From Gemmatimonadota bacterium (GTDB lineage Bacteria > Gemmatimonadota > Gemmatimonadetes > Gemmatimonadales > Gemmatimonadaceae), in the NCBI GenBank assembly GCA_027307165.1, contig DAHUXM010000004.1, positions 62,001-126,000 of the forward strand: DNA of 64,000 bases, in the 5' to 3' direction. The position numbers were made by a program, and so were the translations under genes. Each line of letters starts with the position of its first letter. Within the stretch, counting starts at the first letter, position 1. Positions 1 to 64,000 of this stretch are shown piece by piece. The notes under the pieces are model-generated. The model did not search any database. It worked only from the letters and a program-made list of their open reading frames with translations, and had not been told where the DNA came from.

Positions 1-1
1 G

Positions 2-460
2 AATCGCATCGATACTGTCGGTGCGGTCGTCGCGGACGAGCACGTCGTCATCGCGCCATTTGAGCGGCGCTGGCGCTTTGTCTCCGACTCTCTGGCTCAC
101 TCGCGTGTGATTGCGAGATGGGTCGACGGCGAGCCAGCTGCGATCGAGTGGGATAGTGCATCCACGTGTATGCGCTCCATTGCGGTGCCGGTCGATAGCA
201 CCGGCGACATGCTCTTGCGTCCCAGCTTCGCCGGTTTTCGCGCGGCGCTGGCGAGACCATGTCTTCAAGTGGTATCTGCACCGGACCCGGAGGCGGCCAC
301 GATGCTGGCGGCTACCGGAGGTCTCGCGACTGCCGCGCAGTTTCCTCCGTCCATGGATGTAGATTCACCGCTCGCTCGCTGGCTTGCTGCGCTCGCGATC
401 GCGTTGGCGATCGTCGACATGATCCTGCGCCGCTCCCGAAATGAGGAGAGCGGCAAATGA
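2..460 (+). CDS. BatA-like membrane protein, C-terminal part (5' truncated)
   Basis: The reading frame is open from base 2, so only about 152 C-terminal residues are seen. A single hydrophobic segment (LARWLAALAIALAIVDMIL) is followed by a short basic tail. This is how BatA/VWA-type aerotolerance-related membrane proteins usually end. The stop codon overlaps the ATG of the next gene (ATGA), so the two are probably co-translated. The genes downstream (DUF4175, DUF4159) are the usual partners of BatA-like proteins in MoxR/DUF58 clusters, which supports the call. The substrate and exact function are unknown. The N-terminal domain lies outside the window, so the family assignment rests on the tail and the context. 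Confidence 0.6.
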   Translation, partial: NRIDTVGAVVADEHVVIAPFERRWRFVSDSLAHSRVIARWVDGEPAAIEWDSASTCMRSIAVPVDSTGDMLLRPSFAGFRAALARPCLQVVSAPDPEAATMLAATGGLATAAQFPPSMDVDSPLARWLAALAIALAIVDMILRRSRNEESGK

Positions 461-2430
461 CAGCGACTCAGCGCGTCGCGCGCGTGCAGTCACAACTGCG
501 CGTCGTCGCGGTCATATCTGCATTTCTGTGGGGAGCAGCGATCCTGTGCGCAGTGCTTGCCGTGGAGCTCGTCATCGGCAACTGGACGCCGGGACGAGTT
601 TCACGTGGCTGGGACTGGAACATCGCCCTCGGAATCGCGGTGATGGCCGCGCTCATTGTATTGTGGCGCGCACGCTTCGTACTTTCCGCGCGGCGGGTAG
701 CGCTCTGGATGGAGGAGCGTGCTCCATCGTTGCAGTACGCATTGATCACTGCGAGCGATCGACAGGTGGCGGTCGACAAGAGTCTGCTCGAGGCACAGAT
801 CGAGCGATCCAACATCGACACGTTCGTTCGCCCGGCAGTGCTCACGCCGGTCATCTATTCGGGCGTCGCATTATCGGTGATGGCGGGCGCGTTCGCAGCG
901 GCACTGACGCTGGCATCCGGCCGCGCGAACACTGCCGCTCACGACGGCGGCGCGCACGTCGGTGTGAATGCTCCGACAGCGAACAGGCTTCTCGATCTCT
1001 CCGTTCGCGTAACCGCGCCGGCTTATGCAGGCGCAACAGTGCGGAAAATCAACGATCCGTCCGGTGTGACCGCGCTGGTCGGAAGCAGTGTAACGGTGCG
1101 GGGCACTGGAATGCCGGATGGAATCGATGCGAAGCTGGCTGATCGCGACATTCACGTTTCCGGCCGCGAGAACTGGCAGGTCAGTTTCAACGTGCCCGCA
1201 TCACCAACCACGATTTCGCTGACCGACCGGAGCTATGATCGCGTAATTGCGATCATACCGATCGCCGACCAGGCGCCCGTTGTAACAATGACTCAGCCCA
1301 GTCGCGATACAGTTTGGAGGCACGTGCCGACCGGCGCGATTTCCTTTGTCGCGCACGCTACGGACGACATCGGACTGACAGACGGCCACCTTGAATACAC
1401 TGTGACAACGGGCTCGGGTGAGGTGTTCAAGTCGCGGACGGGTACATTTGGCGTGTCGCGGCTCGGAGGCGCAAAGGCGGGCGATCTGCGCGGGGCGCTG
1501 GCGTTGCCGCAGCTTGGACTTGCCGAAGGGGCAATTCTCTCGGTCAGAGCTGTCGTATCCGACAACAACACGCTCACCGGACCGGGCAATGCCACGTCCG
1601 ACACGCGCACGTTCCGGGTTGCGCGGGCCGACGAATACGACTCTCTCGCAGTCGATGCAGCGCCGCCACCGCCGGTCGAGCGGTCGCTGCTCACCGAGCG
1701 GATGCTAATCGTGTCGGCGGAGTCGTTGCTCAAGAAGCGCGCCTCGCTCGATACCAGGGAGTTAGTCACGTCGTCCGGCCGTATCGGCCTGGATCAGGCC
1801 GACCTGCGCAAGAAGGTTTACAACATTCTGTACGAGCAGGATGAAGCGGGTGGCGATCTGGGAGTCGAAGGCGACGACGAAGAGCTCGACCCGCAGCTCG
1901 TGCTGAATCGCGATCTCAAACAGGCATACGATGCAATGTGGGACGCTGAGCGCTCGTTGAATGTCGGTGAGATCGACGCCGCGCTGCCCTTCATGACGCG
2001 TGCGCTCCACGCACTCGATCGCGCGCGCCTGGCCAATCGTCTGTATCTCCGCGGCCGCACTCCGCGCATCATCGTCAACGTCGAGAAGGTTCGGCTCACG
2101 GGAAAGGACAAGGGCGCAGACAATGTCGTCGCGGGCCAACGTGCACGCGCGGATACGGCGTTGGTACGGCTGGATCGCTCGCTCGACGCGGCGCTTGGAA
2201 TCGCGACCACCGATCCAAATCACTTTGTCGATGCGCTCGTCCGTCTGCGTGCGGGCGCCGCATCGCTCAATTCCACCTTCGCTGCAGCGCTCGGCGATGC
2301 CGTCGATGCGTTCCGTGCGGGCAAGGACATGACGCCGGCACTCGTGCGCGCGCGACGTGCACTGCTCGGCGCACCGCGTGCCGGGAATGCGGCCGTGCCG
2401 TGGAGCGGCTCGTGGAGCGGGAAGCCATGA
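457..2430 (+). CDS. DUF4175-type membrane protein
   Basis: 657 residues. Two hydrophobic helices near the N-terminus (about 14-42 and 52-70) and a third near 128-150 are followed by a long periplasmic-type region. The C-terminal third is rich in charged, helical segments. This layout matches the DUF4175 family. The ATG overlaps the stop of the BatA-like gene and its own stop overlaps the start of the DUF4159 gene, so the three form one tightly coupled operon. Family members co-occur with MoxR ATPase and DUF58 genes, but their molecular role is not established. It could also be described as a large membrane-anchored scaffold; no enzymatic motif was recognised. Confidence 0.65.
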   Translation: MTATQRVARVQSQLRVVAVISAFLWGAAILCAVLAVELVIGNWTPGRVSRGWDWNIALGIAVMAALIVLWRARFVLSARRVALWMEERAPSLQYALITASDRQVAVDKSLLEAQIERSNIDTFVRPAVLTPVIYSGVALSVMAGAFAAALTLASGRANTAAHDGGAHVGVNAPTANRLLDLSVRVTAPAYAGATVRKINDPSGVTALVGSSVTVRGTGMPDGIDAKLADRDIHVSGRENWQVSFNVPASPTTISLTDRSYDRVIAIIPIADQAPVVTMTQPSRDTVWRHVPTGAISFVAHATDDIGLTDGHLEYTVTTGSGEVFKSRTGTFGVSRLGGAKAGDLRGALALPQLGLAEGAILSVRAVVSDNNTLTGPGNATSDTRTFRVARADEYDSLAVDAAPPPPVERSLLTERMLIVSAESLLKKRASLDTRELVTSSGRIGLDQADLRKKVYNILYEQDEAGGDLGVEGDDEELDPQLVLNRDLKQAYDAMWDAERSLNVGEIDAALPFMTRALHALDRARLANRLYLRGRTPRIIVNVEKVRLTGKDKGADNVVAGQRARADTALVRLDRSLDAALGIATTDPNHFVDALVRLRAGAASLNSTFAAALGDAVDAFRAGKDMTPALVRARRALLGAPRAGNAAVPWSGSWSGKP

Positions 2431-3038
2431 CCAGATTCGTCTTCTGCACTGGTCAGTACGACTCGGGGGACTGGGACTCGGCGCCACTCGTTCCAGCCAA
2501 TCTCATCGACTCGGTTGCGCAATACACGAGCATTGCGGTTGCACCGAGCGGCGTGAACGTCGCGCTCGCATCGGATGCGATTCTGGATTATCCGCTCGTT
2601 TACATCACTGGTCATCTACCAGTGCGATTCTCGGCAGCCGAGCGCCGCAATATCAGGAAGTTGACCGATCGTGGCGGTATGATCTTCGTGGATGACCATA
2701 ACCACGATGTCGACGGAGTGTTTCACAAGACCGCGATGGAAGAGATAACGATCGCGCTGTCAAAGCCGGTCGACATCCCTAACGATCACGAGCTGTACCA
2801 CTCCTTCTTCAAGTTCTCCGACGGCCCGCCCACGACGAGTCAGGAGCTGAATGGGTGGGGTGACAATCTCGTGCACAAGAATCTTCAGGGTGTGATGCGC
2901 GACGGTCACATCGCGCTTCTTTACAGCAGCAAGGATTACAGCTCCGAATGGAACTACCATCCTGAGAGCAAGCGTTTCAACGCTGTCGACAATACCAGGT
3001 TCGGCGTCAACATCATCGTGTATGCCCTCACCCGTTAG
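2427..3038 (+). CDS. DUF4159 domain protein
   Basis: 203 residues from the ATG at 2427, which overlaps the previous stop (ATGA). A longer start at 2400 is possible but would overlap the DUF4175 coding end by about 30 bases. The sequence has the DUF4159 look: FVFCTGQYDSGDW near the start, then YPLVYITGHLPVRFSAAE, then RGGMIFVDDHNHD, reminiscent of a glutamine-amidotransferase-like fold. There is no signal peptide or membrane helix. Its place between DUF4175 and another membrane protein is the standard context. Function is unknown. The family call is good; the role is not. Confidence 0.75.
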   Translation: MTRFVFCTGQYDSGDWDSAPLVPANLIDSVAQYTSIAVAPSGVNVALASDAILDYPLVYITGHLPVRFSAAERRNIRKLTDRGGMIFVDDHNHDVDGVFHKTAMEEITIALSKPVDIPNDHELYHSFFKFSDGPPTTSQELNGWGDNLVHKNLQGVMRDGHIALLYSSKDYSSEWNYHPESKRFNAVDNTRFGVNIIVYALTR

Positions 3039-4212
3039 CGCGCGCCGCGTCGGGGAGTGGGCCCTCCGCGTGATCAGTCTTGCATTGCTGGTCGTGATTC
3101 TCATGCGCGCGTGGACGCCATCATCACGCTCTCGGCACATCGAGAATGCGGGGCAGGGAAATATTGCAGCATCGTTGCCGAGGTGGAGCCTTGCCGCGCC
3201 CGCACAGGTGCACCTGGCGCTCGATTCAGTACTTACACGTGACCAGCGCGACTGGCTCGCGGCCATCGAGCGCGCCGGCACAAACCTCACATGGAATTCG
3301 GCGCACATAACTCCGCTCGCCCTCACACTCACGCAGATGCCAGACCCGTCTGGTGTGTACGAGTTGTCCGTGTCGGCGCCGCGGGACAGTGTGGTCGTGG
3401 TGAGAGATGCGGTGGGCGTGCTGGATAGCGTGAAGGCAGGCGGTGACGGCATCAGGGTGGAGATACCCGGCACCACCAATCGTGCCGGAGTATCGGTTGG
3501 CGGCTCGCATGCATGGGCCAGCGCGGCCGACACTGCTGTTCTCAAACGGCTGCTCGTGGAAGGTACAGCCAGCTGGGAGACCAAATTCACCATCGCCGCG
3601 CTGGCCGAGCGTGGATGGAAGGTCGATGCCGTGACTCACGTCGCACCAGGTGTGGATGTGAGTGAGGGTGGTCCAGTGGCGCCCGATACGTCGCGCTATG
3701 CGGCGATCATTGCCGTGGACAGTACTGCCTCGCTCGTATCGCGAGGTGCGAGCGCGTTCGTGCGAAGTGGTGGAGGACTCATCACATTGCATGATGCGAG
3801 TACGGTTGGCCCAACCGGTGCGACGTCCGTCGTACTCGAGCACAGACCCGACGGAGACGTTCGCGCCTCTCGCGTTGGTGCTGGACGAGTGATCCGCGTA
3901 GGATACAAGGACCTGTGGCGCCAGCGTATGTCCGGCGATGATTCCGTATCGGATCCGGTTGCAGCGCACCGTGCGTGGCTCGCGCGGGCTGTCGCGACGG
4001 TTGCATACGCACCACGCGTCGCCGTTGCAACGGACTCGGTAAGCGATCCGGCACCACTCGCAGACATGGTGGACCGGCTGGGTGCACGCTCAGGGTCGCC
4101 GGATGCAGCGTCGCCGATGCGGAGCGAGGTGCCATCGAGCGTGTTGTTCGGGATTCTGCTGGCCTCGCTGTTGCTCGAGCTCGCCTCGCGGCGACTGCGC
4201 GGAGCGAAGTAA
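3022..4212 (+). CDS. Membrane protein of the DUF4159/DUF4175 cluster
   Basis: 396 residues, with an N-terminal hydrophobic helix (about 13-27) and a C-terminal helix (SSVLFGILLASLLLELASRR). The soluble part lies between them. It contains a stretch (YAAIIAVDSTASLVSRGASAFVRSGGGLITLHD) that resembles the glutamine-amidotransferase-like domain of BatA-cluster proteins. It starts 17 bases inside the DUF4159 gene, so translation is coupled. No catalytic triad was identified. The most likely description is a membrane-anchored partner protein of the same system as the three upstream genes. Confidence 0.55.
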   Translation: MPSPVSARRVGEWALRVISLALLVVILMRAWTPSSRSRHIENAGQGNIAASLPRWSLAAPAQVHLALDSVLTRDQRDWLAAIERAGTNLTWNSAHITPLALTLTQMPDPSGVYELSVSAPRDSVVVVRDAVGVLDSVKAGGDGIRVEIPGTTNRAGVSVGGSHAWASAADTAVLKRLLVEGTASWETKFTIAALAERGWKVDAVTHVAPGVDVSEGGPVAPDTSRYAAIIAVDSTASLVSRGASAFVRSGGGLITLHDASTVGPTGATSVVLEHRPDGDVRASRVGAGRVIRVGYKDLWRQRMSGDDSVSDPVAAHRAWLARAVATVAYAPRVAVATDSVSDPAPLADMVDRLGARSGSPDAASPMRSEVPSSVLFGILLASLLLELASRRLRGAK

Positions 4213-4235
4213 CGACAACCTCAACGGCTCACGGC

Positions 4236-5114
4236 ATGACTGTGCCGAGGCGCGGTTGGGCAGCGTATCTCGCACTCGGCATCGGCGTCGTCTGCATCGC
4301 GTGGTCTGCTCTGTTCGTCAGGTGGGCAGGGGTGTCTGGCCCCGCGTCCGCATTCTACCGCGCACTTGTCGCTACCATCGTGCTCGCGCCGGCCTGGTTG
4401 TGGCGTGGACGGCGCAGGTCACTGGCAGCTCGTCCTGCGGTGCTGGGTGTACTTGCGGGCGTGTTCTTCGCCATTGATCTGGCGCTATTCAATTCGGCAG
4501 TGATGAATACATCTGCCGCAAACGCCACTCTGCTTGGCAACAACGCGCCGATCCTGGTTGGACTCGGAAGCTGGGTGGTCTTCCGCAAGCGGCCAGCGGC
4601 CATTTTCTGGATCGGATTGGCGCTCGCACTGGTTGGAAGCGCGTGCATAATCGGGAGTGATGCGTTGACGCCGGCAGCGTTCGGCTCGGGTGATATCATG
4701 GCCATCACGGCCTCGGTATTCTTCGCTGCGTACCTGCTCACGATCGGCAGAGTTCGATCCGAGATCGATACATTGACGCTCACCACGCTTGCCGTTGCGG
4801 CAAGTAGCGCTGTATTACTCATTCTCTGTCTGTGGTTACGCGTGCCGTTGTCGGGATATTCGACCCATGCGTGGTTGTCGCTGATCGGCCTCGGGGTCGT
4901 GTCCCAGGTTGGTGGATATCTCGCAATCACTTATGCCCTGGGTCATCTGCCTGCTACTGTTACATCTGTGGGGTTGCTTGGCCAGGCTCCGTTGACAGCG
5001 CTGCTCGCAATCCCGTTGCTTGGCGAGCCACTGAGCGCGAGTCAGATAATAGGCGGAGTGCTGGTGCTTGCTGGCATCTACATCGTCAACAGGCGTCGCG
5101 TAGTCGCGGTGTGA
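4236..5114 (+). CDS. EamA/DMT-family transporter
   Basis: 292 residues starting at MTVPRRGWAAY. The frame is open further upstream, but that part is not hydrophobic and overlaps the previous gene. About ten hydrophobic helices are arranged as two EamA repeats (roughly 10-140 and 155-290). The second ends in the typical LLGEPLSASQIIGGVLVLAGIYIVNRRR. Members of the drug/metabolite transporter superfamily export small metabolites or amino acids across the inner membrane. The substrate cannot be read from the sequence. It lies 23 bases after the preceding gene and could be read from the same transcript. Confidence 0.85.
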   Translation: MTVPRRGWAAYLALGIGVVCIAWSALFVRWAGVSGPASAFYRALVATIVLAPAWLWRGRRRSLAARPAVLGVLAGVFFAIDLALFNSAVMNTSAANATLLGNNAPILVGLGSWVVFRKRPAAIFWIGLALALVGSACIIGSDALTPAAFGSGDIMAITASVFFAAYLLTIGRVRSEIDTLTLTTLAVAASSAVLLILCLWLRVPLSGYSTHAWLSLIGLGVVSQVGGYLAITYALGHLPATVTSVGLLGQAPLTALLAIPLLGEPLSASQIIGGVLVLAGIYIVNRRRVVAV

Positions 5115-5191
5115 GCGGGATCAGTCGTGGCGCGATGGAATCTGCGCGTCTAACTTATTGGATCGTCACTTTCCCTCAGCACGAGGCTACC

Positions 5192-5671
5192 ATGGCATCA
5201 TCGTCCAGCACCAGCATCGTGATTACTCCCGAACAACTCCTGGAAGACTGGCAGGGGCATCGCAGACTTACGCGCCGCATGATCGAGGCGTTTCCTGATG
5301 AGTCGCTGTTTACGTACTCCATTGGCGGGATGCGACCGTTCTCGTCGCTCGCGATGGAGGTGATCAAGATGGCTGTGCCCATTCTCCGTGGGGAGATCAC
5401 GGGCGAGTGGACATCGTACGATCCGCCGAATCCTACTACAAAGGCGGAGCTGTTAGGTCTCTGGGATAGCGCGACGGCGGACATCGATCGCCTGTGGCCC
5501 GATATTCCGCCACATCGTTTTCAGGAGGTCGATACAGCCTTCGGTCAATGGAAGATGGCAGGCTACGCGATGTTTCTGTACGCTATCGACAATGAGATTC
5601 ATCATCGTGGTCAGGGCTACGTCTATCTTCGCTCACTCGGGATAGAGCCGCCGCCGTTCTACGAGCGCTGA
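5192..5671 (+). CDS. DinB family protein
   Basis: 159 residues starting at MASSSSTS; a longer frame exists but extends into the transporter gene. DinB/YfiT four-helix bundle features are visible: the N-terminal LLEDWQGHRRLTRRMIEAFP helix and the C-terminal DNEIHHRGQGYVYLRSLG helix. The histidine in EIHHRGQ is the third metal ligand typical of the family. DinB-like proteins are metal-dependent enzymes, often thiol transferases, but many have no known substrate. A second, divergent DinB protein lies at 17312-17827. Confidence 0.85.
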   Translation: MASSSSTSIVITPEQLLEDWQGHRRLTRRMIEAFPDESLFTYSIGGMRPFSSLAMEVIKMAVPILRGEITGEWTSYDPPNPTTKAELLGLWDSATADIDRLWPDIPPHRFQEVDTAFGQWKMAGYAMFLYAIDNEIHHRGQGYVYLRSLGIEPPPFYER

Positions 5672-5773
5672 TAGTGTGCGGGCGAAGCCGACCTGATATT
5701 TCGGCCTCATGCACCTCCGTTTTCTCGGGGTCGTCGGTATGATCATGCCCCTTCCATAGGGGGTAGATCAGTC

Positions 5774-6379
5774 TCAGGTTTTATCAGCCTGACCGGCTGC
5801 AAGTGCCGCGTCGATCATGGCCAGGAAGGCCGCGTCATCCGAGCACTCACGGAGTGGACGAGGTGCGCGTGGTGATACATCACGCGGCGCGAGAGCTCGC
5901 TCGAACCATGCGACGTCGTGCCATTCCTTGTGCTTGTATCCAATACCGCGGTAGACTCCTACAGGCGTGAAGCCCATTGCGGTGTGGAACCCAACGCTCG
6001 CCTCGTTGGGAAGTGTGATGCCAGCGTAGGCATTGCGAAATCCCTGCACGACGAGCGCCGCGAACAGCGAGGTGTAGAGCGATCGCGCCACGCCCAACCG
6101 GTGTGCATCGCGGTGTACGTACGCCGACACTTCAACTGACCATTGATATGCCGGACGCTCGCGATGGGGCCCCGCGTACGCGTATCCAAGGATGGTGCCA
6201 TCGCGCTCAAATACCAACCATGGCGCCCGTTCCATGACGTGCGCCACGCGCTGCGTCATTGTCGCGCCGTCAGGCGGCACTAGCTCGAAGGAAGTCGCCG
6301 AATCGGTTACGGCGGGGCGATAGATATCGGCCAGTGCGGGACCGTCTGACGGTACGGCGAGGCGGATGAGATTAGCCAT
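5774..6379 (-). CDS. GNAT N-acetyltransferase, phosphinothricin-acetyltransferase-like
   Basis: 201 residues starting at MANLIRLAVPSD; an upstream in-frame extension lacks family similarity. The order of motifs (ADIYRPAV, TSFELVPP, GYAYAGPHRERPAY, VEVSAYVHRDAHRLGVARSLYTSL, PNEASVGFHTAMGFTPVG) is that of the PAT/Bar/MnaT branch. Those enzymes transfer acetyl from acetyl-CoA to glufosinate-like or methionine-sulfoximine-like amines. The acetyl-CoA loop is RLGVAR. The physiological substrate is unknown. It is convergent with the DinB gene; its start is about 150 bases from the stop of the LVIVD gene. Confidence 0.8.
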   Translation of the reverse strand: MANLIRLAVPSDGPALADIYRPAVTDSATSFELVPPDGATMTQRVAHVMERAPWLVFERDGTILGYAYAGPHRERPAYQWSVEVSAYVHRDAHRLGVARSLYTSLFAALVVQGFRNAYAGITLPNEASVGFHTAMGFTPVGVYRGIGYKHKEWHDVAWFERALAPRDVSPRAPRPLRECSDDAAFLAMIDAALAAGQADKT

Positions 6380-6462
6380 CGATGGTAAAAAAGTTAGACA
6401 GCGCCAGGGCAACAGTCCAGGGAATCGTGGCGATTCACAGAGGTAAGCGCGACATCGGCACG

Positions 6463-6493
6463 CAAAACGGGCGCGCCTTTCGGCGCGCCCGTT
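6463..6493 (-). terminator. Rho-independent terminator after LVIVD gene copy 1
   Basis: A perfect 12-base-pair stem (AACGGGCGCGCC, 6466-6477, with 6482-6493) has a four-base loop. On the minus strand it is followed by TTTTGC. It lies 38 bases beyond the stop of the gene ending at 6531, in the right orientation to end the DUF305-LVIVD transcript. Confidence 0.85.
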
Positions 6494-6530
6494 GTAATAG
6501 CAGGATCGGCCAACCTGGGCCGGGTGAGAC

Positions 6531-8489
6531 CTACTTGGTTTCCAGTCGCTTGACCACTGCCGCCAGCGCATGAACGCGCCTTGCATCGCTCGCACCAGAT
6601 GCGTCGTGATCGAGCTCTCCAGCGAGCGTCTTGAGTGCAGCGGTGCGCTTCGCACCACTCATCCGCTCAGCGCTCTTGAGCGCCGTCATGATTGCTGTCG
6701 TGCGCGCTGCCGGTAGTCCGTTGTCACGCACGAGCTGATCGACGTATGCGCGGGCGACAGGGAAGGCAGCAGGCCACACGAGCTTGGGCTGACTCTGCGG
6801 GTTATAGCGATCGAACCGCACGAGATTCGCGGCATCGATCTCGTTCTGCGTGAGGTCGGCGGTCGGCGTCAACTTGAACACGTCGAGTCCGCGTGCGATC
6901 TCCGAGCCGTAGATGTAGCCATTGTAGTAGTAACCGGCCCAGTATCCGCCGATCACCAGCTTCGATGCGTCGATCGGACCGCGATCGAAGTACGCGATTT
7001 CCTTCGGGTGCGCGGGATTGGTGAAGTCGAACACCGACACACCACCCTGATACCATCCCTGCACCATGATGTCGCGGCCCGGCACGGGGATCAATCCGCC
7101 GTTGTGCGCAACACAGTTCTCGGTCGAGGTCTGCGCAGCGGGCATCTTGAAGTAGCCGACGTGATCGAGCTTCCGGTTGCGAAGTGTGAAGATCGCGTCT
7201 GCACCCCAGTCGATCGGATCGGTTGCGCGGCACTTGGGCTGCGTACCACCGCCCCACTCGTCGGTGTAGAGCAGACTCGTGGCGTCGTTGTTGAAGGTCG
7301 CCGAGTGCCAGAAGGAGAAGTTGGAATCTGCTACGGCCTGTATGCGGACAGGATGGGTCGGATCCTTGATGTCGAGCAGGAGTCCGTATCCCGAGCACGC
7401 GCCAGCAGCGAGCCCGGCATTCGGATACACCGTGATGTCGTGGCACTGTGACGGACCACCGCGTGCCTGACCACCGCCCATCATTCCACGGACGTGTACG
7501 CCCAACTTCTCGAGCGAGTCGATTGCGCCGCGAGTGCGCGCAGTGTCATCGCGATGCTCCTGTATGTCCACAAGCAGCTGCGCGGCGTGATCCGAATCGG
7601 CAGCGGTCGCCGTCGCCGGAAGCCCGAGCCGTCCGAGGAAGCCACGTGCCGCCTTCACCGCGGCACCGTTGGCTGTGTCGGCGTATGCAACACCGTGCGT
7701 CGGAGGAGCCGTGAGGTCGTTGAAGATGCGGGCGGTGCTGACGATCTTGGACTGCTCCGGATGCGCGAGCGGAACTCGAATTACTTCGAGTCGGAACTGC
7801 GCACTATTCGGATCGTCGATGCCGCCGTTCTCGCAGCTTGCCATCTCATTCTTGGATCGCACGCGCGCGAGTCCGGACACGTACACGTAAACGACCGACT
7901 TGTCGATCGGATCCGGTACGAGAGTGTGCGTATGCGAGCCGCGGCATGTCTGAACGTCGGCAACCTGCTTGGGATGCATGGGGTCGGCGATGTCGAAGAT
8001 GCGAATGCCCAGCATCCGCTCCTTGCTCACGCTGTCCTTGATCCCCTGGCTTCCGCAGTCGAGCCGGTTTCCCGTGTTCTCCGCCGAGACGAAGAGAAGG
8101 TGGCCGTAGATGGATACGTCGCCCTGCTCGGTGAAGCAGGCGTACGCCTCGGTGATCCTGGGCTGGAGCGGGTTGGCGATGTCCCAGATCTGGAAGCCGC
8201 TGAAATTTCCCTGGTACAGATAGTGGCCGCCGAACGCCATGTCGGAATTCGCGTATGTCAGGCCGCCCGGCGCGTTGGGCTTGAACACTTCCGGCTTGTT
8301 GCGGTGCGCCACGAGAGTCAGACCCTTCGAGGCTACACCTGCGTCGTACAACCCCGGCTTGAGGCCGACGCGCGGGTCGTTGGTGCTGGATTGGGCGTGC
8401 GCCGGCATGGCCAGCGCTAGCGACGCGGCGGCGCAGAACAGCGTCCGCAGCGTCGCGCGGGTACGAAACGATTCCTGCTTCTGTGTCAT
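6531..8489 (-). CDS. Secreted LVIVD-type beta-propeller protein, copy 1
   Basis: 652 residues with a signal peptide ending near AMPAHAQ (about residue 32). Repeated segments of the LVIVD type (GFQIWDIANPLQP, GIRIFDIADPMHPKQV, GVSVFDFTNPAHPKEIAYFD) predict a beta-propeller exported to the periplasm or surface. Conserved spots include CRGSHTHTLVPDP and CVAHNGGLIPVPGRD, with histidines that could bind metal. The start overlaps the stop of the DUF305 gene by four bases. A paralogue at 18157-19941 has the same partner. The C-terminal 100 residues are helical and resemble a linker or docking region. Function is unknown; no enzyme motif was recognised. Confidence 0.8.
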   Translation of the reverse strand: MTQKQESFRTRATLRTLFCAAASLALAMPAHAQSSTNDPRVGLKPGLYDAGVASKGLTLVAHRNKPEVFKPNAPGGLTYANSDMAFGGHYLYQGNFSGFQIWDIANPLQPRITEAYACFTEQGDVSIYGHLLFVSAENTGNRLDCGSQGIKDSVSKERMLGIRIFDIADPMHPKQVADVQTCRGSHTHTLVPDPIDKSVVYVYVSGLARVRSKNEMASCENGGIDDPNSAQFRLEVIRVPLAHPEQSKIVSTARIFNDLTAPPTHGVAYADTANGAAVKAARGFLGRLGLPATATAADSDHAAQLLVDIQEHRDDTARTRGAIDSLEKLGVHVRGMMGGGQARGGPSQCHDITVYPNAGLAAGACSGYGLLLDIKDPTHPVRIQAVADSNFSFWHSATFNNDATSLLYTDEWGGGTQPKCRATDPIDWGADAIFTLRNRKLDHVGYFKMPAAQTSTENCVAHNGGLIPVPGRDIMVQGWYQGGVSVFDFTNPAHPKEIAYFDRGPIDASKLVIGGYWAGYYYNGYIYGSEIARGLDVFKLTPTADLTQNEIDAANLVRFDRYNPQSQPKLVWPAAFPVARAYVDQLVRDNGLPAARTTAIMTALKSAERMSGAKRTAALKTLAGELDHDASGASDARRVHALAAVVKRLETK

Positions 8490-9178
8490 CTGGTTTGACT
8501 CGGGGTGAGCGTGTTCAACATGGCCTGCATTCGCGCCATCTCGGCGCGCTGGCCCGCATCGACATCGGTTGCGAAGCTGAAGAGCTCCGGCTGTTGCCCC
8601 GCGCCTGGAGTGGCGAAGAGTTTGGCGACCATGTCGAGAGCGCCTTGGTGATGCTTGATCATTCCGGTGAGATACAGATGATCGAATGTCGGACCGCGAG
8701 CGGAATCGAGCTGCCGCATCTCCGCGGGTGTGAGCATTCCGGCCATCATCATCATGTGGTCACCCATGTCCATGCCCGGCATGTTCATTCCGCTCCGGTC
8801 GTGGATCGGGCCGCGCGTAGGATGCAGCATGTCGAGCGGGTCCGGCGTCGCGAGATGGCGCTGCTCCAGCCAGCTCTGCATCATCGTGATCTCGTCGCGC
8901 TGCGAGAGAGCGATGCGCTTGCAGAGGATCTGCAGATTGGGCCGCGCGCCGTGAGTGGCCGCCCAGTCGGACATCACGACGGCCTGTGCATGATGGATGA
9001 TCATGCCCTGCACGAAGTCGACGTCGGCCTGGACGTAATCATGTGGTGCTGCTGCACTGTGCGCCGAAGCCTTTTGTGCGGCTTGCGCAGGCAATTGCAC
9101 GGAAGCGCCAATCGAAACTGCCACCAGAGCCATGGCAGTAACTGACGCTGCAGCGTGCTTACATCGTGGTATGAACAT
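8486..9178 (-). CDS. DUF305 periplasmic protein, copy 1
   Basis: 230 residues from ATG at 9178 (GTG directly before it is an alternative). An N-terminal signal peptide ends near AQAAQ. Two DUF305 half-repeats are visible: FVQGMIIHHAQAVVMSDWA and LTGMIKHHQGALDMV. Between them lies a Met/His-rich stretch (NMPGMDMGDHMMMMAGM). DUF305 proteins include the cyanobacterial periplasmic copper-binding protein CopM, so copper or another soft metal is the likely ligand; that is an inference for this gene. It overlaps the downstream LVIVD gene by four bases. The same pair recurs at 18157-20594. Confidence 0.85.
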   Translation of the reverse strand: MFIPRCKHAAASVTAMALVAVSIGASVQLPAQAAQKASAHSAAAPHDYVQADVDFVQGMIIHHAQAVVMSDWAATHGARPNLQILCKRIALSQRDEITMMQSWLEQRHLATPDPLDMLHPTRGPIHDRSGMNMPGMDMGDHMMMMAGMLTPAEMRQLDSARGPTFDHLYLTGMIKHHQGALDMVAKLFATPGAGQQPELFSFATDVDAGQRAEMARMQAMLNTLTPSQTR

Positions 9179-9492
9179 CACGGAATCTGGAACCTGAGCT
9201 TGTGACGAAGAGGGGTGGCCAGTTCAGAAGTATGGCCATCCATACAAATGTACGCCAGCCACTTGGCAGGCGTTGCGGGCCCGGCAGGCTCGGTCGACGA
9301 GCTCTCGTGCGTTCGCGTACCGACGCCCTTTTCTTTGACACCGCGCTTGCGAGCCGTTTTCGCTTGCCATATTGCAACGGCAATTCAAGGCCGTAACGGG
9401 CCATCACGCGAACATCATGGCGCCATAACGCGTAGTTGGTCGCTGAGTGTTTCGGTCGTCGTGCTCGCTGTGGCCGGCCTCGCCACCGCCAA
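9179..9492. other. Intergenic region, no gene supported
   Basis: This stretch separates the start of DUF305 copy 1 from the 3' end of the glycosidase gene. Short open frames exist on both strands but show no family resemblance, signal peptide or ribosome binding site. Two TGGCCA hexamers (9216-9221 and 9233-9238) lie upstream of the DUF305 start. It presumably holds the promoter of the DUF305-LVIVD operon, but I could not fix its position. Confidence 0.4.
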
Positions 9493-11196
9493 TTACGGCA
9501 GCCCGACGCCGTCGGGGCTCACCCAGTTGAAACTGCGTTCTTCGTTTCCCAGTCTCCACTGTTCGGGATAGACGGTACGCTGCCAATCGAGCGGCTCGCC
9601 TTGCGGCTGGCGCGTTGCAGCGAGCGCGAGTGCATTTCGGAGATCCGCGCGCTGCTGGACGCCGAGTGCATCCGGTGCGAGCGATACGAAGAGCGTCGTG
9701 CCGCTTCGGGCAAGCAGGTCGAGCCACTGCCGATTGAACATCCATGGAATGTCGTTCGTCACGCCCACGCAATCGGCATCGGCGGCGTAGAACGCGTCAT
9801 GCTGCGCACCGCGGAAGGCGAGCGAGTTCACGCCCATCTTTCGCGTGCGTGCCCAGTCGGTGCCACTGGTATCGTCGCCGATCCTGCACAGCTCGAAGTG
9901 TCCCGCCGACAGGTGGCTCACCGTATTGCATCCGATGACGAGGCTCTTGCCGGCAGCTGCACGGATGATTCCGTAGAGATCATTTATCACTTCCGCCGTC
10001 GTACTGCCCGTGCCGGACGCGAATCTCCAATCACCGCGCGTTAGATCGGTGTCCATCTGAAAGCCCCAGCGACCGAATATGTCGAAGGTCGTATAGTCGT
10101 GCTTGATCAGCTCGAAGCCCCATTCGCGTAACCGCGCGATGTCGTTGGCGATCTTCTGGCGCACTTCTGGTACTGTTGGGTCGAGTACGGTGCGTGTACG
10201 CGCCAAACGCCAGCTGTCCGGAGTGTCCGCCGTCGGCTGCAGTGGACGAATCCACACGCCGGCACGTGCGCCGATGTTTCTGATGTCGGCGGTGAGGCCT
10301 GGCATGTCCGGGAATTTTTCGTTGCCACGATCCCATGTCCCGGCGCCGGTCTCATCCTTTCCGCGTCCTGGCTGCCATCCGTCATCGATCACGACGAATG
10401 GCCGGTTCTTCCCCGCGGGTGAGAGCTCGACGATGTGACGAGCATCGACGCGTACCGAATCGGCGCTGTTCTTTCCGTATGCCCAGTACCAGTCGTTGCT
10501 TCCATAAACCGGTTGCGACGGAAGTCGCGGGTCGGGACACATCTGGCGACAGAACGAATGCACGGCCGCGAACGCAGACTCGCCTTCGCGGCCGGCACGA
10601 CAGACAATGTCACAGACGTCGAGAGTGCGCTCACTGAGCTGCACGCCCAGAGCGCCGCTCCTCACATCCGCGCAAAGGCTGATGCCATGTCTGTCGATCT
10701 GCCAGAAGCAGAATGCATTGGCGCCAGTACGAACTCCATATGTATTCGTGTGAGTGCCATCGTGCGTCGCGAAGTACCATGGCATGACGCGGTCGGGGAT
10801 CCACGTACGCCACTCGAGATCGCCGTACGCGCGCTCCCATGCGTCACCCATGATGAGACGCACGCCGGCCATGTCGCCGCGCCAGCGGAGATACAATCGT
10901 TTTATCGCGGTCGACGGCGCTGAAAGCGCTACGTGAAGCGTCCGGGTCCGTATCGACGTCGTGATGACCACGCCGGCATCGCTCGTCCAGTTCTCGCCTG
11001 CGTGGTGATCGAGCGATTGATTGCCTGTGGTCGTCTGGACGATCACGCGATCCGGCATGCGAAGCAGGTCAAGAAAGCCGTTGCGCGGTTGCGGCACGGA
11101 TAATTCCCGCGCCGCGCTGGACACATCAGGGATCGGCATCATCAGGCCGAGTGCAGACAGGGTCGCCTGCTCCACAAATTCACGCCGTGAGGTCAT
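9493..11196 (-). CDS. Tat-exported clan GH-D glycoside hydrolase (alpha-galactosidase-like)
   Basis: 567 residues from MTSRREFVEQ; the twin-arginine signal SRREFVEQATLSALGLMM at the very N-terminus decides this start over longer ones. The C-terminal (beta/alpha)8 barrel shows FVVIDDGWQPG (about 267-277), the nucleophile motif IKHDY with Asp367 and the acid/base motif RIGDD with Asp441/442. These are hallmarks of GH27/GH36 enzymes, which hydrolyse alpha-galactosides or related sugars with retention. The N-terminal 220 residues would form the beta-sandwich. Substrate is not certain. The gene is divergent from a secreted hydrolase at 11360. Confidence 0.8.
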   Translation of the reverse strand: MTSRREFVEQATLSALGLMMPIPDVSSAARELSVPQPRNGFLDLLRMPDRVIVQTTTGNQSLDHHAGENWTSDAGVVITTSIRTRTLHVALSAPSTAIKRLYLRWRGDMAGVRLIMGDAWERAYGDLEWRTWIPDRVMPWYFATHDGTHTNTYGVRTGANAFCFWQIDRHGISLCADVRSGALGVQLSERTLDVCDIVCRAGREGESAFAAVHSFCRQMCPDPRLPSQPVYGSNDWYWAYGKNSADSVRVDARHIVELSPAGKNRPFVVIDDGWQPGRGKDETGAGTWDRGNEKFPDMPGLTADIRNIGARAGVWIRPLQPTADTPDSWRLARTRTVLDPTVPEVRQKIANDIARLREWGFELIKHDYTTFDIFGRWGFQMDTDLTRGDWRFASGTGSTTAEVINDLYGIIRAAAGKSLVIGCNTVSHLSAGHFELCRIGDDTSGTDWARTRKMGVNSLAFRGAQHDAFYAADADCVGVTNDIPWMFNRQWLDLLARSGTTLFVSLAPDALGVQQRADLRNALALAATRQPQGEPLDWQRTVYPEQWRLGNEERSFNWVSPDGVGLP

Positions 11197-11359
11197 GCGC
11201 CGAATATGCGTCCGACCGATGCGCGTGGGGAAGGCCGCGTGATAATACATTGCGCGGACGGGCTCAACGAGTCGCGACATCGGGGCGTATTCTTGTGCGT
11301 ACCAGGACGGCCCTCGGGATGATCTCCTCACGATCATCTTTTCCCCGAAACGGTTTCTC

Positions 11360-12430
11360 ATGCGAAAGTCCTCCCTCTTTGTTTCTGCCGCTGCGCTCGT
11401 GTTTATTCCGGCGGCGAGCCAGGCGCAAACCGCCGCCCCCTGCACGCACGCCACTACGGCTTGCGAACAATGGATAGTCTTTGGTAGTGGACCAGCGCGG
11501 TCGATGGTCTATTCGACATACTCGCTGGACAAGCCGAATCCGGCGATGACACGCGCGCTCATCATGGTCCACGGCGCGAATCGCAATGCGGATCACTACT
11601 TCGAGACCGCAACGTCGGCGGGATTTCTCGCCAATGCGCTCAACAACACTGTCATCATCGCGCCACACTTTACGGCTGGCAAGGACAAGCCGGCGGCGAA
11701 CGAGGTGATGTGGCCCGAACGACGTGACAGCTGGCGATCGGGTGGCATGTCGCCGACCAATCCGGATCTCTCCGCATTTGATTTTGTCGACGAGATCGTA
11801 CGCAAGCTTGCGAACAAGAAGAATTTCCCGAATCTCAAGCACATCGTCGTCACGGGACATTCAGCGGGCGGACAGTTCGCGACGCGCTACGAGATGGCGA
11901 ACACGGTCGACGGGACGCTCAAGGGTGTGACGATGAGCTACGCCGTTGCCAATCCGTCGAGCTACGCATGGCCGGCTGCTGTGCGGCCGCTGCCTACGGG
12001 CAACGCAGATCCAGTCGATGCATACAAGGAAGCGCTGGGCCCGAATGGAGAGAAGGTGAACGCGGATTTCACCTATGGCCCGTTCGACTCGACCAGGGTT
12101 GCGACGTACAATCAGTGGCCGTCCGGTCTCGAGAATCGCAACTCCTACACTGCGAAGATGTCGGACGAGCAGCTGAAGAAGCAGCTGGTCGAGCGTCCGA
12201 CGACATACCTCCTTGGCCAGGTGGACGTACTGCCGCTCGGCGGATTCGATTCATCGCCGTCCGCGATGGCGCAGGGCCCGACGCGACGCGCGCGCGGCGA
12301 AGCGTTCTTCAAATATGTCAACGAGACGCTCGGCGCCAGGCACAAGGCGATCATCGTTCCGGAGTGCGGTCACAACGACCGCTGCATCTTCACGACGGAC
12401 GAAGTCTTCCCGGTGATATTTCCGAAGTAA
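11360..12430 (+). CDS. Secreted alpha/beta hydrolase
   Basis: 356 residues with a cleavable signal peptide (cleavage near SQAQ, residue 23). The fold shows ALIMVHGANRNAD as the oxyanion strand-loop and the nucleophile elbow GHSAGG with Ser168. A late ECGHNDRC provides a candidate catalytic His near the C-terminus. Cysteines at 28 and 35 and near the end could form disulfides. The enzyme is probably a periplasmic or extracellular esterase/peptidase-like hydrolase; the substrate is unknown. It is transcribed away from the Tat-exported glycosidase, so both could share a regulatory region at 11197-11359. Confidence 0.8.
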   Translation: MRKSSLFVSAAALVFIPAASQAQTAAPCTHATTACEQWIVFGSGPARSMVYSTYSLDKPNPAMTRALIMVHGANRNADHYFETATSAGFLANALNNTVIIAPHFTAGKDKPAANEVMWPERRDSWRSGGMSPTNPDLSAFDFVDEIVRKLANKKNFPNLKHIVVTGHSAGGQFATRYEMANTVDGTLKGVTMSYAVANPSSYAWPAAVRPLPTGNADPVDAYKEALGPNGEKVNADFTYGPFDSTRVATYNQWPSGLENRNSYTAKMSDEQLKKQLVERPTTYLLGQVDVLPLGGFDSSPSAMAQGPTRRARGEAFFKYVNETLGARHKAIIVPECGHNDRCIFTTDEVFPVIFPK

Positions 12431-12461
12431 TTGCACCTGTACCATTCCACGCGTCGTCCGT

Positions 12462-13001
12462 TCAGGTGTCACTGGCCGTGCGAGCACTCGGCACCGAGTA
12501 GTAAAGGCCAACCATCCCGCTCGGGTACACGTGGGAACCGGTCAGCGTAAGCACGGTCCGTACGCCGCGCGGCAGTAGTCGAACACCTTCGCCGAGCAGC
12601 ACCGGAACGACAGTGACTTCGACAGCGTCAACCTGTCCAGCGGCGAGGAGATCGCCGAACAGCACGCCGCCGCCGAACAACCAGATGTCACCATCTCCAG
12701 ATTCTGCTCGGAGCGCCGCCACCACGCCCGCCGCGTCGTCGCGCACGATGGTTACTCCCGGGTGTTCCTCCGGCCGGAGGGTGTGCGAGAAGACATACAC
12801 GCGTGTTCCCGCTGACCACGGTACCTCGGGCACCGCGCGCGCCACCTCGTAGCTGCGGCGTCCCAGTAGCACCGTGTCGACACGCGCGAAGATCGATGCG
12901 AAATCGACTGTTGCGTCCTCCGGAATCCAGTCGTACTCGCCATTGGGGCCGGCGATGTAGCCGTCGAGGCTTGCTGCTACGTTGTAACGTACTCGGCGCA
13001 T
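12462..13001 (-). CDS. Dihydrofolate-reductase-like (RibD C-terminal domain) protein
   Basis: 179 residues starting at MRRVRYNVAASLDGYIAG; longer starts add an unrelated tail. The N-terminal SLDGYIAGPNGEYDWI and the later DTVLLGRRSYEVA and DIWLFGGGVLFGDLLAAGQVDAVEVTVVPVLLGEGVRL match the RibD_C/YyaP-YwjB family of NAD(P)H-binding reductases. Members are fold relatives of dihydrofolate reductase, most with no known substrate. The gene converges with the secreted hydrolase at 11360-12430, their ends 31 bases apart. Confidence 0.85.
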   Translation of the reverse strand: MRRVRYNVAASLDGYIAGPNGEYDWIPEDATVDFASIFARVDTVLLGRRSYEVARAVPEVPWSAGTRVYVFSHTLRPEEHPGVTIVRDDAAGVVAALRAESGDGDIWLFGGGVLFGDLLAAGQVDAVEVTVVPVLLGEGVRLLPRGVRTVLTLTGSHVYPSGMVGLYYSVPSARTASDT

Positions 13002-13033
13002 TGTTTCAATCCTGCTCAGGCAGTTGGCGGTAG

Positions 13034-13627
13034 TCACACGGAGACCTGGGCGGCCTTCGCGCTGCGTCGTCGATATGCGTGTACAAAAGTCGGAATATCG
13101 GATTCCCACTCATTGATGATAACGGAGATCGTCAGGCCTTCAATATCCGCTACGATGCCAAGATAGATCGCCGCCGATACCGCGACACCGGATGATCCCA
13201 GCGCGAGCAGCGAGAAGATGCCCACGAACAGTGCAATTCCCCAGAGCTTGGAAGACCACATGTGATAACTCGCTTCGCGCCCGAATTTGCGAAGATCGAA
13301 GATGTACCGTACGACTTCCAAACCTGCGAGAGCCACCAGCGCTACCATGTGCTGCAAGATTACCGATGGATAGAGATGCCACGCCGCGAACGCAGTGCAT
13401 AGATAGAATATTGTGTCGGCGATGCTGTCCAGCCGGCGCAGAATCGGTGTCGCAACGTTCATGCGCCGCGCAAGAATGCCATCGAAAATGTCGGAGACAA
13501 ACGCGGCGATGAGGCATGCACCGAACGCAGGCCGGCTCGGGTGGAAGATTGCCAGAAGTACGACGACAGGAGCCAGTAGCGCGCGAAGTGCGGTGAGGGC
13601 GAGGGGAACGTCTGAATAGCGGGGCAT
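13034..13627 (-). CDS. CDP-alcohol phosphatidyltransferase-like membrane protein
   Basis: 197 residues from the ATG at 13627; a GTG at 13657 would add ten residues. About five to six hydrophobic helices are visible. The signature motif D-x2-DG-x2-AR-x8-G-x3-D-x3-D is present as DIFDGILAR followed by RRLDSIAD. The conserved Gly is Leu here, while all four acidic residues are intact. The family joins CDP-diacylglycerol or CDP-alcohols with an alcohol to make phospholipids in the inner membrane. The alcohol is not identifiable, and the Gly change leaves activity open. Confidence 0.75.
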   Translation of the reverse strand: MPRYSDVPLALTALRALLAPVVVLLAIFHPSRPAFGACLIAAFVSDIFDGILARRMNVATPILRRLDSIADTIFYLCTAFAAWHLYPSVILQHMVALVALAGLEVVRYIFDLRKFGREASYHMWSSKLWGIALFVGIFSLLALGSSGVAVSAAIYLGIVADIEGLTISVIINEWESDIPTFVHAYRRRSAKAAQVSV

Positions 13628-13719
13628 ATGAGAAAGGAAGTTGTAATCGTCTGACACGAATGTTGATTCATGTCTGATGCCGCCGTCCGTCCGGGTGAAT
13701 AGTCAACCGTATAGCACGC

Positions 13720-14265
13720 CTACGAAGTGACAAGCTTTGCCAACTGAGTCGAGCATTCAGCGACGCCACCAGTCAGATTTAGCGCCGAGTAAAGTACCAA
13801 CGCTTCTTGCAAGAGCGGACGAGCCGCATCGACGTCGCCAATTTCCATCATGAGGAGCGCAAATGGCCTGATCGCATTGGCGAGATCAAGGACTTTCGTA
13901 TTCAGGTCCTGACGGTAAATCGTGATCGCCTCTGCAAGCAGCGTCCTGGCCTGTTCCGTGTGGCCATTTTCCCGATAGATGTCACCCAGGTGTCTCGCAG
14001 TGTGGGCGATCGCAAGCGGGTCACCATGATGGCGACAGATAGCGAGAGCATCGGCGTAATGCTGCTGAGCGTGGTCGAGATCCCCGCGATCGCGTTGTAG
14101 CTGACCAAGGCCAACGAGCGCGGAAATCAGATCCTGTTCCAGTCCCGCTGAGCGTGACAGTTCGGCTGCTTCTTGATATGCAGCGTATGCGTCATTCAGA
14201 CGTTGCTCGCGCCGAGCTCGAGTACCGCGTGCTATCAAATCTGCTACATCTTCTGGCATGTGCAT
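13720..14265 (-). CDS. Tetratricopeptide-repeat protein
   Basis: 181 residues from ATG 14265 (a GTG precedes it and another ATG lies at 14259). Three to four TPR units are visible, for example AYAAYQEAAELSRSAG, ISALVGLGQLQRDRGDLDHAQQHY and TARHLGDIYRENGHTEQARTLL. There is no signal peptide, so it is probably cytoplasmic and mediates protein contacts. The partner is unknown. It stands alone between a phospholipid-synthase-like gene and a LURP-one-like gene. Confidence 0.75.
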   Translation of the reverse strand: MHMPEDVADLIARGTRARREQRLNDAYAAYQEAAELSRSAGLEQDLISALVGLGQLQRDRGDLDHAQQHYADALAICRHHGDPLAIAHTARHLGDIYRENGHTEQARTLLAEAITIYRQDLNTKVLDLANAIRPFALLMMEIGDVDAARPLLQEALVLYSALNLTGGVAECSTQLAKLVTS

Positions 14266-14332
14266 CACCCCTCGAGCAGAGACATCACTTTATTGCCTCA
14301 AATAGAATGGAACGGGATGTATGGACAGACGC

Positions 14333-14827
14333 TCAATGGCGCCTCCCATCATCCGGATGGCACGCTTCATCAACGACTACCGCACTCGCCAGTACCAGCA
14401 CCTGATCTTCCTCCGGTGCGATCTCGATTCCGTAAGTATCCGCCCAGGTGAACCACTTCTTCGAGACGGTTGCAACGGGTAGCGTGCCTCGCCGGAAAAC
14501 ATACTCGTGGTCGGTAAAGTTTCCTTCCGCTTCCAGATCGTCCGGCCCGGGGACGTCCACGTTAAACCGGTGATGGACCAGCGAGAAGAGATGCTTCTGC
14601 ACAACCGCCGCTATCTGACCGTTTCGGATGATCTCGTACGTCTTTCCCCAGGCGAACACGCGTTGCTTGATGAACGCAAGCTCGTTGCGCTCGAGATCCT
14701 GGAACGACATTTGATTGCCGAAGCTGAACACCTTGCCGTCGACGAAATAGAGGTCGCGGCCGGATTCGTCCTTGATGAAGAAATCGTCGCCGAGCGAAAA
14801 CAGCTTCTGCTTCAGGATGTAGCGCAT
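14333..14827 (-). CDS. LURP-one-related (YxjI-like) protein
   Basis: 164 residues. MRYILKQKLFSLGDDFFIKDESG, followed by DLYFVDGKVFSFGNQMSFQD and ELAFIKQRVFAWGKTYEI, is the classical LOR/YxjI beta-barrel pattern. That fold is related to Tubby and phospholipid scramblases. The C-terminal WFTWADTYGIEIAPEEDQVLVLASAVVVDEA completes the fold. Cellular function in bacteria is not known; membrane association or ligand binding is often suggested. It begins 43 bases beyond the end of the flippase-like gene and reads in the same direction. Confidence 0.85.
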   Translation of the reverse strand: MRYILKQKLFSLGDDFFIKDESGRDLYFVDGKVFSFGNQMSFQDLERNELAFIKQRVFAWGKTYEIIRNGQIAAVVQKHLFSLVHHRFNVDVPGPDDLEAEGNFTDHEYVFRRGTLPVATVSKKWFTWADTYGIEIAPEEDQVLVLASAVVVDEACHPDDGRRH

Positions 14828-14869
14828 GGTCCGGGGGTGAAAGATGCGTGTATTGAAGGATGCGCTCGC

Positions 14870-15838
14870 TCACGTCTCGACTTCCTGCGCGAGTTGATCG
14901 GCGGCTGCTCGCGCATGGCGGCGCTTTCGGAAGATCAGGACAGTCACGGCAGGAACGACGTCGAGTACCGTCGACCACACGCGCGCGATGAGGACGACTA
15001 TCAGCACGTCCGCAGCGTTCATGCCCGCGTTGTGAAGAATCGCCTGCATCACTCCTTCTCTCGCACCCAGCCCGGCTGGAGATACGACTGCGATCAAGCC
15101 GGCGAGAAACGATCCACTCCACGCAGCGATGTACGAGCTGATCGAAGCCACGGGTGACGGCAGAAGCGCACCGCCGAGTGCGTAGAATGCCGCGCCCCAC
15201 ATGACCCAGTTGCCGACCGAGGTCCAGATCAACATCCACATCGTGCCAACGGTCACTGAAGTGACATCGGGCCAGTGCCGGGTGATCAACTGTCGCAGGC
15301 GATCGGACGATTTGATGATCACCGGACACAGGAGCAGGATCGTCACACCGATCAACGGCAATGCCAGCCACGGCGTGGGCAGACCGACGAGGGCGCCGCC
15401 AGCCGCGAACAACACGATCGCGCCGACACCGACGCCTATGACACCCTGGAAGAGCGAGCTTGCAGTGATGGCGGCGGCTGGAAGGTCGTGCTCTGCCGCC
15501 ATCACGCCGATGATGCCCATCTGCCATGCCTTCCCGCCCGGCAGATAGCGCCCGAGGTTGCTTACGAGAAAGAAGCGAATCAGTTGCCACAGCGGAACTC
15601 GAATGCCTGCATCGTTGAGGAGGCGTCGCCATCCGATCACATAGAATGCATGTCCGAGCGCTCCCAATACGACCGACAGTGCAACCCACGTCCAGCGTAC
15701 GTGAGCGCTGCGCCAGGCGTCGACCGCCGCCGGTCCATCCCGCCGGATCGACTGGACGAGCACAACCAGAATCAGGACCGTGAGAATCGCTGCGACGATT
15801 CGAAGGATGCCGCGGATTTGAGCTCTAGCCATCATCAT
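14870..15838 (-). CDS. Lysylphosphatidylglycerol-synthase-TM-region (flippase-like) membrane protein
   Basis: 322 residues with about eight hydrophobic helices. The motifs NLGRYLPGGKAWQ (about 93-105) and VVSPAGLGAREGVM (about 250-263) are typical of the UPF0104/LPG_synthase_TM family, which includes the flippase half of MprF and GT-associated membrane proteins. No aminoacyl-transferase domain is attached. It may move lipids or isoprenoid-linked intermediates across the inner membrane; that is an inference. The start is one of three consecutive ATG codons; I took the first. Confidence 0.85.
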   Translation of the reverse strand: MMMARAQIRGILRIVAAILTVLILVVLVQSIRRDGPAAVDAWRSAHVRWTWVALSVVLGALGHAFYVIGWRRLLNDAGIRVPLWQLIRFFLVSNLGRYLPGGKAWQMGIIGVMAAEHDLPAAAITASSLFQGVIGVGVGAIVLFAAGGALVGLPTPWLALPLIGVTILLLCPVIIKSSDRLRQLITRHWPDVTSVTVGTMWMLIWTSVGNWVMWGAAFYALGGALLPSPVASISSYIAAWSGSFLAGLIAVVSPAGLGAREGVMQAILHNAGMNAADVLIVVLIARVWSTVLDVVPAVTVLIFRKRRHARAAADQLAQEVET

Positions 15839-16267
15839 GGTTGAATTTCGTGCACGTACCTATCTCCGCGAAAGTCCCGCATGTCGCTACCGGGCTTGCC
15901 GGCAAGGCTTGTCAGACTCCGATCCATCGCAGAAGTCGGTCCAGATGCTTCACGTCAATATCGCTTATTTGTGCGGAGTTGACGGCGGGACGAGGCAGTG
16001 TGGATGCCTGCTTACTTCGCCCGGGCAGCGTCACGGGTCCGGTGACAGATACAAAGCACCACGACGAGGACGGCAACGTGACCTCGAGCCGCCAGCACTC
16101 GCTGGCTGACCATCCGCCTTTACTTATCGAGCCGCGTGCTCTGTCGCGTAACGAGCACGTGCAGGTTGTGGCATGTAGTAGTATATCCCTGATCGCCTGG
16201 CCCGGAAAAATTCGCTCGGGAATCTAGGCATGCGTGCTCTTTGGTTCAGTAACGAGGCCGATCCAAC
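15839..16267. other. Gene-poor stretch with only unconvincing open frames
   Basis: About 430 bases between the flippase-like gene and a truncated methyltransferase. Open frames are present on both strands (for example 15841-16227 plus), but their products are low-complexity, rich in Arg/Ser/His and resemble nothing I know. Together with the broken gene that follows, the stretch looks like decaying sequence. Confidence 0.4.
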
Positions 16268-16504
16268 ATGGGACTCAAACGTTTGGCGAATTTCAACGAC
16301 CCTGCGTCGCTCGCAAGTCGCATGCGCCGTAAAAGGTTCGCGTTGTTCCGCGGGTTGATAGAGAAGCTCCCACGAGGGTCGTCGGTGCTTGACGTCGGCG
16401 GAACTCCACAATTCTGGGAAGGCGAGACGCTTGTGACGACTGGTGCGATTAGCGTTCGGCAGACGAGTCATGATTCTACCAGCGAGAGCAGAAGGTCGCG
16501 GTAG
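16268..16504 (+). pseudogene. Truncated class I methyltransferase, N-terminal fragment
   Basis: 78 codons. Residues 1-60 read MGLKRLANFNDPASLASR, then RFALFRGLIEKLP, then SSVLDVGGTPQFWEGE. That is the normal N-terminus of a SAM-dependent methyltransferase family up to motif I (LDVGG). After about residue 60 similarity stops and the frame ends, eight bases before the 3' end of an unrelated methyltransferase on the opposite strand. A complete member would have about 200 or more residues, so this is a remnant left by a deletion. It is probably not functional. Confidence 0.6.
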
Positions 16505-16511
16505 GGGCAAG

Positions 16512-17279
16512 TCAGGAAACGCGAGCGCGAACTATCAGAAACTCGGGTTGCTGGAGCAGCCGGCGGTACGCGTCCGGATCGATGAGTCGAAAAGCCTCCG
16601 TCGGTCTCGGCTCGACAAGCCGCTCGATCACGAATCCAACGTCGGTCAGCGCCGACGCTATCTCGGTAAGCGGTCGCCGATAGAACTTTACCTTGCCGAC
16701 CCACTTCCAGTCGTCTTCCACGAGTTGAGTTTCGTAGTATGGGCTGCTCGGAAAGCGCGCCGCGTCTGCGCCTGGATGGTGCGTGGACAACAGTAACCAG
16801 CCGCCAGGCTTGAGGACCCGTCGGATCTCTCGCAGCGTCGGGCGCCAGTCCTCGAGATAATGAAGGACGAGTGGTGATACTACACCGTCCACGCTCGCGT
16901 CCGTCAGAAACGCCAGCGGTTCGGCGAGATTCGCTACTCGCACACGCAGCCGTGCAGAGTCACCTGTGAGAAAGGACGAGAGACGACGACGGGCGTGCTC
17001 GACGAGCGCGGCGCTGGCATCGATCGCCGTAACATTCGCCCCACGCCCCACCAATTGCGCCGCGTACCATCCGCCACCGCAGCCAGCGTCGAGAATGTGA
17101 CGGTCCGCGACCGGTGGCAGCAGAGCGAGCATGGCAGGCCGTTCGTACAACGCATTGTACGGAGCTTCGTCTACCGCCGCCGCATATCGCGCCGCAAAAT
17201 CGGGATCGACGTACGAGTCAGTGATCGTGAGCAGTGTTTTGCCGTTGGTTGAAATGTGTGGAATGCGGGGTTCAGGCAT
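16512..17279 (-). CDS. SAM-dependent methyltransferase
   Basis: 255 residues from MPEPRIPHIS. Motif I is HILDAGCGGGWYAAQLVGRGANVTAID, followed by the motif II/post region DGVVSPLVLHYLEDW and the motif III segment LKPGGWLLLSTHHPG. This is a complete class I Rossmann methyltransferase of the Methyltransf_11/25 type. The methyl acceptor is unknown. No signal peptide or membrane helix is present. The gene lies tail to tail with the truncated methyltransferase, but the two sequences differ, so one is not a duplicate of the other. Confidence 0.85.
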   Translation of the reverse strand: MPEPRIPHISTNGKTLLTITDSYVDPDFAARYAAAVDEAPYNALYERPAMLALLPPVADRHILDAGCGGGWYAAQLVGRGANVTAIDASAALVEHARRRLSSFLTGDSARLRVRVANLAEPLAFLTDASVDGVVSPLVLHYLEDWRPTLREIRRVLKPGGWLLLSTHHPGADAARFPSSPYYETQLVEDDWKWVGKVKFYRRPLTEIASALTDVGFVIERLVEPRPTEAFRLIDPDAYRRLLQQPEFLIVRARVS

Positions 17280-17311
17280 ACCGCTCGCGCGTACGATATG
17301 GCCGGCGCCTA

Positions 17312-17827
17312 TTACGCCTTGGCATCCGTCGCTCGCGCTATGCGTGCAGTTACCGATAACTGACCGACATGACGCATCGAGTGTTCCGCACCATGCACAA
17401 GGCACCCGATCACCGTCGAAGGGAGCTTTGCACGTCCGACTGCGCGAAAGTCGCCCAGTGTCGCGACATCTGTCGTGCGAAGCTCGGCGATCGCCGAGTC
17501 GACGCGCGCTGACAGTGCGTCGAGCACTGCCGCGACGTCGGAGGCAGGTAGATGATCGCCTTCGGACCGAATCGCCAAGAACTGTTCCGGTGACAGGCCG
17601 TCACCTCGTGCGTAGGTGAAGAGGCGATCGATGACACCAGTCATGTGGCGCACGTGAAATGCACACGACGCAACGTTGGCCGGACGCGCGTTCCACTCGG
17701 CTTCAGTCAGATTCGCGGTCAGCTCGCCGACACTTTCCCGGACCTGGAGGAGGATGTGCGCCACCGGCTGCAGGAGCGAAGGAACACCCTCGACGGGACC
17801 GCGCTGCCACCACTCTGTATTTGCCAT
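17312..17827 (-). CDS. DinB-like protein
   Basis: 171 residues from MANTEWWQRG; an upstream in-frame extension lacks family character. Features of the DinB_2/DUF664 four-helix bundle are CAFHVRHMTGVIDRLFTYARG and CLVHGAEHSMRHVGQLSVTARI. The histidines in HVRH and HGAEHSMRH fit the metal site. It may be a thiol- or metal-dependent enzyme, but no substrate is known. It reads in the same direction as the methyltransferase gene, 32 bases away, so the two probably form an operon. Confidence 0.8.
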   Translation of the reverse strand: MANTEWWQRGPVEGVPSLLQPVAHILLQVRESVGELTANLTEAEWNARPANVASCAFHVRHMTGVIDRLFTYARGDGLSPEQFLAIRSEGDHLPASDVAAVLDALSARVDSAIAELRTTDVATLGDFRAVGRAKLPSTVIGCLVHGAEHSMRHVGQLSVTARIARATDAKA

Positions 17828-17937
17828 TATCTGCTCGTATTTGATTTTTGTGTCGCCATGACATGCTATCGACACGCCGGTTGACCGCTTATGAAAATTC
17901 GAAAATCTCCGTTCCCTGACTGACGTCGGGCGGAGGT

Positions 17938-17953
17938 CATTGTATCTACAATG
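17938..17953. promoter_or_regulatory. 16-base perfect palindrome upstream of the DinB-methyltransferase operon
   Basis: CATTGTATCTACAATG has two 7-base arms around TC. It lies 111 bases before the DinB start, in the 329-base gap at 17828-18156 that otherwise holds only a terminator. A length and symmetry like this are typical of a dimeric repressor operator. No cognate regulator gene is adjacent. Confidence 0.5.
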
Positions 17954-18044
17954 TACCTACGCTGAAAACGGGAGTGCAAGAACGTGACGTATGTCACACC
18001 GTTACTGGTGCGCGCATACGCGATGTCGCCGACAGATCCCGGGC

Positions 18045-18094
18045 AAACAAAACCGCGGATCGCAGTGCTGACGTCAGCGTGGCGATCCGCGGTT
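18045..18094 (-). terminator. Rho-independent terminator after LVIVD gene copy 2
   Basis: A 13-base stem (AACCGCGGATCGC, 18051-18063, with 18082-18094) surrounds a second small palindrome (GCTGACGTCAGC, 18067-18078). On the minus strand it is followed by TTGTTTGC. It lies about 60 bases beyond the stop at 18157, the same arrangement as for copy 1 but with a different stem sequence. Confidence 0.8.
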
Positions 18095-18156
18095 CTATCA
18101 AGTGCTATCCGACGTTGTGATAGTCGGTCACACGTGCATCCTCTTCACATTGCGTG

Positions 18157-19941
18157 CTACTCGGTCGCCTTGGCGAGAGCCGTGATTGCCGCCGCCATCG
18201 ACTTGACTCGCGCCTGATCGTGTGCGCCATTCGCGTCCTTGTTCACCTGTGCGGCCAGCGTCTGAAGTGAGGCGCGCCGCTGCGAGCCGTTCTGCTTCTC
18301 CGCGGCGTCGAGCGCTTTCGCGATTGCTGTCGCACGCTCCGTGGCAAGGCCGTTGCCGCGAACTAGTTGGTCCAGATACGAGCGGACAACGGGGAACGCC
18401 GCCGGCCACACGATGTGCGGCTGGCTCTGCGGATTGTACTGCTCCAGATGCACGAGCTTCGCCGCTGCGATCTCGTTCGCGGAGAGCTGATCGCTTGGCG
18501 TGAGCTCGTAGATGTCGAATCCGCGATCGAGCTCCGACGAATAGATCAATCCGTTCCACCAGTAAGCGCCCCACGATCCACCAATCGTACCGCGCGTGCC
18601 ACGATCACCCTCTGGCGCAGTGGGCGCGGCGTCGATCGGTCCGCGGTCGAAGTATGCCAGCTCCTTTGGATGGTCGGGGTCCGTGAAGTCGATGACGTTC
18701 ACTCCACCCTGATACCAGCCCTGCGCCATGATGTCGCGGCCAGGCACCGGGATGAGCCCACCGTTGTGCGAAACGCAGTTTTCCTGCGCCGACTGCGCCG
18801 TCGGGATCTTGAAGTACGCGTGTTGAGTGAGCTTCCGCTTCGAGTCGATCGTCAGGGTGGTGTTTCCGCCCATCTCCATCATCGACGTTGCCTGGCACAT
18901 CGGACCCGTACCACCGCCCCACTCATCGGTGAACACGACTTGCTTGCCGTCGTTGCTGAACACGGCTGTGTGCCAGAGCGAGAAGTTCGTATCGGAGACT
19001 GCGTCGAGACGTACCGGCTTCAGCGGATTCGAGATATCCACCAGCAGCCCGTAGCTCGCACACGCTCCGGCAAGGAGGTTCATGGCCGGATACGCCGTGA
19101 CGTCGTGGCAGTTTCGCGGCCCGGTTGGAGGCGCTGGCTCTTCTCCGGCGGGACGGGCGCGGCCGGGCCTGCCGGTTGCTCGAGGTGCGGCGCCGAGCCC
19201 GGTGAAGATGCGTGCACCCGTCACCACTTCGGATTGCTCGGGATGCGCAAGCGGCACTCGGATCACGTCGAGCCGGTAAAGCGAGTTGTTGACGTCTGCG
19301 GGGTCCGTTCCGTTATTGCAACCCGCGAGCTCGGTGGCCGGGCGCGCCTCCTGATTGCCGGAGACGTAGATGTATATGACACCCTTGTCCCTGGGATCGG
19401 GAACGATCGTGTGAGTGTGCGATCCCTTGCACGTCTGCACGTTCTTGATGAGCCGCGGCGCGGCTGGATTGGATACGTCGTAGATGCGGACGCCAGCCAT
19501 GTGGTCCTTTGGATCCTGCACGCCGCCCTTTGCGCAGTCGTTGCGATTTCCGCGACCTTCTGCAGAGATGAAGAGCAGGTTTCCGTACACTGACGGGTCA
19601 GCCTGCGCGGTGATGCACGACACCACAGCGACCGTCTTCGGCGCGACCGGGTTGCTAACGTCCCATACCGTGAACCCGGCAAAGTTGCCCTGATAGACGT
19701 ACTTGTTGCTGAAGGCAAGATCCGAGTTGATGAACGTCAGACCACGTGCCGTGTCGAACGCGGCCGGCTTGGGCGAGAATGAAACGAGGCGCATGTTCTC
19801 GGCGGCTGTCCCTGCGTCGAACCGGCCCGGCTTGAGGCCGGACCGAGGATCAGTGGTGCTCGGATACGTCTGCGCGGCGAGGACCGCAGGCACGAGAACA
19901 AGGGGCGCGATCAACGCGAACATCCGGCGGGCGAGGTGCAT
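18157..19941 (-). CDS. Secreted LVIVD-type beta-propeller protein, copy 2
   Basis: 594 residues from MHLARRMFALIAP, with a signal peptide ending near VLAAQ. It is paralogous to the protein at 6531-8489 along its whole length. Shared blocks include DPRSGLKPGRFDAG, YQGNFAGFTVWDVSNPVAPK, CKGSHTHTIVPDP, CVSHNGGLIPVPGRDIM and AYFDRGPID. It lacks about 50 residues in the central linker relative to copy 1, where it has a Pro/Arg-rich stretch instead. The gene starts 32 bases after a DUF305 gene. Export and propeller fold are well supported; function is not known. Confidence 0.8.
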   Translation of the reverse strand: MHLARRMFALIAPLVLVPAVLAAQTYPSTTDPRSGLKPGRFDAGTAAENMRLVSFSPKPAAFDTARGLTFINSDLAFSNKYVYQGNFAGFTVWDVSNPVAPKTVAVVSCITAQADPSVYGNLLFISAEGRGNRNDCAKGGVQDPKDHMAGVRIYDVSNPAAPRLIKNVQTCKGSHTHTIVPDPRDKGVIYIYVSGNQEARPATELAGCNNGTDPADVNNSLYRLDVIRVPLAHPEQSEVVTGARIFTGLGAAPRATGRPGRARPAGEEPAPPTGPRNCHDVTAYPAMNLLAGACASYGLLVDISNPLKPVRLDAVSDTNFSLWHTAVFSNDGKQVVFTDEWGGGTGPMCQATSMMEMGGNTTLTIDSKRKLTQHAYFKIPTAQSAQENCVSHNGGLIPVPGRDIMAQGWYQGGVNVIDFTDPDHPKELAYFDRGPIDAAPTAPEGDRGTRGTIGGSWGAYWWNGLIYSSELDRGFDIYELTPSDQLSANEIAAAKLVHLEQYNPQSQPHIVWPAAFPVVRSYLDQLVRGNGLATERATAIAKALDAAEKQNGSQRRASLQTLAAQVNKDANGAHDQARVKSMAAAITALAKATE

Positions 19942-19973
19942 CAGGAAGAACTCCGGGTGGTGTGTTAAAGTGG

Positions 19974-20594
19974 TCAGTTCTCGGGCAACTTCGAAAGCAT
20001 CTGCCGCATCGCGTTGATCTCGGCGGTCTGAACCGCGACAACATCGTTCGCGAACACGTTCACGTCCACGTCCTGCGCGGTTCCGGGCGTGGCAAAAAGA
20101 TCGTCGACCATTTTCAGCGCGCCCTCGTGGTGCTGGATCATCAGCGTGAGGTACGCGCGGTCGAATGCGGTGCCGCTCGCAGCGTCGAGCTGCTTGAGCT
20201 GTGCCGCGGTCAGCATCCCCGGCATCGTCACGGTGTGCCACGACGACGAGTCCGGCGCTACCTGTCCGTTCCGGATGAGCCACTCCTGCATGATCCGGAT
20301 CTCGGCGACCTGCGACTGATCGATCTTGTCCGCGAGCTTGAGTACGCGGGGATCGGCCTGGTGCGCGGCGGCCATGCGCGACATGTAGATGGCCTGCCCG
20401 TGATGGGCGATCATCCCTTGCATGAACTCGACGTCAGGCACCGTGTAGAGCACGCCCTTGGGGATCGTGATGTGACCATGGTCGCCCATGTTCATTCCCG
20501 CCATCGAGCCTTGCGCATGTGCGGTGGCCGGCTGGCGGACAAGTATCAGCCCAAGTGCAACGAGGGCGGTAGCGGAGAGGCGAGAGAGATTCAC
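19974..20594 (-). CDS. DUF305 periplasmic protein, copy 2
   Basis: 206 residues if translation starts at the GTG at 20594, which puts a signal peptide (NLSRLSATALVALGLILV, cleavage near AHAQ) at the N-terminus; an upstream ATG at 20711 would bury it. The DUF305 halves are FMQGMIAHHGQAIYMSRMAA and LTLMIQHHEGALKMVDDLFA. MAGMNMGDHGH near the mature N-terminus is a possible metal-binding stretch. It is similar to copy 1 at 8486-9178 but has fewer methionines in the middle. It is probably co-transcribed with the LVIVD gene downstream. Confidence 0.8.
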   Translation of the reverse strand: MNLSRLSATALVALGLILVRQPATAHAQGSMAGMNMGDHGHITIPKGVLYTVPDVEFMQGMIAHHGQAIYMSRMAAAHQADPRVLKLADKIDQSQVAEIRIMQEWLIRNGQVAPDSSSWHTVTMPGMLTAAQLKQLDAASGTAFDRAYLTLMIQHHEGALKMVDDLFATPGTAQDVDVNVFANDVVAVQTAEINAMRQMLSKLPEN

Positions 20595-20779
20595 AGGTCT
20601 GCTGCTGCCGCCGTGGAAGGGAAGGGTGAAAGAAGACGTAAAGATAGCCCCATGCGTTGGCGACCGCGATCGACCGTCCCGATCACCGACAGATCCAACA
20701 GGCATACGCACTTCGCCGACGGTACGTTCGCCGATCGCTACCTTCGTGATGTTGCAGGAATGCGCCGGGGTCCGGAAAG

Positions 20780-21172
20780 TTATTCCGTAGTCTTGCCGTC
20801 GAATTTTTCCTTGTCGGCCTCCGCATCTGCGCGCGTATGGTGGATAACACCGTCCCGGTGATTAGGGGGCGCGTAGATCGTGTATAGCTTGAGCGGGTAA
20901 CTGCCGGTGTTGATGATATTGTGATTCGTGCCGGCCGGAACGATGACGGCAAAACCGGCCTGGATCGCCGTCCGCGCGCCGTCGAGAATCGCTGCCCCGG
21001 TCCCTTCTTCCACGCGAAAGAACTGATCCAGCTTGTGCACTTCGGCCCCGATCTCTTCGCCGGGCTTCAACGCCATGACGACGAGCTGGCAATTCTTCGC
21101 CGTGTAAAGCACCTGGCGGAAGTCCTGGTTCTTTACGGCGATGCTCTCGATGTCCTCTATGAAGCCTTTCAC
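20780..21172 (-). CDS. Cupin-domain protein
   Basis: 130 residues from the GTG at 21172. That start is chosen because AAGGAGG lies seven bases before it; a longer frame begins at 21235 without such a site. The cupin motifs are GEEIGAEVHKLDQFFRVEEG (motif 1, with His/Glu ligands) and GTNHNIINTG (motif 2). A single-domain cupin of this type could be a sugar isomerase-like or sensing protein; the ligand is unknown. It lies between the alpha/beta hydrolase and the second DUF305-LVIVD pair, all in the same direction. Confidence 0.85.
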   Translation of the reverse strand: MKGFIEDIESIAVKNQDFRQVLYTAKNCQLVVMALKPGEEIGAEVHKLDQFFRVEEGTGAAILDGARTAIQAGFAVIVPAGTNHNIINTGSYPLKLYTIYAPPNHRDGVIHHTRADAEADKEKFDGKTTE

Positions 21173-21231
21173 GACGTTCCTCCTTGACGTTGAACGACTG
21201 TCTTCGCCCTGCACTTCCCTTGCCGCGCCCA

Positions 21232-22557
21232 TCACGGTGGAGATGCGAGCAGTGCTTCGGTGCGCGGCGCGTGCAGGCCAAGAGTAAAGAATGCCGTCCG
21301 AAGCGCTGACTGGTACCGTCTGTCCTGCTCGAGCCGATGTCCTCCGCGCACGACCACAAAGCGGCTGTCGCGATATGCATCGGCTATGGCCCTGCCAATC
21401 TCCGGAGAGAACACGACGTCATCGAGGCCCGAAATCACCAGGACCTCGCCATGATAGCGGCTGCGATCGATCCGGAGGTCCGGAACCGGCACCTTTGCAG
21501 CGAGGTAGTCCTCCAGTAGCGTGGCTGTCCACGGATACATCAGCGACGCCCCCGGGCGCGACGTCGCCACATGGCGTTGGAGGTCTCCGCCGAGCAGTTC
21601 GTACATCCGGACTTTGGCAGCGTCCGCGGCCGGTGCATTGAGAATCATTCTGGCGAGCAACCAGTTGAGAGGCGGGTGCAGCCGGTACCAGGCGTACGGC
21701 AACGGATTGTAGCCGAGTAGACCTCGGATGACGTTCCGCTGGGCCACGCGGCCTTTGGTACCTTCGCGCCCGAGTTGAAAAAGCAGGTACGTCAGGCTCG
21801 TGCGGGACACATCGCGCGTCTGGAGCACCTTGCCCAGATCGGCGGCGGCGCCGGAATCGAAGTCAGCAAAAGGGCGGCCGTAGTCCCATCCGTGTTCGCG
21901 CGCGAGATCCGGGGCTCCGGTGGATGCGAGAATGACTCGCGACACGTGATCGCCATATCGTTGCAGATACTGCTGCGCGAGTACTCCCGCACCCGACGCG
22001 GCGAAGATCATGATTCGCCCGTCGGGTGGGAGCAATCGTTGCCTGACCATGTCGAGGCGCACGCGCTCGATGTCCTCCACTCGTTGCGCGGATCCGTACA
22101 GGCGCATGGCGCGGCGCAGGTCGATCTTTCCGCCTCGATAGACTTCGGGGAACAGCGTTGGACTGTGTCCCCGGTGACCGATGAGCGCGTAGGAAAGGCC
22201 CGGGAGCTCCGCCTCGAAGAACGCGAAGTCCGGAGTGGGACTGACCAGCTCCATCTGCCCGTCGGTGATGAAGAAGACTACCGGGCCGGCGGGATTGAAG
22301 TGCGGACTCAGGATGTAGAAACCGCGGAAGAGGGCGCTGGACGAATCCCCATAGTCCAGCGGGAAGTTCAGGTAGTGATGTTGCGCATCGGCCGGCATCT
22401 CGGGATAGGATGCGTCGAGTGCGAGTCGAGAAGTGGGCGGCTTCATGCTCGCGCGATAGCCGGCGTAGCCGAATGATGCGGCCGCGAGCGCAGTCAGGCC
22501 GAGGAGTGTGAACAGCACGCTTTTCAACGAACGGTGCCGGAATAGTGGCTTCACCAT
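21232..22557 (-). CDS. Membrane-anchored alpha/beta hydrolase
   Basis: 441 residues from MVKPLFRHRS. One N-terminal hydrophobic helix (about 14-33) anchors or exports the protein. An alpha/beta hydrolase core follows, with LPGLSYALIGHRGHSPT and a nucleophile-elbow region IFAASGAGVLAQQYLQRYG. The usual GxSxG is changed to AxSxA around the candidate Ser. VLVISGLDDVVFSPEIG and VVVRGGHRLEQDRR supply candidate Asp and His. The resemblance is to the prolyl-aminopeptidase/TAP family. Substrate is unknown, and the altered elbow makes activity uncertain. Confidence 0.65.
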   Translation of the reverse strand: MVKPLFRHRSLKSVLFTLLGLTALAAASFGYAGYRASMKPPTSRLALDASYPEMPADAQHHYLNFPLDYGDSSSALFRGFYILSPHFNPAGPVVFFITDGQMELVSPTPDFAFFEAELPGLSYALIGHRGHSPTLFPEVYRGGKIDLRRAMRLYGSAQRVEDIERVRLDMVRQRLLPPDGRIMIFAASGAGVLAQQYLQRYGDHVSRVILASTGAPDLAREHGWDYGRPFADFDSGAAADLGKVLQTRDVSRTSLTYLLFQLGREGTKGRVAQRNVIRGLLGYNPLPYAWYRLHPPLNWLLARMILNAPAADAAKVRMYELLGGDLQRHVATSRPGASLMYPWTATLLEDYLAAKVPVPDLRIDRSRYHGEVLVISGLDDVVFSPEIGRAIADAYRDSRFVVVRGGHRLEQDRRYQSALRTAFFTLGLHAPRTEALLASPP

Positions 22558-22728
22558 TCCGCTCAAATTACCTGCGGCGGACTGAGACGCACGACAAACG
22601 GCAACCGGCCTCCCCCGAGTACGCATCTCTTTTCAGGCCTGTGCCTGTCGCATGTGCCCATCGTACGGACACAGCTTTCCTGGGCGTTCTCGAAACCGTG
22701 TGACGGGCACGAAATTTCAAGGCAATAA

Positions 22729-22768
22729 ATACTTAGGTATTGACAGAAGTATTCGGCAGTTGTAGATC
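22729..22768 (+). promoter_or_regulatory. Putative promoter and ArsR operator before 22801
   Basis: TTGACA at 22740-22745 is a consensus -35 box. A weak -10 (TAGATC) follows after 17 bases. The 12-base palindrome ATAC-TTAG-GTAT (22729-22740) ends in the first T of the -35 box. That fits autorepression by the ArsR-family protein encoded directly downstream. It is inferred from position only. Confidence 0.45.
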
Positions 22769-22800
22769 TCTCGTACAGATCGGATAACCCGAGCATTTGG

Positions 22801-23154
22801 ATGGTGTCGCAAATGGTTCAATCCGCAGTCGCTGACGAAGTTTTTCATGCCCTGGCAAACCCGACTCGGCGGAGAGTCCTGGAGCGACTGTCTGTCGGAC
22901 CGGCCACCGTCAGCGAACTCGCGGCACCGTTCGACATGCAACTCCCGTCGTTCGTGCAGCACCTGTCGGTGCTGGAACAGAGCCGGCTGGTGAAGTCGAA
23001 AAAGCGAGGGCGCGTGCGGACTTACGAGATCGCACCCGAACGGTTCAAAGTCGCTGAGCACTGGCTGACCGAGCGGCGTCAGATGTGGGAAGCCCGATTG
23101 GATCGGTTCGACAACTACGTCAAACAACTCAAGCAGAAGGAGTCAGACTCATGA
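22801..23154 (+). CDS. ArsR-family transcriptional regulator
   Basis: 117 residues; a short protein with a winged helix. EVFHALANPTRRRVLERLSVGPATVSELAAPFDMQLPSFVQHLSVLEQSRLVKSKKRG gives helix-turn-helix and wing. No Cys-based metal site (ELCVC) is present, so it belongs to the non-metal group usually paired with SRPBCC genes. Its stop overlaps the start of just such a gene (ATGA). It probably represses its own operon and responds to an unknown signal. A palindrome overlapping the promoter lies at 22729-22740. Confidence 0.9.
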   Translation: MVSQMVQSAVADEVFHALANPTRRRVLERLSVGPATVSELAAPFDMQLPSFVQHLSVLEQSRLVKSKKRGRVRTYEIAPERFKVAEHWLTERRQMWEARLDRFDNYVKQLKQKESDS

Positions 23155-23639
23155 GCAAGCAAGTCACGATCGATCCGAAACTCGATTTCGCTATCGAACG
23201 GTTCATCGACGCGCCGACGCGGCTCGTCTGGGAAGCGTTGACGAAACCGGAGCATCTGAAGGAGTGGTACATGCCGAAGGTCTGGGGGCGTGTGACGCGC
23301 GCACAGCTGGACCTGCGGCCAGGCGGCATCATCAGTATCGACATCGCGGTGACGGACGGCCCGGAGGTTCCCAACGTCGGGTGTGTCCTGGAAGTAGTTC
23401 CGATGGAACGCCTTGTCTGGACCTCCATGTTGTTCCCAGACTATCGTCCGGCTGTATTTGACGACATTCCGATCACCGCCATCATGACGATGGAACCCGT
23501 GGGCACCGGCACGCGCTACGTCTTTACTGCGCTGCACCGGGATGAAGCGGACCTCGAGAAGAACAAGACGTCAGGCTTTTACGAGGGCACCGAGATCGCC
23601 CTCGATCAGTTCGTCGAGCACGTGATGGCGATGAAATAG
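23151..23639 (+). CDS. SRPBCC (AHSA1-like) protein
   Basis: 162 residues from the ATG that overlaps the ArsR stop; AGAAGGAG lies upstream. The fold is shown by FAIERFIDAPTRLVWEALTKPEHLKEWYMPK at the N-terminus and FYEGTEIALDQFVEHVMAMK as the long C-terminal helix. Such proteins bind hydrophobic ligands or act as small chaperone-like factors. Pairing with an ArsR regulator is very common, so they form a regulated two-gene unit. No signal peptide is present. The ligand is unknown. Confidence 0.88.
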   Translation: MSKQVTIDPKLDFAIERFIDAPTRLVWEALTKPEHLKEWYMPKVWGRVTRAQLDLRPGGIISIDIAVTDGPEVPNVGCVLEVVPMERLVWTSMLFPDYRPAVFDDIPITAIMTMEPVGTGTRYVFTALHRDEADLEKNKTSGFYEGTEIALDQFVEHVMAMK

Positions 23640-23668
23640 TTCCGGGCGACTCCCGGCTCACACACTCG

Positions 23669-24475
23669 CTAATTCAGGTCCCGCGAAAACATCAGCTTGA
23701 GCGTGACCTTGTCCGACGCTGGGGTGAGGCCAAAGCCGACGCCGCCTTCGATGTTCATGGTGGAGTAGTGATCGAACGCCGCCCAGATCTGCTGAACTTG
23801 CTGTCCATGGGGAAGCAGCTCGTGGAGCGTCCCGAACCCGGAGTAGTGCTCTGCAGCCACGGCCCACTGCGAGTTGACGTGGTAGGCAACGCGCGCCGCG
23901 GGATTGAATTCGAGCGCCGGGACTCCGCCAGCCCAGGAATTGTCGAGAATCGGGTTGAAGATGAAGTCCCACGGATGGACATGCCAGCCGATGATCGGAC
24001 GGATCTCGGAGCTGTATCGGTGCGAATCCCATCTCGCGGCGTTGTAGCTGAACTCGAAGTTGGCGCCGTAGAAGAAGGGGCGATCGTCGGCGTTGGGTGA
24101 AACAAAGAGCAGACGCAGTTTGCCGCCGTTCACAGTGGGACCGTACTTGTCAGTGACGCTGTAGAGCGGCATGTAGACGCCGAGCTCGAGCCAGGGCCTG
24201 GCACCGTAAGCCCACTCGAAGCCGCCGTCGAACGAATGGTTGGAGACGATGGCGCCGGGAAATGCCGGAGCTTTGGCGCCATCGGGGGTGAAGTTGGTGT
24301 GCAGCGTGAGATTGAACTTGCCAGGCGCGGCGATGCCGGCGTCGTAGACCTGGATCTCGTCAGTGGGGCCCTGCGCGGCGGCGGGGCGGCCCATCAAGGC
24401 AAGGGCGGCAGCGGCTGCCACGAGCGGAAATGCGGGACGCAACGTCCACGAGAAACACGTTTTTGAGTTCGGCAT
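23669..24475 (-). CDS. Secreted outer-membrane-type beta protein, unknown function
   Basis: 268 residues with a clear signal peptide (cleavage near AAAQG, residue 36). The mature part alternates hydrophobic and polar residues in strand-length blocks with many aromatic residues (GFEWAYGARPWLELGVYMPLYS, NFEFSYNAARWDSHRYSSEIRPIIGWHV). It ends in a strand finishing with SRDLN. This suggests a small outer-membrane beta-barrel or porin-like protein; I do not recognise a named family. It lies between the ArsR-SRPBCC pair and the sigma factor genes, convergent with the former. Confidence 0.6.
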   Translation of the reverse strand: MPNSKTCFSWTLRPAFPLVAAAAALALMGRPAAAQGPTDEIQVYDAGIAAPGKFNLTLHTNFTPDGAKAPAFPGAIVSNHSFDGGFEWAYGARPWLELGVYMPLYSVTDKYGPTVNGGKLRLLFVSPNADDRPFFYGANFEFSYNAARWDSHRYSSEIRPIIGWHVHPWDFIFNPILDNSWAGGVPALEFNPAARVAYHVNSQWAVAAEHYSGFGTLHELLPHGQQVQQIWAAFDHYSTMNIEGGVGFGLTPASDKVTLKLMFSRDLN

Positions 24476-24557
24476 GGTGCTTGGCTAGCTGGTTGAGGGC
24501 GCTGCGCGTTTGCGGATCATACAGCCTACACAGTCCATTGTGAACCGCAACCGTCCG

Positions 24558-25799
24558 TCACCGGCTGTCGCCGGACAGTTGCGCGCGTCGCCGCTCGAGG
24601 TATCTGCGTGCACCATTGTCCGTCGTGAGCGATAGCGCACGCTCGAACGCTCTCACCGCCGCTTCCGTACGTCCCGCCTCGGCGAGCAGGTGCGCGCGCG
24701 TCGCCCACGCAGGCTGGAAGCGTTGCACGGCGTCATCGGTGATCGTGTCGAGCGCCTCGAGCCCTGCCTGCGAGCCCTCGGCCCGCCCGACCGCCGCCGC
24801 GTGGGCGACGCGCGCGCCGAGCGTCGGCGCGATCGCCACGAGCGCGGTGTGGAGTGTCAGCAGCGAATGCCAGTCGGTCACGCCGGAGGTCGCGCGCGCA
24901 CAGTGGACGGACTGGATTGCCGCCTCGATCTGAAAGCGGCCCATACCCCCGAGAGCGCGGGCGCGATGGAGCAAATGCTCACCGAGCGCGATGAGCTCCG
25001 TGTCCCACAGCGACGAATCCTGCTCGTCGAGCGGGACGAACTCGCCCGCCGTTCCGCGCGCGGGCTCCCGCGCGAGAGAAAGCGAGATGAGTGCGGCCAG
25101 GCCTAGCGCCTCTGCCTCTTCCGGGAGCAGCTCGACCAGAGTGGTGGCGAGATAGTGAGACTCGGTGGCGAGGGAATCGCGCAGCTCGGTGCCGGCGACG
25201 AGAGGGAAGTCGATCGCGTAGGTCCCGTAGACAGCCTCGAGTACCGGCGCGAGGCGCTCCGGCATGTGGCTGCGCTCGGGCACGACGAACGGGATGCGCG
25301 CGTCGCGGATGCGGCGCTTGGCGCGCACGAGTCGTTGCGCCATCGCTGTTGCTGGTATTGCGAACGCGCGCGCGATCTGATCGGCGTCGAAACCGAGCAC
25401 CGCCTGGAGCATGAGCGGCGTGCGCACAGCCGGATCGATCGCCGGGTGTGCGCAGACGAAGAGCAGTGCGAGTCGCCGGTCGGGGATCGCGTCAGGGTCG
25501 AGGTCCTCCACCACCGGCAGCGTACCGCTGCGCGCGACGTCGTCCAGCGGATCGGACAGTCGGTGTGCCGCCGAGCGGCGGAGGTCGTGCCGACGATTGC
25601 GCGCCACGGTGAGGAGCCAGGCTTCGGGGTTATGTGGGACGCCCGTCTCTGGCCACGAGGACAGGGCCTGCGCGAAGGCCTCGGCGAGGCAGTCCTCGGC
25701 CGACTCGATGTCGCCGTCCTTCGCAGCGAGGACGGCAAGCAGGCGACCGTACGCGGCGCGCGCCAACTCCTCCGCGCGCGCCGCGGCGTCTTGGGTCAT
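24558..25799 (-). CDS. ECF42-type RNA polymerase sigma factor with C-terminal extension
   Basis: 413 residues. Region 2 covers about 10-75 (DIESAEDCLAEAFAQALSSWP, NPEAWLLTVARNRRHDLRR). Region 4 covers about 125-170 (LGFDADQIARAFAIPATAMAQRLVRAKRRIRDA). The last 230 residues carry LLPEEAEALGLAALISLSLAREPAR and SSLWDTELI, then TPR-like helices, as in the ECF42 group. ECF42 factors pair with DGPF (YciI-like) genes instead of an anti-sigma factor, and such a gene sits 54 bases upstream in the same operon. Control is thought to involve the C-terminal domain. What triggers it is unknown. Confidence 0.85.
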   Translation of the reverse strand: MTQDAAARAEELARAAYGRLLAVLAAKDGDIESAEDCLAEAFAQALSSWPETGVPHNPEAWLLTVARNRRHDLRRSAAHRLSDPLDDVARSGTLPVVEDLDPDAIPDRRLALLFVCAHPAIDPAVRTPLMLQAVLGFDADQIARAFAIPATAMAQRLVRAKRRIRDARIPFVVPERSHMPERLAPVLEAVYGTYAIDFPLVAGTELRDSLATESHYLATTLVELLPEEAEALGLAALISLSLAREPARGTAGEFVPLDEQDSSLWDTELIALGEHLLHRARALGGMGRFQIEAAIQSVHCARATSGVTDWHSLLTLHTALVAIAPTLGARVAHAAAVGRAEGSQAGLEALDTITDDAVQRFQPAWATRAHLLAEAGRTEAAVRAFERALSLTTDNGARRYLERRRAQLSGDSR

Positions 25800-25853
25800 G
25801 CTGGAAGCGATCCCGGCTGGGTGAGACCAGTCACGATGACAGAAGGAACGGCT

Positions 25854-26231
25854 TCATCGCGCGCTTGTCCACGCGCCGTCGACGAAGCGGACGCTCGAAG
25901 GACGGATCTCCACCGTGCCCCACTGCGCCGCCGGGCACTTTTCGGCCCACGCAAGCGCAGCGTCGAGGTCGGGGACGTCGAGCATGAAGATGCCGGCAAA
26001 CGCTTCCTTCGTATCAGCGAATGGACCGTCCTGCACCTGGAGCTTGCCCTGTTTCATCGACACGCTGGTGGCGGTGGCGATGGTCTGCAGCACCTCGGCG
26101 GAGAGGAGCACGCCAGCGTCGTCGAGCGCCTTGGCATAGGCATGGAAGGCGGCCATGCCCTCCTTGATTTGGTCCTCGGTAAGGGTGGAGACGGCGGGTT
26201 GCGGGTAGTGGATGAGAAGAGCGTAACGCAT
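25854..26231 (-). CDS. DGPF-domain (YciI-like) protein
   Basis: 125 residues from MRYALLIHYPQ. The diagnostic VQDGPFADTKEAFAGIFMLDVPDLDAALAWAEKCP contains the DGPF motif; the N-terminal YALLIHYPQ strand and the C-terminal GTVEIRPS match the YCII/DGPF family. These small proteins accompany ECF41/ECF42 sigma factors and are usually their targets. A promoter with the reported ECF42 elements lies 48-74 bases upstream. Biochemical function is not established; a ferredoxin-like fold and dimer are expected. Confidence 0.88.
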   Translation of the reverse strand: MRYALLIHYPQPAVSTLTEDQIKEGMAAFHAYAKALDDAGVLLSAEVLQTIATATSVSMKQGKLQVQDGPFADTKEAFAGIFMLDVPDLDAALAWAEKCPAAQWGTVEIRPSSVRFVDGAWTSAR

Positions 26232-26278
26232 GGTCGGATTTCCTGACTTGGGTGGATTGTGATGCTGGATATCCGAAT

Positions 26279-26305
26279 GACGGAACTGCGGCCGCGCAAT
26301 CGACA
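26279..26305 (-). promoter_or_regulatory. Predicted ECF42-dependent promoter of the DGPF gene
   Basis: On the minus strand, TGTCGA (26300-26305) and CGTC (26279-26282) are separated by 17 bases. They match the -35 (TGTCGA) and -10 (CGA/TC) elements described for ECF42 factors in Streptomyces venezuelae. A start about ten bases on leaves a leader of around 40 bases to the DGPF ATG. It suggests that the sigma factor downstream drives its own operon. Confidence 0.6.
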
Positions 26306-26308
26306 TCG

Positions 26309-26713
26309 TCACCGCTTTACATACTCCCCGCTCCGAAATCTCAGCGCCGACCAGTCCTCGTCTATCGCAACCATCCGAACAGTCTCGAATCCTGCGTCAC
26401 TGAGCACCGTCCACCCTGAATCCCGATTGAACTCGCACTTGTACCGCTTCGACGTTCCCTTGGGATACGCGATCCACAGGATTGCATCGCCTTCCGCCTT
26501 CGCACTCAACGCCCTCGACGCACGATCCAGTTCCGTCTGAGTAATCGCAAACGCAATGGCAAATCCAATCTTCTTCACCTCGCCCGGGTCGCGCACGACG
26601 CGCACGGAGCCGAGCGTCGCCAGCTCGGGCTCGAACGACGCCGGTGCATTCATGACCACGATTTCACTCTGATCTTTCAAGTTCATCTTCTTGAACAATG
26701 CCGACGTCATCAT
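26309..26713 (-). CDS. DUF3052-like protein
   Basis: 134 residues from the first of two ATG codons at 26713. The pattern ALFKKMNLKDQSEIVVMNAPASFEPEL, then GDAILWIAYPKGTSKRYKCEF, then GFETVRMVAIDEDWSALRFRSGEYVKR follows the DUF3052 family. There, an LWxxYPK core is followed by xAxDxxWSxLRF. No signal peptide or membrane helix is present. Function is unknown. It lies just upstream of the DGPF gene and overlaps none of its promoter elements, so it seems to be a separate unit. Confidence 0.65.
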   Translation of the reverse strand: MMTSALFKKMNLKDQSEIVVMNAPASFEPELATLGSVRVVRDPGEVKKIGFAIAFAITQTELDRASRALSAKAEGDAILWIAYPKGTSKRYKCEFNRDSGWTVLSDAGFETVRMVAIDEDWSALRFRSGEYVKR

Positions 26714-26743
26714 GACCCCACTGAGTGTGAAACGCGGGATTTG

Positions 26744-26780
26744 AAAAAGGGGCTCACGAACGTTCCGTGAGCCCCTTTTA
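26744..26780 (-). terminator. Rho-independent terminator after the TPR-protein gene
   Basis: An inverted repeat (GGGGCTCACG with CGTGAGCCCC) is flanked by A-rich and T-rich runs, so it can work in both directions. It lies 28 bases after the stop of the gene at 26808-28334 and just before the start of the DUF3052-like gene. In the minus direction it ends the TPR transcript. Confidence 0.88.
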
Positions 26781-26807
26781 TAATACCGCCGTACCTCGAT
26801 CGCCAGA

Positions 26808-28334
26808 CTACACGATCGGCTTGTACCGGTATCCCGCAACACCCGCTGCCTGCGCCGTCGCCTTGAACGGCGCCGAAGCCTTTGGTGCAACCGGACCAAC
26901 CGTCACCGACTGCGTCCCTACAACGGTACCGCTCTTGTCGAGGAACTCTACCGTCATCGTGTACGACTTGGCAGCCGCGCCACGATTCTCGATCGTTCCG
27001 CTCAGCGTCGCCGACTTGGCGGCGCTGTCCACGGCGAACTGCTGGATCTCGACGTTCGGCGTCATCTTCTCGGATTTGGTGTTGTACTTCACGAGCGAAT
27101 CCGTGTACGCCTTTGTCAGCTTGGGATCCTTTGTGTCCTTGAGCATTCCCGAATATCCGTACGCGTAAAGCAACCAGTTCGACGCGCTGTTTGGATCCAG
27201 CGCAACCAGCTTGTCGACGACAGGCGCGACTTTCTCCGGCTGCTTGGCGCCAACATAACTCGCCGCGAGATTCTTGAGCGCATCACGCTGATATGGATTG
27301 CGCTCGACCACGGCGGCAAACAGCTTGATCGCGTCGTCGGGCTTTTCGGCCTGCGTTGCGATTACACCGGCGTTGAGCAGCGCTTGATCGCCGAACCGGG
27401 CCGGATTCGCTGCGACTGGCGCGTAGATCTTCGCGTACTCGGTGGTGTCCTTTATCGCGAGCGCGATCTGAGATGCCAGTGCCTGCGCATGTCCCACACG
27501 TGCGTCCATCGTGCCGACGGGGATGTACGCTTCCCACGCTTCGATAGCCTGTTTGCCGATCGTCGCCTTGTCGGCGCCGGTGGCTCCGTCGTATTGAGTG
27601 GACAGTGTATTCGCCAGATCATACATCGCGTTCTGTTTCGCGTCGTTGTAGATCGTATCCGCGCTCGCGGCCTCGATGGCCTTGCGCATCATTGCGGTTG
27701 CGGTCGCATAATCCTTCTTGCTTGACGCGACTGATGCGAGCACGGTGTACGCGTACGGCGCCTTCCGGTCGATCGTCAGTGCACGCCTGGCGTAAACTTC
27801 AGCTGAGTCGTAGTGCTCCGCGTTGACGGCCGCAATCGCGGCGTTGACAGCCTCGAGCCACGGCTTCTGTTCGCGCCACTGCTCGATCTCCGACTTGCAG
27901 CCGGGCTGTGCCTTCTCTACAGTGGTGAAAGCGGAATCGGCGGCCGAGAGCAGGTCGATGTTCGCAGTCGGCTGCGTCGCTATTCCGTAGGTCGAGCGCG
28001 GTCCCGACGCCGGCACCCCCGCCTGCTGCAACATGAGGATGTAGGCCTGACCCAGATAGTACGCCCGTCCGACAGAGTCGGCGGCGTCCTTTGCGTCCTT
28101 GGTCGGCGTCGTAAGCGCCGTGATCGCGAGCTTGAGAGGCTTGGTGGCGTCCTGCTTCGCATTGACGCTCGCGGCAGCCTGTTGAAGAAACAAGGTCGCC
28201 TTGGCGACTGCCTGACTCGCGCCCGGGTCACATGCCGGCGCGGCTGGCGCTGGCGTTCCCTGGGCGCCGGCCAGGCCGGCATAGGCGGCCGCGCACAGGA
28301 GCGCCGGAATGGCGCTGCGCAACGAGATCGTCAT
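26808..28334 (-). CDS. Secreted tetratricopeptide-repeat protein
   Basis: 508 residues with a signal peptide (cleavage near LAGAQG). About eight helical repeats of TPR type cover residues 50-400, for example SAEVYARRALTIDRKAPYAYTVLASVASSKKDYATATAMMRKAI and DAIKLFAAVVERNPYQRDALKNLAASYVGAKQPEKV. The last 100 residues look like a beta-sandwich (FAVDSAAKSATLSGTIENRGAAAKSYTMTVEFLDKSGTVVG), typical of a FxLYD/DUF-type binding domain. It is a periplasmic or surface scaffold; the partner is unknown. It is transcribed alone and ends at a strong terminator. Confidence 0.75.
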   Translation of the reverse strand: MTISLRSAIPALLCAAAYAGLAGAQGTPAPAAPACDPGASQAVAKATLFLQQAAASVNAKQDATKPLKLAITALTTPTKDAKDAADSVGRAYYLGQAYILMLQQAGVPASGPRSTYGIATQPTANIDLLSAADSAFTTVEKAQPGCKSEIEQWREQKPWLEAVNAAIAAVNAEHYDSAEVYARRALTIDRKAPYAYTVLASVASSKKDYATATAMMRKAIEAASADTIYNDAKQNAMYDLANTLSTQYDGATGADKATIGKQAIEAWEAYIPVGTMDARVGHAQALASQIALAIKDTTEYAKIYAPVAANPARFGDQALLNAGVIATQAEKPDDAIKLFAAVVERNPYQRDALKNLAASYVGAKQPEKVAPVVDKLVALDPNSASNWLLYAYGYSGMLKDTKDPKLTKAYTDSLVKYNTKSEKMTPNVEIQQFAVDSAAKSATLSGTIENRGAAAKSYTMTVEFLDKSGTVVGTQSVTVGPVAPKASAPFKATAQAAGVAGYRYKPIV

Positions 28335-28543
28335 GTACTGCTACTCCTGGTTTCGGATGAATCTTGAAAGTTAGCGGGCGAATACCGTAAAAGTCACCCG
28401 ATTCGCCCCGCGACAATCACAATTATGATGCGAAATCCGGCTCATTCGGAGCCGGCCCCCCATCGGGAAGCACGATCTGCGCCGCGCTCGCCGTTCGCAT
28501 ACGGGCGGCTACTCGCAAATGATGGATCGAATAACTTCGTCAC

Positions 28544-29173
28544 ATGTCCCACAAACGCGCCATCACTCACCTCCGAAAGGCCGATCCCAAGCTGGCCGCT
28601 GTCATCGACGCCGTCGGCCCCTGCACGTTTGCGCCCGCCGAACACATGGCGCACTTCACGGCCATCACGCGGTCGATCGTTTTTCAGCAGCTCTCGGGCA
28701 AGGCCGCATCCACCATCTACAACCGTTTCGCGGCATTGTTCGACGACGAGACCCCCGTCGCACACAAGTTGATAGACCTGTCCGACGAGCAGATGCGCGC
28801 TGTCGGGCTGTCGCGCCAGAAGATTGGCTACCTGCGCGATCTAGCGACCCGCGTGCACACCGGCGATGTGCCGATCGACAAACTGGACGAGCTGTCCGAT
28901 GACGACATCATCACGACTCTCACATCGATCAAAGGAATAGGGCGCTGGACCGCGCAGATGTTCCTCATGTTCCGTCTCGGACGCCCGGATGTGCTCCCGG
29001 ATCTCGATCTCGGAATCCAGAAGGGAATTCAGCGCGCCTACCGAATGCGCAAGCTTCCGACTCCAAAGCGCGTGCTCGAGGTCGGTGCGAAATGGGCACC
29101 GCATCGCACGATTGCGTCGTGGTATCTATGGCGTAGTCTGGACGCGACCGCGGAGAACCGGCAGGGGACGTAG
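28544..29173 (+). CDS. DNA-3-methyladenine glycosylase II (AlkA/HhH-GPD family)
   Basis: 209 residues; removes alkylated bases from DNA in base-excision repair. The helix-hairpin-helix is LTSIKGIGRWTAQMF with GIG at 131-133. The catalytic Asp is Asp155 in LPDLDLGIQ. ITRSIVFQQLSGKAASTI is the usual N-terminal helix that inserts into the lesion. It lacks the N-terminal domain of E. coli AlkA, as do the short archaeal-type enzymes and yeast MAG-like forms. No Fe-S cluster cysteines are present. The stop codon TAG is the first triplet of an inverted repeat shared with the convergent kinase gene. Confidence 0.9.
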   Translation: MSHKRAITHLRKADPKLAAVIDAVGPCTFAPAEHMAHFTAITRSIVFQQLSGKAASTIYNRFAALFDDETPVAHKLIDLSDEQMRAVGLSRQKIGYLRDLATRVHTGDVPIDKLDELSDDDIITTLTSIKGIGRWTAQMFLMFRLGRPDVLPDLDLGIQKGIQRAYRMRKLPTPKRVLEVGAKWAPHRTIASWYLWRSLDATAENRQGT

Positions 29174-29213
29174 GGCGCGGATATATCCGCGCCTGGGGAG
29201 CATCCGCGCCCTA
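29171..29213. repeat. REP-like repeat containing the stop codons of two convergent genes
   Basis: TAGGGCGCGGAT (29171-29182) is repeated inverted at 29202-29213. Between them a second TATCCGCGCC makes GGCGCGGATATATCCGCGCC (29174-29193) a perfect 20-base palindrome. The TAG of the glycosylase gene and the TAG of the kinase gene are both the first three bases of a copy. It may also act as a bidirectional terminator, though no T-run follows. A further copy lies at 63507. Confidence 0.7.
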
Positions 29214-31196
29214 CTCGGCAGCCGACGGCCGCAATATCGAGCTCACTTCATGCTTCGCCGAGAGCGCGAGATCCAGTCCATGCTTGAGCTCCCGCGCCGC
29301 TTCGATCGACGTAGCGATCTGGCGCGACGCATCGCCGCCAGCGTGCATCTTGAGCAGATCGAGCCGTATCGATTCCAGCGCGGCCACGGTGTGCGCCAGA
29401 TCAGCGCGTGCGATTCCGCGCGCAGCGTCGAGCTCATCCACGGTCTGCTTGCGCTGCACTGATATACTCGTGTCATCGCTCAATGGATCGGCACCGCGAA
29501 GCCGCGAGATCGCGGTGTCGTTTATCGCCTCGTTGTACAAGCGATCCAGTTCCTGAATCCTGACTCTGCACTTCGCCGCGTGCGCTTCGAGCCCGCTCAC
29601 GACGCTGGGCAATTCTGGAAACTGATCGCGAACGGTCTGCGGCAACGCAGTAAAGAGATTGCCCGCCGCGCTGCCGAGCGCGACTTCGGTCGGCTGCGAC
29701 ACGAACGCGGCGGCGGGCCTGGTGTTTTTCGGGCGAAGCCACTTTGCGATCGTGATGCCGACGCGACTGTTCCACAACCGCTCGCGCAACGTCCCGGAAT
29801 TGAAGTTCTTGAATCGGCGGCCGAGCAATGGAACGCCAAGCGCCATGCTCATCGGAATCAGAATGAGCGGCAGCAGAACGGCTGCCGCGAAACCTGCACG
29901 CATCGCGATCGTATGGTGCTGATAGAACGCCTTGAGGAACGCGTTCGAGACGCTCTGCGCGCCGATGACGAGTCCGACGTCGGCCACCACGACCGCGGTC
30001 GTGATCGCCCGCAGAAACTTGAGCGCCGGCGTCTGGCCCTCGTGCAGCTCGATGCTCATCTCCTCCCGTCGGCGATCGTTCACCTCGGCCAGCGCGAACT
30101 GCATGTCTTCCACACCGTGTCCCGCACTCAGCACGCGTCGTGTCTGACGCGCGCGGAAGATCAGGTGCGGAATGAGAGGCAACGCAGCCATCCCGATGAG
30201 CGGAAGCCAGCCGGAGTGACCGCGAACAATCGTCACCACCGCCCCGAATCCAAATGCGAAGGACCACGCACTGTAAGGCACACGCATTGGATCGCGATTG
30301 TCCACCCAGAGTCGGAGCGCTGGCGGCAGCCGTCGCGTCGGAACCGTGCTCTCGCTCAACGCCTCGGCCATCGCCTCACCGGTGGCAAATCGCTCGGCGG
30401 GATCCTTGCGCAGAACCCGATCGATCACCGCGGCGAGCTGCGCCGGAACCCCGGTCTCTCGCGCCATCGATGGTGCGGGTTCCGATACCTGCTTGGCGAT
30501 AACAACTGCCGCGGTCCTGCCATCGAATGGCAGCCGACCTGTAGTGGCAAGAAATCCTATAATGCCCAGTGAATACAGATCCGCGCGTCCATCAATCGCG
30601 CCGGACGACGCCTGCTCCGGCGACATGTACTGCGCGGTCCCGACGATCTCGTGCGCCCCTGTAATGGCTGTCGCTGCATCTTCCACAGCGGCGATCCCGA
30701 AGTCCGTGACGAAAACTCGCTCGCTGTCACGCTCTAGCAGGATGTTGTCGGGCTTGACGTCACGATGCACGACGCCCTGGGCGTGCGCATACGCGAGCGC
30801 CCACGAAGCATCACGAAGAATGCGAGTCGCTTCGCGAGGGGGCAGAACGCCGCGAGAACGAAGTCGCTCGCCGAGTGATTCGCCATCGACATACGCCATC
30901 GAGAAGAACGCGACGCCGTTCTGCTCGCCAACACGGAAGATCGGCACGATGTTGGGGTGCGAAAGCCGCGCGGATGCGCGTGCCTCACGCATGAATCGCT
31001 CGCGCATGTCGGCGCGAAGTGCGAGCGCTGCCGGAAGAACCTTTATAGCGACGAATCGATCGAGCTCGACCTCGCGCGCGAGATACACCACGCCCATCCC
31101 ACCGCGGCCCAGCTCGCGATGAAGCGAGTACTGTCCCGCGAGCGCTCGCTGGACATCCTCGAATTCCTGCTCGCGAGTGTACGTTGAATCGGGCAT
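29211..31196 (-). CDS. Membrane Ser/Thr protein kinase
   Basis: 661 residues from MPDSTYTREQ; GAGGAGCG is well placed upstream. A complete Hanks-type kinase domain covers about 23-285: glycine loop LGRGGMGVVYLA, Lys52, HRDVKPDN (Asp146), DFG at 165-167 and GTAQYMSPEQ. Hydrophobic helices near 330-360, 415-440 and 455-475 follow, then a helical coiled-coil-like tail of about 150 residues. There are no PASTA or other extracellular sensor repeats. It phosphorylates proteins on Ser/Thr; its targets are unknown. Its stop lies in the repeat shared with the glycosylase gene. Confidence 0.9.
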   Translation of the reverse strand: MPDSTYTREQEFEDVQRALAGQYSLHRELGRGGMGVVYLAREVELDRFVAIKVLPAALALRADMRERFMREARASARLSHPNIVPIFRVGEQNGVAFFSMAYVDGESLGERLRSRGVLPPREATRILRDASWALAYAHAQGVVHRDVKPDNILLERDSERVFVTDFGIAAVEDAATAITGAHEIVGTAQYMSPEQASSGAIDGRADLYSLGIIGFLATTGRLPFDGRTAAVVIAKQVSEPAPSMARETGVPAQLAAVIDRVLRKDPAERFATGEAMAEALSESTVPTRRLPPALRLWVDNRDPMRVPYSAWSFAFGFGAVVTIVRGHSGWLPLIGMAALPLIPHLIFRARQTRRVLSAGHGVEDMQFALAEVNDRRREEMSIELHEGQTPALKFLRAITTAVVVADVGLVIGAQSVSNAFLKAFYQHHTIAMRAGFAAAVLLPLILIPMSMALGVPLLGRRFKNFNSGTLRERLWNSRVGITIAKWLRPKNTRPAAAFVSQPTEVALGSAAGNLFTALPQTVRDQFPELPSVVSGLEAHAAKCRVRIQELDRLYNEAINDTAISRLRGADPLSDDTSISVQRKQTVDELDAARGIARADLAHTVAALESIRLDLLKMHAGGDASRQIATSIEAARELKHGLDLALSAKHEVSSILRPSAAE

Positions 31197-31290
31197 CGGG
31201 TTTCGCTCCTCATACGAAATATGCACTGCCGAATGTTACCGGCCAGTGCACGTATCAGACACCTGCTGTGCGCGTATGGTGCACCCGGCG

Positions 31291-32130
31291 CTAACTCGAT
31301 CGCTTCACGATCTCCGCATCGCCCGAGACTGCTTCGGCCGGATCGGCTTCGCCCGGCAGAACCGTGAACGGAAGCAGGATCGATATTCGTCGATTGGCCG
31401 GATCCATGGGATTGCTCGGCACCCGCAGATCCCTGTCGGCCATGCCACGCACTTCGACGATCCGGGACGGATCGACCCCAGCCGCCTGTACCAGGCGTCG
31501 AGCGGCGTTTGCCCGGTCCGAAGACAGCTCCCAGTTGGTGTACGACGCGGAGCTGCCGAACTGCTGCGAGTCGGTATGACCTTCGATTATGATCGGCGTT
31601 TGCAATCGACTCAGCTCGGCGCCGATAAGGCGCAGTGCCGCGACGGTGATGGGCAACGGCTCCGCCGATCCGTTGCGAAAGAACGTCTGGCCGCTGCCGC
31701 TTTCGATCAGCTCGATGCGCAGACCACTCTTTGTCTGCACGGCCTCGATGTGTGCACCGAGCGCGCGGAGATCCGGCGAGCCGTTGAGTCGCGTGCGAAG
31801 ATCCTTGGCCAGATCGCCGAATTTTTTCTCTTCCGCCGTCCGAATCAGGATTCTGAGTGGCGGCTTGACCTCGCCAGCAGGTGAGTTTCCACTGGAGATG
31901 ATGTTCGTTCCAGCGGAGAAGCCTTTCTTGAAACCGACTGGATTGGAGAAGTAACCTTCGATCGCGTCCTTCATCTTCTGGTCCATGCTCAACAGCCACA
32001 TGACCATGAAGAACGCCATCATGGCAGTTACGAAGTCCGCATACGCGACCTTCCAGCTTCCGCCATGATGAGCCGCATGTGTCTTCTTCCTCTTGACGAT
32101 GCGGATGATCTGTTTTTCCTTGCCCGGCAT
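31291..32130 (-). CDS. motB: Flagellar motor stator protein MotB
   Basis: 279 residues from ATG 32130 (GTG at 32136 is possible). With this start the proton-carrying Asp of the membrane helix, in SWKVAYADFVTAMMAFFMVMWLL, is Asp32 as in E. coli MotB. The peptidoglycan-binding OmpA-like domain follows at about 150-260 (IIIEGHTDSQQF, NWELSSDRANAARRLVQAAGVDPSRIVEVRGMADRDL, NRRISI). Together with MotA it forms the ion channel of the stator and anchors it to the wall. MotB starts 13 bases after the motA stop, so they form an operon. Confidence 0.95.
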   Translation of the reverse strand: MPGKEKQIIRIVKRKKTHAAHHGGSWKVAYADFVTAMMAFFMVMWLLSMDQKMKDAIEGYFSNPVGFKKGFSAGTNIISSGNSPAGEVKPPLRILIRTAEEKKFGDLAKDLRTRLNGSPDLRALGAHIEAVQTKSGLRIELIESGSGQTFFRNGSAEPLPITVAALRLIGAELSRLQTPIIIEGHTDSQQFGSSASYTNWELSSDRANAARRLVQAAGVDPSRIVEVRGMADRDLRVPSNPMDPANRRISILLPFTVLPGEADPAEAVSGDAEIVKRSS

Positions 32131-32143
32131 TGCCACGATCTAC

Positions 32144-33001
32144 TCAGGCAGCGCGGCGGCGAGTCAAGTTCTCCAGCTCGGAGAAACTTGGACGATCGCC
32201 TGGCTCTATGTTGCGGCGCGCGAATTCGACAGCGGTCATCGGCGAATCGCCACGCGCAAACGCGAGCAGGGCAGTGCGGATCGACATCATGTATGCCTCC
32301 TCCGCGCGTATCCTCGTCTCGACTGCAGACGCGATCGGACCGACGACTCCGTACGACAGCAGAATTCCGAGGAACGTTCCCACCAGTGCGGCGGCCACCT
32401 TCTCGCCGATCTCCGATGCTGCGCCGCCAATCGATCCCATCGTGATCACGACGCCAAGCACGGCGGCGACGATTCCGAAACCAGGCATCGCGTCGCCGAC
32501 TCTGTTCAACGCGCCGGGCACGAGCATCGCTTCCTCATGTTGGCGCTCGAGATCGAGATCCAGAATCTCCGCGAGATGATGGTCTTCCACTGCGCCCGTC
32601 AGAAGCACCTTCAGTGTGTCCGTGAGGAACGCGACTGCATGATGATTCTTCGCGACCGATGGATACTTGTTGAAGATGTCGGACTTCTCCGGATCTTCGA
32701 TATGAGCTTCAAGGCCGATGAGGCCTTCCTTGCGCGCCTTCTGGAATACGTCGTACAACAACTGCAGCAGCTCACCATACGCCTTTTCCGTGTACGGGCT
32801 CGGCTTGAGAAGCCCGAACACCGACCCGAATACGCGCTTGATGAGCGCCGGCGGGTTGCCGACGACCATCGATCCGAATGCGGCGCCGCCAATGACGACG
32901 AATTCAGATATCTGGATCAGGGCAGCTACCTTGCCGTGCTCCATTATGAATCCGCCGAGGATGCTGCCGAAAACGACCACCAAACCAATGATTACGAACA
33001 C
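32144..33001 (-). CDS. motA: Flagellar motor stator protein MotA
   Basis: 285 residues from a GTG at 33001, with AGGAAAG upstream. Four hydrophobic segments are visible (about 2-20, 30-50, 168-190, 205-225). The cytoplasmic loop carries the charged residues that touch FliG (LLQLLYDVFQKARKEGLIGLEAHIEDPEKSDIF). DAMPGFGIVAAVLGVVITM and TFLGILLSYGVVGPI are the family motifs. With MotB it makes the proton-driven stator. It lies at the left edge of the flagellar locus, divergent from a small unknown gene at 33080. A sigma-28-like -10 element lies at 33066-33073. Confidence 0.95.
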   Translation of the reverse strand: MFVIIGLVVVFGSILGGFIMEHGKVAALIQISEFVVIGGAAFGSMVVGNPPALIKRVFGSVFGLLKPSPYTEKAYGELLQLLYDVFQKARKEGLIGLEAHIEDPEKSDIFNKYPSVAKNHHAVAFLTDTLKVLLTGAVEDHHLAEILDLDLERQHEEAMLVPGALNRVGDAMPGFGIVAAVLGVVITMGSIGGAASEIGEKVAAALVGTFLGILLSYGVVGPIASAVETRIRAEEAYMMSIRTALLAFARGDSPMTAVEFARRNIEPGDRPSFSELENLTRRRAA

Positions 33002-33065
33002 GCGTATCTTTCCTGACTTCCGTCAGCCAGCGTGTAACTGGCCCAAGTTCTTCGCATAGGTGTCA

Positions 33066-33073
33066 GTATCGGC
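33066..33073 (-). promoter_or_regulatory. Sigma-28-like -10 element upstream of motA
   Basis: GCCGATAC on the minus strand matches seven of eight bases of the FliA -10 (GCCGATAA). The expected -35 region, 15 bases upstream, is poor (CCAG). A start about seven bases downstream leaves a leader of roughly 58 bases to the motA GTG. Transcription would start just upstream of the divergent gene at 33080. Confidence 0.4.
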
Positions 33074-33079
33074 GAACAG

Positions 33080-33649
33080 ATGGCAAAACTGGACATGGAT
33101 ACCCGCGCCGGGCGCCCCGAAGGTTGGGCCGCGGTGCTGGACAAACTGCTACTCGGCGTCACCCACAACATCAGCAATCGCGTAGCTACGCTTGCCGGAG
33201 TTTCAGACATTCTGTCTGGGGATCCGACAATTCCGCCGACATTGCGGGCCCTGGCCGACGAAGTCCCGCGGCTGGAGGAGGGAATTCGGCTATTGCGACT
33301 GCTTGCGGTGCCGGACGACGAGGGTGATGAGGCGCTGGAAGCCACGCGGGCCACCGACGACGCGATTTCGCTGGCCAGCCTTCATCCGGCCTGCCGGAAC
33401 GTTCGTTTCGAGGTCGAGGGGAGGCGAGAGGTGCCACCGGTCATAGCGCGACCGACTGCTCTCACGCATGAAATAGTGGCCGCGCTCGTGGCGGCGGCGT
33501 CCAGATTGGCCGACCCGGACGGCAGTGCGGGAGGGACGGGTGCACCGGCTCCAATTCAGATCGTGTTTTCGTGCGAGGTGGATGATCTGCTGATTCACGC
33601 CGGATCATCTGTGGTGCGAGCGCGATTGCTCAGCGCGGGGCGGAACTGA
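33080..33649 (+). CDS. Unknown protein with a histidine-kinase-like dimerisation motif
   Basis: 189 residues and the only plus-strand gene in the left two thirds of the flagellar locus. Residues 22-45 read LDKLLLGVTHNISNRVATLAGV, similar to the H-box helix of histidine kinases (His followed by an Asn three residues later). The second half (about 95-185) looks like a degenerate ATPase-type domain without recognisable N or G boxes. A protein with a phosphorylatable His but no ATP site would resemble ChpT-type phosphotransferases. That is a hypothesis only. It sits between motA and csrA, divergent from motA, and its end is eight bases from the csrA end. Confidence 0.55.
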   Translation: MAKLDMDTRAGRPEGWAAVLDKLLLGVTHNISNRVATLAGVSDILSGDPTIPPTLRALADEVPRLEEGIRLLRLLAVPDDEGDEALEATRATDDAISLASLHPACRNVRFEVEGRREVPPVIARPTALTHEIVAALVAAASRLADPDGSAGGTGAPAPIQIVFSCEVDDLLIHAGSSVVRARLLSAGRN

Positions 33650-33656
33650 ACCGCAA

Positions 33657-33899
33657 TTAACGCGGCGATTCTGTCTTTTTGAGCGGAATGGTCGTGGCCC
33701 ACTCCTTTGCTTCGGAAACGACGTTGGCGCGCTTGTTTTCGTCCGCGATCTGATTGACTATCTCACCGCGCAGAATCGTCACGTCGCTGGGCGCTTCGAT
33801 GCCCAGACGCACGCCGCTCCGGTCGCACTGGAGCACGACGATCTTGATGCCACCGTCGATGATTAGCGTGTCTCCGGGCCGCCGCCCCAGAATCAGCAT
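33657..33899 (-). CDS. csrA: Carbon storage regulator CsrA
   Basis: 80 residues; the family is usually 60-75, and the extra length is a charged C-terminal tail. MLILGRRPGDTLIIDGGIKIVVLQ, VRLGIEAPSDVTILRGEIV matches CsrA throughout, including the RNA-binding segment GIEAPxxVxIxRxEI. CsrA binds GGA motifs in mRNA leaders and blocks translation; in flagellated bacteria it represses flagellin until FliW titrates it. It follows flgK by 48 bases, so it is probably made with the late hook-junction genes. fliW lies 29 kb away at 63057. Confidence 0.93.
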   Translation of the reverse strand: MLILGRRPGDTLIIDGGIKIVVLQCDRSGVRLGIEAPSDVTILRGEIVNQIADENKRANVVSEAKEWATTIPLKKTESPR

Positions 33900-33947
33900 G
33901 GGATAAGCGGAAGATAACCCGGTTGCCGAACTAAGCTAGCGAAAGTG

Positions 33948-35384
33948 CTAGTGAATCATGTCGAGCAGAGTCTGCGACATGCTGGCCGCGGTCGTGATGA
34001 CCTTGGCTGCCGCGGCATACGCCTGCTGGCTTTTCGTGAGCGAGATGAGCTCTTCATCGGTGGATACTCCGCTCACGCTCTGACGCTGCGTTTCAGCCTG
34101 TTGCGTGAGTGTCTGATATACCGTTGCCGACGATGTGGCATCGCTGGTTGCGACTCCAACGCGCGTGACGAGATCGCGATAGAACTCGCTGATCGATGTG
34201 GTCTCGGTCGTCGATCCGAACTTCGTCATCGTCGTCATGTTGCTTCCGAGCGCGGCCAGGGCGTTCGCGACGTTGTTGTTGCCAGTGGCGCCTTGTGTAT
34301 CGCCGGCCGCAATGTACGACGCATTCGATGCAACCTGCGATGACAGGCTGATGCTTGCAGCGGTCGTCTTGGTGGGATCGAAGAAGTTGATGTTCGATCC
34401 AGTCGGAGGAGCGGAAGCGTTCCAGTTGGAACCACCCGCGGCATCGCCGGCGGCGGTCCATCCCTTAGTGTGGATCGCGTTGACACTCGTGACGATGCCA
34501 GCAGCGAGTGTGTCGAGCTGACTCTTGGCGTTCGGAATGTCGGTGTTCAGCCCATCGAGATCGGCACCCAGCGCACCGCCAGGCGACTGCGTGGAGAACG
34601 CACGTCCGTTGAGCTGAAGGGTGACCTTGCCGCTGGACTGCTGCAGGCTGAACGTCGAAGACGATGAGCCATCGACGACTGTTGCCCCCGCAACGTAGAT
34701 CGTGTCAGAGCCGTTCGCCTGGTCGATCACGCGCACCGGCACGATCTTGCTGAGCGCATCGATTGCGTTGTCGCGCATGTCACGCAGATCGTTCGCCGTT
34801 GTCTTGCCGTCTGCTTCGGCTGCCACGATCTGCTTGTTGATGTTCGCGATCTGCGCCGTGTACTGGTTGGTGTTGCTTACCTTCTGCGTGGCGTCCGCCA
34901 ACGTGTTGGATGACAGCTGATCCAGGTTGGTCGAGAACTGATTGAGCATCGATGCGACCTGCGACCCACGCTCCTGAACGACGCTCTTGGCCGCCGAGCT
35001 GGTTGGGTTGTTGGCCAGATCGCCCCATGAGGCGTAGAACTGATCCAGCGTGCTGGACAGTCCGGTGGTGGACGGCTCGCCGAAGACCTGTCCGATCGAT
35101 GTGAGGATGTCGCCGCGTGTGGAGTAACCCGCCGCCTGGGATGACTGAGCGCGGAAATTGGTGTCCAGCATCGTATCGCGGACGCGCGAGATATCCTGGA
35201 CGACCACGCCGGTGCCGATCGCGCCGTTCGGTGTGTAGAGCGGGGTGTTGGGCTGAAGATTTACCACCTGGCGGCTGTAGCCAGCGACACCTGCGTTCGC
35301 GATGTTATGCGCCGCGGTATCAATGGCCGTCTGCTGTGCCTGGATGGCAAGCGTTGCCGTATTGAAGATGGAATTGATTGACAT
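33948..35384 (-). CDS. flgK: Flagellar hook-associated protein 1, FlgK
   Basis: 478 residues. The N-terminal rod/hook signature is SIFNTATLAIQAQQTAIDTAAHNIANAGVAGYSRQVV. The helical D1 region (YTAQIANINKQIVAAEADGK, DLRDMRDNAIDALSKI) follows. The C-terminal helix is VSTDEELISLTKSQQAYAAAAKVITTAASMSQTLLDMI. It forms the junction between hook and filament. It starts nine bases after the flgN-like gene and is followed by csrA. The variable central domain is small compared with the 550-residue enteric protein. Confidence 0.95.
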   Translation of the reverse strand: MSINSIFNTATLAIQAQQTAIDTAAHNIANAGVAGYSRQVVNLQPNTPLYTPNGAIGTGVVVQDISRVRDTMLDTNFRAQSSQAAGYSTRGDILTSIGQVFGEPSTTGLSSTLDQFYASWGDLANNPTSSAAKSVVQERGSQVASMLNQFSTNLDQLSSNTLADATQKVSNTNQYTAQIANINKQIVAAEADGKTTANDLRDMRDNAIDALSKIVPVRVIDQANGSDTIYVAGATVVDGSSSSTFSLQQSSGKVTLQLNGRAFSTQSPGGALGADLDGLNTDIPNAKSQLDTLAAGIVTSVNAIHTKGWTAAGDAAGGSNWNASAPPTGSNINFFDPTKTTAASISLSSQVASNASYIAAGDTQGATGNNNVANALAALGSNMTTMTKFGSTTETTSISEFYRDLVTRVGVATSDATSSATVYQTLTQQAETQRQSVSGVSTDEELISLTKSQQAYAAAAKVITTAASMSQTLLDMIH

Positions 35385-35393
35385 GATCGGCCC

Positions 35394-35951
35394 CTATGCG
35401 GTGCGCGAGAAGGCGATGGCGTCGCTGCGCGTGTATGCGGACGGCGTTGCAGAGCCGTAGCCTTGTTGGGTTGCGTCTGTAGGTGCGCCGACGACCGCTC
35501 TGACGAATGAATCGCTATTCGATATCGCCTCGCGCAGGATGCGTCGGTTGATGCCTATCTCGCGCGAGAGGCGCGCTGCGGCGATCTGCAGCTCCTCGCG
35601 GGCCTGACGAAGACGCGGCGTCATCCACTTGCCCAGCGCATCTTCGAGGTGTTTGACGCCGGTTTCTTCCCTGCAGCCGACCATCGCGTTGATCGAGCGG
35701 CGCTGCTTGCGCGCCTCGCCAAGCGTGAGAAGAAGACGGTGTGTGGCGAACACGGAATCGTCGATCGCCTGCAGGTCGTCTGTGGCAACAGCGGAGCGCT
35801 GGCGCAGAACGACATCCGTGAGGTCGTCGATGAGCTTGCGCTCGGACAGCAGCGCATCGCACAGCGCCTCCAGCGCGGCGGGTGACACCGGCGCGGTGCT
35901 CGTCCGGAAGTTGCCTTCCTGGACCGGGTGTTCCTGATACGTCTGCATCAT
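35394..35951 (-). CDS. flgN: FlgN-like export chaperone
   Basis: 185 residues, largely helical. ALEALCDALLSERKLIDDLTDVVLRQRSAVATDDLQAIDDSVFATHRLLLTLGEARKQRR follows the FlgN pattern of long helices near the N-terminus, a family that binds FlgK and FlgL before export. The C-terminal part (ILREAISNSDSFVRAVVG) resembles the binding helix. It lies directly upstream of flgK, the standard place. Sequence conservation in this family is weak, so the assignment rests partly on position. The gene starts at the first of two ATG codons. Confidence 0.8.
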   Translation of the reverse strand: MMQTYQEHPVQEGNFRTSTAPVSPAALEALCDALLSERKLIDDLTDVVLRQRSAVATDDLQAIDDSVFATHRLLLTLGEARKQRRSINAMVGCREETGVKHLEDALGKWMTPRLRQAREELQIAAARLSREIGINRRILREAISNSDSFVRAVVGAPTDATQQGYGSATPSAYTRSDAIAFSRTA

Positions 35952-36018
35952 AACGATAGTCTCTCGATCGACTGCGTGATCAACACGATGTGCGCTGCGC
36001 TGTACTCTGCGATGTGCT

Positions 36019-36375
36019 TCACTTGTCCACGCTGGTCGACGTCACGAGGCTGCTGTCGGGCGGAAGCGATGGGTTCTGAGCGTGTATCTTCTCCCGGAGT
36101 TGCCGGTAGATCGACTCGCTCAGGCCATGTTTCCAGTGTTGTGGAGTATCGGCAGCAATGTGTTCGTCCAGCATTCCTGTAAACATTTCTTCACCAGTTC
36201 CACCGTCGAACAGCCCACCGCTTGGTACGGTGGAGCGCATTGACTTGTACATCTCCTGGACGAAGACTCCCTCCAGCTGGCTCGATACCTTATGAAGCTT
36301 GGCATCCTGGGCAGCTGCGATGGGATCGACGGATCCACCGTTGCGAACTGGTGCCGGCCCGCCGATTGGCGTCAT
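36019..36375 (-). CDS. flgJ: Rod-binding protein FlgJ, single-domain form
   Basis: 118 residues. KVSSQLEGVFVQEMYKSMRSTVPSGGLFDGGTGEEMFTGMLDEHIA is the rod-binding N-domain of FlgJ. The C-terminal muramidase domain found in enteric FlgJ (a further 150-200 residues) is missing, and no gene for it follows. The rod is therefore capped and assembled but the wall-cutting activity must come from elsewhere; the fliK product at 51400-53022 carries a peptidase domain. The ATG overlaps the flgI stop. Loss of the muramidase domain is common across bacteria. Confidence 0.92.
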   Translation of the reverse strand: MTPIGGPAPVRNGGSVDPIAAAQDAKLHKVSSQLEGVFVQEMYKSMRSTVPSGGLFDGGTGEEMFTGMLDEHIAADTPQHWKHGLSESIYRQLREKIHAQNPSLPPDSSLVTSTSVDK

Positions 36376-37466
36376 CTGATGGTGACCTCGGCGGCGAGCG
36401 CCCCAACTTCGCGCAGCGATTCGAAGATCGCCGCGATTTCGGATGGCGATGTCTGGACCGCCTGCAATGCCGACGCTACCGCCTGAACCGACGCACCCGT
36501 TGCGACTCGTACAGCCTGGTTTCCATTGCCGGCCGCCCCGTCCGGCCCCGGTGGTCCGGCCGCTGGCGCCGATGGGCCGGCCGTTGCTGCCGCTGGCCCG
36601 CCAATCGTCAGCGTGACTCCGCCGTGACTCACCACGGCTTCACCTACAGTCATGTCGCCACCCGCTACCACGGTACCGTCGCGTCCATCGATGACGAGTC
36701 TGTTGGATCGGTCCGGAGTGACCTTGAGATCCTGAATCTTGACGATGGTGGTCGCGCGGTCGCCCGTTGCTGGAAGCGTGAGCGCTACGGAGCCAGGGTC
36801 TTCCACCTTTGCAGTGTTCGCGCCGATCGCCTGATTGATTGCGGCAGCGATCTTGGTTGCAGTTCCAATGTCAGGATCCTTCAATAGAAGTCGCGACGAA
36901 TTGGCGAAGCTCGCGGTCGTCACCGATCCTTCGAGCAGTCCGCCGCTCGGGATGCGTCCCGACGTTTCTACCGTATTGAAGTCGCGCGAATTGATGTTGC
37001 CGTCGCTTATGACGATGGAGCCTTGTGCAGTTCCAACTGCCTGAGCGCCCGCATCGGTGACGAGTGGTGTCATCCACAGCGTACCTCCGCGCAGCGAGCG
37101 AGCATCGCCCAGCGACGAAATGGTGATGTCGAACTTTCCGCCGGGCCTGAGGTACGGTGACACTTCGGCCGTGACCAGCACCGCTGCCGCGTTGCGTGTC
37201 CGCAGCGCCTGTGCGGGAATCTCGATGTCGAAGCGACGCAGCAGGTTCGCGACTGACTGTACAGTCTGGCCACCCTGTTGTCCGCCGATGCCGCGATCGC
37301 CGGTTCCATCCAGGCCAACGACGATGCCGTAGCCGAGCAGACGAACGGGCATGGATCCGTCGGCCATCGTTATGTCGCGAATCCGCGCTGATTGTGCGCC
37401 TGCCTGAAATGCAAGTACGGCGAAGCAGCCGAGCGCAACGGTGATCGTTTCGATTATACGTCTCAT
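36372..37466 (-). CDS. flgI: Flagellar P-ring protein FlgI
   Basis: 364 residues with a signal peptide (cleavage near AGAQS). LLGYGIVVGLDGTGDRGIGGQQGGQTVQSVANLLRRFDIEIPAQ is the family signature. The P-ring is the periplasmic bushing in the peptidoglycan layer, so the organism is diderm. A Pro/Gly/Ala-rich insert near residues 300-325 is not usual. Start and stop overlap the neighbouring genes flgH and flgJ by four bases each, showing tight coupling. Confidence 0.96.
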   Translation of the reverse strand: MRRIIETITVALGCFAVLAFQAGAQSARIRDITMADGSMPVRLLGYGIVVGLDGTGDRGIGGQQGGQTVQSVANLLRRFDIEIPAQALRTRNAAAVLVTAEVSPYLRPGGKFDITISSLGDARSLRGGTLWMTPLVTDAGAQAVGTAQGSIVISDGNINSRDFNTVETSGRIPSGGLLEGSVTTASFANSSRLLLKDPDIGTATKIAAAINQAIGANTAKVEDPGSVALTLPATGDRATTIVKIQDLKVTPDRSNRLVIDGRDGTVVAGGDMTVGEAVVSHGGVTLTIGGPAAATAGPSAPAAGPPGPDGAAGNGNQAVRVATGASVQAVASALQAVQTSPSEIAAIFESLREVGALAAEVTIR

Positions 37467-38176
37467 GGCCAGAACGCTCCCAGCAACCTGCCGATTATTC
37501 CGCTCTTCGCCTTGCCAAGCGGGCCTTCCGCCTGGTAATCGAGATCGGCGTCAGCCATGCGGAATGATTGTACGCTGTTGTCGGGAGCCACGTCCTGCAC
37601 GCGCACCCAGCCGGTGAGAGTGAGGTTCACCTTGCTCTCCTCGACCTTGATGATCTTGTTCCCCTTGAGCTGCATCACTCCGTTGGGAGCGATCGCTACT
37701 ACGCGTGCGCTCATCTCCGTTGTGAGCCGGTTTGTTCTTGCATCCAATCCGCTGTTCTGGGATTGATTGTTGTTGTTCGAGTTGATGCCGTAGGTCTTGT
37801 TGCTGGACGGCGTGTTGATGCCGAGCCCGAGACCACGTTGACGGTTCTCCGTCGCGTTCACTTCCTTGTCCAGCGAAGTGAGCGTGTACTCGTCCACCAG
37901 CACCGTCACGATGTCGCCCAGATGGAAATCCCTGCGATCCGAGAGCCACGACTGTCTGCCTGCTACGGCTGTCGACGTGAGCGGGGGCGTACTCTGCGCT
38001 GATTGCGCTGCCCCCTGTCCACCGGCAGGAGCCTGCGCTCCAGCTCGCGCTGCTGTGCTCGGTGCCTGCGCGCCCGCGACGGATGCGCCCGCGATTGCCG
38101 CAGATGCGATCGCTGCACATGCGATCGCTGCACATGCGATCGTGCGGGTGATTCTGTTCCTCGTTGCATCACCCAT
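37463..38176 (-). CDS. flgH: Flagellar L-ring protein FlgH
   Basis: 237 residues. SDRRDFHLGDIVTVLVDEYTLTSLDKEVNATENRQRGLGLG and RMSARVVAIAPNGVMQLKGNKIIKVEESKVNLTLTGWVRVQDVAPDNSV-type blocks match FlgH. It forms the L-ring in the outer membrane. The signal region carries repeats of ACAAI with cysteines at 15 and 20, but neither has a good lipobox, so lipid attachment is not clear. Ala/Pro-rich sequence precedes the ring domain. The start shares a base with the flgA stop (TAATG). Confidence 0.92.
   Translation of the reverse strand: MGDATRNRITRTIACAAIACAAIASAAIAGASVAGAQAPSTAARAGAQAPAGGQGAAQSAQSTPPLTSTAVAGRQSWLSDRRDFHLGDIVTVLVDEYTLTSLDKEVNATENRQRGLGLGINTPSSNKTYGINSNNNNQSQNSGLDARTNRLTTEMSARVVAIAPNGVMQLKGNKIIKVEESKVNLTLTGWVRVQDVAPDNSVQSFRMADADLDYQAEGPLGKAKSGIIGRLLGAFWP
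38104..38142. repeat. Tandem 15-base repeat in the flgH signal-peptide region
   Basis: ATGCGATCGCTGCAC occurs 2.6 times without mismatch on the plus strand (38104-38142). On the coding (minus) strand it encodes an ACAAI pentapeptide within the hydrophobic core of the FlgH leader. The period is a multiple of three, so copy changes keep the frame. Confidence 0.8.
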
Positions 38177-38631
38177 TACATCACCCTCACGGTGTTCGGT
38201 CCCGCGATTATGCCGCGCAGGCGCCGTCTGTTGTCGAGTCGTACATACACTTCGTCGCCCTTGCTGCCGCGGCCGACCGCTGTTCCATGCATCCTTATTG
38301 CAACGCCCGGTACGGAGTAGATCACCTCTACCGCGTCGCCGGCATTGACGAGATCAGGTTTGGCGACCCCCGGTTCCTGCAGAATCTCGCCGGCGCGAAT
38401 TACTCGGCGCGCGACCCATCCCGGTGCCACGTCCGTTGCGGCCGTCGGCGTGCTTCCGTCGGTCAACGTAGTGTCGGTCCACTTGATGTCCGTGGGTGAC
38501 AGAATCGTTCCGCGCATGAGATCGCGCGCGGCGACGGGAATCCTGTTCGTGCCGCGACTGACCGATTGCGCGCGTGCGCTGTGCACGACGCACATGAGTC
38601 CGGCCAGAAATGCGGCATTGTGTCTCTTCAT
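38176..38631 (-). CDS. flgA: P-ring assembly chaperone FlgA
   Basis: 151 residues with a signal peptide (cleavage near SARAQS). The SAF domain is visible: IPVAARDLMRGTILSPTDIKWTDTTL and WVARRVIRAGEILQEPGVAKPDLVNAGDAVEVIYSVPGVAIRMHGTAVGRGSKGDEVYVRL, then the final VRVM strand. FlgA escorts FlgI to the P-ring. The protein is shorter than enteric FlgA (219), lacking the N-terminal lobe. It lies between flgG and flgH, a common order. Confidence 0.9.
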   Translation of the reverse strand: MKRHNAAFLAGLMCVVHSARAQSVSRGTNRIPVAARDLMRGTILSPTDIKWTDTTLTDGSTPTAATDVAPGWVARRVIRAGEILQEPGVAKPDLVNAGDAVEVIYSVPGVAIRMHGTAVGRGSKGDEVYVRLDNRRRLRGIIAGPNTVRVM

Positions 38632-38633
38632 CT

Positions 38634-39428
38634 TTATCGCATCAACGAGTTGGCGGTCTGTGCCATGTCTTCGCTGTTCTTGATCGCCTTGGAATTGATC
38701 TCGTAGGCGCGCTGAGCAGTGATCATGTCGACCATCTCGGTGACGATCTCCACGTTGCTGGACTCGAGGTAACCCTGCGCGATGCTGCCGTTACCATTCT
38801 CGGTCGGCATACCTCTGATCGGCTCGCCGGACGACGTGGTCTCCGTGAAGAGATTCTGTCCCATCGATTCCAGTCCAGACGAGTTGGGGAAGCGCGCCAG
38901 CTCTATGCGGCCGAGCTCCTGTGTACCACCCGCGGCTGCCGTCAATCCGTTTGCGGTGACGACGCCAGTCTCGGATACGGTGATCGATGTCGCTTCCTTC
39001 GGAATCCTGATGGGCGGCTGGATCGCGTAGCCCTGGCCAGTCACCAGCATGCCCTGATCGGAAACCTGAAGACTTCCGTCACGCGTGTACGCTGTGTTGC
39101 CGTTGGGCATCTGCACCTCGAAGTAGCCCTCGCCCTGAATCGCGAGATCCAGCGGACGAGACGTCTGCTCGAGCGAGCCCTGCGAATCGATTCGCTGCAC
39201 TGCGGTGAGGCGCGTACCCAATCCAACCTGGATGGCGGGAAGCTGCTCGGTGTCGCGCGAGCCGAGCGTTGCCGGTCCCTGAAGTGTCTGGTACAGCAGG
39301 TCTTCGAAATGTGCGCGGCTCCGCTTGAAGCCGGTTGTGTTGACGTTGGCGAGATTGTTGGCGATGACGTCGGTGCGCGTCTGCTGCGCCTGCATGCCTG
39401 TCGCTGCTGTGCGAAGTGCGGGATCCAC
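38634..39428 (-). CDS. flgG: Distal rod protein FlgG
   Basis: 264 residues, the usual length. It starts with MDPALRTAATGMQAQQTRTDVIANNLANVNTTGFKRSRAHFEDLLYQTL. The distal-rod-specific end is LESSNVEIVTEMVDMITAQRAYEINSKAIKNSEDMAQTANSLMR. FlgG builds the distal rod that spans the peptidoglycan and P/L rings. The gene lies 12 bases after flgF and two bases before flgA. Confidence 0.97.
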   Translation of the reverse strand: MDPALRTAATGMQAQQTRTDVIANNLANVNTTGFKRSRAHFEDLLYQTLQGPATLGSRDTEQLPAIQVGLGTRLTAVQRIDSQGSLEQTSRPLDLAIQGEGYFEVQMPNGNTAYTRDGSLQVSDQGMLVTGQGYAIQPPIRIPKEATSITVSETGVVTANGLTAAAGGTQELGRIELARFPNSSGLESMGQNLFTETTSSGEPIRGMPTENGNGSIAQGYLESSNVEIVTEMVDMITAQRAYEINSKAIKNSEDMAQTANSLMR

Positions 39429-39440
39429 GTTTCAGTCTCC

Positions 39441-40166
39441 TTAGTTTGCGGGGCGGGCCAGCTCGGTTGTCGCGATCTGACGCGCCGTATCGAGCGCCGT
39501 GACTGCCTGCTGCACTGCCGTGAACGAGCGCTGAATCGAGATCATGTCCACCATCTCGCTGATCGGCGTCACGTTGCTCTGCTCGAGAGCGCCCTGTCGG
39601 ACGATTCGGGCGTCGGGATCTATTTTCGTGCGTGCGGCAGGTGGGATGAACAGCCCACTGCCTTCCGTTAGAAGTGTTGTTTTTGCCGGGATTGTCTCGA
39701 TGCGCAGGCGCCCGACCTCGGCGTTAGCCACGGACACCGTCCCGTCTTTCGCGATCTGGAGGTTTCCGATCTGGTCGTCGCCGCGTGCCGTGACGCGAAT
39801 GGGGCCGTTTTCGCCGAGCAGCTGGTGGCCAGCCGCGTCGGTGAGCTCTCCGGATTCGTTGACCTGCACGGACCCGCCGCGGCTGTATCGCTCACCGTTC
39901 GCAGTCTTGACTACGAAAAAGCCGGGACCGTCCAGCGCTACGTCGCGAGGATTACCGGTGTTCTGGAGAGTCCCCTGCGTGAAATCCGTCACCGCGTCAG
40001 CGGCGGGGAGTGCACCTTCGACCATGCGCGCGAAGACCTTCTGGCCCTTGAAGCCGTCGGTCGAGACGTTCGCCAGGTTGTTCGACGCGACCTCCTGCCT
40101 GCGCTCCCAGTAGCGGAGCGCGGCGGCGGCGCTGGACATTCCATTCGGTCGGACACTTGTACCCAT
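39441..40166 (-). CDS. flgF: Proximal rod protein FlgF
   Basis: 241 residues. The N-terminal helix AAAALRYWERRQEVASNNLANVSTDGFKGQKVFARM and the C-terminal LEQSNVTPISEMVDMISIQRSFTAVQQAVTALDTARQIA place it in the FlgF/FlgG rod family. Being the first of two such genes and shorter than FlgG, it is called FlgF. It is the first gene of its operon; a sigma-54-type promoter lies at 40198-40217 and CGGAG precedes the ATG. Confidence 0.9.
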   Translation of the reverse strand: MGTSVRPNGMSSAAAALRYWERRQEVASNNLANVSTDGFKGQKVFARMVEGALPAADAVTDFTQGTLQNTGNPRDVALDGPGFFVVKTANGERYSRGGSVQVNESGELTDAAGHQLLGENGPIRVTARGDDQIGNLQIAKDGTVSVANAEVGRLRIETIPAKTTLLTEGSGLFIPPAARTKIDPDARIVRQGALEQSNVTPISEMVDMISIQRSFTAVQQAVTALDTARQIATTELARPAN

Positions 40167-40197
40167 TGTTCGGATCTCCGGTTTGACATGCTCCGTA

Positions 40198-40217
40198 TTG
40201 GCAACACGGATACCACT
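40198..40217 (-). promoter_or_regulatory. Sigma-54-type promoter of the flgF operon
   Basis: On the minus strand, TGGTATCCGTGTTGC: GG and GC are ten bases apart and the -12 element TTGC is perfect. A start near 40189 gives a leader of about 23 bases with the ribosome binding site CGGAG. The -24 element GTGGTAT is the same as before fliL. Confidence 0.6.
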
Positions 40218-40321
40218 TCAACAGCATGTTGACAGAACGTATAACTCATTGGTAGTTAAGAACTTACACTGCAATTCAACGCTAGTGGAACGGCGCTTCT
40301 ACACGGTAATTTCTGCCTGCC

Positions 40322-40334
40322 GGCAATAATTGCC
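40322..40334. promoter_or_regulatory. Candidate enhancer dyad upstream of flgF
   Basis: GGCAATAATTGCC, a GGCA-N5-TGCC dyad, lies within a 15-base perfect palindrome (CGGCAATAATTGCCG). It is about 130-145 bases upstream of the predicted flgF start of transcription. The same dyad lies before the other two sigma-54-type flagellar promoters. Confidence 0.5.
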
Positions 40335-40342
40335 GCTACAAA

Positions 40343-41107
40343 TCAGGCGACGAAGCTACGGATCGGGCCCAGCTCCGCGCGCAATTTTCCGAGTGCCTTG
40401 GAGCGGATCTGGCTTACGCGGCTCTCGGTGAGGTTCAGCACCGACGCGATTTCGTGGAGCTTGAGCTCCTCGAAGTAGTACAGCGACAGTACCACCCGCT
40501 CCTGTTCCTTGAGCTCCATGATGGCGTCCCGGAGAAGCGAGACTTCCTGCTCATGGTTGAGGGTCTCCTCGATATCGCCATGTGTCTCGTCGGCGAGCAT
40601 CTCGGCTGGCGCGGCCATTCCGGAATCGGGCTCGCCCGGCTGACGGTCGATCGAGAGATGCACCGCGTTCTCCACGTCGGCTTCCCAGCGCCAGAGCGTG
40701 GCGACGTCGACGCCCAGGTGCTCGGCCATCTCCTGAGGCTCAGGCGGTCGTCCGAAGATGCGCTGGAGTGTTTCACGAGCGCCGGAGAGCTCGCGCGCCT
40801 TGCGGCGAACGGAGCGCGGGACGTGATCCTGTCGCCGCAGCTCGTCCAGAATCGCTCCGCGAATCCGCGGAGCCGCGAACGTGCTGAACGCGAGTCCGCG
40901 CGACGGGTCGAAACCCGACAATGCGCTCATCAATCCCATTGTGCCGGCACTCACCATCTCGTCGACGTCGGCTTTCGCCGCGAGTGTGCGCGACAACTGC
41001 CGCGCGACATGGTGGACCAGACCGAGATGCTCGGCGAGGAGACTATCGCGGGCTTCCTGGCTGCCGCGCGCAAATTCCTTCCAAAGCTGCATATCCATTT
41101 TTGTCAT
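40343..41107 (-). CDS. fliA: Flagellar sigma factor FliA (sigma-28)
   Basis: 254 residues. Region 2 is HLGLVHHVARQLSRTL, DVDEMVSAGTMGLMSALSGFDPSRGLAFSTFAAPRIRGAILDELRRQD. Region 3 follows (about 100-160). Region 4 is LKEQERVVLSLYYFEELKLHEIASVLNLTESRVSQIRSKALGKLR. It belongs to the FliA/WhiG group that reads late flagellar promoters. Matching promoters lie upstream of fliC, flgL and, less clearly, motA. Its start overlaps the FlhG-like gene (ATGA). No anti-sigma FlgM gene was found in this window. Confidence 0.95.
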   Translation of the reverse strand: MTKMDMQLWKEFARGSQEARDSLLAEHLGLVHHVARQLSRTLAAKADVDEMVSAGTMGLMSALSGFDPSRGLAFSTFAAPRIRGAILDELRRQDHVPRSVRRKARELSGARETLQRIFGRPPEPQEMAEHLGVDVATLWRWEADVENAVHLSIDRQPGEPDSGMAAPAEMLADETHGDIEETLNHEQEVSLLRDAIMELKEQERVVLSLYYFEELKLHEIASVLNLTESRVSQIRSKALGKLRAELGPIRSFVA

Positions 41108-41658
41108 AGGACTCCTCTTCGCTCACCGTGACGCCACGAGCCTCGTAGCACTGTCGCTTCAAGTTCTTCATCCAATCGCGTCGCGAGATTATGGATCGCC
41201 ATGGTAGCGGTAGCGCCGAGTGCGGCACGCGCCGGTTTCATAGCGTCGTTCTCGCCAGGTTCTTGCTCACCAGAGTCAGTCGGTACGGAACCCGCGTAGC
41301 CGACTGTTTCGCCGAGGAAGTGACTGCACGCCACCTGTATCCTCTCGTACGTCTTGAGCGCATCGCGCTCTTCACTCGCGTTGACGAGCAACTCGAGCGG
41401 TGCATCCGTGAAATGATCCCGCACCATCTTGATCAACGCGTAGGACGACGTGATCGCAATGATGTCGTGCGTCGTTACGACGATCATGCGCGTGAATCCC
41501 GGTGCGCATGCTTCGGCAATGTCCGCCCATCGAGATCCAGCGTCGATGACGTTCAAGGCCGGTGCAGCATCCTGCAGACAGGCGCTGACCGACGAGACGC
41601 CGGTCCCCGACATGCCCGACGCCACGATGATGCGCGGCGCGCCCGGATCATGCGGCAT
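41104..41658 (-). CDS. Degenerate FlhG/MinD-like protein
   Basis: 184 residues, against about 270-300 for normal FlhG. Position 9-26, IIVASGMSGTGVSSVSACL, aligns with the deviant Walker A (SGKGGVGKT), but both lysines are replaced (Met and Val). The part that normally follows, with the switch aspartates and the DQAxxLR FlhF-binding motif at the N-terminus, is missing. LNVIDAGSRW and MIVVTTHDIIAITSSYALIKMVRDHF still match the FlhG core. It should not bind ATP in the normal way. No flhF gene is present next to flhA. It lies between flhA and fliA with overlaps on both sides. Confidence 0.65.
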   Translation of the reverse strand: MPHDPGAPRIIVASGMSGTGVSSVSACLQDAAPALNVIDAGSRWADIAEACAPGFTRMIVVTTHDIIAITSSYALIKMVRDHFTDAPLELLVNASEERDALKTYERIQVACSHFLGETVGYAGSVPTDSGEQEPGENDAMKPARAALGATATMAIHNLATRLDEELEATVLRGSWRHGERRGVL

Positions 41659-43744
41659 TCGCCATCTCCCACATCCCTACGCTGTGCAGATTCACCGCTG
41701 TGGGAAGCTCCGCAAGCGAGATGACCGGCAGCGCTGGAAGCACTGGCTCGATGAGGCGCCGCACGCCAACACGCAGACTCGGCGGCGTGACGAGCGGTAT
41801 GGGACGTCCTTCCGTCGAATACGCCTGCGACATCTCGTTGAGATCCCGGAGCATTCTCGCGAGCGCGTCCGGATTGAGCATCGATACTCCGGGCTGCGCC
41901 GTGCGCGGTGAGAAGAGGCCTGTGAGCGCCTGCTCCAACCGTGGCCCCATCGTGATTCCGCGCACCGACGAATCCGGCTCGGCGTACAACCGCGCGATGA
42001 CGTTCGACAGGGATCGGCGCACGTGCTCCGTGAGCGCTTCCGGGTCCTTCGTGGTGTCGGCGGAATCTCCAAGCGCTTCGAGGATCGTGACGAGATCCCG
42101 GATCGGAATGCGCTCGCGGAGAAGACGCTGGAGCACGCGGTGGAGCGTACCGAGCGAGATCTTGGTTGGAACGATGTCGTCGACCAGTGCCGGATGCGTT
42201 TTCTTGAGCGTCTCGACCATCTCCTGAACGTCCTGGCGTCCGAGCAGCTCGGCCGCATTGGCTTTCAGGACCTCCATGAGATGCGTGGCCACGACGGTGG
42301 ATGGCTCGACGACGACGTAGCCGTAGGCTTCGGCATCTGCGCGACGATTGGTTGCGATCCATCGCGCGGGCATGCCGAAGCTCGGATCGACCGCGTCGAT
42401 TCCTTCGATCGGTGAGATCACTGCGCCGGTGTTGAGCGCCATGAGGAAACGGGGCATGACCTCACCCCGAGCCATCTCGCTTCCGCGGAGCTTGATCACG
42501 TATTCGTTCGACGGCAGTCTGATGTCGTCACGGATGCGAACTGGCGGTATGAGAATCCCGAGCTCGACTGCCGCCTGTTTGCGCAACATGGAGATGCGGT
42601 CAAGCAGATCGCCGCCCTGACGCTCGTCGACGAGCGGAATGAGTGCGTAGCCAACCTCGAGCTCGATCGGATCAATCTGGAGCAGATCCTTCATCGGATC
42701 GGTTGACGTCGGCGATTCGGATTTCGGTGCGGTCAGCGCGGAAACTGCGGTTGCCGCGCGCCTCTTTTCCGCCGCTGATGCCGTGCGTGCAAGCATCCCG
42801 AGGATGCAGGCGAGCGACAGGAACGGCAGCATGGGAAGGCCGGGAACGACGGAGAAGAGCGCCAGCACGCCGGCCGCGATCCACATGGCGCGCGGGTGCT
42901 TCGTCATCTGTGACGCCACCACTGTTCCCATCTGCGTGGAGCCGGCAGAGTGGGTGACCATGATACCGGCCGCCGTCGATACGACCAGCGATGGAATCTG
43001 CGATACCAGTCCTTCACCAACGGTGAGGATGGTATAGGTGCTCACGGCTTGCGAGAAGGGAAGGCCCTTCTGCACGACACCGATGAATATTCCGCCGATG
43101 ATGTTGATGAACGTAATGATCAACGCAGCGATCGCGTCTCCCTTCACGAACTTGGACGACCCGTCCATCGCGCCGTAGAAATCTGCCTGGCTCGAGATCT
43201 CGGCGCGCCGGCGGCGCGCTTCGTTCTCGTCGATGAGTCCGGCATTCAGATCGGCGTCGATCGCCATCTGCTTGCCCGGCATCGCGTCGAGTGTGAATCG
43301 TGCAGCGACCTCTGCGACGCGTCCGGCACCCTTTGTAATGACGATGAAGTTGATGCCGATGAGAATCAGGAACAACACGAGTCCGACGGCGTAGTTGCCG
43401 CCGATCACGAACTCGCCGAATGCCTGGATGACGTGTCCGGCCTGGCCGTGCGTCAGGATCAGTCGCGTACTCGCGACGTTGAGCGCAAGCCGGAAGAGCG
43501 TGAGCAGCAGCAGCAGGCCAGGGAAGGAGCTGAACTCGAGAGGGTTGGTCGTGTACAGCGCCGAGAGCAGGACCACGAGCGAGAGGGAGATGCTCGTCAC
43601 GAGCAGCATGTCCAGCATGACGCCCGGCAGCGGAATGATCAACAGGCCGATGACGAGGACGACTGCCACGGCGAGTCCGACTTCTGCGCCTCCCCTGCTC
43701 GGAGCTGCCGTTGTGGTCACCGGTTTTGCTGCTATTGCCGCCAT
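41648..43744 (-). CDS. flhA: Flagellar export gate protein FlhA
   Basis: 698 residues, the usual length. About eight membrane helices in the first 330 residues contain the FHIPEP-type conserved loop ([41 protein letters not shown]). The cytoplasmic domain carries [29 protein letters not shown] and the GxxxxP... chaperone-binding face. With FlhB, FliP, FliQ and FliR it forms the type III export gate, and it uses the proton motive force. It overlaps flhB by one base. Confidence 0.97.
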   Translation of the reverse strand: [698 protein letters not shown]

Positions 43745-44859
43745 CAGACCGTGTCTCCAACGAGATGCGATATCGGGCGATATGCCCAGCGTGCGCCGCG
43801 TTCATGTCGCTGGCGAATCACGAATGCGAGAACTTCAGCGACCGCGAGGTACAGCTCGACAGGAATCACCATTCCCACACGAGCATGCTTGATGAGCGCG
43901 ATTGCGAGTGGACGGTTTTCGACGATCGGAACGCCGTTCTCGAGGGCGAGCATCTTGATGCGTTCCGCAACCTTGCGTTGACCCATGGCAAGTACGATCG
44001 GCGCTGGCGCCTTGGACGGATCATACTTGAGCGCAATGGCGCGGTGAGTCGGGTTGACGATGACGACATCGGCGCTCGGCACATCCCGGAGCATCTGCTT
44101 GCGTGCCATCGCGCGGCCGATCGAGCGCATGCGCTGCTTGAGCAGGGGATCGCCTTCGGAGTTCTTGAACTCCTGCTTGATCTCCGCCTTGCTCATGCGC
44201 ATTTCCTTCGAGAACTGCCAGTACTGCCAGAGATAATCCGCCAACGCGAGCGCCAAATACGCCAGTCCAGCGGTCATGATGAGCTTGACCGAGTAGTGCG
44301 TGACGACCTGCAGCAGCGCGATCGGCGACTGCTGAGTGGTGACGACGATTGCGTTGATGGCTTCGCGCCCAAGAGCGGCGTGTATCGCGAAGCCGACGAT
44401 GATGAGCTTGAAGAGTGACTTTGCAAGCTCGACGAGCGCCTGCATGCCGACCAGGCGCTTGACGTTGGATGCGGGACTGATCCGCTTGAACTGCGGTGTA
44501 ATGGGCTTGAGCGAGAATACACCTCGAGCCTGCACGGCGTTGATGACGAGCGAGATGCCGGCCATCGCCGAGGCGACGAGCATGATCGCGGATAGCGTGC
44601 GCCACCCGAGCGCCTGCAGAGTCTTGATCGCGCTCTCCGCTGAGAACGACGTATCACCAGCCGAAGCGAGACCCTCGCCCATGATGGCGAACAGGCGGCT
44701 TGCAACGTGCGGCACGATCGCGGTCAGCACGAGTGCGATGCCAAGTAACAGGACAGCGACCGAAAGTTCAGGACTCTTCGGGATGCGTCCTTCGTCCTGA
44801 GCTTCCTGACGTTTCTTGGGGGTCGCTTCTTCTGTTTTGTCGCCGTAGTCATCAGCCAT
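43744..44859 (-). CDS. flhB: Flagellar export switch protein FlhB
   Basis: 371 residues. The N-terminal DKTEEATPKKRQEAQDEGRIPKSPEL is characteristic, followed by four membrane helices. The autocleavage site NPTH is at 269-272, exactly as in Salmonella, followed by RAIALKYDPSKAPAPIVLAMGQRKVAERI. Self-cleavage between Asn and Pro switches export from hook to filament subunits, a step that needs the FliK C-terminal domain. The gene follows fliR by two bases. Confidence 0.97.
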   Translation of the reverse strand: MADDYGDKTEEATPKKRQEAQDEGRIPKSPELSVAVLLLGIALVLTAIVPHVASRLFAIMGEGLASAGDTSFSAESAIKTLQALGWRTLSAIMLVASAMAGISLVINAVQARGVFSLKPITPQFKRISPASNVKRLVGMQALVELAKSLFKLIIVGFAIHAALGREAINAIVVTTQQSPIALLQVVTHYSVKLIMTAGLAYLALALADYLWQYWQFSKEMRMSKAEIKQEFKNSEGDPLLKQRMRSIGRAMARKQMLRDVPSADVVIVNPTHRAIALKYDPSKAPAPIVLAMGQRKVAERIKMLALENGVPIVENRPLAIALIKHARVGMVIPVELYLAVAEVLAFVIRQRHERGARWAYRPISHLVGDTV

Positions 44860-44861
44860 GC

Positions 44862-45659
44862 TCAGTGAATCCCTCCCGGCGCAATCGCCGTGAAGAACGA
44901 TGAGAGCTGCTGGTCGTAGGCAGTCTGCCAGTTGCCGAGCGCGCTGGCGATGAACGGGAGTGCGATGCCGAGCGCGAACAGACCGAGGCCGATCTGAAGC
45001 GGGAAGGCGACGGAAAGAATGTTCAGCTGCGGCGTTGCGCGGCTGAGTACTGCGAGCGCCGCGTTACCAACCATTACGGTTGCGATGACCGGAGCCGCGA
45101 ACCGGAGTCCGGCAAGGAATAGCGTACTCGCGAGCGCGAGAAGATTCGCGAGTCCAGCGTGCAGATCCAGAGCGCTGCCCACCGGCACGGCGCGGAGGCT
45201 CGAAGCAAGTGCCTCGATCATGCCGAGGTGCACGTTGAGCGCGAGAAGAATCGTTATTGCAAACAGCGAGAGGAAATTGGCGAGCACCGGCGAGGTCTGC
45301 TTGGTGAGCGGATCGAGCAACGACGCGCCCGACAGTCCGATCTGAATCGCGAGCAGGTCGCCCGCACTCTCGGCCGCGCCAACCAGCAGCGCAGCGCCGA
45401 GTCCGATGCCGAAGCCCACGAGCAGCTCGCCCATCGCGGAAGCCGGCGTGATCTGCGGGATCACGTGCATGTTGGCATACGCAATTGGCTGGATCACGAT
45501 CGTCAGCACGATCAGAAGCGATGTGCGCCACTTGACCGGCACCGTCGCAGCGGAGAAGACCGGCGCGATGAGCATGAGTCCTGTGAGACGCAATGCAACG
45601 AGCACGGCTACGGTTCCGGAGCCGGGCGCGAACAGGTCGAACGGGCGAACGTCCGTCAC
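44862..45659 (-). CDS. fliR: Flagellar export gate protein FliR
   Basis: 265 residues from the GTG at 45659, which overlaps the fliQ stop (GTGA); a longer frame adds 22 residues that would run inside fliQ. About six hydrophobic helices are visible, with ALRLTGLMLIAPVFSAATVPVKWR at the N-terminus and the conserved GLALQIGLGLF-type segment (FPLQIGLGLFALGIALPF). It is one of the core membrane components of the export gate. Its length fits the family (about 260). Confidence 0.94.
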   Translation of the reverse strand: MTDVRPFDLFAPGSGTVAVLVALRLTGLMLIAPVFSAATVPVKWRTSLLIVLTIVIQPIAYANMHVIPQITPASAMGELLVGFGIGLGAALLVGAAESAGDLLAIQIGLSGASLLDPLTKQTSPVLANFLSLFAITILLALNVHLGMIEALASSLRAVPVGSALDLHAGLANLLALASTLFLAGLRFAAPVIATVMVGNAALAVLSRATPQLNILSVAFPLQIGLGLFALGIALPFIASALGNWQTAYDQQLSSFFTAIAPGGIH

Positions 45660-45925
45660 GAAATCATGGACGGCAGTGAGCGAAACAGCTCGCTCGTGTA
45701 CTTGACCATGATCTGGATGATCCACGGCAGCGCGATGATGAACGTGACCGCGACTGCAACAAGCTTGGGCACGAACGAGAGCGTCTGCTCCTGGATCTGT
45801 GTCACCGCCTGGATGATCGAAATCACGAGGCCGACAGCGAGCGCGACGACCAGCATCGGCGACGCGATCAGAAGTGCAGTCATGATCATGTTGCGCGCGA
45901 GATCGACGACGAGGACGTGTGACAT
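45656..45925 (-). CDS. fliQ: Flagellar export gate protein FliQ
   Basis: 89 residues, two membrane helices: MIMTALLIASPMLVVALAVGLVISIIQAVTQIQEQTLSFVPKL and VAVTFIIALPWIIQIMVKYT. The loop QAVTQIQEQTLSFVPK is the strongest family signature. FliQ surrounds the FliPR core of the export gate. It begins three bases after fliP and overlaps the fliR start. Confidence 0.97.
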   Translation of the reverse strand: MSHVLVVDLARNMIMTALLIASPMLVVALAVGLVISIIQAVTQIQEQTLSFVPKLVAVAVTFIIALPWIIQIMVKYTSELFRSLPSMIS

Positions 45926-45928
45926 GCT

Positions 45929-46939
45929 CTAGACGCGGAAACTGGTCACGAGCGACTGGACGACGAGTGTCCAGCCGTCCACGAGGACGAAGAGCAGCAA
46001 CTTGAACGGCAGCGATATCATCGCCGGCGGAAGCATGAACATACCCATGCTCATCAGCACGCTCGACACGACGATGTCGATGATGATGAATGGCAGGAAC
46101 AATGCAAAGCCGATCTGGAATGCCGTGCGCAGCTCGCTGGTCGCGAATGCAGACACCAGCGTCACGAGCGGAATCTCGTCCTCGTTTCGCGGCGCAACGC
46201 CGCTGCTCATGTCGATGAACACCTGCAGGTCGTGATCGCGTGTATGCGCGAGCATGAATTCCCGGAATGGTACGACCGCGAGCTTCATCATCTCACCCTG
46301 CTCGATCTGGCCGTTCATCCACGGCTGCAGCGCTGTCTCGTTCACCTTGTTGAGCGTCGGTGCCATCACGAAGCCCGTCAGGATGAGCGAAAGCGCGGCG
46401 ACCATCTGTGCCGGCGGAGCGTTCTGTGTGCCGAGCGCCTGGCGAAGGAAGTTGAGGACGATGAGGATGCGCGTGAAGCCCGTCATGAGGAGTACGAGCG
46501 TCGGGAGGAGCGTCAGCAGCCCCATCATCACGACGATGCCTACCGTTCCACTCAGGCGAAGACCGCCGTCGTCCTTGCCGCCACCGACGCGCAGGTCCAT
46601 CTGCGGCGCCAACTTGGAGACCATGTTGTCCACGCTGGGCGATGGCGTCAGCGGCGCATTCGCTGCTGCCGTGTTGGCGGCCTTCGGCGCTGCAGGCTGC
46701 GCGCCGGCGCGTGCGGTGCGAGGAGTGGCTGCACCTCGCGCTGCTGCGTTGGCCGCTGGCGCCGTGATCTTCGGCGGTGCTGGAATCGCGTTTGGCTGCG
46801 CGGTCGACTGCGGTGCGGTCGACTGCTGCGTGGCCGGCTGCGGCGCAGGTTGCGCAGTGCCCTGCGCCAGCAACGACGCGCTCGCTGGCGAGAACGCCAG
46901 CAGAGTCGCGAGTCCGATGACAACGCCGCGAATCGTCAC
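45929..46939 (-). CDS. fliP: Flagellar export gate protein FliP with N-terminal extension
   Basis: 336 residues; FliP is normally about 245. A signal-like helix (IRGVVIGLATLLAFSPASASL) is followed by about 70 residues rich in Ala, Pro, Gln and Thr before the core starts near residue 115. The core has LTLLPTLVLLMTGFTRILIVLNFLRQALGTQNAPPAQMVAALSLILTGFVM and PLVTLVSAFATSELRTAFQIGFALFLPFIIIDIVV, typical of FliP. It forms the export pore with FliR. Its ends overlap or touch fliO and fliQ. The linker would lie in the periplasm. Confidence 0.94.
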   Translation of the reverse strand: MTIRGVVIGLATLLAFSPASASLLAQGTAQPAPQPATQQSTAPQSTAQPNAIPAPPKITAPAANAAARGAATPRTARAGAQPAAPKAANTAAANAPLTPSPSVDNMVSKLAPQMDLRVGGGKDDGGLRLSGTVGIVVMMGLLTLLPTLVLLMTGFTRILIVLNFLRQALGTQNAPPAQMVAALSLILTGFVMAPTLNKVNETALQPWMNGQIEQGEMMKLAVVPFREFMLAHTRDHDLQVFIDMSSGVAPRNEDEIPLVTLVSAFATSELRTAFQIGFALFLPFIIIDIVVSSVLMSMGMFMLPPAMISLPFKLLLFVLVDGWTLVVQSLVTSFRV

Positions 46940-47451
46940 TACTTGGTACCGCCCGCCATGGCCATGCTCAGCACAGCCTGGAAGTCTTCCATTGGTGCGA
47001 CGTAGGAAATGCGCTTGCCGTCCTTCTTGCCGCTACGACCTGCTGCGGATTCATCGAGCACTGCGCCGCCGGACGTGTACTTCGCCGTGGCCTCTCCATT
47101 ACCCCGGATCAGAACCAGCTTGCGGATCCCGTCTGCAATCGCGTGAATTGGCGCACTTGCGGCTCCCCTCGCTGCGTCGGCCGTCGATGCCAGATCGGCC
47201 TCACCGAGTTCCGCGACCTGATGAACTCCACCCTCGCCCATCGACACGGCGAGCACGCGCGTACCGATGCGCACGACGGCAAGTCCCTGGCGCTGGCCGA
47301 GCGACAGCCGCTGGATGATCTCCATCTTGACGCTGCCTTTCTTCGATGCGTTGGTCACCGCATAGCGTCGCAGCAAACGCATTGCAACACCCATCGCGCC
47401 GAGCACGATGGCGAGCATTGCCATGACCATCAGGAACGAAGGAGCACTCAC
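46939..47451 (-). CDS. fliO: FliO-like flagellar export assembly protein
   Basis: 170 residues. One N-terminal membrane helix (FLMVMAMLAIVLGAMGVAMRLLRRY) is followed by KMEIIQRLSLGQRQGLAVVRIGTRVLAVSMGEGGVHQVAEL, the FliO core (L-x-x-x-R-x-x-x-V-x-x-G). FliO helps FliP fold and insert. The C-terminal part after about residue 85 is variable. Position between fliN and fliP supports the call in this weakly conserved family. It overlaps fliN by four bases and fliP by one. Confidence 0.88.
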   Translation of the reverse strand: MSAPSFLMVMAMLAIVLGAMGVAMRLLRRYAVTNASKKGSVKMEIIQRLSLGQRQGLAVVRIGTRVLAVSMGEGGVHQVAELGEADLASTADAARGAASAPIHAIADGIRKLVLIRGNGEATAKYTSGGAVLDESAAGRSGKKDGKRISYVAPMEDFQAVLSMAMAGGTK

Positions 47452-47789
47452 GCTGCGATTTCCTCGACTGCGTTGGCGCGTGGGAGGATTCGCGTGATGC
47501 GCACGCCGAACGTCTCACCCAGTAGAACAACCTCGCCCTCTGCAAATCGACGATCTCCAACGAATACGTCGATTGGCTCGCCTGCGAGGCGATCAAGCTG
47601 AATTACAGATCCGCGTCCGAGACGCAGGATGTCCTGCACGGTCATCGACGTTCTGCCGAGCTCGATCGAAATCGGAAGCGTGAGATCGAGCAGCATCGAT
47701 ATGGGTACTTCGTTGTTGACGCCCGCAAATCCGGCGTCCACTGCGTTGACAGACTCGGCGCCAGCGGCGGCGTTCACATTCTGATCCAT
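47448..47789 (-). CDS. fliN: Flagellar motor switch protein FliN
   Basis: 113 residues. The SpoA domain is MLLDLTLPISIELGRTSMTVQDILRLGRGSVIQLDRLAGEPIDVFVGDRRFAEGEVVLLGETFGVRITRIL, nearly the consensus. FliN forms the C-ring with FliM and FliG and binds FliH to bring the ATPase. It starts one base after fliM ends, and its own end overlaps fliO. Confidence 0.97.
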   Translation of the reverse strand: MDQNVNAAAGAESVNAVDAGFAGVNNEVPISMLLDLTLPISIELGRTSMTVQDILRLGRGSVIQLDRLAGEPIDVFVGDRRFAEGEVVLLGETFGVRITRILPRANAVEEIAA

Positions 47790-47790
47790 G

Positions 47791-48879
47791 TTACTCGGCG
47801 GAGATCGGTTGGGTTTGAAGCGCTTCGGCGATCACCGAAGCATCGAATTGTGGAACAACTGGTGCTGCACCTCGGACTTCACCCGACTGTGTGAGGGCGC
47901 CCTCGAGGCGAATGGCGAGCTTGTGGCCCACGCGGCCGGCGGTACCGGCGAAACGCTCCTGGTCGCCGACCATGACGCGGATGGGACTGTCGCTCGGTAA
48001 CGCAGTCGTGATGACACCGCCCTGAGACAGCGAGGCAAGGTCGCGCATCGACATTCGAAATTCAGGAAGCCGCGCGGATACGTTGACGCGCGTGGCACGC
48101 AGCGAGTATTCAGCAAGCGCACGACTGACTGCGCGCTCATGCTCGGAACCGGTTGCGTTCGCGAAGCTGCGCGTCGCCGTGTTGGTGAAGAACTTGTCAA
48201 GCACCGCGAACGGAAGACATACGAGCATCAGCGAACTGACATCGCCCGCTGTCACCTCGATGTTGGCGACGAGAACCGGATCGTCACGGTTCGCGCTCTG
48301 AAGCAGGATATCGGGGAACGACTCGAACGAGCTGATCTCGAGCGACATCGTTATGTAGTCGGACCAGACTTCAGCCAGCAGCGAGTTTACCTTTTCGACC
48401 AGGCCGCGCAGCGCCATCCGTTCCACACGCGTGAGCGGCCGCGATGTCGACATCTGCTGGCCACTGCCGCCGAACAGCCTGTCCACCATATAGAAGGCGA
48501 ACTCCTCACCGATATCAACGACGCCCAGCTGTCCGCCGGAGTCGTTGATCTCGCAGATGAAGGACGCGCACGGCGTCGGAAGCGAAAGCGTGAACTCGCC
48601 GAACGAGAACTGCTCGACACCCTGCAGCCGCATCTCGATCTGTCCGCGTACACGACCAATCACCCAGCTCTCGAGCGACTTCACCAGTCTCTCGTAGATC
48701 GCCTCCAGCGTCCGAAGGCGCTCCTTTGAAACGCGGTGCGGGCGGCGAAAGTCGTACATCTGAACCGGCGATTCTTCCGACGCGCCGGAGAACGGAACAT
48801 TGCTCGCGCCGCCCAGCAGGCGGTCGATCTCGCTCTGCGAGAGCGTGCCCGATGCCATCGGGCGTGCATCGGTGCTCAC
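47791..48879 (-). CDS. fliM: Flagellar motor switch protein FliM
   Basis: 362 residues. The N-terminal GTLSQSEIDRLLGGA matches the CheY-binding LSQxEIDxLL motif, so chemotaxis control of the motor is likely. The middle domain has LRTLEAIYERLVKSLESWV and DRLFGGSGQQM, and the C-terminal SpoA domain ends the protein. FliM links FliG and FliN in the C-ring. The gene overlaps fliL by four bases. Confidence 0.96.
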   Translation of the reverse strand: MSTDARPMASGTLSQSEIDRLLGGASNVPFSGASEESPVQMYDFRRPHRVSKERLRTLEAIYERLVKSLESWVIGRVRGQIEMRLQGVEQFSFGEFTLSLPTPCASFICEINDSGGQLGVVDIGEEFAFYMVDRLFGGSGQQMSTSRPLTRVERMALRGLVEKVNSLLAEVWSDYITMSLEISSFESFPDILLQSANRDDPVLVANIEVTAGDVSSLMLVCLPFAVLDKFFTNTATRSFANATGSEHERAVSRALAEYSLRATRVNVSARLPEFRMSMRDLASLSQGGVITTALPSDSPIRVMVGDQERFAGTAGRVGHKLAIRLEGALTQSGEVRGAAPVVPQFDASVIAEALQTQPISAE

Positions 48880-49418
48880 TGAATTACGAATTGAGGGAAG
48901 TAGATCTTTGCCACGGTGCCGGCGCCGAACATCCTGTCGAGCACGGCCATCAATTCAGCAGCGAACTGGTCACGCGCCGAGATATCGGAGATCTGATCGC
49001 TGGTCTTTCGCGAGAAAAGCCGGAGGATCGCGTCGCGCAGCTCGGCGTCACGTCCCTTGATGACCTCGAGCGAGCTGGCATCCTTCAGCTGCAACGCAAC
49101 TGACATCAGCAGGAAGTGCGAGCCGCCCGATCCAGCGGGATTCATTACGAGGTTGTCCACCTGATAGATCGGTGGCGGAGCGTCGCCCTTTCTGGCCTCT
49201 GGCCCGGCGTCCTTCTTCGCGGTTGCCGCACTGTCCGCGGCAGCCGGTGCGGCCGCGGCCTTGTGGGAGAGTTTGGGGCCGAGCAGCGTGAACCCGAGGA
49301 TCCCGCCAAGCGCGAGACCTCCAACAATGCCGCCGATCAGCGGTAGCAGCTTGGCCATCCCGCCCTTGGCGGCCGGCGCAGCGGCTTGTTCACTCTCTGA
49401 TGGTTTCTCTTCTGCCAT
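48876..49418 (-). CDS. fliL: Flagellar basal body-associated protein FliL
   Basis: 180 residues. One membrane helix (LLPLIGGIVGGLALGGILGFTLLG, about 25-48), an Ala/Lys-rich linker and then the FliL domain (YQVDNLVMNPAGSGGSHFLLMSVALQLKD, DAELRDAILRLFSRKTSDQISD, VAKIYFPQFVIQ). FliL surrounds the stator and supports its function. It is the first gene of the fliL-fliA operon: a terminator closes the flgE unit upstream and a sigma-54-type promoter lies at 49469-49488. Confidence 0.94.
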   Translation of the reverse strand: MAEEKPSESEQAAAPAAKGGMAKLLPLIGGIVGGLALGGILGFTLLGPKLSHKAAAAPAAADSAATAKKDAGPEARKGDAPPPIYQVDNLVMNPAGSGGSHFLLMSVALQLKDASSLEVIKGRDAELRDAILRLFSRKTSDQISDISARDQFAAELMAVLDRMFGAGTVAKIYFPQFVIQ

Positions 49419-49468
49419 GCGTGTCGCCTTTCGGAAGTAGTTCTATCGCGGACTTCGCAGCACCGGTA

Positions 49469-49488
49469 AAAGCAGGCGACATACCACA
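49469..49488 (-). promoter_or_regulatory. Sigma-54-type promoter of the fliL operon
   Basis: On the minus strand, TGGTATGTCGCCTGCT: GG and GC lie ten bases apart. The match to TGGCACG-N4-TTGCA is partial (five of seven and four of five). A start near 49460 gives a leader of about 42 bases. The element is similar to the one before flgF. Confidence 0.5.
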
Positions 49489-49591
49489 CGAAAGCGACGA
49501 TCCGGCACGATTTATCTGACGATCTAAGTCATTGTCTTATAAGCAGTTGCGTGATAGTGGGCGGTTCCAGCATCGGAGGTCTGTGATGGAC

Positions 49592-49628
49592 AAAAAAGGG
49601 CAGCCCGGCAATTTCTTCCGGGCTGCCC
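49592..49628 (-). terminator. Rho-independent terminator after flgE
   Basis: A perfect 11-base-pair stem (GGGCAGCCCGG, 49598-49608, with 49618-49628) has a nine-base loop. On the minus strand it is followed by TTTTTT. It lies about 50 bases after the flgE stop and separates the flgB-flgE and fliL-fliA transcription units. Confidence 0.93.
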
Positions 49629-49630
49629 TC

Positions 49631-49643
49631 GGCTAATATTGCC
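49631..49643. promoter_or_regulatory. Candidate enhancer dyad upstream of fliL
   Basis: GGCTAATATTGCC, a GGC(A/T)-N5-TGCC dyad with one mismatch, lies three bases from the flgE terminator and about 171-183 bases upstream of the predicted fliL start of transcription. Weaker than the dyads before flgF and flgB. Confidence 0.35.
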
Positions 49644-49678
49644 GCAGCAGTGAATCTTTGGGCGACTGTCCTACATCA

Positions 49679-51019
49679 CTACTGACGCATGTTTATCAGA
49701 GTCTGAAGCATCTGGTCGCTGGTCGTGATCATCTTGCCGTTGGCTTCGAAGCCGCGCTGCGTGATGATCATGTCGGTGAATTCCTGCGCCAGATCGACGT
49801 TCGACATTTCCAGCGCGCCGCTCGCAATCGTCGAGGTGGTGTCCTTGCCCGAGTAGCCGATCAGGGGCGTTCCCGAGTTTGCGGAGACCGTGTACATGCT
49901 GTCGGCGGCCTGGTCCAGACCCTCGGGGTTGTTGAAGTCCGCGAGGGCGATCTGTGCCAGCGTCTGATTGGTGCCGTTCGAGAAGGATCCCGTCACGACG
50001 CCATCCTGGCCGATCGATACGTCCTGCAGAACACCTGACGCGTAACCGTTCTGGTCCCGCAGCACTGCGGAATTCCCGACCGCGAGTGACGTGACGCCAG
50101 TCGAGCCGGTGCCAGGATCGAGCTTGAGTGAAACCGCGGCGCCGCCACCGGCCGGTGTAAACGTCACAGTTGGAAGATTGGAATTTGTGCTATCGATCGT
50201 GCCGTCGCTCTTGAAGGTGAACTGCCACGGAGTCGCGGCGGCTGCGGGCGACGACTGGGCGCCTGGTCCGAAGGTAAACGGTTTTGTCGCGTCGTAGTTC
50301 AGGCTGCTGGGGTCTATCTTGCACTCCCATGTGTTCGGGCCGGTCTTCCAGGCCACGAGCGTGAGGTCGTGCTTCGAGCCGAGCGAATCGAAGACACCGA
50401 GTGTGGTCTCGACCTTCGAGCCCGCGTTCACCGGGTCGGCGAGCTCGGCGGCAGTCGGATTATTTGGATCGACTGCGACGAAGTTGGGAGCTTCGGAGTT
50501 GAAGTTGCCGGCGACCGTCACCTTGGTGGTTGGGGCTGCTGGGGTGGTCTGGCCGATCGGCACCGAGATGCCGGTGAGACCTCCGCCGAGGACGCCGCTC
50601 TTCGCCATCAGGCCCTGGACGATTCCGCCATTGCCTGCGACGAGCGTACCGTTGGAATCCCACTTGAAGTTACCGTCACGCGTGAACGAGTTCTGCGCGC
50701 CATTCGAGACGACGAAGAACGAATTTCCCTGTATCGCGAGGTTGGTCGGGACGTTGGTCGTCTCGCGGTTTCCCTGCGTGAAGACGGTATCGATGCTGCT
50801 GAGCTGAGAGCCAAGTCCGACGGCCATCGAGTTGATGCCGCCTGTCGTGGTGCCGGGACGCGTCGCGCCGGAGAGAACCTGCGAGAAGCTCTCCGTGAAG
50901 TTTGCACGACTTGCCTTGAATGCCGTCGTGTTGACGTTCGCGATGTTGTTACCGATGACGTCCATTCGGGTCTGGTTGTTCCGCAGGCCCGATACGGCGG
51001 AGAATAGCGAGCGATCCAT
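49679..51019 (-). CDS. flgE: Flagellar hook protein FlgE
   Basis: 446 residues. The N-terminal SLFSAVSGLRNNQTRMDVIGNNIANVNTTAFKASRANFTESFSQVLSG and the C-terminal LEMSNVDLAQEFTDMIITQRGFEANGKMITTSDQMLQTLINMRQ mark it as FlgE. The central domains hold about 300 residues. FlgE polymerises into the hook under control of FlgD and FliK, which are encoded directly upstream. It is the last gene of its operon and is followed by a strong terminator. Confidence 0.97.
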   Translation of the reverse strand: MDRSLFSAVSGLRNNQTRMDVIGNNIANVNTTAFKASRANFTESFSQVLSGATRPGTTTGGINSMAVGLGSQLSSIDTVFTQGNRETTNVPTNLAIQGNSFFVVSNGAQNSFTRDGNFKWDSNGTLVAGNGGIVQGLMAKSGVLGGGLTGISVPIGQTTPAAPTTKVTVAGNFNSEAPNFVAVDPNNPTAAELADPVNAGSKVETTLGVFDSLGSKHDLTLVAWKTGPNTWECKIDPSSLNYDATKPFTFGPGAQSSPAAAATPWQFTFKSDGTIDSTNSNLPTVTFTPAGGGAAVSLKLDPGTGSTGVTSLAVGNSAVLRDQNGYASGVLQDVSIGQDGVVTGSFSNGTNQTLAQIALADFNNPEGLDQAADSMYTVSANSGTPLIGYSGKDTTSTIASGALEMSNVDLAQEFTDMIITQRGFEANGKMITTSDQMLQTLINMRQ

Positions 51020-51061
51020 GTCGTTAAAGTCCTATGAGTGTGTGTATGGTCATTCGGGCGC

Positions 51062-51403
51062 TTACGCGCCCGTGGTCGATGAGCTCGAGCCTGTTGAGCC
51101 CGAAGAGCCCGAAGTCGGGGTCGTCGGCGCGAACAGCGTAGCGAAGTTGTCGAGTTTGGTGTTGATGTTCATCAACTGCTCGACGCTCGAGAACTGCGCC
51201 AGCTGCGCAGCGAGATCCTTTCCGTCCATCGGATTCATAGGATCCTGGTTCTGCATTTCCGTCACGAGCAACTTGACGAACTGGTCCTTACCCATAGCAC
51301 CGCCTGCTGCGTTGGTGATCGCGTTGCTTGCCGAACCCGACGAGGAGTTCGGTGCGTTCGTATCACGCATCGGGGCGATGCCGCCAGCGGGCGCGGTAAT
51401 CAT
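51062..51403 (-). CDS. flgD: Hook-capping protein FlgD, minimal form
   Basis: 113 residues, against about 230 in enterics. The conserved N-terminal block MGKDQFVKLLVTEMQNQDPMNPMDGKDLAAQLAQFSSVEQLMNINTKLDNF is intact. After it only a Thr/Ser/Gly tail remains; the Tudor-like and fibronectin-like domains are missing. FlgD caps the growing hook. Loss of the C-terminal domains occurs in other phyla, so the gene is not necessarily broken. It overlaps the fliK end by four bases and lies 42 bases before flgE. Confidence 0.93.
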   Translation of the reverse strand: MITAPAGGIAPMRDTNAPNSSSGSASNAITNAAGGAMGKDQFVKLLVTEMQNQDPMNPMDGKDLAAQLAQFSSVEQLMNINTKLDNFATLFAPTTPTSGSSGSTGSSSSTTGA

Positions 51404-53022
51404 TTCTGTCTTCCTCCCTGCTGCTCTCTACGAGAGCGCTGTCGGGTCGCATCCGCGTCCTGTCGGTTGTCCCGGTAATTGAGCGAAGGGCGCCCGTTCT
51501 GGGCGCTCTGATCGCTGCCTTGGCGCGGGTTCCATCCCGGCCCTGAGCCAGCCGACGTGGATGCCACGTTGATGGCCGTTGCATCCAGTCCGTGCTGCTC
51601 CAATGCGTGCTGCAATTCGCCGACACGCAATGACATCTTGTCAGCGCGATTCGGATCTGCAACTGATATTGCCGTGTCCACGACGCCGGCACGCAGCTGA
51701 ACCGTGATCTTGTCGGAGCCTCCGGCTGCGTTGTCGACGTTGAGGGTCACCTGTGAGAGCGGTTGCGCTGGTGCCGCGTCGCGCGCATCCAGCAGCTTGC
51801 CGACCTTGTCGGCGGCATCGGTGCCGCTGGCGACCTGTACGGTCTGAGGCGTCTGCGCTCCGATGACCATCGGTTGCACCGGCGCAGCGACGTGTGCCAC
51901 CTGCGCTACCTGGGCAACCGATGCGACGCTTGCAACGCTAGCGACATCGGCTACCTTCGCGGTGGCACCCGTTATCGCGCTATCCTTCAGAATATCTCCG
52001 CGATCGCGCTGAGACATGTTGCCAGACATTCCGCCACCGTTGCCCGCCATTCCGTTACCAGCCATTCCGTTGCCGGACATCATCGTCATCTGGATCTGCG
52101 GCATTCCGGTGGATGCACTGCGGCCAACTCTGCTCAGCAAACCATTGAAGTTGTTGAGACTGTCGCTGTCGTCGCGCGAATTGTCAGTCACATTGCTCTG
52201 ATCCATCGCAATACCGATTGCGCGAGACACATTGTCATCGATGTTCAGAGTGTCGACGGGACTGCTGTCGCCCCACGCAGCGGCACCTCCGCGCGTCGGC
52301 ATCTCGATGTGACCCGGATCCTTGGGACCGAGCGTGCGAAGTCCTTCCTGAGCGGCGATCTGCGCCAGCTGCTGGAAGCCCGCGGTGTCGGTGTATCCCC
52401 CGTCGATGGTGACGTCCGCCGCAAGCCCGAGCGTGTGCTTGCTCGACTTGGTCCAGGTCACGACCTCGCCTGGATTCACTCGCCCCTGATCGTAGAGGTG
52501 ATCCTGTCGCGACTGAGTCCTGAATCCTTCCACGAGATTGACGTCCTTGCCGAACTCGTCATGCATCCGACTCACCACACGGGCAAGCCGCGTGCGGAAA
52601 TCCGGATTGAGCGCGTCGGCGTCGGCGTTGGGGGTGTCGACGGAAGTGGTGGCCGCGGCTGCGCGCGCTTCCGCGGCTGCAGCGAAGGCCGGCTTTCCGG
52701 CGTGAGCCCCGCTGCCGACGCCAGACGCGCCGGTCTTGGATGCTGCACTGGATGCTGCACTGGATGCAGTGCTTGATGCAGTGCTTGATGCGGCACTGGA
52801 CGAGGCCGTCGATGCAGGTGCGTCGAGCTCGGAGTTCGCGCCGTCGTTCTTCAGCTTCGCTGCGTGAGGTGCGGGTGCATGCATCGCTGTCGCGAGCGTT
52901 GCGGCGAATGCATTCGTACCGGACGGGCTGGGACCATCCGCATCGCGCCTCGAGCGCGACGACGTCGTCGGCTCCGCCGATGCAGGTTCTGAAGGAGCAA
53001 AATTGACTGGCAGCATACTCAT
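51400..53022 (-). CDS. fliK: FliK hook-length protein with an embedded M15 peptidase domain
   Basis: 540 residues in one frame. Residues 1-130 are low-complexity, with Ser/Ala repeats. Residues about 139-243 form a VanY/M15-type domain: LVEGFRTQSRQDHLYDQGR, then SKHTLGLAAD with candidate zinc ligands His196 and Asp203, then DPGHIEM with His238 and Asp235. Residues about 425-487 carry the Flg_hook domain of FliK (VTLNVDN, KITVQLRAGVVDTAISV, LRVGELQHALEQHGL). Position between motE and flgD is the normal fliK place. M15 enzymes cut peptide bonds in peptidoglycan or its precursors. FliK is exported, so such a domain could act on the wall. The combination is unknown to me. Confidence 0.85.
   Translation of the reverse strand: MSMLPVNFAPSEPASAEPTTSSRSRRDADGPSPSGTNAFAATLATAMHAPAPHAAKLKNDGANSELDAPASTASSSAASSTASSTASSAASSAASKTGASGVGSGAHAGKPAFAAAAEARAAAATTSVDTPNADADALNPDFRTRLARVVSRMHDEFGKDVNLVEGFRTQSRQDHLYDQGRVNPGEVVTWTKSSKHTLGLAADVTIDGGYTDTAGFQQLAQIAAQEGLRTLGPKDPGHIEMPTRGGAAAWGDSSPVDTLNIDDNVSRAIGIAMDQSNVTDNSRDDSDSLNNFNGLLSRVGRSASTGMPQIQMTMMSGNGMAGNGMAGNGGGMSGNMSQRDRGDILKDSAITGATAKVADVASVASVASVAQVAQVAHVAAPVQPMVIGAQTPQTVQVASGTDAADKVGKLLDARDAAPAQPLSQVTLNVDNAAGGSDKITVQLRAGVVDTAISVADPNRADKMSLRVGELQHALEQHGLDATAINVASTSAGSGPGWNPRQGSDQSAQNGRPSLNYRDNRQDADATRQRSRREQQGGRQK
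52739..52798. repeat. 12-base tandem repeat in the fliK linker
   Basis: Five consecutive 12-base units, starting GATGCTGCACTG and GATGCAGTGCTT, with one to three changes between them. They encode alternating Ser/Ala tetrapeptides just before the peptidase domain. Unit length is a multiple of three, so gain or loss of copies would keep the frame and change linker length. Confidence 0.7.
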
Positions 53023-53702
53023 TCCGTGCCTCCGCTGGATGCGGTGCGAAGCGTTGCCTGCAGGATCAGCGCGGCGCGCTGCGTCGGGAAGGACCCAAGA
53101 ATGGCGGCCTGTTGCTTGCTCGATAGCGAGCCCAGTATCGCGCGAACATCGTTGTCATCCATCTGCTCGAGCACACGCGCGGCATCCTTGGGCTGCATCG
53201 CGCCAAATACCTGCGCCAGGCGTCGGCCGATGAGCGAATCTGTCGCGGGCCTGATTGGCCGAACCACCGGTTTGGGTGCAGCGCCGCCGGACTGGGCAGT
53301 CGATGCAAGCTTCGCATTCGGCGTTTGCGTCGCAGAAGCTGGCCGGCCGGACCCGGCTGCCTTGTCCTGCGCGGAAGCGACATCATGGCTTGCTGGCGGC
53401 GGTGCCGTAGCGCCGGATCCTGCTGGCGCCCCCGCCGGCGCGCTGGCACCAGAAGGGCCCGCGGCATTCGGATTGGCCGTCTGCGCATTCGCGACGGCAT
53501 TGACGGAGTTGGTCGAGTCGGCCGGCGTTGCGGCAATGCTGTCCTTCGCCGCCCGAGTCGAATCCGGTTTCTGACTCGCCGCCGCCATCTTGTCGGTTTT
53601 CGCCGAAGCCACCGGCTTCGGCGCGCGAACCATCACCACTCCGGTTGCGATACCGAGGCTGAGTCCGAATGACGCGATGAATGGAATTAGAAGTTTCTTC
53701 AT
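53019..53702 (-). CDS. motE: MotE-like protein with MgtE N-terminal domain
   Basis: 227 residues. A membrane or signal helix at the start (LLIPFIASFGLSLGIATGVVMV) is followed by a 115-residue Ala/Pro/Ser-rich stretch. The MgtE_N-like domain is at 140-225 (SLIGRRLAQVFGAMQPKDAARVLEQMDDNDVRAILGSLSSKQQAAILGSFPTQRAALI). This layout and its place between fliJ and fliK match the MotE family, periplasmic proteins thought to help stator or motor assembly. It overlaps both neighbours by four bases. Confidence 0.82.
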   Translation of the reverse strand: MKKLLIPFIASFGLSLGIATGVVMVRAPKPVASAKTDKMAAASQKPDSTRAAKDSIAATPADSTNSVNAVANAQTANPNAAGPSGASAPAGAPAGSGATAPPPASHDVASAQDKAAGSGRPASATQTPNAKLASTAQSGGAAPKPVVRPIRPATDSLIGRRLAQVFGAMQPKDAARVLEQMDDNDVRAILGSLSSKQQAAILGSFPTQRAALILQATLRTASSGGTE

Positions 53703-54139
53703 TGCCCGTTGTCGTTGTGCACGAAGCGGGAGAGCGCAATATCATCCATCGCTCTCCGGTCTGTCTGCTCCGCAGTTGCGCGATATGTCTCTTCGTGACG
53801 CTCACGAAGACGATCCAGGACGCGGCGATCCTTGAACGCTGCGGTAAGTGCTTCCTGCACCTGCGAGACGCTGTTGTTCGCTGCGCTGACGGTATCGTTC
53901 GCGCCGGCGATCCTGTCGTCGAGTTGCTGCATCATGAATGCGAGATTTGCGAGCTCGCCAACCGAGTGGCTCTCACCTTCCCTCACGGCTTCCGAGCCAG
54001 CTGCCCGCTCCGCGCGCAGCCCGTTGAGCGCGTCCTTCGCCTCGCGTTCAGCTCCGAGAGCGGCGGCCAGTTGAGTTGCGAGATGACGCTCCTGCTTCTC
54101 TCGGAGATCCAGAACCTGCTGAAGACGAAAACGAAACAT
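53699..54139 (-). CDS. fliJ: Flagellar export protein FliJ
   Basis: 146 residues from MFRFRLQQVLDLREKQE, the usual FliJ start; a longer frame runs back into fliI and is not used. The protein is almost entirely a helical coiled coil (REAKDALNGLRAERAAG, LDDRIAGANDTVSAANNSVSQVQEALTAAF). FliJ is the central stalk of the FliI ATPase ring and contacts FlhA. It begins two bases after fliI. Confidence 0.93.
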   Translation of the reverse strand: MFRFRLQQVLDLREKQERHLATQLAAALGAEREAKDALNGLRAERAAGSEAVREGESHSVGELANLAFMMQQLDDRIAGANDTVSAANNSVSQVQEALTAAFKDRRVLDRLRERHEETYRATAEQTDRRAMDDIALSRFVHNDNGQ

Positions 54140-54141
54140 CG

Positions 54142-55476
54142 TTACGCCGCCTGCCGGTTGGAGGCCGTGATGCGTGCCGCGAGATCGCGCATTGTCGCAT
54201 GTGTCTCGCCGATAGTCGTGGTCTCGTCTGCACGCTGCCGCAGCAGCGACAGCACGGCTTCGCGATGCTCCACAGCGGAGTCCACTGTCGCACTCGTTCC
54301 TTTCTGGTACGCGCCCACGAGTATGAGATCTTCCTTCTCGCGATACGTTGCCTCGGTGCGCAGAATCGTCTCGGCCGCCGTACGATGGGCCGGCGACACC
54401 ACCTGATCCCGAACTCGGCTCTTGCTGTCGAGTATGTCGATGGAAGGAAAGTGTCCTGCCGATGCCAGCTTGCGGGTCAGCACTATGTGGCCGTCGAGTA
54501 TGGAGCGCGTTGCGTCGGCAACCGGTTCGTTGAAATCGTCGCCATCCACGAGCACCGTGTAAATGCCGGTGATGCCGCCGACGCGCGCATTCCCTGCACG
54601 CTCGAGAAGACGCGGTAGTGACGCGAATACGGAAGGCGGGTACCCCTTTGTGGTCGGTGGCTCCCCAGTTGCCAGCCCGATCTCGCGCCACGCCATCGCT
54701 ACACGCGTAACTGAATCGAGCATCAGCATCACTTGCTTGCCCTGGTCGCGAAAATACTCGGCGATTGCAGTCGCCACGAGCGCGCCACGGGCGCGAACCA
54801 GCGCAGCCTGATCGCCGGTAGCGACAATGATTACGGAGCGCGCAAGTCCTTCCTCGCCAAGCGAATGCTCGATGAAGTCGCGTACCTCGCGGCCACGCTC
54901 GCCAAGTAGTGCGATCACGTTCACGTCCGCCTTGGCGTGCCGTGCGATCATGCCCAGAAGGGTGCTCTTTCCGACACCCGATCCGGCAAATATTCCGACG
55001 CGCTGGCCACGGCCGATGGTGAGCATCCCGTCGATTGCGCGAACGCCCGTCTCCAGTGGCTCGTTGATCATGCGCCGCTCGAGTGGATTCGGAGGCTCGG
55101 CTGCAAGCGGAACGCGGTCTGTGAATTCGATCGGGCCCTTGTCGTCGATTGGATGCCCGAGCCCATTCAGAACGCGACCCAGCAGCGACGGCCCGACATC
55201 GACACCGAAGGAGCGGCCAAGAGGCTGAACGAAGCTTCCAGCGTGCAGTCCGTCGAGCTCGCCGAGCGGCATCAGGATGACGTTGTCTTCGTGGAAACCC
55301 ACGACTTCCGCCAGCACCGATCTGTCGTCCGTCAAGCTCGTGACACGACAGAGCTCGCCGACGCCCACGTCGATTCCCGTTGCCTCGATGACGAGACCAA
55401 CGACTCGTGTGACGCGACCATAGCGATCGAATCGCGGCGTATCCGCAACGACATCCGCGACGGTATCAGGCAACAT
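54142..55476 (-). CDS. fliI: Flagellum-specific ATPase FliI
   Basis: 444 residues. Walker A is GSGVGKST at 165-172. Other conserved blocks are VIALLGERGREVRDFIE, MLMLDSVTRVAMAWREIGLATGEPPTTKGYPPSVFASLPRLLERAG and GITGIYTVLVDGDDFNEPVADATRSILDGHIVLTRKLA. It is a hexameric ATPase, related to F1-beta, that energises type III export. It overlaps the fliH end by 11 bases. Confidence 0.97.
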   Translation of the reverse strand: MLPDTVADVVADTPRFDRYGRVTRVVGLVIEATGIDVGVGELCRVTSLTDDRSVLAEVVGFHEDNVILMPLGELDGLHAGSFVQPLGRSFGVDVGPSLLGRVLNGLGHPIDDKGPIEFTDRVPLAAEPPNPLERRMINEPLETGVRAIDGMLTIGRGQRVGIFAGSGVGKSTLLGMIARHAKADVNVIALLGERGREVRDFIEHSLGEEGLARSVIIVATGDQAALVRARGALVATAIAEYFRDQGKQVMLMLDSVTRVAMAWREIGLATGEPPTTKGYPPSVFASLPRLLERAGNARVGGITGIYTVLVDGDDFNEPVADATRSILDGHIVLTRKLASAGHFPSIDILDSKSRVRDQVVSPAHRTAAETILRTEATYREKEDLILVGAYQKGTSATVDSAVEHREAVLSLLRQRADETTTIGETHATMRDLAARITASNRQAA

Positions 55477-56137
55477 TGTCCGTCAACTTTCTGTAGAGTC
55501 GTTCAAGTGCCGTATCGACGCGGCCGTCCACGATTCTCTCGCGTCCCTCAACGACACAGCCACCCGGTTGAATACGCGAGTCTGCCAGCCACCGAACGTC
55601 ACGATTCGGCGCGATCGGAACAGGCTCGCCGCCAGTCGGGGTGGGGTGCGACAGAAGCGATAGATCGTGTGGATTTACACGAACGCGCATCGGCTGATCG
55701 ATCGGAAATTCCGCCAGCGCTCGCTTGACCAGATCTGCGACGGACGCCGCGTCGGTGCGCAGTTCACGTCCAACTATGTGACGCGCCACAGTAACGGCGA
55801 GAGCCGCAATGTTTTCGGTAACACATTCCTGCCACTTGGATTCGCTGGTGCGAATCGTGTCGAGTGCCTGCTCGGCTGCCGCGACCGCATTGCGCAGGCG
55901 TGTCGCCTCCGCCAGCTCGCCATCCAGCCTGCCGGCGTCGTAGCCCGCTGACTGCGCCTCCACCAGGCGCTGCTCCAGCTCGATACGAGCATGCGCTTCC
56001 TGCTCCATCTGCGACGCGGGCTGCGAGTTGACAGCGGTCGTCCAGGTGAGTGTCGCCATGTCATCCGGGGCCCATCGCGCCGGATTTGCGGGCAGCGCAT
56101 CGGCCGCAAGCACTCCGGGCCTATTCGATGAACGCAT
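55466..56137 (-). CDS. fliH: Flagellar assembly protein FliH
   Basis: 223 residues from MRSSNRPGVLAAD, 17 bases inside the fliG end; a second ATG at 56059 would give 197 residues. A coiled coil (EQEAHARIELEQRLVEAQSAGYDAGRLDGELAEATRLRNAVAAAEQAL) leads to the C-terminal domain (ITALAVTVARHIVGRELRTD, RVRVNPHDLSLL, GGCVVEGRERIVDGRVDTALERLYRKL). It regulates FliI and tethers it to the C-ring. The longer start is preferred because it couples to fliG and has the usual FliH opening. Confidence 0.9.
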   Translation of the reverse strand: MRSSNRPGVLAADALPANPARWAPDDMATLTWTTAVNSQPASQMEQEAHARIELEQRLVEAQSAGYDAGRLDGELAEATRLRNAVAAAEQALDTIRTSESKWQECVTENIAALAVTVARHIVGRELRTDAASVADLVKRALAEFPIDQPMRVRVNPHDLSLLSHPTPTGGEPVPIAPNRDVRWLADSRIQPGGCVVEGRERIVDGRVDTALERLYRKLTDNVA

Positions 56138-57182
56138 CTTCCGAGGCTCCGGCACCGATGGTGATTTCTCCGGCCGCTTCGAGCGCCCGAACCTGTGCGA
56201 CGATCTGCGCCTGGGCCGCTTCCACATCGCGGACGCGAACGGCGCCGAGCATCGATATCTCTTCCTTGAGCGCCGTGACCGCGCGTGCCGACATGCCGGC
56301 CATGATGCGCTCGCGCATCTCTTCCTTTGCGGTCTTGAGTGCCAGCGATAGAGTACGGGCGTCGATCTCGCGCAGCAGTCGCTGCAACGAGCGGTCGTCC
56401 AGCTTGCCCACGTCGTCGAAGACGAACATGAGGTTCTTGATCTGCTCGCAAAGCTGCGTGTCCCGCTCGCCGATGTGATCAAGCAGGTCTTTCTCGAGCG
56501 AGCCCGAGACATGGTTGAGCACGCTCGCAACCGCATCGGGTCCACCAGCCGCGCGCAAGCCGCGAGTGAAGCTGAGATCGGTCTCGTTGCTGAGAGCCTT
56601 CTCAACCAGCAGCATCATGTCGGGGGCCACCTTTTCCATGCAGCCGATGCGGTACATGACCTCGCCGCCGAGCGACGGATCCAGGTCGCGCAGAATCGTC
56701 GCGGTCTGTTGCGGCTCGAGATGAGCGAGAACAAGCGCGATCGTCTGAGGATGCTCGCCGCGCAGCGTCGTCGCGAGCTGCTGCGGGTCAGCGCTCCGTA
56801 GCCGGTGCAAGCCAGCCGAGTCTGCCAGCTGCGACTGAATTCGCGTCAGCGTCGCGCTGGCTCTGTGACTGCCGAACGCCTTTTCCAGAACCTCACCAGC
56901 ATAGCTGATACCGCCCTGGGCGATCGAGTCGACGGCGAGTGCCATCTGCATCCACTCGGTCAGGACTGCTTCGACGGTGCCCGCGCTCACCTGTTCCATC
57001 TGCGCGATATGGAAGCTGATCTCCTCAGCCTCTTCGGGGGTGAGCGACTGCGTCAGCTTCACCGCCTCATCAGCGCCGAGCGACATGCACAACACCGCGA
57101 CCTTCTGCGGTCCGGTCAGGTCGGCAGCGGTGAGTTTCGCAACGCTCTTCTTTTCTTCCACCGGCACTACTGCGGTTCCCAT
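56121..57182 (-). CDS. fliG: Flagellar motor switch protein FliG
   Basis: 353 residues. LTGPQKVAVLCMSLGADEAVKLTQSLTPEEAEEISFHIAQM at the N-terminus, GEHPQTIALVLAHLEPQQTATIL with the EHPQ motif in the middle, and the charged C-terminal torque helix region (DDRSLQRLLREIDARTLSLALKTAKEEMRERIMAGMSARAVTALKEEI). FliG is the rotor component that interacts with MotA. Genes fliF and fliG lie back to back. Confidence 0.97.
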   Translation of the reverse strand: MGTAVVPVEEKKSVAKLTAADLTGPQKVAVLCMSLGADEAVKLTQSLTPEEAEEISFHIAQMEQVSAGTVEAVLTEWMQMALAVDSIAQGGISYAGEVLEKAFGSHRASATLTRIQSQLADSAGLHRLRSADPQQLATTLRGEHPQTIALVLAHLEPQQTATILRDLDPSLGGEVMYRIGCMEKVAPDMMLLVEKALSNETDLSFTRGLRAAGGPDAVASVLNHVSGSLEKDLLDHIGERDTQLCEQIKNLMFVFDDVGKLDDRSLQRLLREIDARTLSLALKTAKEEMRERIMAGMSARAVTALKEEISMLGAVRVRDVEAAQAQIVAQVRALEAAGEITIGAGASEDAFIE

Positions 57183-58766
57183 TTATACAGCTTCCTTGAG
57201 CCACGCACGTACAACGCGGGTCGAGACTTCAGGCTTGGCCGCGATGGTTGCCGCTACGCGACCGCGGGTTTGATTCTGTTCCGGAAACGAGAGCGGTTGA
57301 GGCGGAGGCTGAACTGCGTAGCTCTGATGCTGCTGATGCGCGTTCGCGGAGATCGCGTTAGCCATGTCGTGCGCCGCAGTGGAGAACTGGTTGGAGTGTT
57401 GCCCGCCAGGTGCAGGAAGCGCGAGCGGAGCGTACGCCGAGCGTGAGTTCGATGCGGGTAGAGACTTGATCGCCTTGATGAGCATCATCGCGACGATGAA
57501 GAGCACCAGAATGGCAAACACGGAGATCGCCGGCTTCTGGAATTGCTGAACGGTATTGATGATCGTCTGTGGCGCCGTCTTCTCCACGTCCGCGACAGGC
57601 GCCGCGTCGAAGTGGGTCGCGACTACCGTGACGACGTCACCGCGTGTGCTGTCAGCTCCCACGGCACCGCGGATAAGCGATTCTATGCGCGCGATCTCTT
57701 CTGGAGTGCGCGCAACATATGTCGGCTTCGCGTTGGGGCCTGCATTAGCCGGCGGCGGAATCATGCGGTCATTCAGCAGAACGGCAACCGACAGTCTCTT
57801 GATGTTCCCGATCGCTCCGGAGAAGTTCTCGGTGACCTTGGAATTGTCATAGCTCATTGCGACGTTCGACGACGCAGCGCCGCCCTGCGCTCCAGGCGTG
57901 ATCTCGTAACGCTGCTCCGTGCTGGTGGCCTGCTTGTCAGGATCCACGAGCTGCGATGACCGCTCGATCTTGTCGAAGTTGAGCGCGGCGGATACGCGAA
58001 CGCGCGCATTGCCGCTGCCTACGATGTCGTCGACCAGGCTTTCCGCCTTGGTCTGTAGATATCCCTCGACCTCGCGCTGGGTCGAAAGCTGCGCGTTCGT
58101 AAGGGAAGCCATCGAGCCATCGTCCGGAGTGGACAGCATTCTTCCGGCATCGTCGAGTATCGTCACGTGGTCCGCCGTTATCCCGTCCACGCTGCCCGCC
58201 ACGAGATGCGCGATACCCTGCACGACATCCTGCGATGGTGCGGCGCCACCGGTCTTCAACACAACTGATGCATTCGCCGGCTTGTCCTGAGAACGGAACG
58301 TCGCCTGCTCGTGCAGCGCGAGATGAACCTGCGCCGACTGCACTCCCGTCATCTTGCCGATCGTGCGCTCGAGCTCTCCTTCGAGTGCGCGCCTGTAATT
58401 GATTCGCTGCGTGAAGTCAGTCATTCCCCACGACGGCTGATCGAACAGCTCCATGCCGGGACGTCCCGCCGACGGAAGCCCAGCCTGCGCCAGCGTCACC
58501 CGCGCACGTGCAACGTCGTTGGCGCTCACCAGAATGTCGCTGCCGCCACGATCCAGCTTGAACCCGATGCCGGCAGCCGTGAGCTTGTCCGTCATCTGTC
58601 CGACCGTCTCGATCGGCTGATTGGTGAAGGCCGGTACCCAGTCCGGCGCCGTGGCCCACTTCGATACACCGAAAATCACCGCGGCCACGCCAACGCCCAC
58701 CATCAACAACATGGCACGTTGGCGACCGCCGATGCGGTCGAGCATGTCCTGAATTGCGTCAGCCAC
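57183..58766 (-). CDS. fliF: Flagellar MS-ring protein FliF
   Basis: 527 residues from a GTG at 58766. Two membrane helices lie at about 18-36 and 405-430 (FAILVLFIVAMMLIKAI). Between them are the ring-building domains: DVARARVTLAQAGLPSAG, LEGELERTIGKMTGVQSAQVHLALHE, SVVLKTGGAAPSQDVVQGIAHLVAGSVDGI. The C-terminal tail binds FliG. The MS ring is the base on which the motor and export gate assemble. The gene lies 23 bases after fliE. Confidence 0.96.
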   Translation of the reverse strand: MADAIQDMLDRIGGRQRAMLLMVGVGVAAVIFGVSKWATAPDWVPAFTNQPIETVGQMTDKLTAAGIGFKLDRGGSDILVSANDVARARVTLAQAGLPSAGRPGMELFDQPSWGMTDFTQRINYRRALEGELERTIGKMTGVQSAQVHLALHEQATFRSQDKPANASVVLKTGGAAPSQDVVQGIAHLVAGSVDGITADHVTILDDAGRMLSTPDDGSMASLTNAQLSTQREVEGYLQTKAESLVDDIVGSGNARVRVSAALNFDKIERSSQLVDPDKQATSTEQRYEITPGAQGGAASSNVAMSYDNSKVTENFSGAIGNIKRLSVAVLLNDRMIPPPANAGPNAKPTYVARTPEEIARIESLIRGAVGADSTRGDVVTVVATHFDAAPVADVEKTAPQTIINTVQQFQKPAISVFAILVLFIVAMMLIKAIKSLPASNSRSAYAPLALPAPGGQHSNQFSTAAHDMANAISANAHQQHQSYAVQPPPQPLSFPEQNQTRGRVAATIAAKPEVSTRVVRAWLKEAV

Positions 58767-58789
58767 GGCTTATAATCCCCGGTTCTCGA

Positions 58790-59116
58790 TCACGATTGCA
58801 TGCTGATCAACGTCCGATACGCATCCTGGAACTTGTTGCGCACCTGTACCAACATCTCCAGCGAAATCGACGCTTCCTCGGAAGCGGCCATCACCTGGTG
58901 CAGCTCGACCGGCTCGCCACGCGCAAAACGCTGCGCATAGTCAGCGGCCACGTCCTGCTGGTCCGAAACGTTGTTGACGAGTCCCTTGAGCGTATCGCCG
59001 AAGCTCGTCCCGCTCGCGCTACCACCACGGTCCTGCAACACCGGTATCTGTTTCGCACCGGTGTCCAGTCCAGTACTCGCGATCGCGTTGCTTATCCCGC
59101 CAATTGGATTCGACAT
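58790..59116 (-). CDS. fliE: Hook-basal body protein FliE
   Basis: 108 residues from MSNPIGGISNAIAS. FGDTLKGLVNNVSDQQDVAADYAQRFARGEPVELHQVMAASEEASISLEMLVQVRNKFQDAYRTLISMQ is the FliE signature. It joins the MS ring to the rod. It is preceded by an unknown small gene instead of flgC directly, with seven bases between them. Confidence 0.95.
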   Translation of the reverse strand: MSNPIGGISNAIASTGLDTGAKQIPVLQDRGGSASGTSFGDTLKGLVNNVSDQQDVAADYAQRFARGEPVELHQVMAASEEASISLEMLVQVRNKFQDAYRTLISMQS

Positions 59117-59123
59117 TGGATTC

Positions 59124-59483
59124 TCAGGCCTTGATGTCCAGACGTCCGCCACGCAGGATCGGCGCTGGTGCCGGACCCTGCGACGAGCTCGTGCGGCCGT
59201 ACGTCAACGGCCCCATCGTTCCCGCCTTCATGAAGAACGAGCGCTCTTCCTTGCTCAACACGCTCCACAGATCCTGATCCACGCCACTCGGCGCCGTTCC
59301 GGAGTTCAGTTGTGCCGTGCGGGCCGCTGCGTCGCTCTTGATCGCGTTAGCGAGCGACTTTGGATCCATCGCTGCGACGTCGCTCGACGTGGGCGGCGCC
59401 TGACGCGGCACGCCCGCACTCGGACGCGTTACGCCCGTTGCGTATGGATTGAACCCGCCGCCGCCAATTCCGTTGATCGCCAT
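59124..59483 (-). CDS. Unknown small protein between flgC and fliE
   Basis: 119 residues, no signal peptide and no membrane helix. The N-terminal 45 residues are Gly/Pro-rich (INGIGGGGFNPYATG). A helical part follows (DPKSLANAIKSDAAARTAQL), and the region DLWSVLSKEERSFFMKAGTMGPLTYG looks compact and conserved in character. The C-terminus is again Pro/Arg-rich. It lies in the middle of the rod operon with gaps of 7 and 16 bases, in a place where flgC and fliE are normally adjacent. A role in rod or export assembly is a guess from position only. No named family recognised. Confidence 0.75.
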   Translation of the reverse strand: MAINGIGGGGFNPYATGVTRPSAGVPRQAPPTSSDVAAMDPKSLANAIKSDAAARTAQLNSGTAPSGVDQDLWSVLSKEERSFFMKAGTMGPLTYGRTSSSQGPAPAPILRGGRLDIKA

Positions 59484-59499
59484 TCTGTTCGCTTGTGGC

Positions 59500-60096
59500 T
59501 TAAATGTTCAGAGCTTGCTTCAGCATTCCCTTCGCCGTCTGAAACACGCTGGCGTTCGCCTCGTACACCCGGCGCGCATCCATCATGTCCACCATCTCAT
59601 CCGTCACACGCACGTTCGGGTAATGCACATATCCGTTCTTGTCTGCGTCCGGATGTCCAGGATCGTAGACCAGCTGACCGTCCGTATTGTCTTCCTTGAT
59701 GCCCGCGACATGCACACCAGTGCCGCCGCCGCTTGGCCCGTTCGTTTCGAGCACCGGCACTTCGAACCGGCGCGGTCCGTCGGTCGGGAAATCGCCGCTC
59801 GGTACCTGAAACGCGTTGATGCCGTTGAATACGCCCGAAGTTCCCGACGGCTGTCCCGGCGCAACCGGATCGCCCGTCGCAGTTCCACCGTCGCCTGCTG
59901 CCAGAACGGCAACGCGCCGTTTGTACGGTTGCCCGTTTACGTCGTGCGTTGTTTCCGCATTGGCGATGTTCGATGCAATTGTCTCCATGCGAACCCGCTG
60001 CGCCGAAAGTCCGCTCGCTGAGATCGCGAGAGACCGGAACATCGGCTGCGGCTGGTTCACCGCTGGTGACGGAAGTAATCCGACTGGACGAGGCAT
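59500..60096 (-). CDS. flgC: Proximal rod protein FlgC
   Basis: 198 residues. The start MPRPVGLLPSPAVNQPQP lies six bases after flgB; an ATG 18 codons later (MFRSLAISASG) is possible. MFRSLAISASGLSAQRVRMETIASNIANAETTHD is the rod signature. The C-terminal half has YPNVRVTDEMVDMMDARRVYEANASVFQTAKGMLKQALNI. Between them is an insert rich in Gly and Pro. The usual length is 135-150, so it is somewhat long. Confidence 0.93.
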   Translation of the reverse strand: MPRPVGLLPSPAVNQPQPMFRSLAISASGLSAQRVRMETIASNIANAETTHDVNGQPYKRRVAVLAAGDGGTATGDPVAPGQPSGTSGVFNGINAFQVPSGDFPTDGPRRFEVPVLETNGPSGGGTGVHVAGIKEDNTDGQLVYDPGHPDADKNGYVHYPNVRVTDEMVDMMDARRVYEANASVFQTAKGMLKQALNI

Positions 60097-60102
60097 CGGT
60101 TA

Positions 60103-60399
60103 TCAGGGCTTGAGGGCGGTTCGAACCTGATCGTAGGCCTTCGACAGCAGCTTCGATGTCGCCTCGTAGCGCAGCTGCTCATCGGCCAGACTGATCATCT
60201 CACTCTCGATGTCCACACCGGACGAGTTCGCAACGGCCCCGCTGGCTCCAGGCGTGCCCGGAAGAGCGAAGCCGTCCTGATTCTGGAGCGATGCCTTGGA
60301 CACACGGTCGGCGATCGCCCGAACCCTCTGGGTCCCGATGTCGAGAGCGTCCTTCAGCTCGGCTGCCGGAACTACTCGGCTAATGAATCCTGTGATCAT
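60103..60399 (-). CDS. flgB: Proximal rod protein FlgB, divergent short form
   Basis: 98 residues, against about 130-140 for FlgB. The C-terminal half is normal (GVDIESEMISLADEQLRYEATSKLLSKAYDQVRTAL). The N-terminal helix that normally ends in ASNIANADTPGY reads LDIGTQRVRAIADRVSKASLQNQDG, so the core Asn-Ile-Ala-Asn motif is missing. It is the first gene of the rod/hook operon. The sigma-54-type promoter at 60414-60433 would leave a leader of only about six bases to this ATG, so a later start or a different promoter is possible. Confidence 0.85.
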   Translation of the reverse strand: MITGFISRVVPAAELKDALDIGTQRVRAIADRVSKASLQNQDGFALPGTPGASGAVANSSGVDIESEMISLADEQLRYEATSKLLSKAYDQVRTALKP

Positions 60400-60413
60400 C
60401 TCGGGATCGTGCT

Positions 60414-60433
60414 AAAGCAACCGCAGGACCAAA
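60414..60433 (-). promoter_or_regulatory. Sigma-54-type promoter before flgB
   Basis: On the minus strand TTGGTCCTGCGGTTGCT: GG and GC ten bases apart and a perfect TTGCT -12 element. The predicted start of transcription near 60405 is only about six bases before the flgB ATG, which argues for caution. Two enhancer-like dyads lie 124-181 bases upstream. Confidence 0.5.
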
Positions 60434-60462
60434 GCGATTACGGACTTCTCGGGCGGATATGC

Positions 60463-60499
60463 AAAAACGCTAAGTGATTATATGGAAATCACTTAGCGT
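60463..60499 (-). terminator. Rho-independent terminator after the NtrC-type regulator gene
   Basis: A 13-base stem (ACGCTAAGTGATT, 60467-60479, with 60487-60499) has a seven-base loop. On the minus strand it is followed by TTTTTGC. It separates the regulator gene from the flgB operon. Confidence 0.9.
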
Positions 60500-60528
60500 C
60501 TTGAAATCGGCCGGAAATGGGCTCCTGC

Positions 60529-60541
60529 GGCACTATTTGCC
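60529..60541. promoter_or_regulatory. Candidate enhancer dyad 1 upstream of flgB
   Basis: GGCACTATTTGCC, a GGCA-N5-TGCC dyad, about 124-136 bases upstream of the predicted start of transcription. It lies between the regulator stop and its terminator. Confidence 0.5.
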
Positions 60542-60573
60542 TAGCGGCAAAAAGAGGAAGAAAGTGCCGGATC

Positions 60574-60586
60574 GGCACATCTTGCC
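60574..60586. promoter_or_regulatory. Candidate enhancer dyad 2 upstream of flgB
   Basis: GGCACATCTTGCC, the second GGCA-N5-TGCC dyad, 45 bases from the first. It overlaps the palindrome GTGCCGGATCGGCAC (60564-60578). Confidence 0.5.
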
Positions 60587-60591
60587 GGATT

Positions 60592-62034
60592 TTACAGGGT
60601 CAAGCTTGCCTCGCCATTCGCCGGACCGTTCAGTTTGTTCCTGAGCGTCCGGACACTCAAGCCCAGCAATTCGGCCGCTTTCGTGCGATTATTGCCCGAC
60701 ATCTCGAGGGCCTTCTGGATCATCGCACGCTCGGCGTCCTCGACATTCAGCGAGGTCAACCGCAGCAGTACTCCGTCATCCCGGTCGTCGTCCGGAATCG
60801 GTACCAGTCCCGCGGCGATCAGCGCCCGTTGCGTAGCCGATACCGGGCCGGCGAGCACGTTGGCCAACCCGAATCTGAGGCCCTCGAACGCATGGGCTGG
60901 CACGATTGGGTCAGACGAAAGGATCACCGCCCGCTCCACAACGTGCTGGAGCTCCCGGACATTTCCCGGCCAGTCGTATCGTTGCAGTACCTCGAGCCCC
61001 TCCTGCGATATCGCCCGCACTTCCTTGCCCATCTCCGCGCCGATTCGAATCGCGAACCTGTAGGCGAGCGCTGGAATGTCGTCCTTTCGGTCCCGGAGCG
61101 GCGGGATCGCGATCGGAATCGTGCTCAACCTATAGTATAGATCCTGCCGGAATGCTCCACGCGCGGCTTCGGCCGCCAGGTCCCGGTTCGTCGTCGCGAT
61201 GATCCGAACATCCACCCGTATGGTGGACGTGCCACCAACCCGCTCGAACTCCTGCTCCTGAAGCACGCGCAGCAGCTTCGCCTGAAGATCCAGCCGCATC
61301 TCGGATATTTCGTCCAGCAGGAGCGTACCACGGTTGGCGCGCTCGAATGCTCCCTCGACGCGCTTGATGGCCCCCGTGAACGCGCCCTTCTCGTGGCCGA
61401 ACAGCGCGCTCTCCACCAGACCCTCGGGCAGCGCAGCGCAGTTGAGCTGTATGAAAGGCCGGTCCCGGCGGTCGCTCTGATCGTGGACCGAACGGGCGAA
61501 CAATTCCTTTCCAGTACCGGACTCACCCTGCAGCAGCACCGTCGCCCGCGTAGGCGCCGCCGTCGCGACCGTCTGCATTATCCGGCGGATGGCAACGCTG
61601 TCGCCTACGATCTGGCGCTCGTTCCGGAACTCCATCACCTCACGCCGGAGCGCGTCGTTCTCCTTCTTGAGGCGAACCAGCTTCAGTGCCTGATCGACGG
61701 CGAGCTCGAGCTGCTGCGGGCGAACGGGCTTGGTGATGTAATCAACCGCCCCGGCCTTGATCGACGACACCGCGTGCTCGATGCTGGCATAACCGGTCAA
61801 CATTATGAGAGGCACCTCGTACCCCTCGCGCCTGATGAGCGACAGAAACTCCAGGCCCGTCAATCCCGGCATGCGGTAGTCCGAGATTATCAGATCCACG
61901 TTGCCACGCGCCAACGCCTGGAGAGCCTCCGGAACGTTCCGGGCGCCGACAGCGTCATGCCCGGCGCGCCGCAGCGTATCCTCCAGTATCAACCCGACCG
62001 ATGGCTCGTCATCTACATATAGAATAGTTGCCAT
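60592..62034 (-). CDS. NtrC-type sigma-54-dependent response regulator (FlrC/FleR-like)
   Basis: 480 residues from MATILYVDDE. Receiver domain with Asp52 (IISDYRMPG), then the AAA+ domain with Walker A GESGTGKE at 170-177 and GAFTGA at 217-222, the contact site for sigma-54. A Fis-type helix-turn-helix ends the protein (NNRTKAAELLGLSVRTLRNKL). It is a phosphorylation-controlled activator of sigma-54 promoters. Position next to the flgB operon and the presence of GG-N10-GC promoters before three flagellar operons make it the likely master regulator of the middle genes. No partner histidine kinase gene is adjacent. Confidence 0.92.
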   Translation of the reverse strand: MATILYVDDEPSVGLILEDTLRRAGHDAVGARNVPEALQALARGNVDLIISDYRMPGLTGLEFLSLIRREGYEVPLIMLTGYASIEHAVSSIKAGAVDYITKPVRPQQLELAVDQALKLVRLKKENDALRREVMEFRNERQIVGDSVAIRRIMQTVATAAPTRATVLLQGESGTGKELFARSVHDQSDRRDRPFIQLNCAALPEGLVESALFGHEKGAFTGAIKRVEGAFERANRGTLLLDEISEMRLDLQAKLLRVLQEQEFERVGGTSTIRVDVRIIATTNRDLAAEAARGAFRQDLYYRLSTIPIAIPPLRDRKDDIPALAYRFAIRIGAEMGKEVRAISQEGLEVLQRYDWPGNVRELQHVVERAVILSSDPIVPAHAFEGLRFGLANVLAGPVSATQRALIAAGLVPIPDDDRDDGVLLRLTSLNVEDAERAMIQKALEMSGNNRTKAAELLGLSVRTLRNKLNGPANGEASLTL

Positions 62035-62071
62035 GGCTGGATGACGTGGTGAAGTATATGGGCGCTCCGTT

Positions 62072-62104
62072 GGGGCAGGCCCCCGTGCCTGCCCGTTTTC
62101 TTTT
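62072..62104 (+). terminator. Rho-independent terminator without an upstream gene on its strand
   Basis: GGGCAGGC (62073-62080) pairs with GCCTGCCC (62087-62094), followed by GTTTTCTTTT. It is oriented plus and lies 38 bases before the divergent regulator start and nine bases before the flgL promoter. No gene on the plus strand ends here. Confidence 0.75.
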
Positions 62105-62112
62105 CGAGACCG

Positions 62113-62140
62113 TAAAGTTGCCAGGCGCCCCGCTCGATAC
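62113..62140 (+). promoter_or_regulatory. Sigma-28-like promoter of flgL-fliW
   Basis: TAAAG (62113-62117) and CTCGATAC (62133-62140) resemble TAAA-N15-GCCGATAA with one extra base in the spacer. The ribosome binding site GAGGAG lies at 62161 on. Class and position fit a FliA-dependent late gene. Confidence 0.5.
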
Positions 62141-62178
62141 TCCACAGCATACGCTTTTGCGAGGAGCAAAGCAATACG

Positions 62179-63060
62179 ATGCGCATCACCAACAGCATGA
62201 TCCAGACTAACGCGACTCTGTCGCTACAGTCGAATTTGCAAGCAATGAGCACCGCTCAGAATCAGGTGAGCACCGGTCTCAAGTTCAGCTCATTCGCCGA
62301 CGACCCGCAGGCGCAGTCGTCGGTCATGCAGACCTCCACCGCCCTCAATGCGCTCAATCAGTATCAGCGCAATGTCAACGATGCCACAGCCCGCGCAAAC
62401 ATGGAAGACACGGTGCTGCAACAGCTCACCGACACGGTGACGCGCGCGACGGCGATCGCAACGCAACAGGGCACCGCGACAGCGAGCGCGTCCGACCGCC
62501 TCGCCGCGAAACAGGAAGTCGATAACCTTCTCAGCTCCGCCGTGGCCGCTGGCAATACTCAGTACCAGGGCACGTATCTCTTTGGTGGCGACAACACCAC
62601 GACTGCGCCCGTCACGACCACACCACCATTCTTTACCGGAACCGCGCCATCCGGAACGCACACGATAGCGATCGGTACGGGCCAGCTGTTCAAGTCCAAC
62701 CACAATGCGAAGGAGCTGCTGCTCGACACCGGCACGCTCCAGTCGCTCAAGGATCTTTCGACCGCGCTGGGCAACAACGACCAGACCGGCATTGGTGCGG
62801 CCCTCACGAGCCTCAATAATTCCCAACAGGGAATCCAGTCGCTCGTCGGCGATCTCGGCGCGCGCGAGAACCAGCTTCAGGTCACCAGCTCCAACATCAC
62901 CGCGCTGCAGCAGAACCTCACCACGTTCAAGTCGAATCTCTCGAACGTGAACCAGGAACAGGCGATAACCGATCTGGTGACCCGCCAGACGGCGTACCAA
63001 TCCGCGATGCTCGCAACGTCGCGCGTGCTGGGCATGACCCTGACAGACTATCTGAAATGA
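62179..63060 (+). CDS. flgL: Flagellar hook-associated protein 3, FlgL
   Basis: 293 residues. The N-terminal MRITNSMIQTNATLSLQSNLQAMSTAQNQVSTGLKFSSFADDPQAQ and the C-terminal LVTRQTAYQSAMLATSRVLGMTLTDYL match FlgL and the flagellin family. FlgL is the second hook-filament junction protein. Unlike in enterics it is not next to flgK, which lies 27 kb away, but is co-transcribed with fliW, whose ATG overlaps its stop. Confidence 0.95.
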   Translation: MRITNSMIQTNATLSLQSNLQAMSTAQNQVSTGLKFSSFADDPQAQSSVMQTSTALNALNQYQRNVNDATARANMEDTVLQQLTDTVTRATAIATQQGTATASASDRLAAKQEVDNLLSSAVAAGNTQYQGTYLFGGDNTTTAPVTTTPPFFTGTAPSGTHTIAIGTGQLFKSNHNAKELLLDTGTLQSLKDLSTALGNNDQTGIGAALTSLNNSQQGIQSLVGDLGARENQLQVTSSNITALQQNLTTFKSNLSNVNQEQAITDLVTRQTAYQSAMLATSRVLGMTLTDYLK

Positions 63061-63509
63061 CATCCGCCGCCCTGGCTTACTCGATGCCCAGCACCGTCAC
63101 AATCTCCTCCGACATACTAGGCACGATCGCCGTCGAGCCCGGTTCCTTGCTCACCTTCCCGCAGGGATTGCTCGGCTTTCCCGAGTGTCGCTCCTTCGTC
63201 CTTCTTCCGTCCGAACGGCCACACGTGTACTGGCTCCAGTCAGCCGACTACTCGTCGCTCGCCTTTCTCCTCGTCGATCCGTTCATGTTCTTCGAAGGCT
63301 ACACGCTCGACCTGGATGCAACGGAAACCCACGCGGCCTCGCCCGATGAGGTAAGCGTCCTCGCAATCGTAACGCTGCCCGGCGCACCCGGCGAGCTGCC
63401 CACCGCCAATCTTCAGGGGCCCGTGGTGATCAACACCCGCCTCAGCGAAGGCAGCCAGGTGGTGCTCGCCGAGAGCAGTTACGGCATCCGGGAATCGTTC
63501 AAGTTGTAG
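63057..63509 (+). CDS. fliW: Flagellar assembly factor FliW
   Basis: 150 residues. ILGTIAVEPGSLLTFPQGLLGFPECRSFVLLPSERPHVYWLQSADYSSLAFLLVDPFMFF is the standard FliW core. FliW binds CsrA and flagellin alternately: when flagellin is exported, free FliW traps CsrA and releases flagellin translation. csrA is at 33657 and fliC starts 191 bases downstream. The start overlaps the flgL stop (ATGA). The stop TAG is the first triplet of a repeat copy. Confidence 0.95.
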   Translation: MTSAALAYSMPSTVTISSDILGTIAVEPGSLLTFPQGLLGFPECRSFVLLPSERPHVYWLQSADYSSLAFLLVDPFMFFEGYTLDLDATETHAASPDEVSVLAIVTLPGAPGELPTANLQGPVVINTRLSEGSQVVLAESSYGIRESFKL

Positions 63510-63518
63510 GGCGCGGAC
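63507..63518 (+). repeat. Second copy of the stop-codon-containing repeat
   Basis: TAGGGCGCGGAC, directly at the fliW stop, matches TAGGGCGCGGAT at 29171 and its inverted copy ending at 29213 in 11 of 12 bases. The following GCACTCCCG resembles the sequence after the inverted copy. Confidence 0.6.
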
Positions 63519-63557
63519 GCACTCCCGCCTTGCCCGGGGGCACCTTGTAATAGTTCG

Positions 63558-63595
63558 AACGCGAAAGGCGCGAAAATATTCGCGCCTTTCGCGTT
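63558..63595. other. 17-base-pair hairpin abutting the fliC promoter
   Basis: Bases 63558-63574 pair perfectly with 63579-63595 around an AATA loop. Neither side has a T-run, so it is not a typical intrinsic terminator. Its last base is the first base of the fliC -35 element. It may end flgL-fliW transcripts or bind a protein. Confidence 0.5.
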
Positions 63596-63621
63596 AAAGC
63601 TTTACTTGGCACTGCCGATAA
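63595..63621 (+). promoter_or_regulatory. Sigma-28 promoter of fliC
   Basis: TAAA (63595-63598), 15 bases, then GCCGATAA (63614-63621): a full match to the FliA consensus. Transcription would start near 63628, leaving a leader of about 73 bases. Confidence 0.88.
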
Positions 63622-63645
63622 ATAGTCCATACGGCCATACCGGCC

Positions 63646-63689
63646 GGACCGGGTGGAGCAAGGAAGCTCTGCCACAAACCGCTAAAGGA
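63646..63689 (+). promoter_or_regulatory. Candidate CsrA-binding leader of fliC
   Basis: Four GGA motifs occur at 63646, 63655, 63662 and 63687. The last is the ribosome binding site (AAAGGAG) 11 bases before the ATG. CsrA binding to GGA pairs that include this site would block flagellin translation. Stem-loop presentation of the motifs was not worked out. Confidence 0.5.
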
Positions 63690-63700
63690 GCCACACCGTA

Positions 63701-64000
63701 ATGTTTATTCAGAACAACATCAACTCGATGAACGCGTTGAACAACCTCAACACGAACGAGACCCAGCTGACCAGCTCGATCCAGAAGCTGTCATCTGGCT
63801 TCCGTCTCAATCGTGCAGGCGACGACGCGGCAGGCATGAGCATCGCGAACTCGCTTCGTAACAACGGTGTTGGCTTGCAGCAGGCCCAGCAGAATGCATC
63901 GCAGGCAGGCTCGCTGCTCCAGATCGCCGACGGTGCGACTCAGACGATTTCCTCGATCCTGGATCGTATGAAGCAGCTCGCCACCGAGTCTGCATCTGCC
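63701..64000 (+). CDS. fliC: Flagellin FliC, N-terminal part (3' truncated by the window)
   Basis: 100 codons are visible. MFIQNNINSMNALNNLNTNETQLTSSIQKLSSGFRLNRAGDDAAGMSIANSLRNNGVGLQQAQQNASQAGSLLQIADGATQTISSILDRMKQLATESASA is the D0/D1 start of flagellin, including the L-SSG-R-I/L-N-A-DDAAG-IA block and an LATESA-type TLR5-region segment. It follows a perfect sigma-28 promoter. The rest of the gene, and probably fliD and fliS, lie beyond the window. Confidence 0.97.
   Translation, partial: MFIQNNINSMNALNNLNTNETQLTSSIQKLSSGFRLNRAGDDAAGMSIANSLRNNGVGLQQAQQNASQAGSLLQIADGATQTISSILDRMKQLATESASA

Follow-up and report, generated by a model that had tools for sequence, protein, structure and literature searches.

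A gene for a secreted DUF305 protein and a gene for a secreted LVIVD-type beta-propeller form an obligate unit that recurs in most genomes of the phylum Gemmatimonadota. The two proteins are co-inherited as cognate partners, and the three subfamilies into which the pairs fall are ancient. Both domain families are already known; their pairing was not found in the literature searched. The propeller probably depends on a metal and has a metal carrier of its own to supply it, and our best guess is that this metal would be copper. At a rough probability of 0.45, we read the pair as a secreted module of a metal carrier and a metal propeller, in which the DUF305 protein loads or maintains the metal site of its partner.

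Gene Pairs in the Window

The DNA analyzed here, referred to as the window, is a stretch of 64 kb with a GC content of about 61% on contig 28 of a Gemmatimonadota genome. It carries two DUF305–LVIVD gene pairs, at 6531–9178 and 18157–20594, both on the minus strand (Table 1). The start of the propeller gene overlaps the DUF305 stop by 4 nt (ATGA) in copy 1, and 32 nt separate the DUF305 stop from the propeller ATG in copy 2. All four proteins display N-termini that, judged by eye, resemble Sec signal peptides. The hairpins downstream of copies 1 and 2 have folding energies of -27.2 kcal/mol (z -4.0) and -36.7 kcal/mol (z -8.2), respectively, and none of 200 shuffled sequences folded equally well in either case. 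The copy-1 hairpin is absent from a consensus terminator scan because its T tract comprises just 4 T. An earlier note on this DNA had described the DUF305-first order, the exported products and the hairpin after each propeller gene, all of which are borne out by the gene coordinates, the signal peptides and the folds.

Table 1. Coordinates of the paired genes and associated hairpins in the window, and of the paired genes in Nonomuraea gerenzanensis.
Feature	Coordinates	Strand	Remarks
DUF305 copy 1, subfamily B	8486..9178	-	ATG 9178, stop 8486; exported, two MxxHH halves
LVIVD-type beta-propeller copy 1, subfamily B	6531..8489	-	Paralogue of copy 2; in the 140-sequence family alignment
Hairpin after copy 1	6466..6493	-	Intrinsic-terminator-like, short T tract; from fold
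DUF305 copy 2, subfamily A	19974..20594	-	GTG start (inferred) 20594, stop 19974; exported, two MxxHH halves
LVIVD-type seven-bladed beta-propeller copy 2, subfamily A	18157..19941	-	ATG 19941, stop 18157; C-terminal helical domain
Hairpin after copy 2	18046..18099	-	Intrinsic-terminator-like; from fold
Nonomuraea L173, DUF305	5720-5085	-	
Nonomuraea L173, LVIVD	5884-7281	+	
Nonomuraea L173, LVIVD	7374-8756	+	
Nonomuraea L175, DUF305	7728-7057	-	
Nonomuraea L175, LVIVD	7758-9140	+	

The same note had the module present twice. Both pairs are confirmed in the window, and the genome holds three of them rather than two, the third lying on contig 35 (locus L105, 7014–9820). The genome's LVIVD relatives and strong DUF305 genes thus number three each, and all of them are paired. 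Paralogy had been claimed across the full length of the proteins; the two window propellers indeed align over their whole length with 43–50% identity (E 1e-133), and the two DUF305 proteins are 43% identical (E 1e-40). A recent local duplication was rejected, as the propellers are about 52% identical and subfamilies A and B are each found throughout the phylum.

A sister species (G022) displays the same gene order, with 93–98% nucleotide identity across most of the region. Three of the four pair genes, all except the copy-2 DUF305 gene, are under purifying selection, with dN/dS values of 0.05–0.13 relative to the sister species (0.06 for the copy-1 propeller gene). The genes that surround the pairs are unrelated to them and encode melibiase-like, alpha/beta hydrolase, RibD_C, CDP-alcohol transferase, LURP-one, LPG synthase TM, methyltransferase, DinB, cupin and GNAT proteins. 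No copper efflux or sensor genes were found among the ten neighbor proteins scanned in the window.

Association of the Two Genes Across the Phylum

An LVIVD relative is present in 337 of the 395 genomes of the phylum. When strong matches only were counted in a set of 150 genomes, both genes were found in 123 and neither in 26; LVIVD occurred alone in a single genome (G115) and DUF305 alone in none. A genome-neighborhood check, suggested by the earlier note, was also run, and the notion that the two genes are rarely neighbors elsewhere fails: among 40 loci selected solely for their DUF305 matches, each of the 41 DUF305 genes has an LVIVD gene after it, on the same strand and within 250 nt. The spacing between the conserved regions of the two genes ranges from 20 to 247 nt, with a median of 81. 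A same-strand DUF305 gene directly upstream is missing for 8 of the LVIVD genes examined. In four of these cases the locus contains a DUF305 gene at another position, three times in an LVIVD–DUF305–LVIVD array, and in the other four the stretch read contains none. Several search matches contained internal stops; the one checked by coordinates (L106) includes the natural stop codon in its alignment, and readthrough was discarded.

Clustering of the neighbors across loci revealed no conserved third gene and no copper genes as conserved neighbors of the pairs. The largest neighbor cluster (54 loci) seems, by eye, to be a shadow frame antisense to the propeller gene. DUF305–LVIVD fusion proteins were looked for and none was found. 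A link with aerobic respiration was set aside, given that COX1 (PF00115) occurs in 147 of the 150 genomes and is hence uninformative. The copper chaperone SCO1 (PF02630), present in 114 of the 150, does not track with the module, which is carried by at least 16 genomes that lack SCO1; this comparison doubles as a control for the DUF305 co-occurrence.

Clustering of 120 sequence-distinct modules resolved the propellers into three main subfamilies, A (67 modules), C (34) and B (18), plus one outlier. The DUF305 partners sort into the same groups in 119 of 119 modules, with an adjusted Rand index of 1.0 at four clusters. The two window copies belong to A and B, and the contig-35 copy belongs to C. 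Because the three subfamilies coexist within single genomes, species relatedness alone cannot explain the match. The mirror-tree correlation between the two proteins (r 0.91) partly reflects shared ancestry, and the matching of subfamilies is the better test. The Met/His-rich stretch of the DUF305 protein also differs in location: subfamily A has it at the N-terminus (mean 3.0 Met and 2.5 His), and B and C have it in the linker that joins the two DUF305 halves (about 5 Met and 2.5–4 His). The observation that one copy is richer in Met than the other is thereby accounted for as a subfamily trait.

A scan of contigs returned Gemmatimonadota, together with one Kuenenia-labeled contig, probably a binning error, and one further bacterium. 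A DUF305 match occurs in 594 plasmid records, of which just one has an LVIVD match too, and DUF305 thus has other roles as well. The one record corresponds to a chromosome of Nonomuraea gerenzanensis (Actinomycetota) filed among the plasmids. The Nonomuraea chromosome contains two loci in which LVIVD genes adjoin a DUF305 gene in divergent orientation (Table 1). This differing arrangement in another phylum speaks for a link that is functional rather than positional. Co-occurrence, adjacency, cognate subfamilies and the separate arrangement together strongly support the fixed two-protein secreted unit that had been proposed for this DNA.

The DUF305 Protein

To our knowledge, DUF305 is a domain of unknown function except for the copper-binding CopM. 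The two window proteins match Pfam DUF305 (PF03713) with 131.6 bits (copy 1) and 136 bits (copy 2), far above the gathering cut-off of 27, and match the NCBIfam CopM model (NF049983) with 81.5 and 83.2 bits, respectively, below its curated cut-off of 90. In both, each half contains M-x2-HH, and other Met residues are invariant as well; among 134 relatives, at least 133 keep the HH motif of each half. The AlphaFold2 model of the copy-1 protein (pLDDT 81) displays four main helices, and relatives in the PDB include CopM (5fej and others) and the DUF305 entries 3bt5 and 2qf9. Copy 2 has a Met/His-rich N-terminus (MAGMNMGDHGH), and copy 1 has a Met/His-rich linker between its halves, MNMPGMDMGDHMMMM, which matches the CopM linker in composition and position.

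CopM, encoded in the Synechocystis copMRS operon, is alike in its DUF305 fold, its two MxxHH halves, its Met/His-rich linker and its export. Unlike CopM, the window DUF305 genes adjoin a propeller gene and not copper regulator or efflux genes. CopM is a periplasmic protein that contributes to copper resistance and binds Cu(I) with a KD of about 3e-16 M; its mutants are copper sensitive (PMC4335983). Of the Cu(II) sites tested, its MxxHH motif was the strongest, and crystals soaked with copper led to the proposal of a second site in the Met/His linker (PMC11836926). The analogy with CopM drawn in the earlier note is supported at the level of the family, given the sub-threshold NCBIfam score, the retention of both MxxHH motifs and the similar placement of the Met/His-rich segment. 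By this analogy, the DUF305 proteins of the pairs are anticipated to bind copper or a similar metal.

The Propeller and Its Relatives

The copy-2 propeller matches Pfam LVIVD (PF08309) with 33.9 bits (cut-off 20.2); copy 1 has no match of its own, and the LVIVD profile matches 43 of 45 family members at E ≤ 0.01. An AlphaFold2 model of copy 2, computed from 45 sequences, displays seven blades (pLDDT 88, pTM 0.90) followed by a helical region from about residue 488. In the family alignment of 140 sequences, 137 have residues in this C-terminal region, which is mostly absent in Nonomuraea. In copy-2 numbering (P0005), four histidines, His175, His279, His324 and His392, are invariant in all 140 sequences, and DSSP on the model places each of them where an inner strand begins, in blades 3, 4, 5 and 6, respectively. 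Two of the four were among the histidines picked out by the earlier note. Asp74, Gln113, Asp280, Glu340, Asn393 and Trp457 are likewise invariant (140/140), Asp115 is nearly so, and His177 is conserved in 94% of the sequences. Based on the model, a metal site at the hub of the propeller may be built from the invariant histidines. Eight Cys residues are also conserved, one of them (Cys171) shifted by one residue in Nonomuraea, and the propeller is probably stabilized by disulfides.

The closest family is that of the choice-of-anchor B proteins (TIGR04312). The window propellers score 39.7 and 37.9 bits against this model, below its curated cut-off of 100, while hhalign aligns the whole propeller with it (98.4%, E 8e-15, 345 columns). 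The LVIVD family is a sister of choice-of-anchor B, homologous and yet separate. His177, His279, His324, Glu340, His392 and Trp457 align with the same residues in choice-of-anchor B. By contrast, Asn occupies the position of His175, a residue specific to the DUF305-linked family. The G017 genome has 26 choice-of-anchor B matches and one DUF305 gene, numbers from which no DUF305 pairing is expected.

The nearest solved structure is the seven-bladed Sphingobium TCM1 phosphotriesterase, a haloalkylphosphorus hydrolase (5hrm, 5ioj). Entry 5hrm ranks first in the PDB in the sequence-profile search (E 3.6e-4) as well as in Foldseek (E 7.6e-15), the next Foldseek match (2.7e-8) being about six orders of magnitude weaker. 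The identity is 16%, and the part aligned by sequence comprises blades 6 and 7. We know of no DUF305 partner of this enzyme. A title cited in PMC11656708 describes the enzyme as having a binuclear metal center in a seven-bladed propeller. VIA-align retrieved only generic WD40 propellers, with Z of about 30. Membership in the MtoX/SBP56 family (NF052453) was rejected, as copy 1 scores 17.2 bits against a cut-off of 650, copy 2 has no match, and hhalign gives 57.7% over 148 columns. SELENBP1/MtoX, a copper thiol oxidase with a seven-bladed propeller and conserved His, Asp and Glu residues around its copper site (PMC10362175), is a functional parallel to which the profile tests found no family-level sequence relation.

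Discussion

In the reading that we prefer, each pair would make up a complete secreted metal module of two proteins. The DUF305 protein, a CopM-like four-helix protein, would hold copper or another soft metal through its two MxxHH motifs and its flexible Met/His-rich segment. The inner-strand histidines of blades 3–6, with the invariant Asp, Gln, Glu and Trp residues, would constitute the hub site of the propeller, and the DUF305 protein would most likely load or maintain it. The propeller would be the working protein, either an enzyme or a metal sink. The obligate pairing, the cognate inheritance and the invariant residues are observed and the seven-bladed fold is predicted; the binding of metal, copper as its identity, the hand-over between the two proteins and any catalysis are inferred. 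A more specific proposal, which we regard as possible and rather unlikely, is that the propellers represent a new class of secreted copper enzyme with a four-His hub, and that this branch of DUF305 is their dedicated metallochaperone, cognate in Gemmatimonadota and in at least one actinomycete.

What weakens the carrier and client reading is the choice-of-anchor B family, whose propellers have almost the same ring although DUF305 genes do not match them in number. More than 20 choice-of-anchor B matches can accompany just one DUF305 gene in a genome, as in G017, and the His ring therefore does not by itself need DUF305. A further point against this reading is that copper genes are not conserved neighbors.

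The lack of copper efflux and sensor genes among the ten neighbors scanned in the window, and among the conserved neighbors of the pairs elsewhere, also counts against a unit for copper or silver sequestration, in which both proteins would be metal sinks that shield the envelope, as CopM does, and no enzyme would be involved. Membership in the DUF305/CopM family, the Met/His-rich segments and the copper sensitivity of CopM mutants (PMC4335983) fit such a unit. The module is, however, nearly universal in the phylum, unlike an accessory resistance trait, and the invariant ring and the strong purifying selection resemble an active site rather than a sink, so we consider sequestration unlikely. 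The profile and Foldseek matches to the Sphingobium phosphotriesterase would instead suit a metal-dependent hydrolase using Mn, Zn or Ca, with the DUF305 protein as a structural subunit or a general metal supplier. The low identity, the restriction of the sequence alignment to two blades, and an obligate partner from a soft-metal (copper) family make this distinctly improbable.

Propellers often serve as scaffolds, the VIA-align matches are generic, and the choice-of-anchor B relatives, as their family name indicates, have varied surface anchors. These points would agree with a pair that binds no metal, in which the propeller attaches to a polymer or to some other protein, with a structural role for the conserved residues. 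Such a scaffold would nevertheless have no need for invariant histidines at equivalent places in four blades or for the Asp and Glu residues of the hub, and it leaves the obligate DUF305 partner unexplained; we consider it very unlikely.

In a literature search that mostly missed subscription journals, no paper was found that joins LVIVD with DUF305, none on Gemmatimonas with LVIVD and none on choice-of-anchor B. The strict, ancient one-to-one pairing gives DUF305 and a propeller of unknown function each a testable partner, and a candidate active site is pinpointed at His175, His279, His324 and His392 of copy 2, in a module present in most genomes of a large and little-studied phylum of soil and freshwater.

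Additional DUF305–LVIVD pairs and related propellers

The genome that harbors the window contains a third DUF305–LVIVD pair, the propeller of which shares 49–56% identity with those of the window. A predicted helical domain of approximately 105 residues, for which no Pfam match was found, forms the C-terminus of the Gemmatimonadota propeller proteins and is mostly absent from those of Nonomuraea.

Coordinates of the features described
Feature	Location	Remarks
C-terminal helical domain (predicted), copy-2 propeller	window:18157-18486	~105 residues
Third DUF305–LVIVD pair, host genome	L105:7014-9820	contig 35; subfamily C
Choice-of-anchor B loci	L176-L190	example genome G017, 26 matches

At three loci (L153, L156 and L016), an additional LVIVD gene lies immediately 5' of a DUF305–LVIVD pair, resulting in arrays. 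A typical Gemmatimonadota pair (L080) is found on a contig labelled Candidatus Kuenenia; the contig was probably misbinned during assembly of that genome. The Nonomuraea gerenzanensis record NZ_LT559118.1 (loci L173, L174 and L175) is filed as a plasmid; its 11.85 Mb indicate that it is the chromosome.

Some Gemmatimonadota encode 10 to 26 matches per genome to the sister family choice-of-anchor B (TIGR04312), which have most of the histidine ring (H175, H279, H324 and H392 in copy 2) in common with the DUF305-linked propellers.
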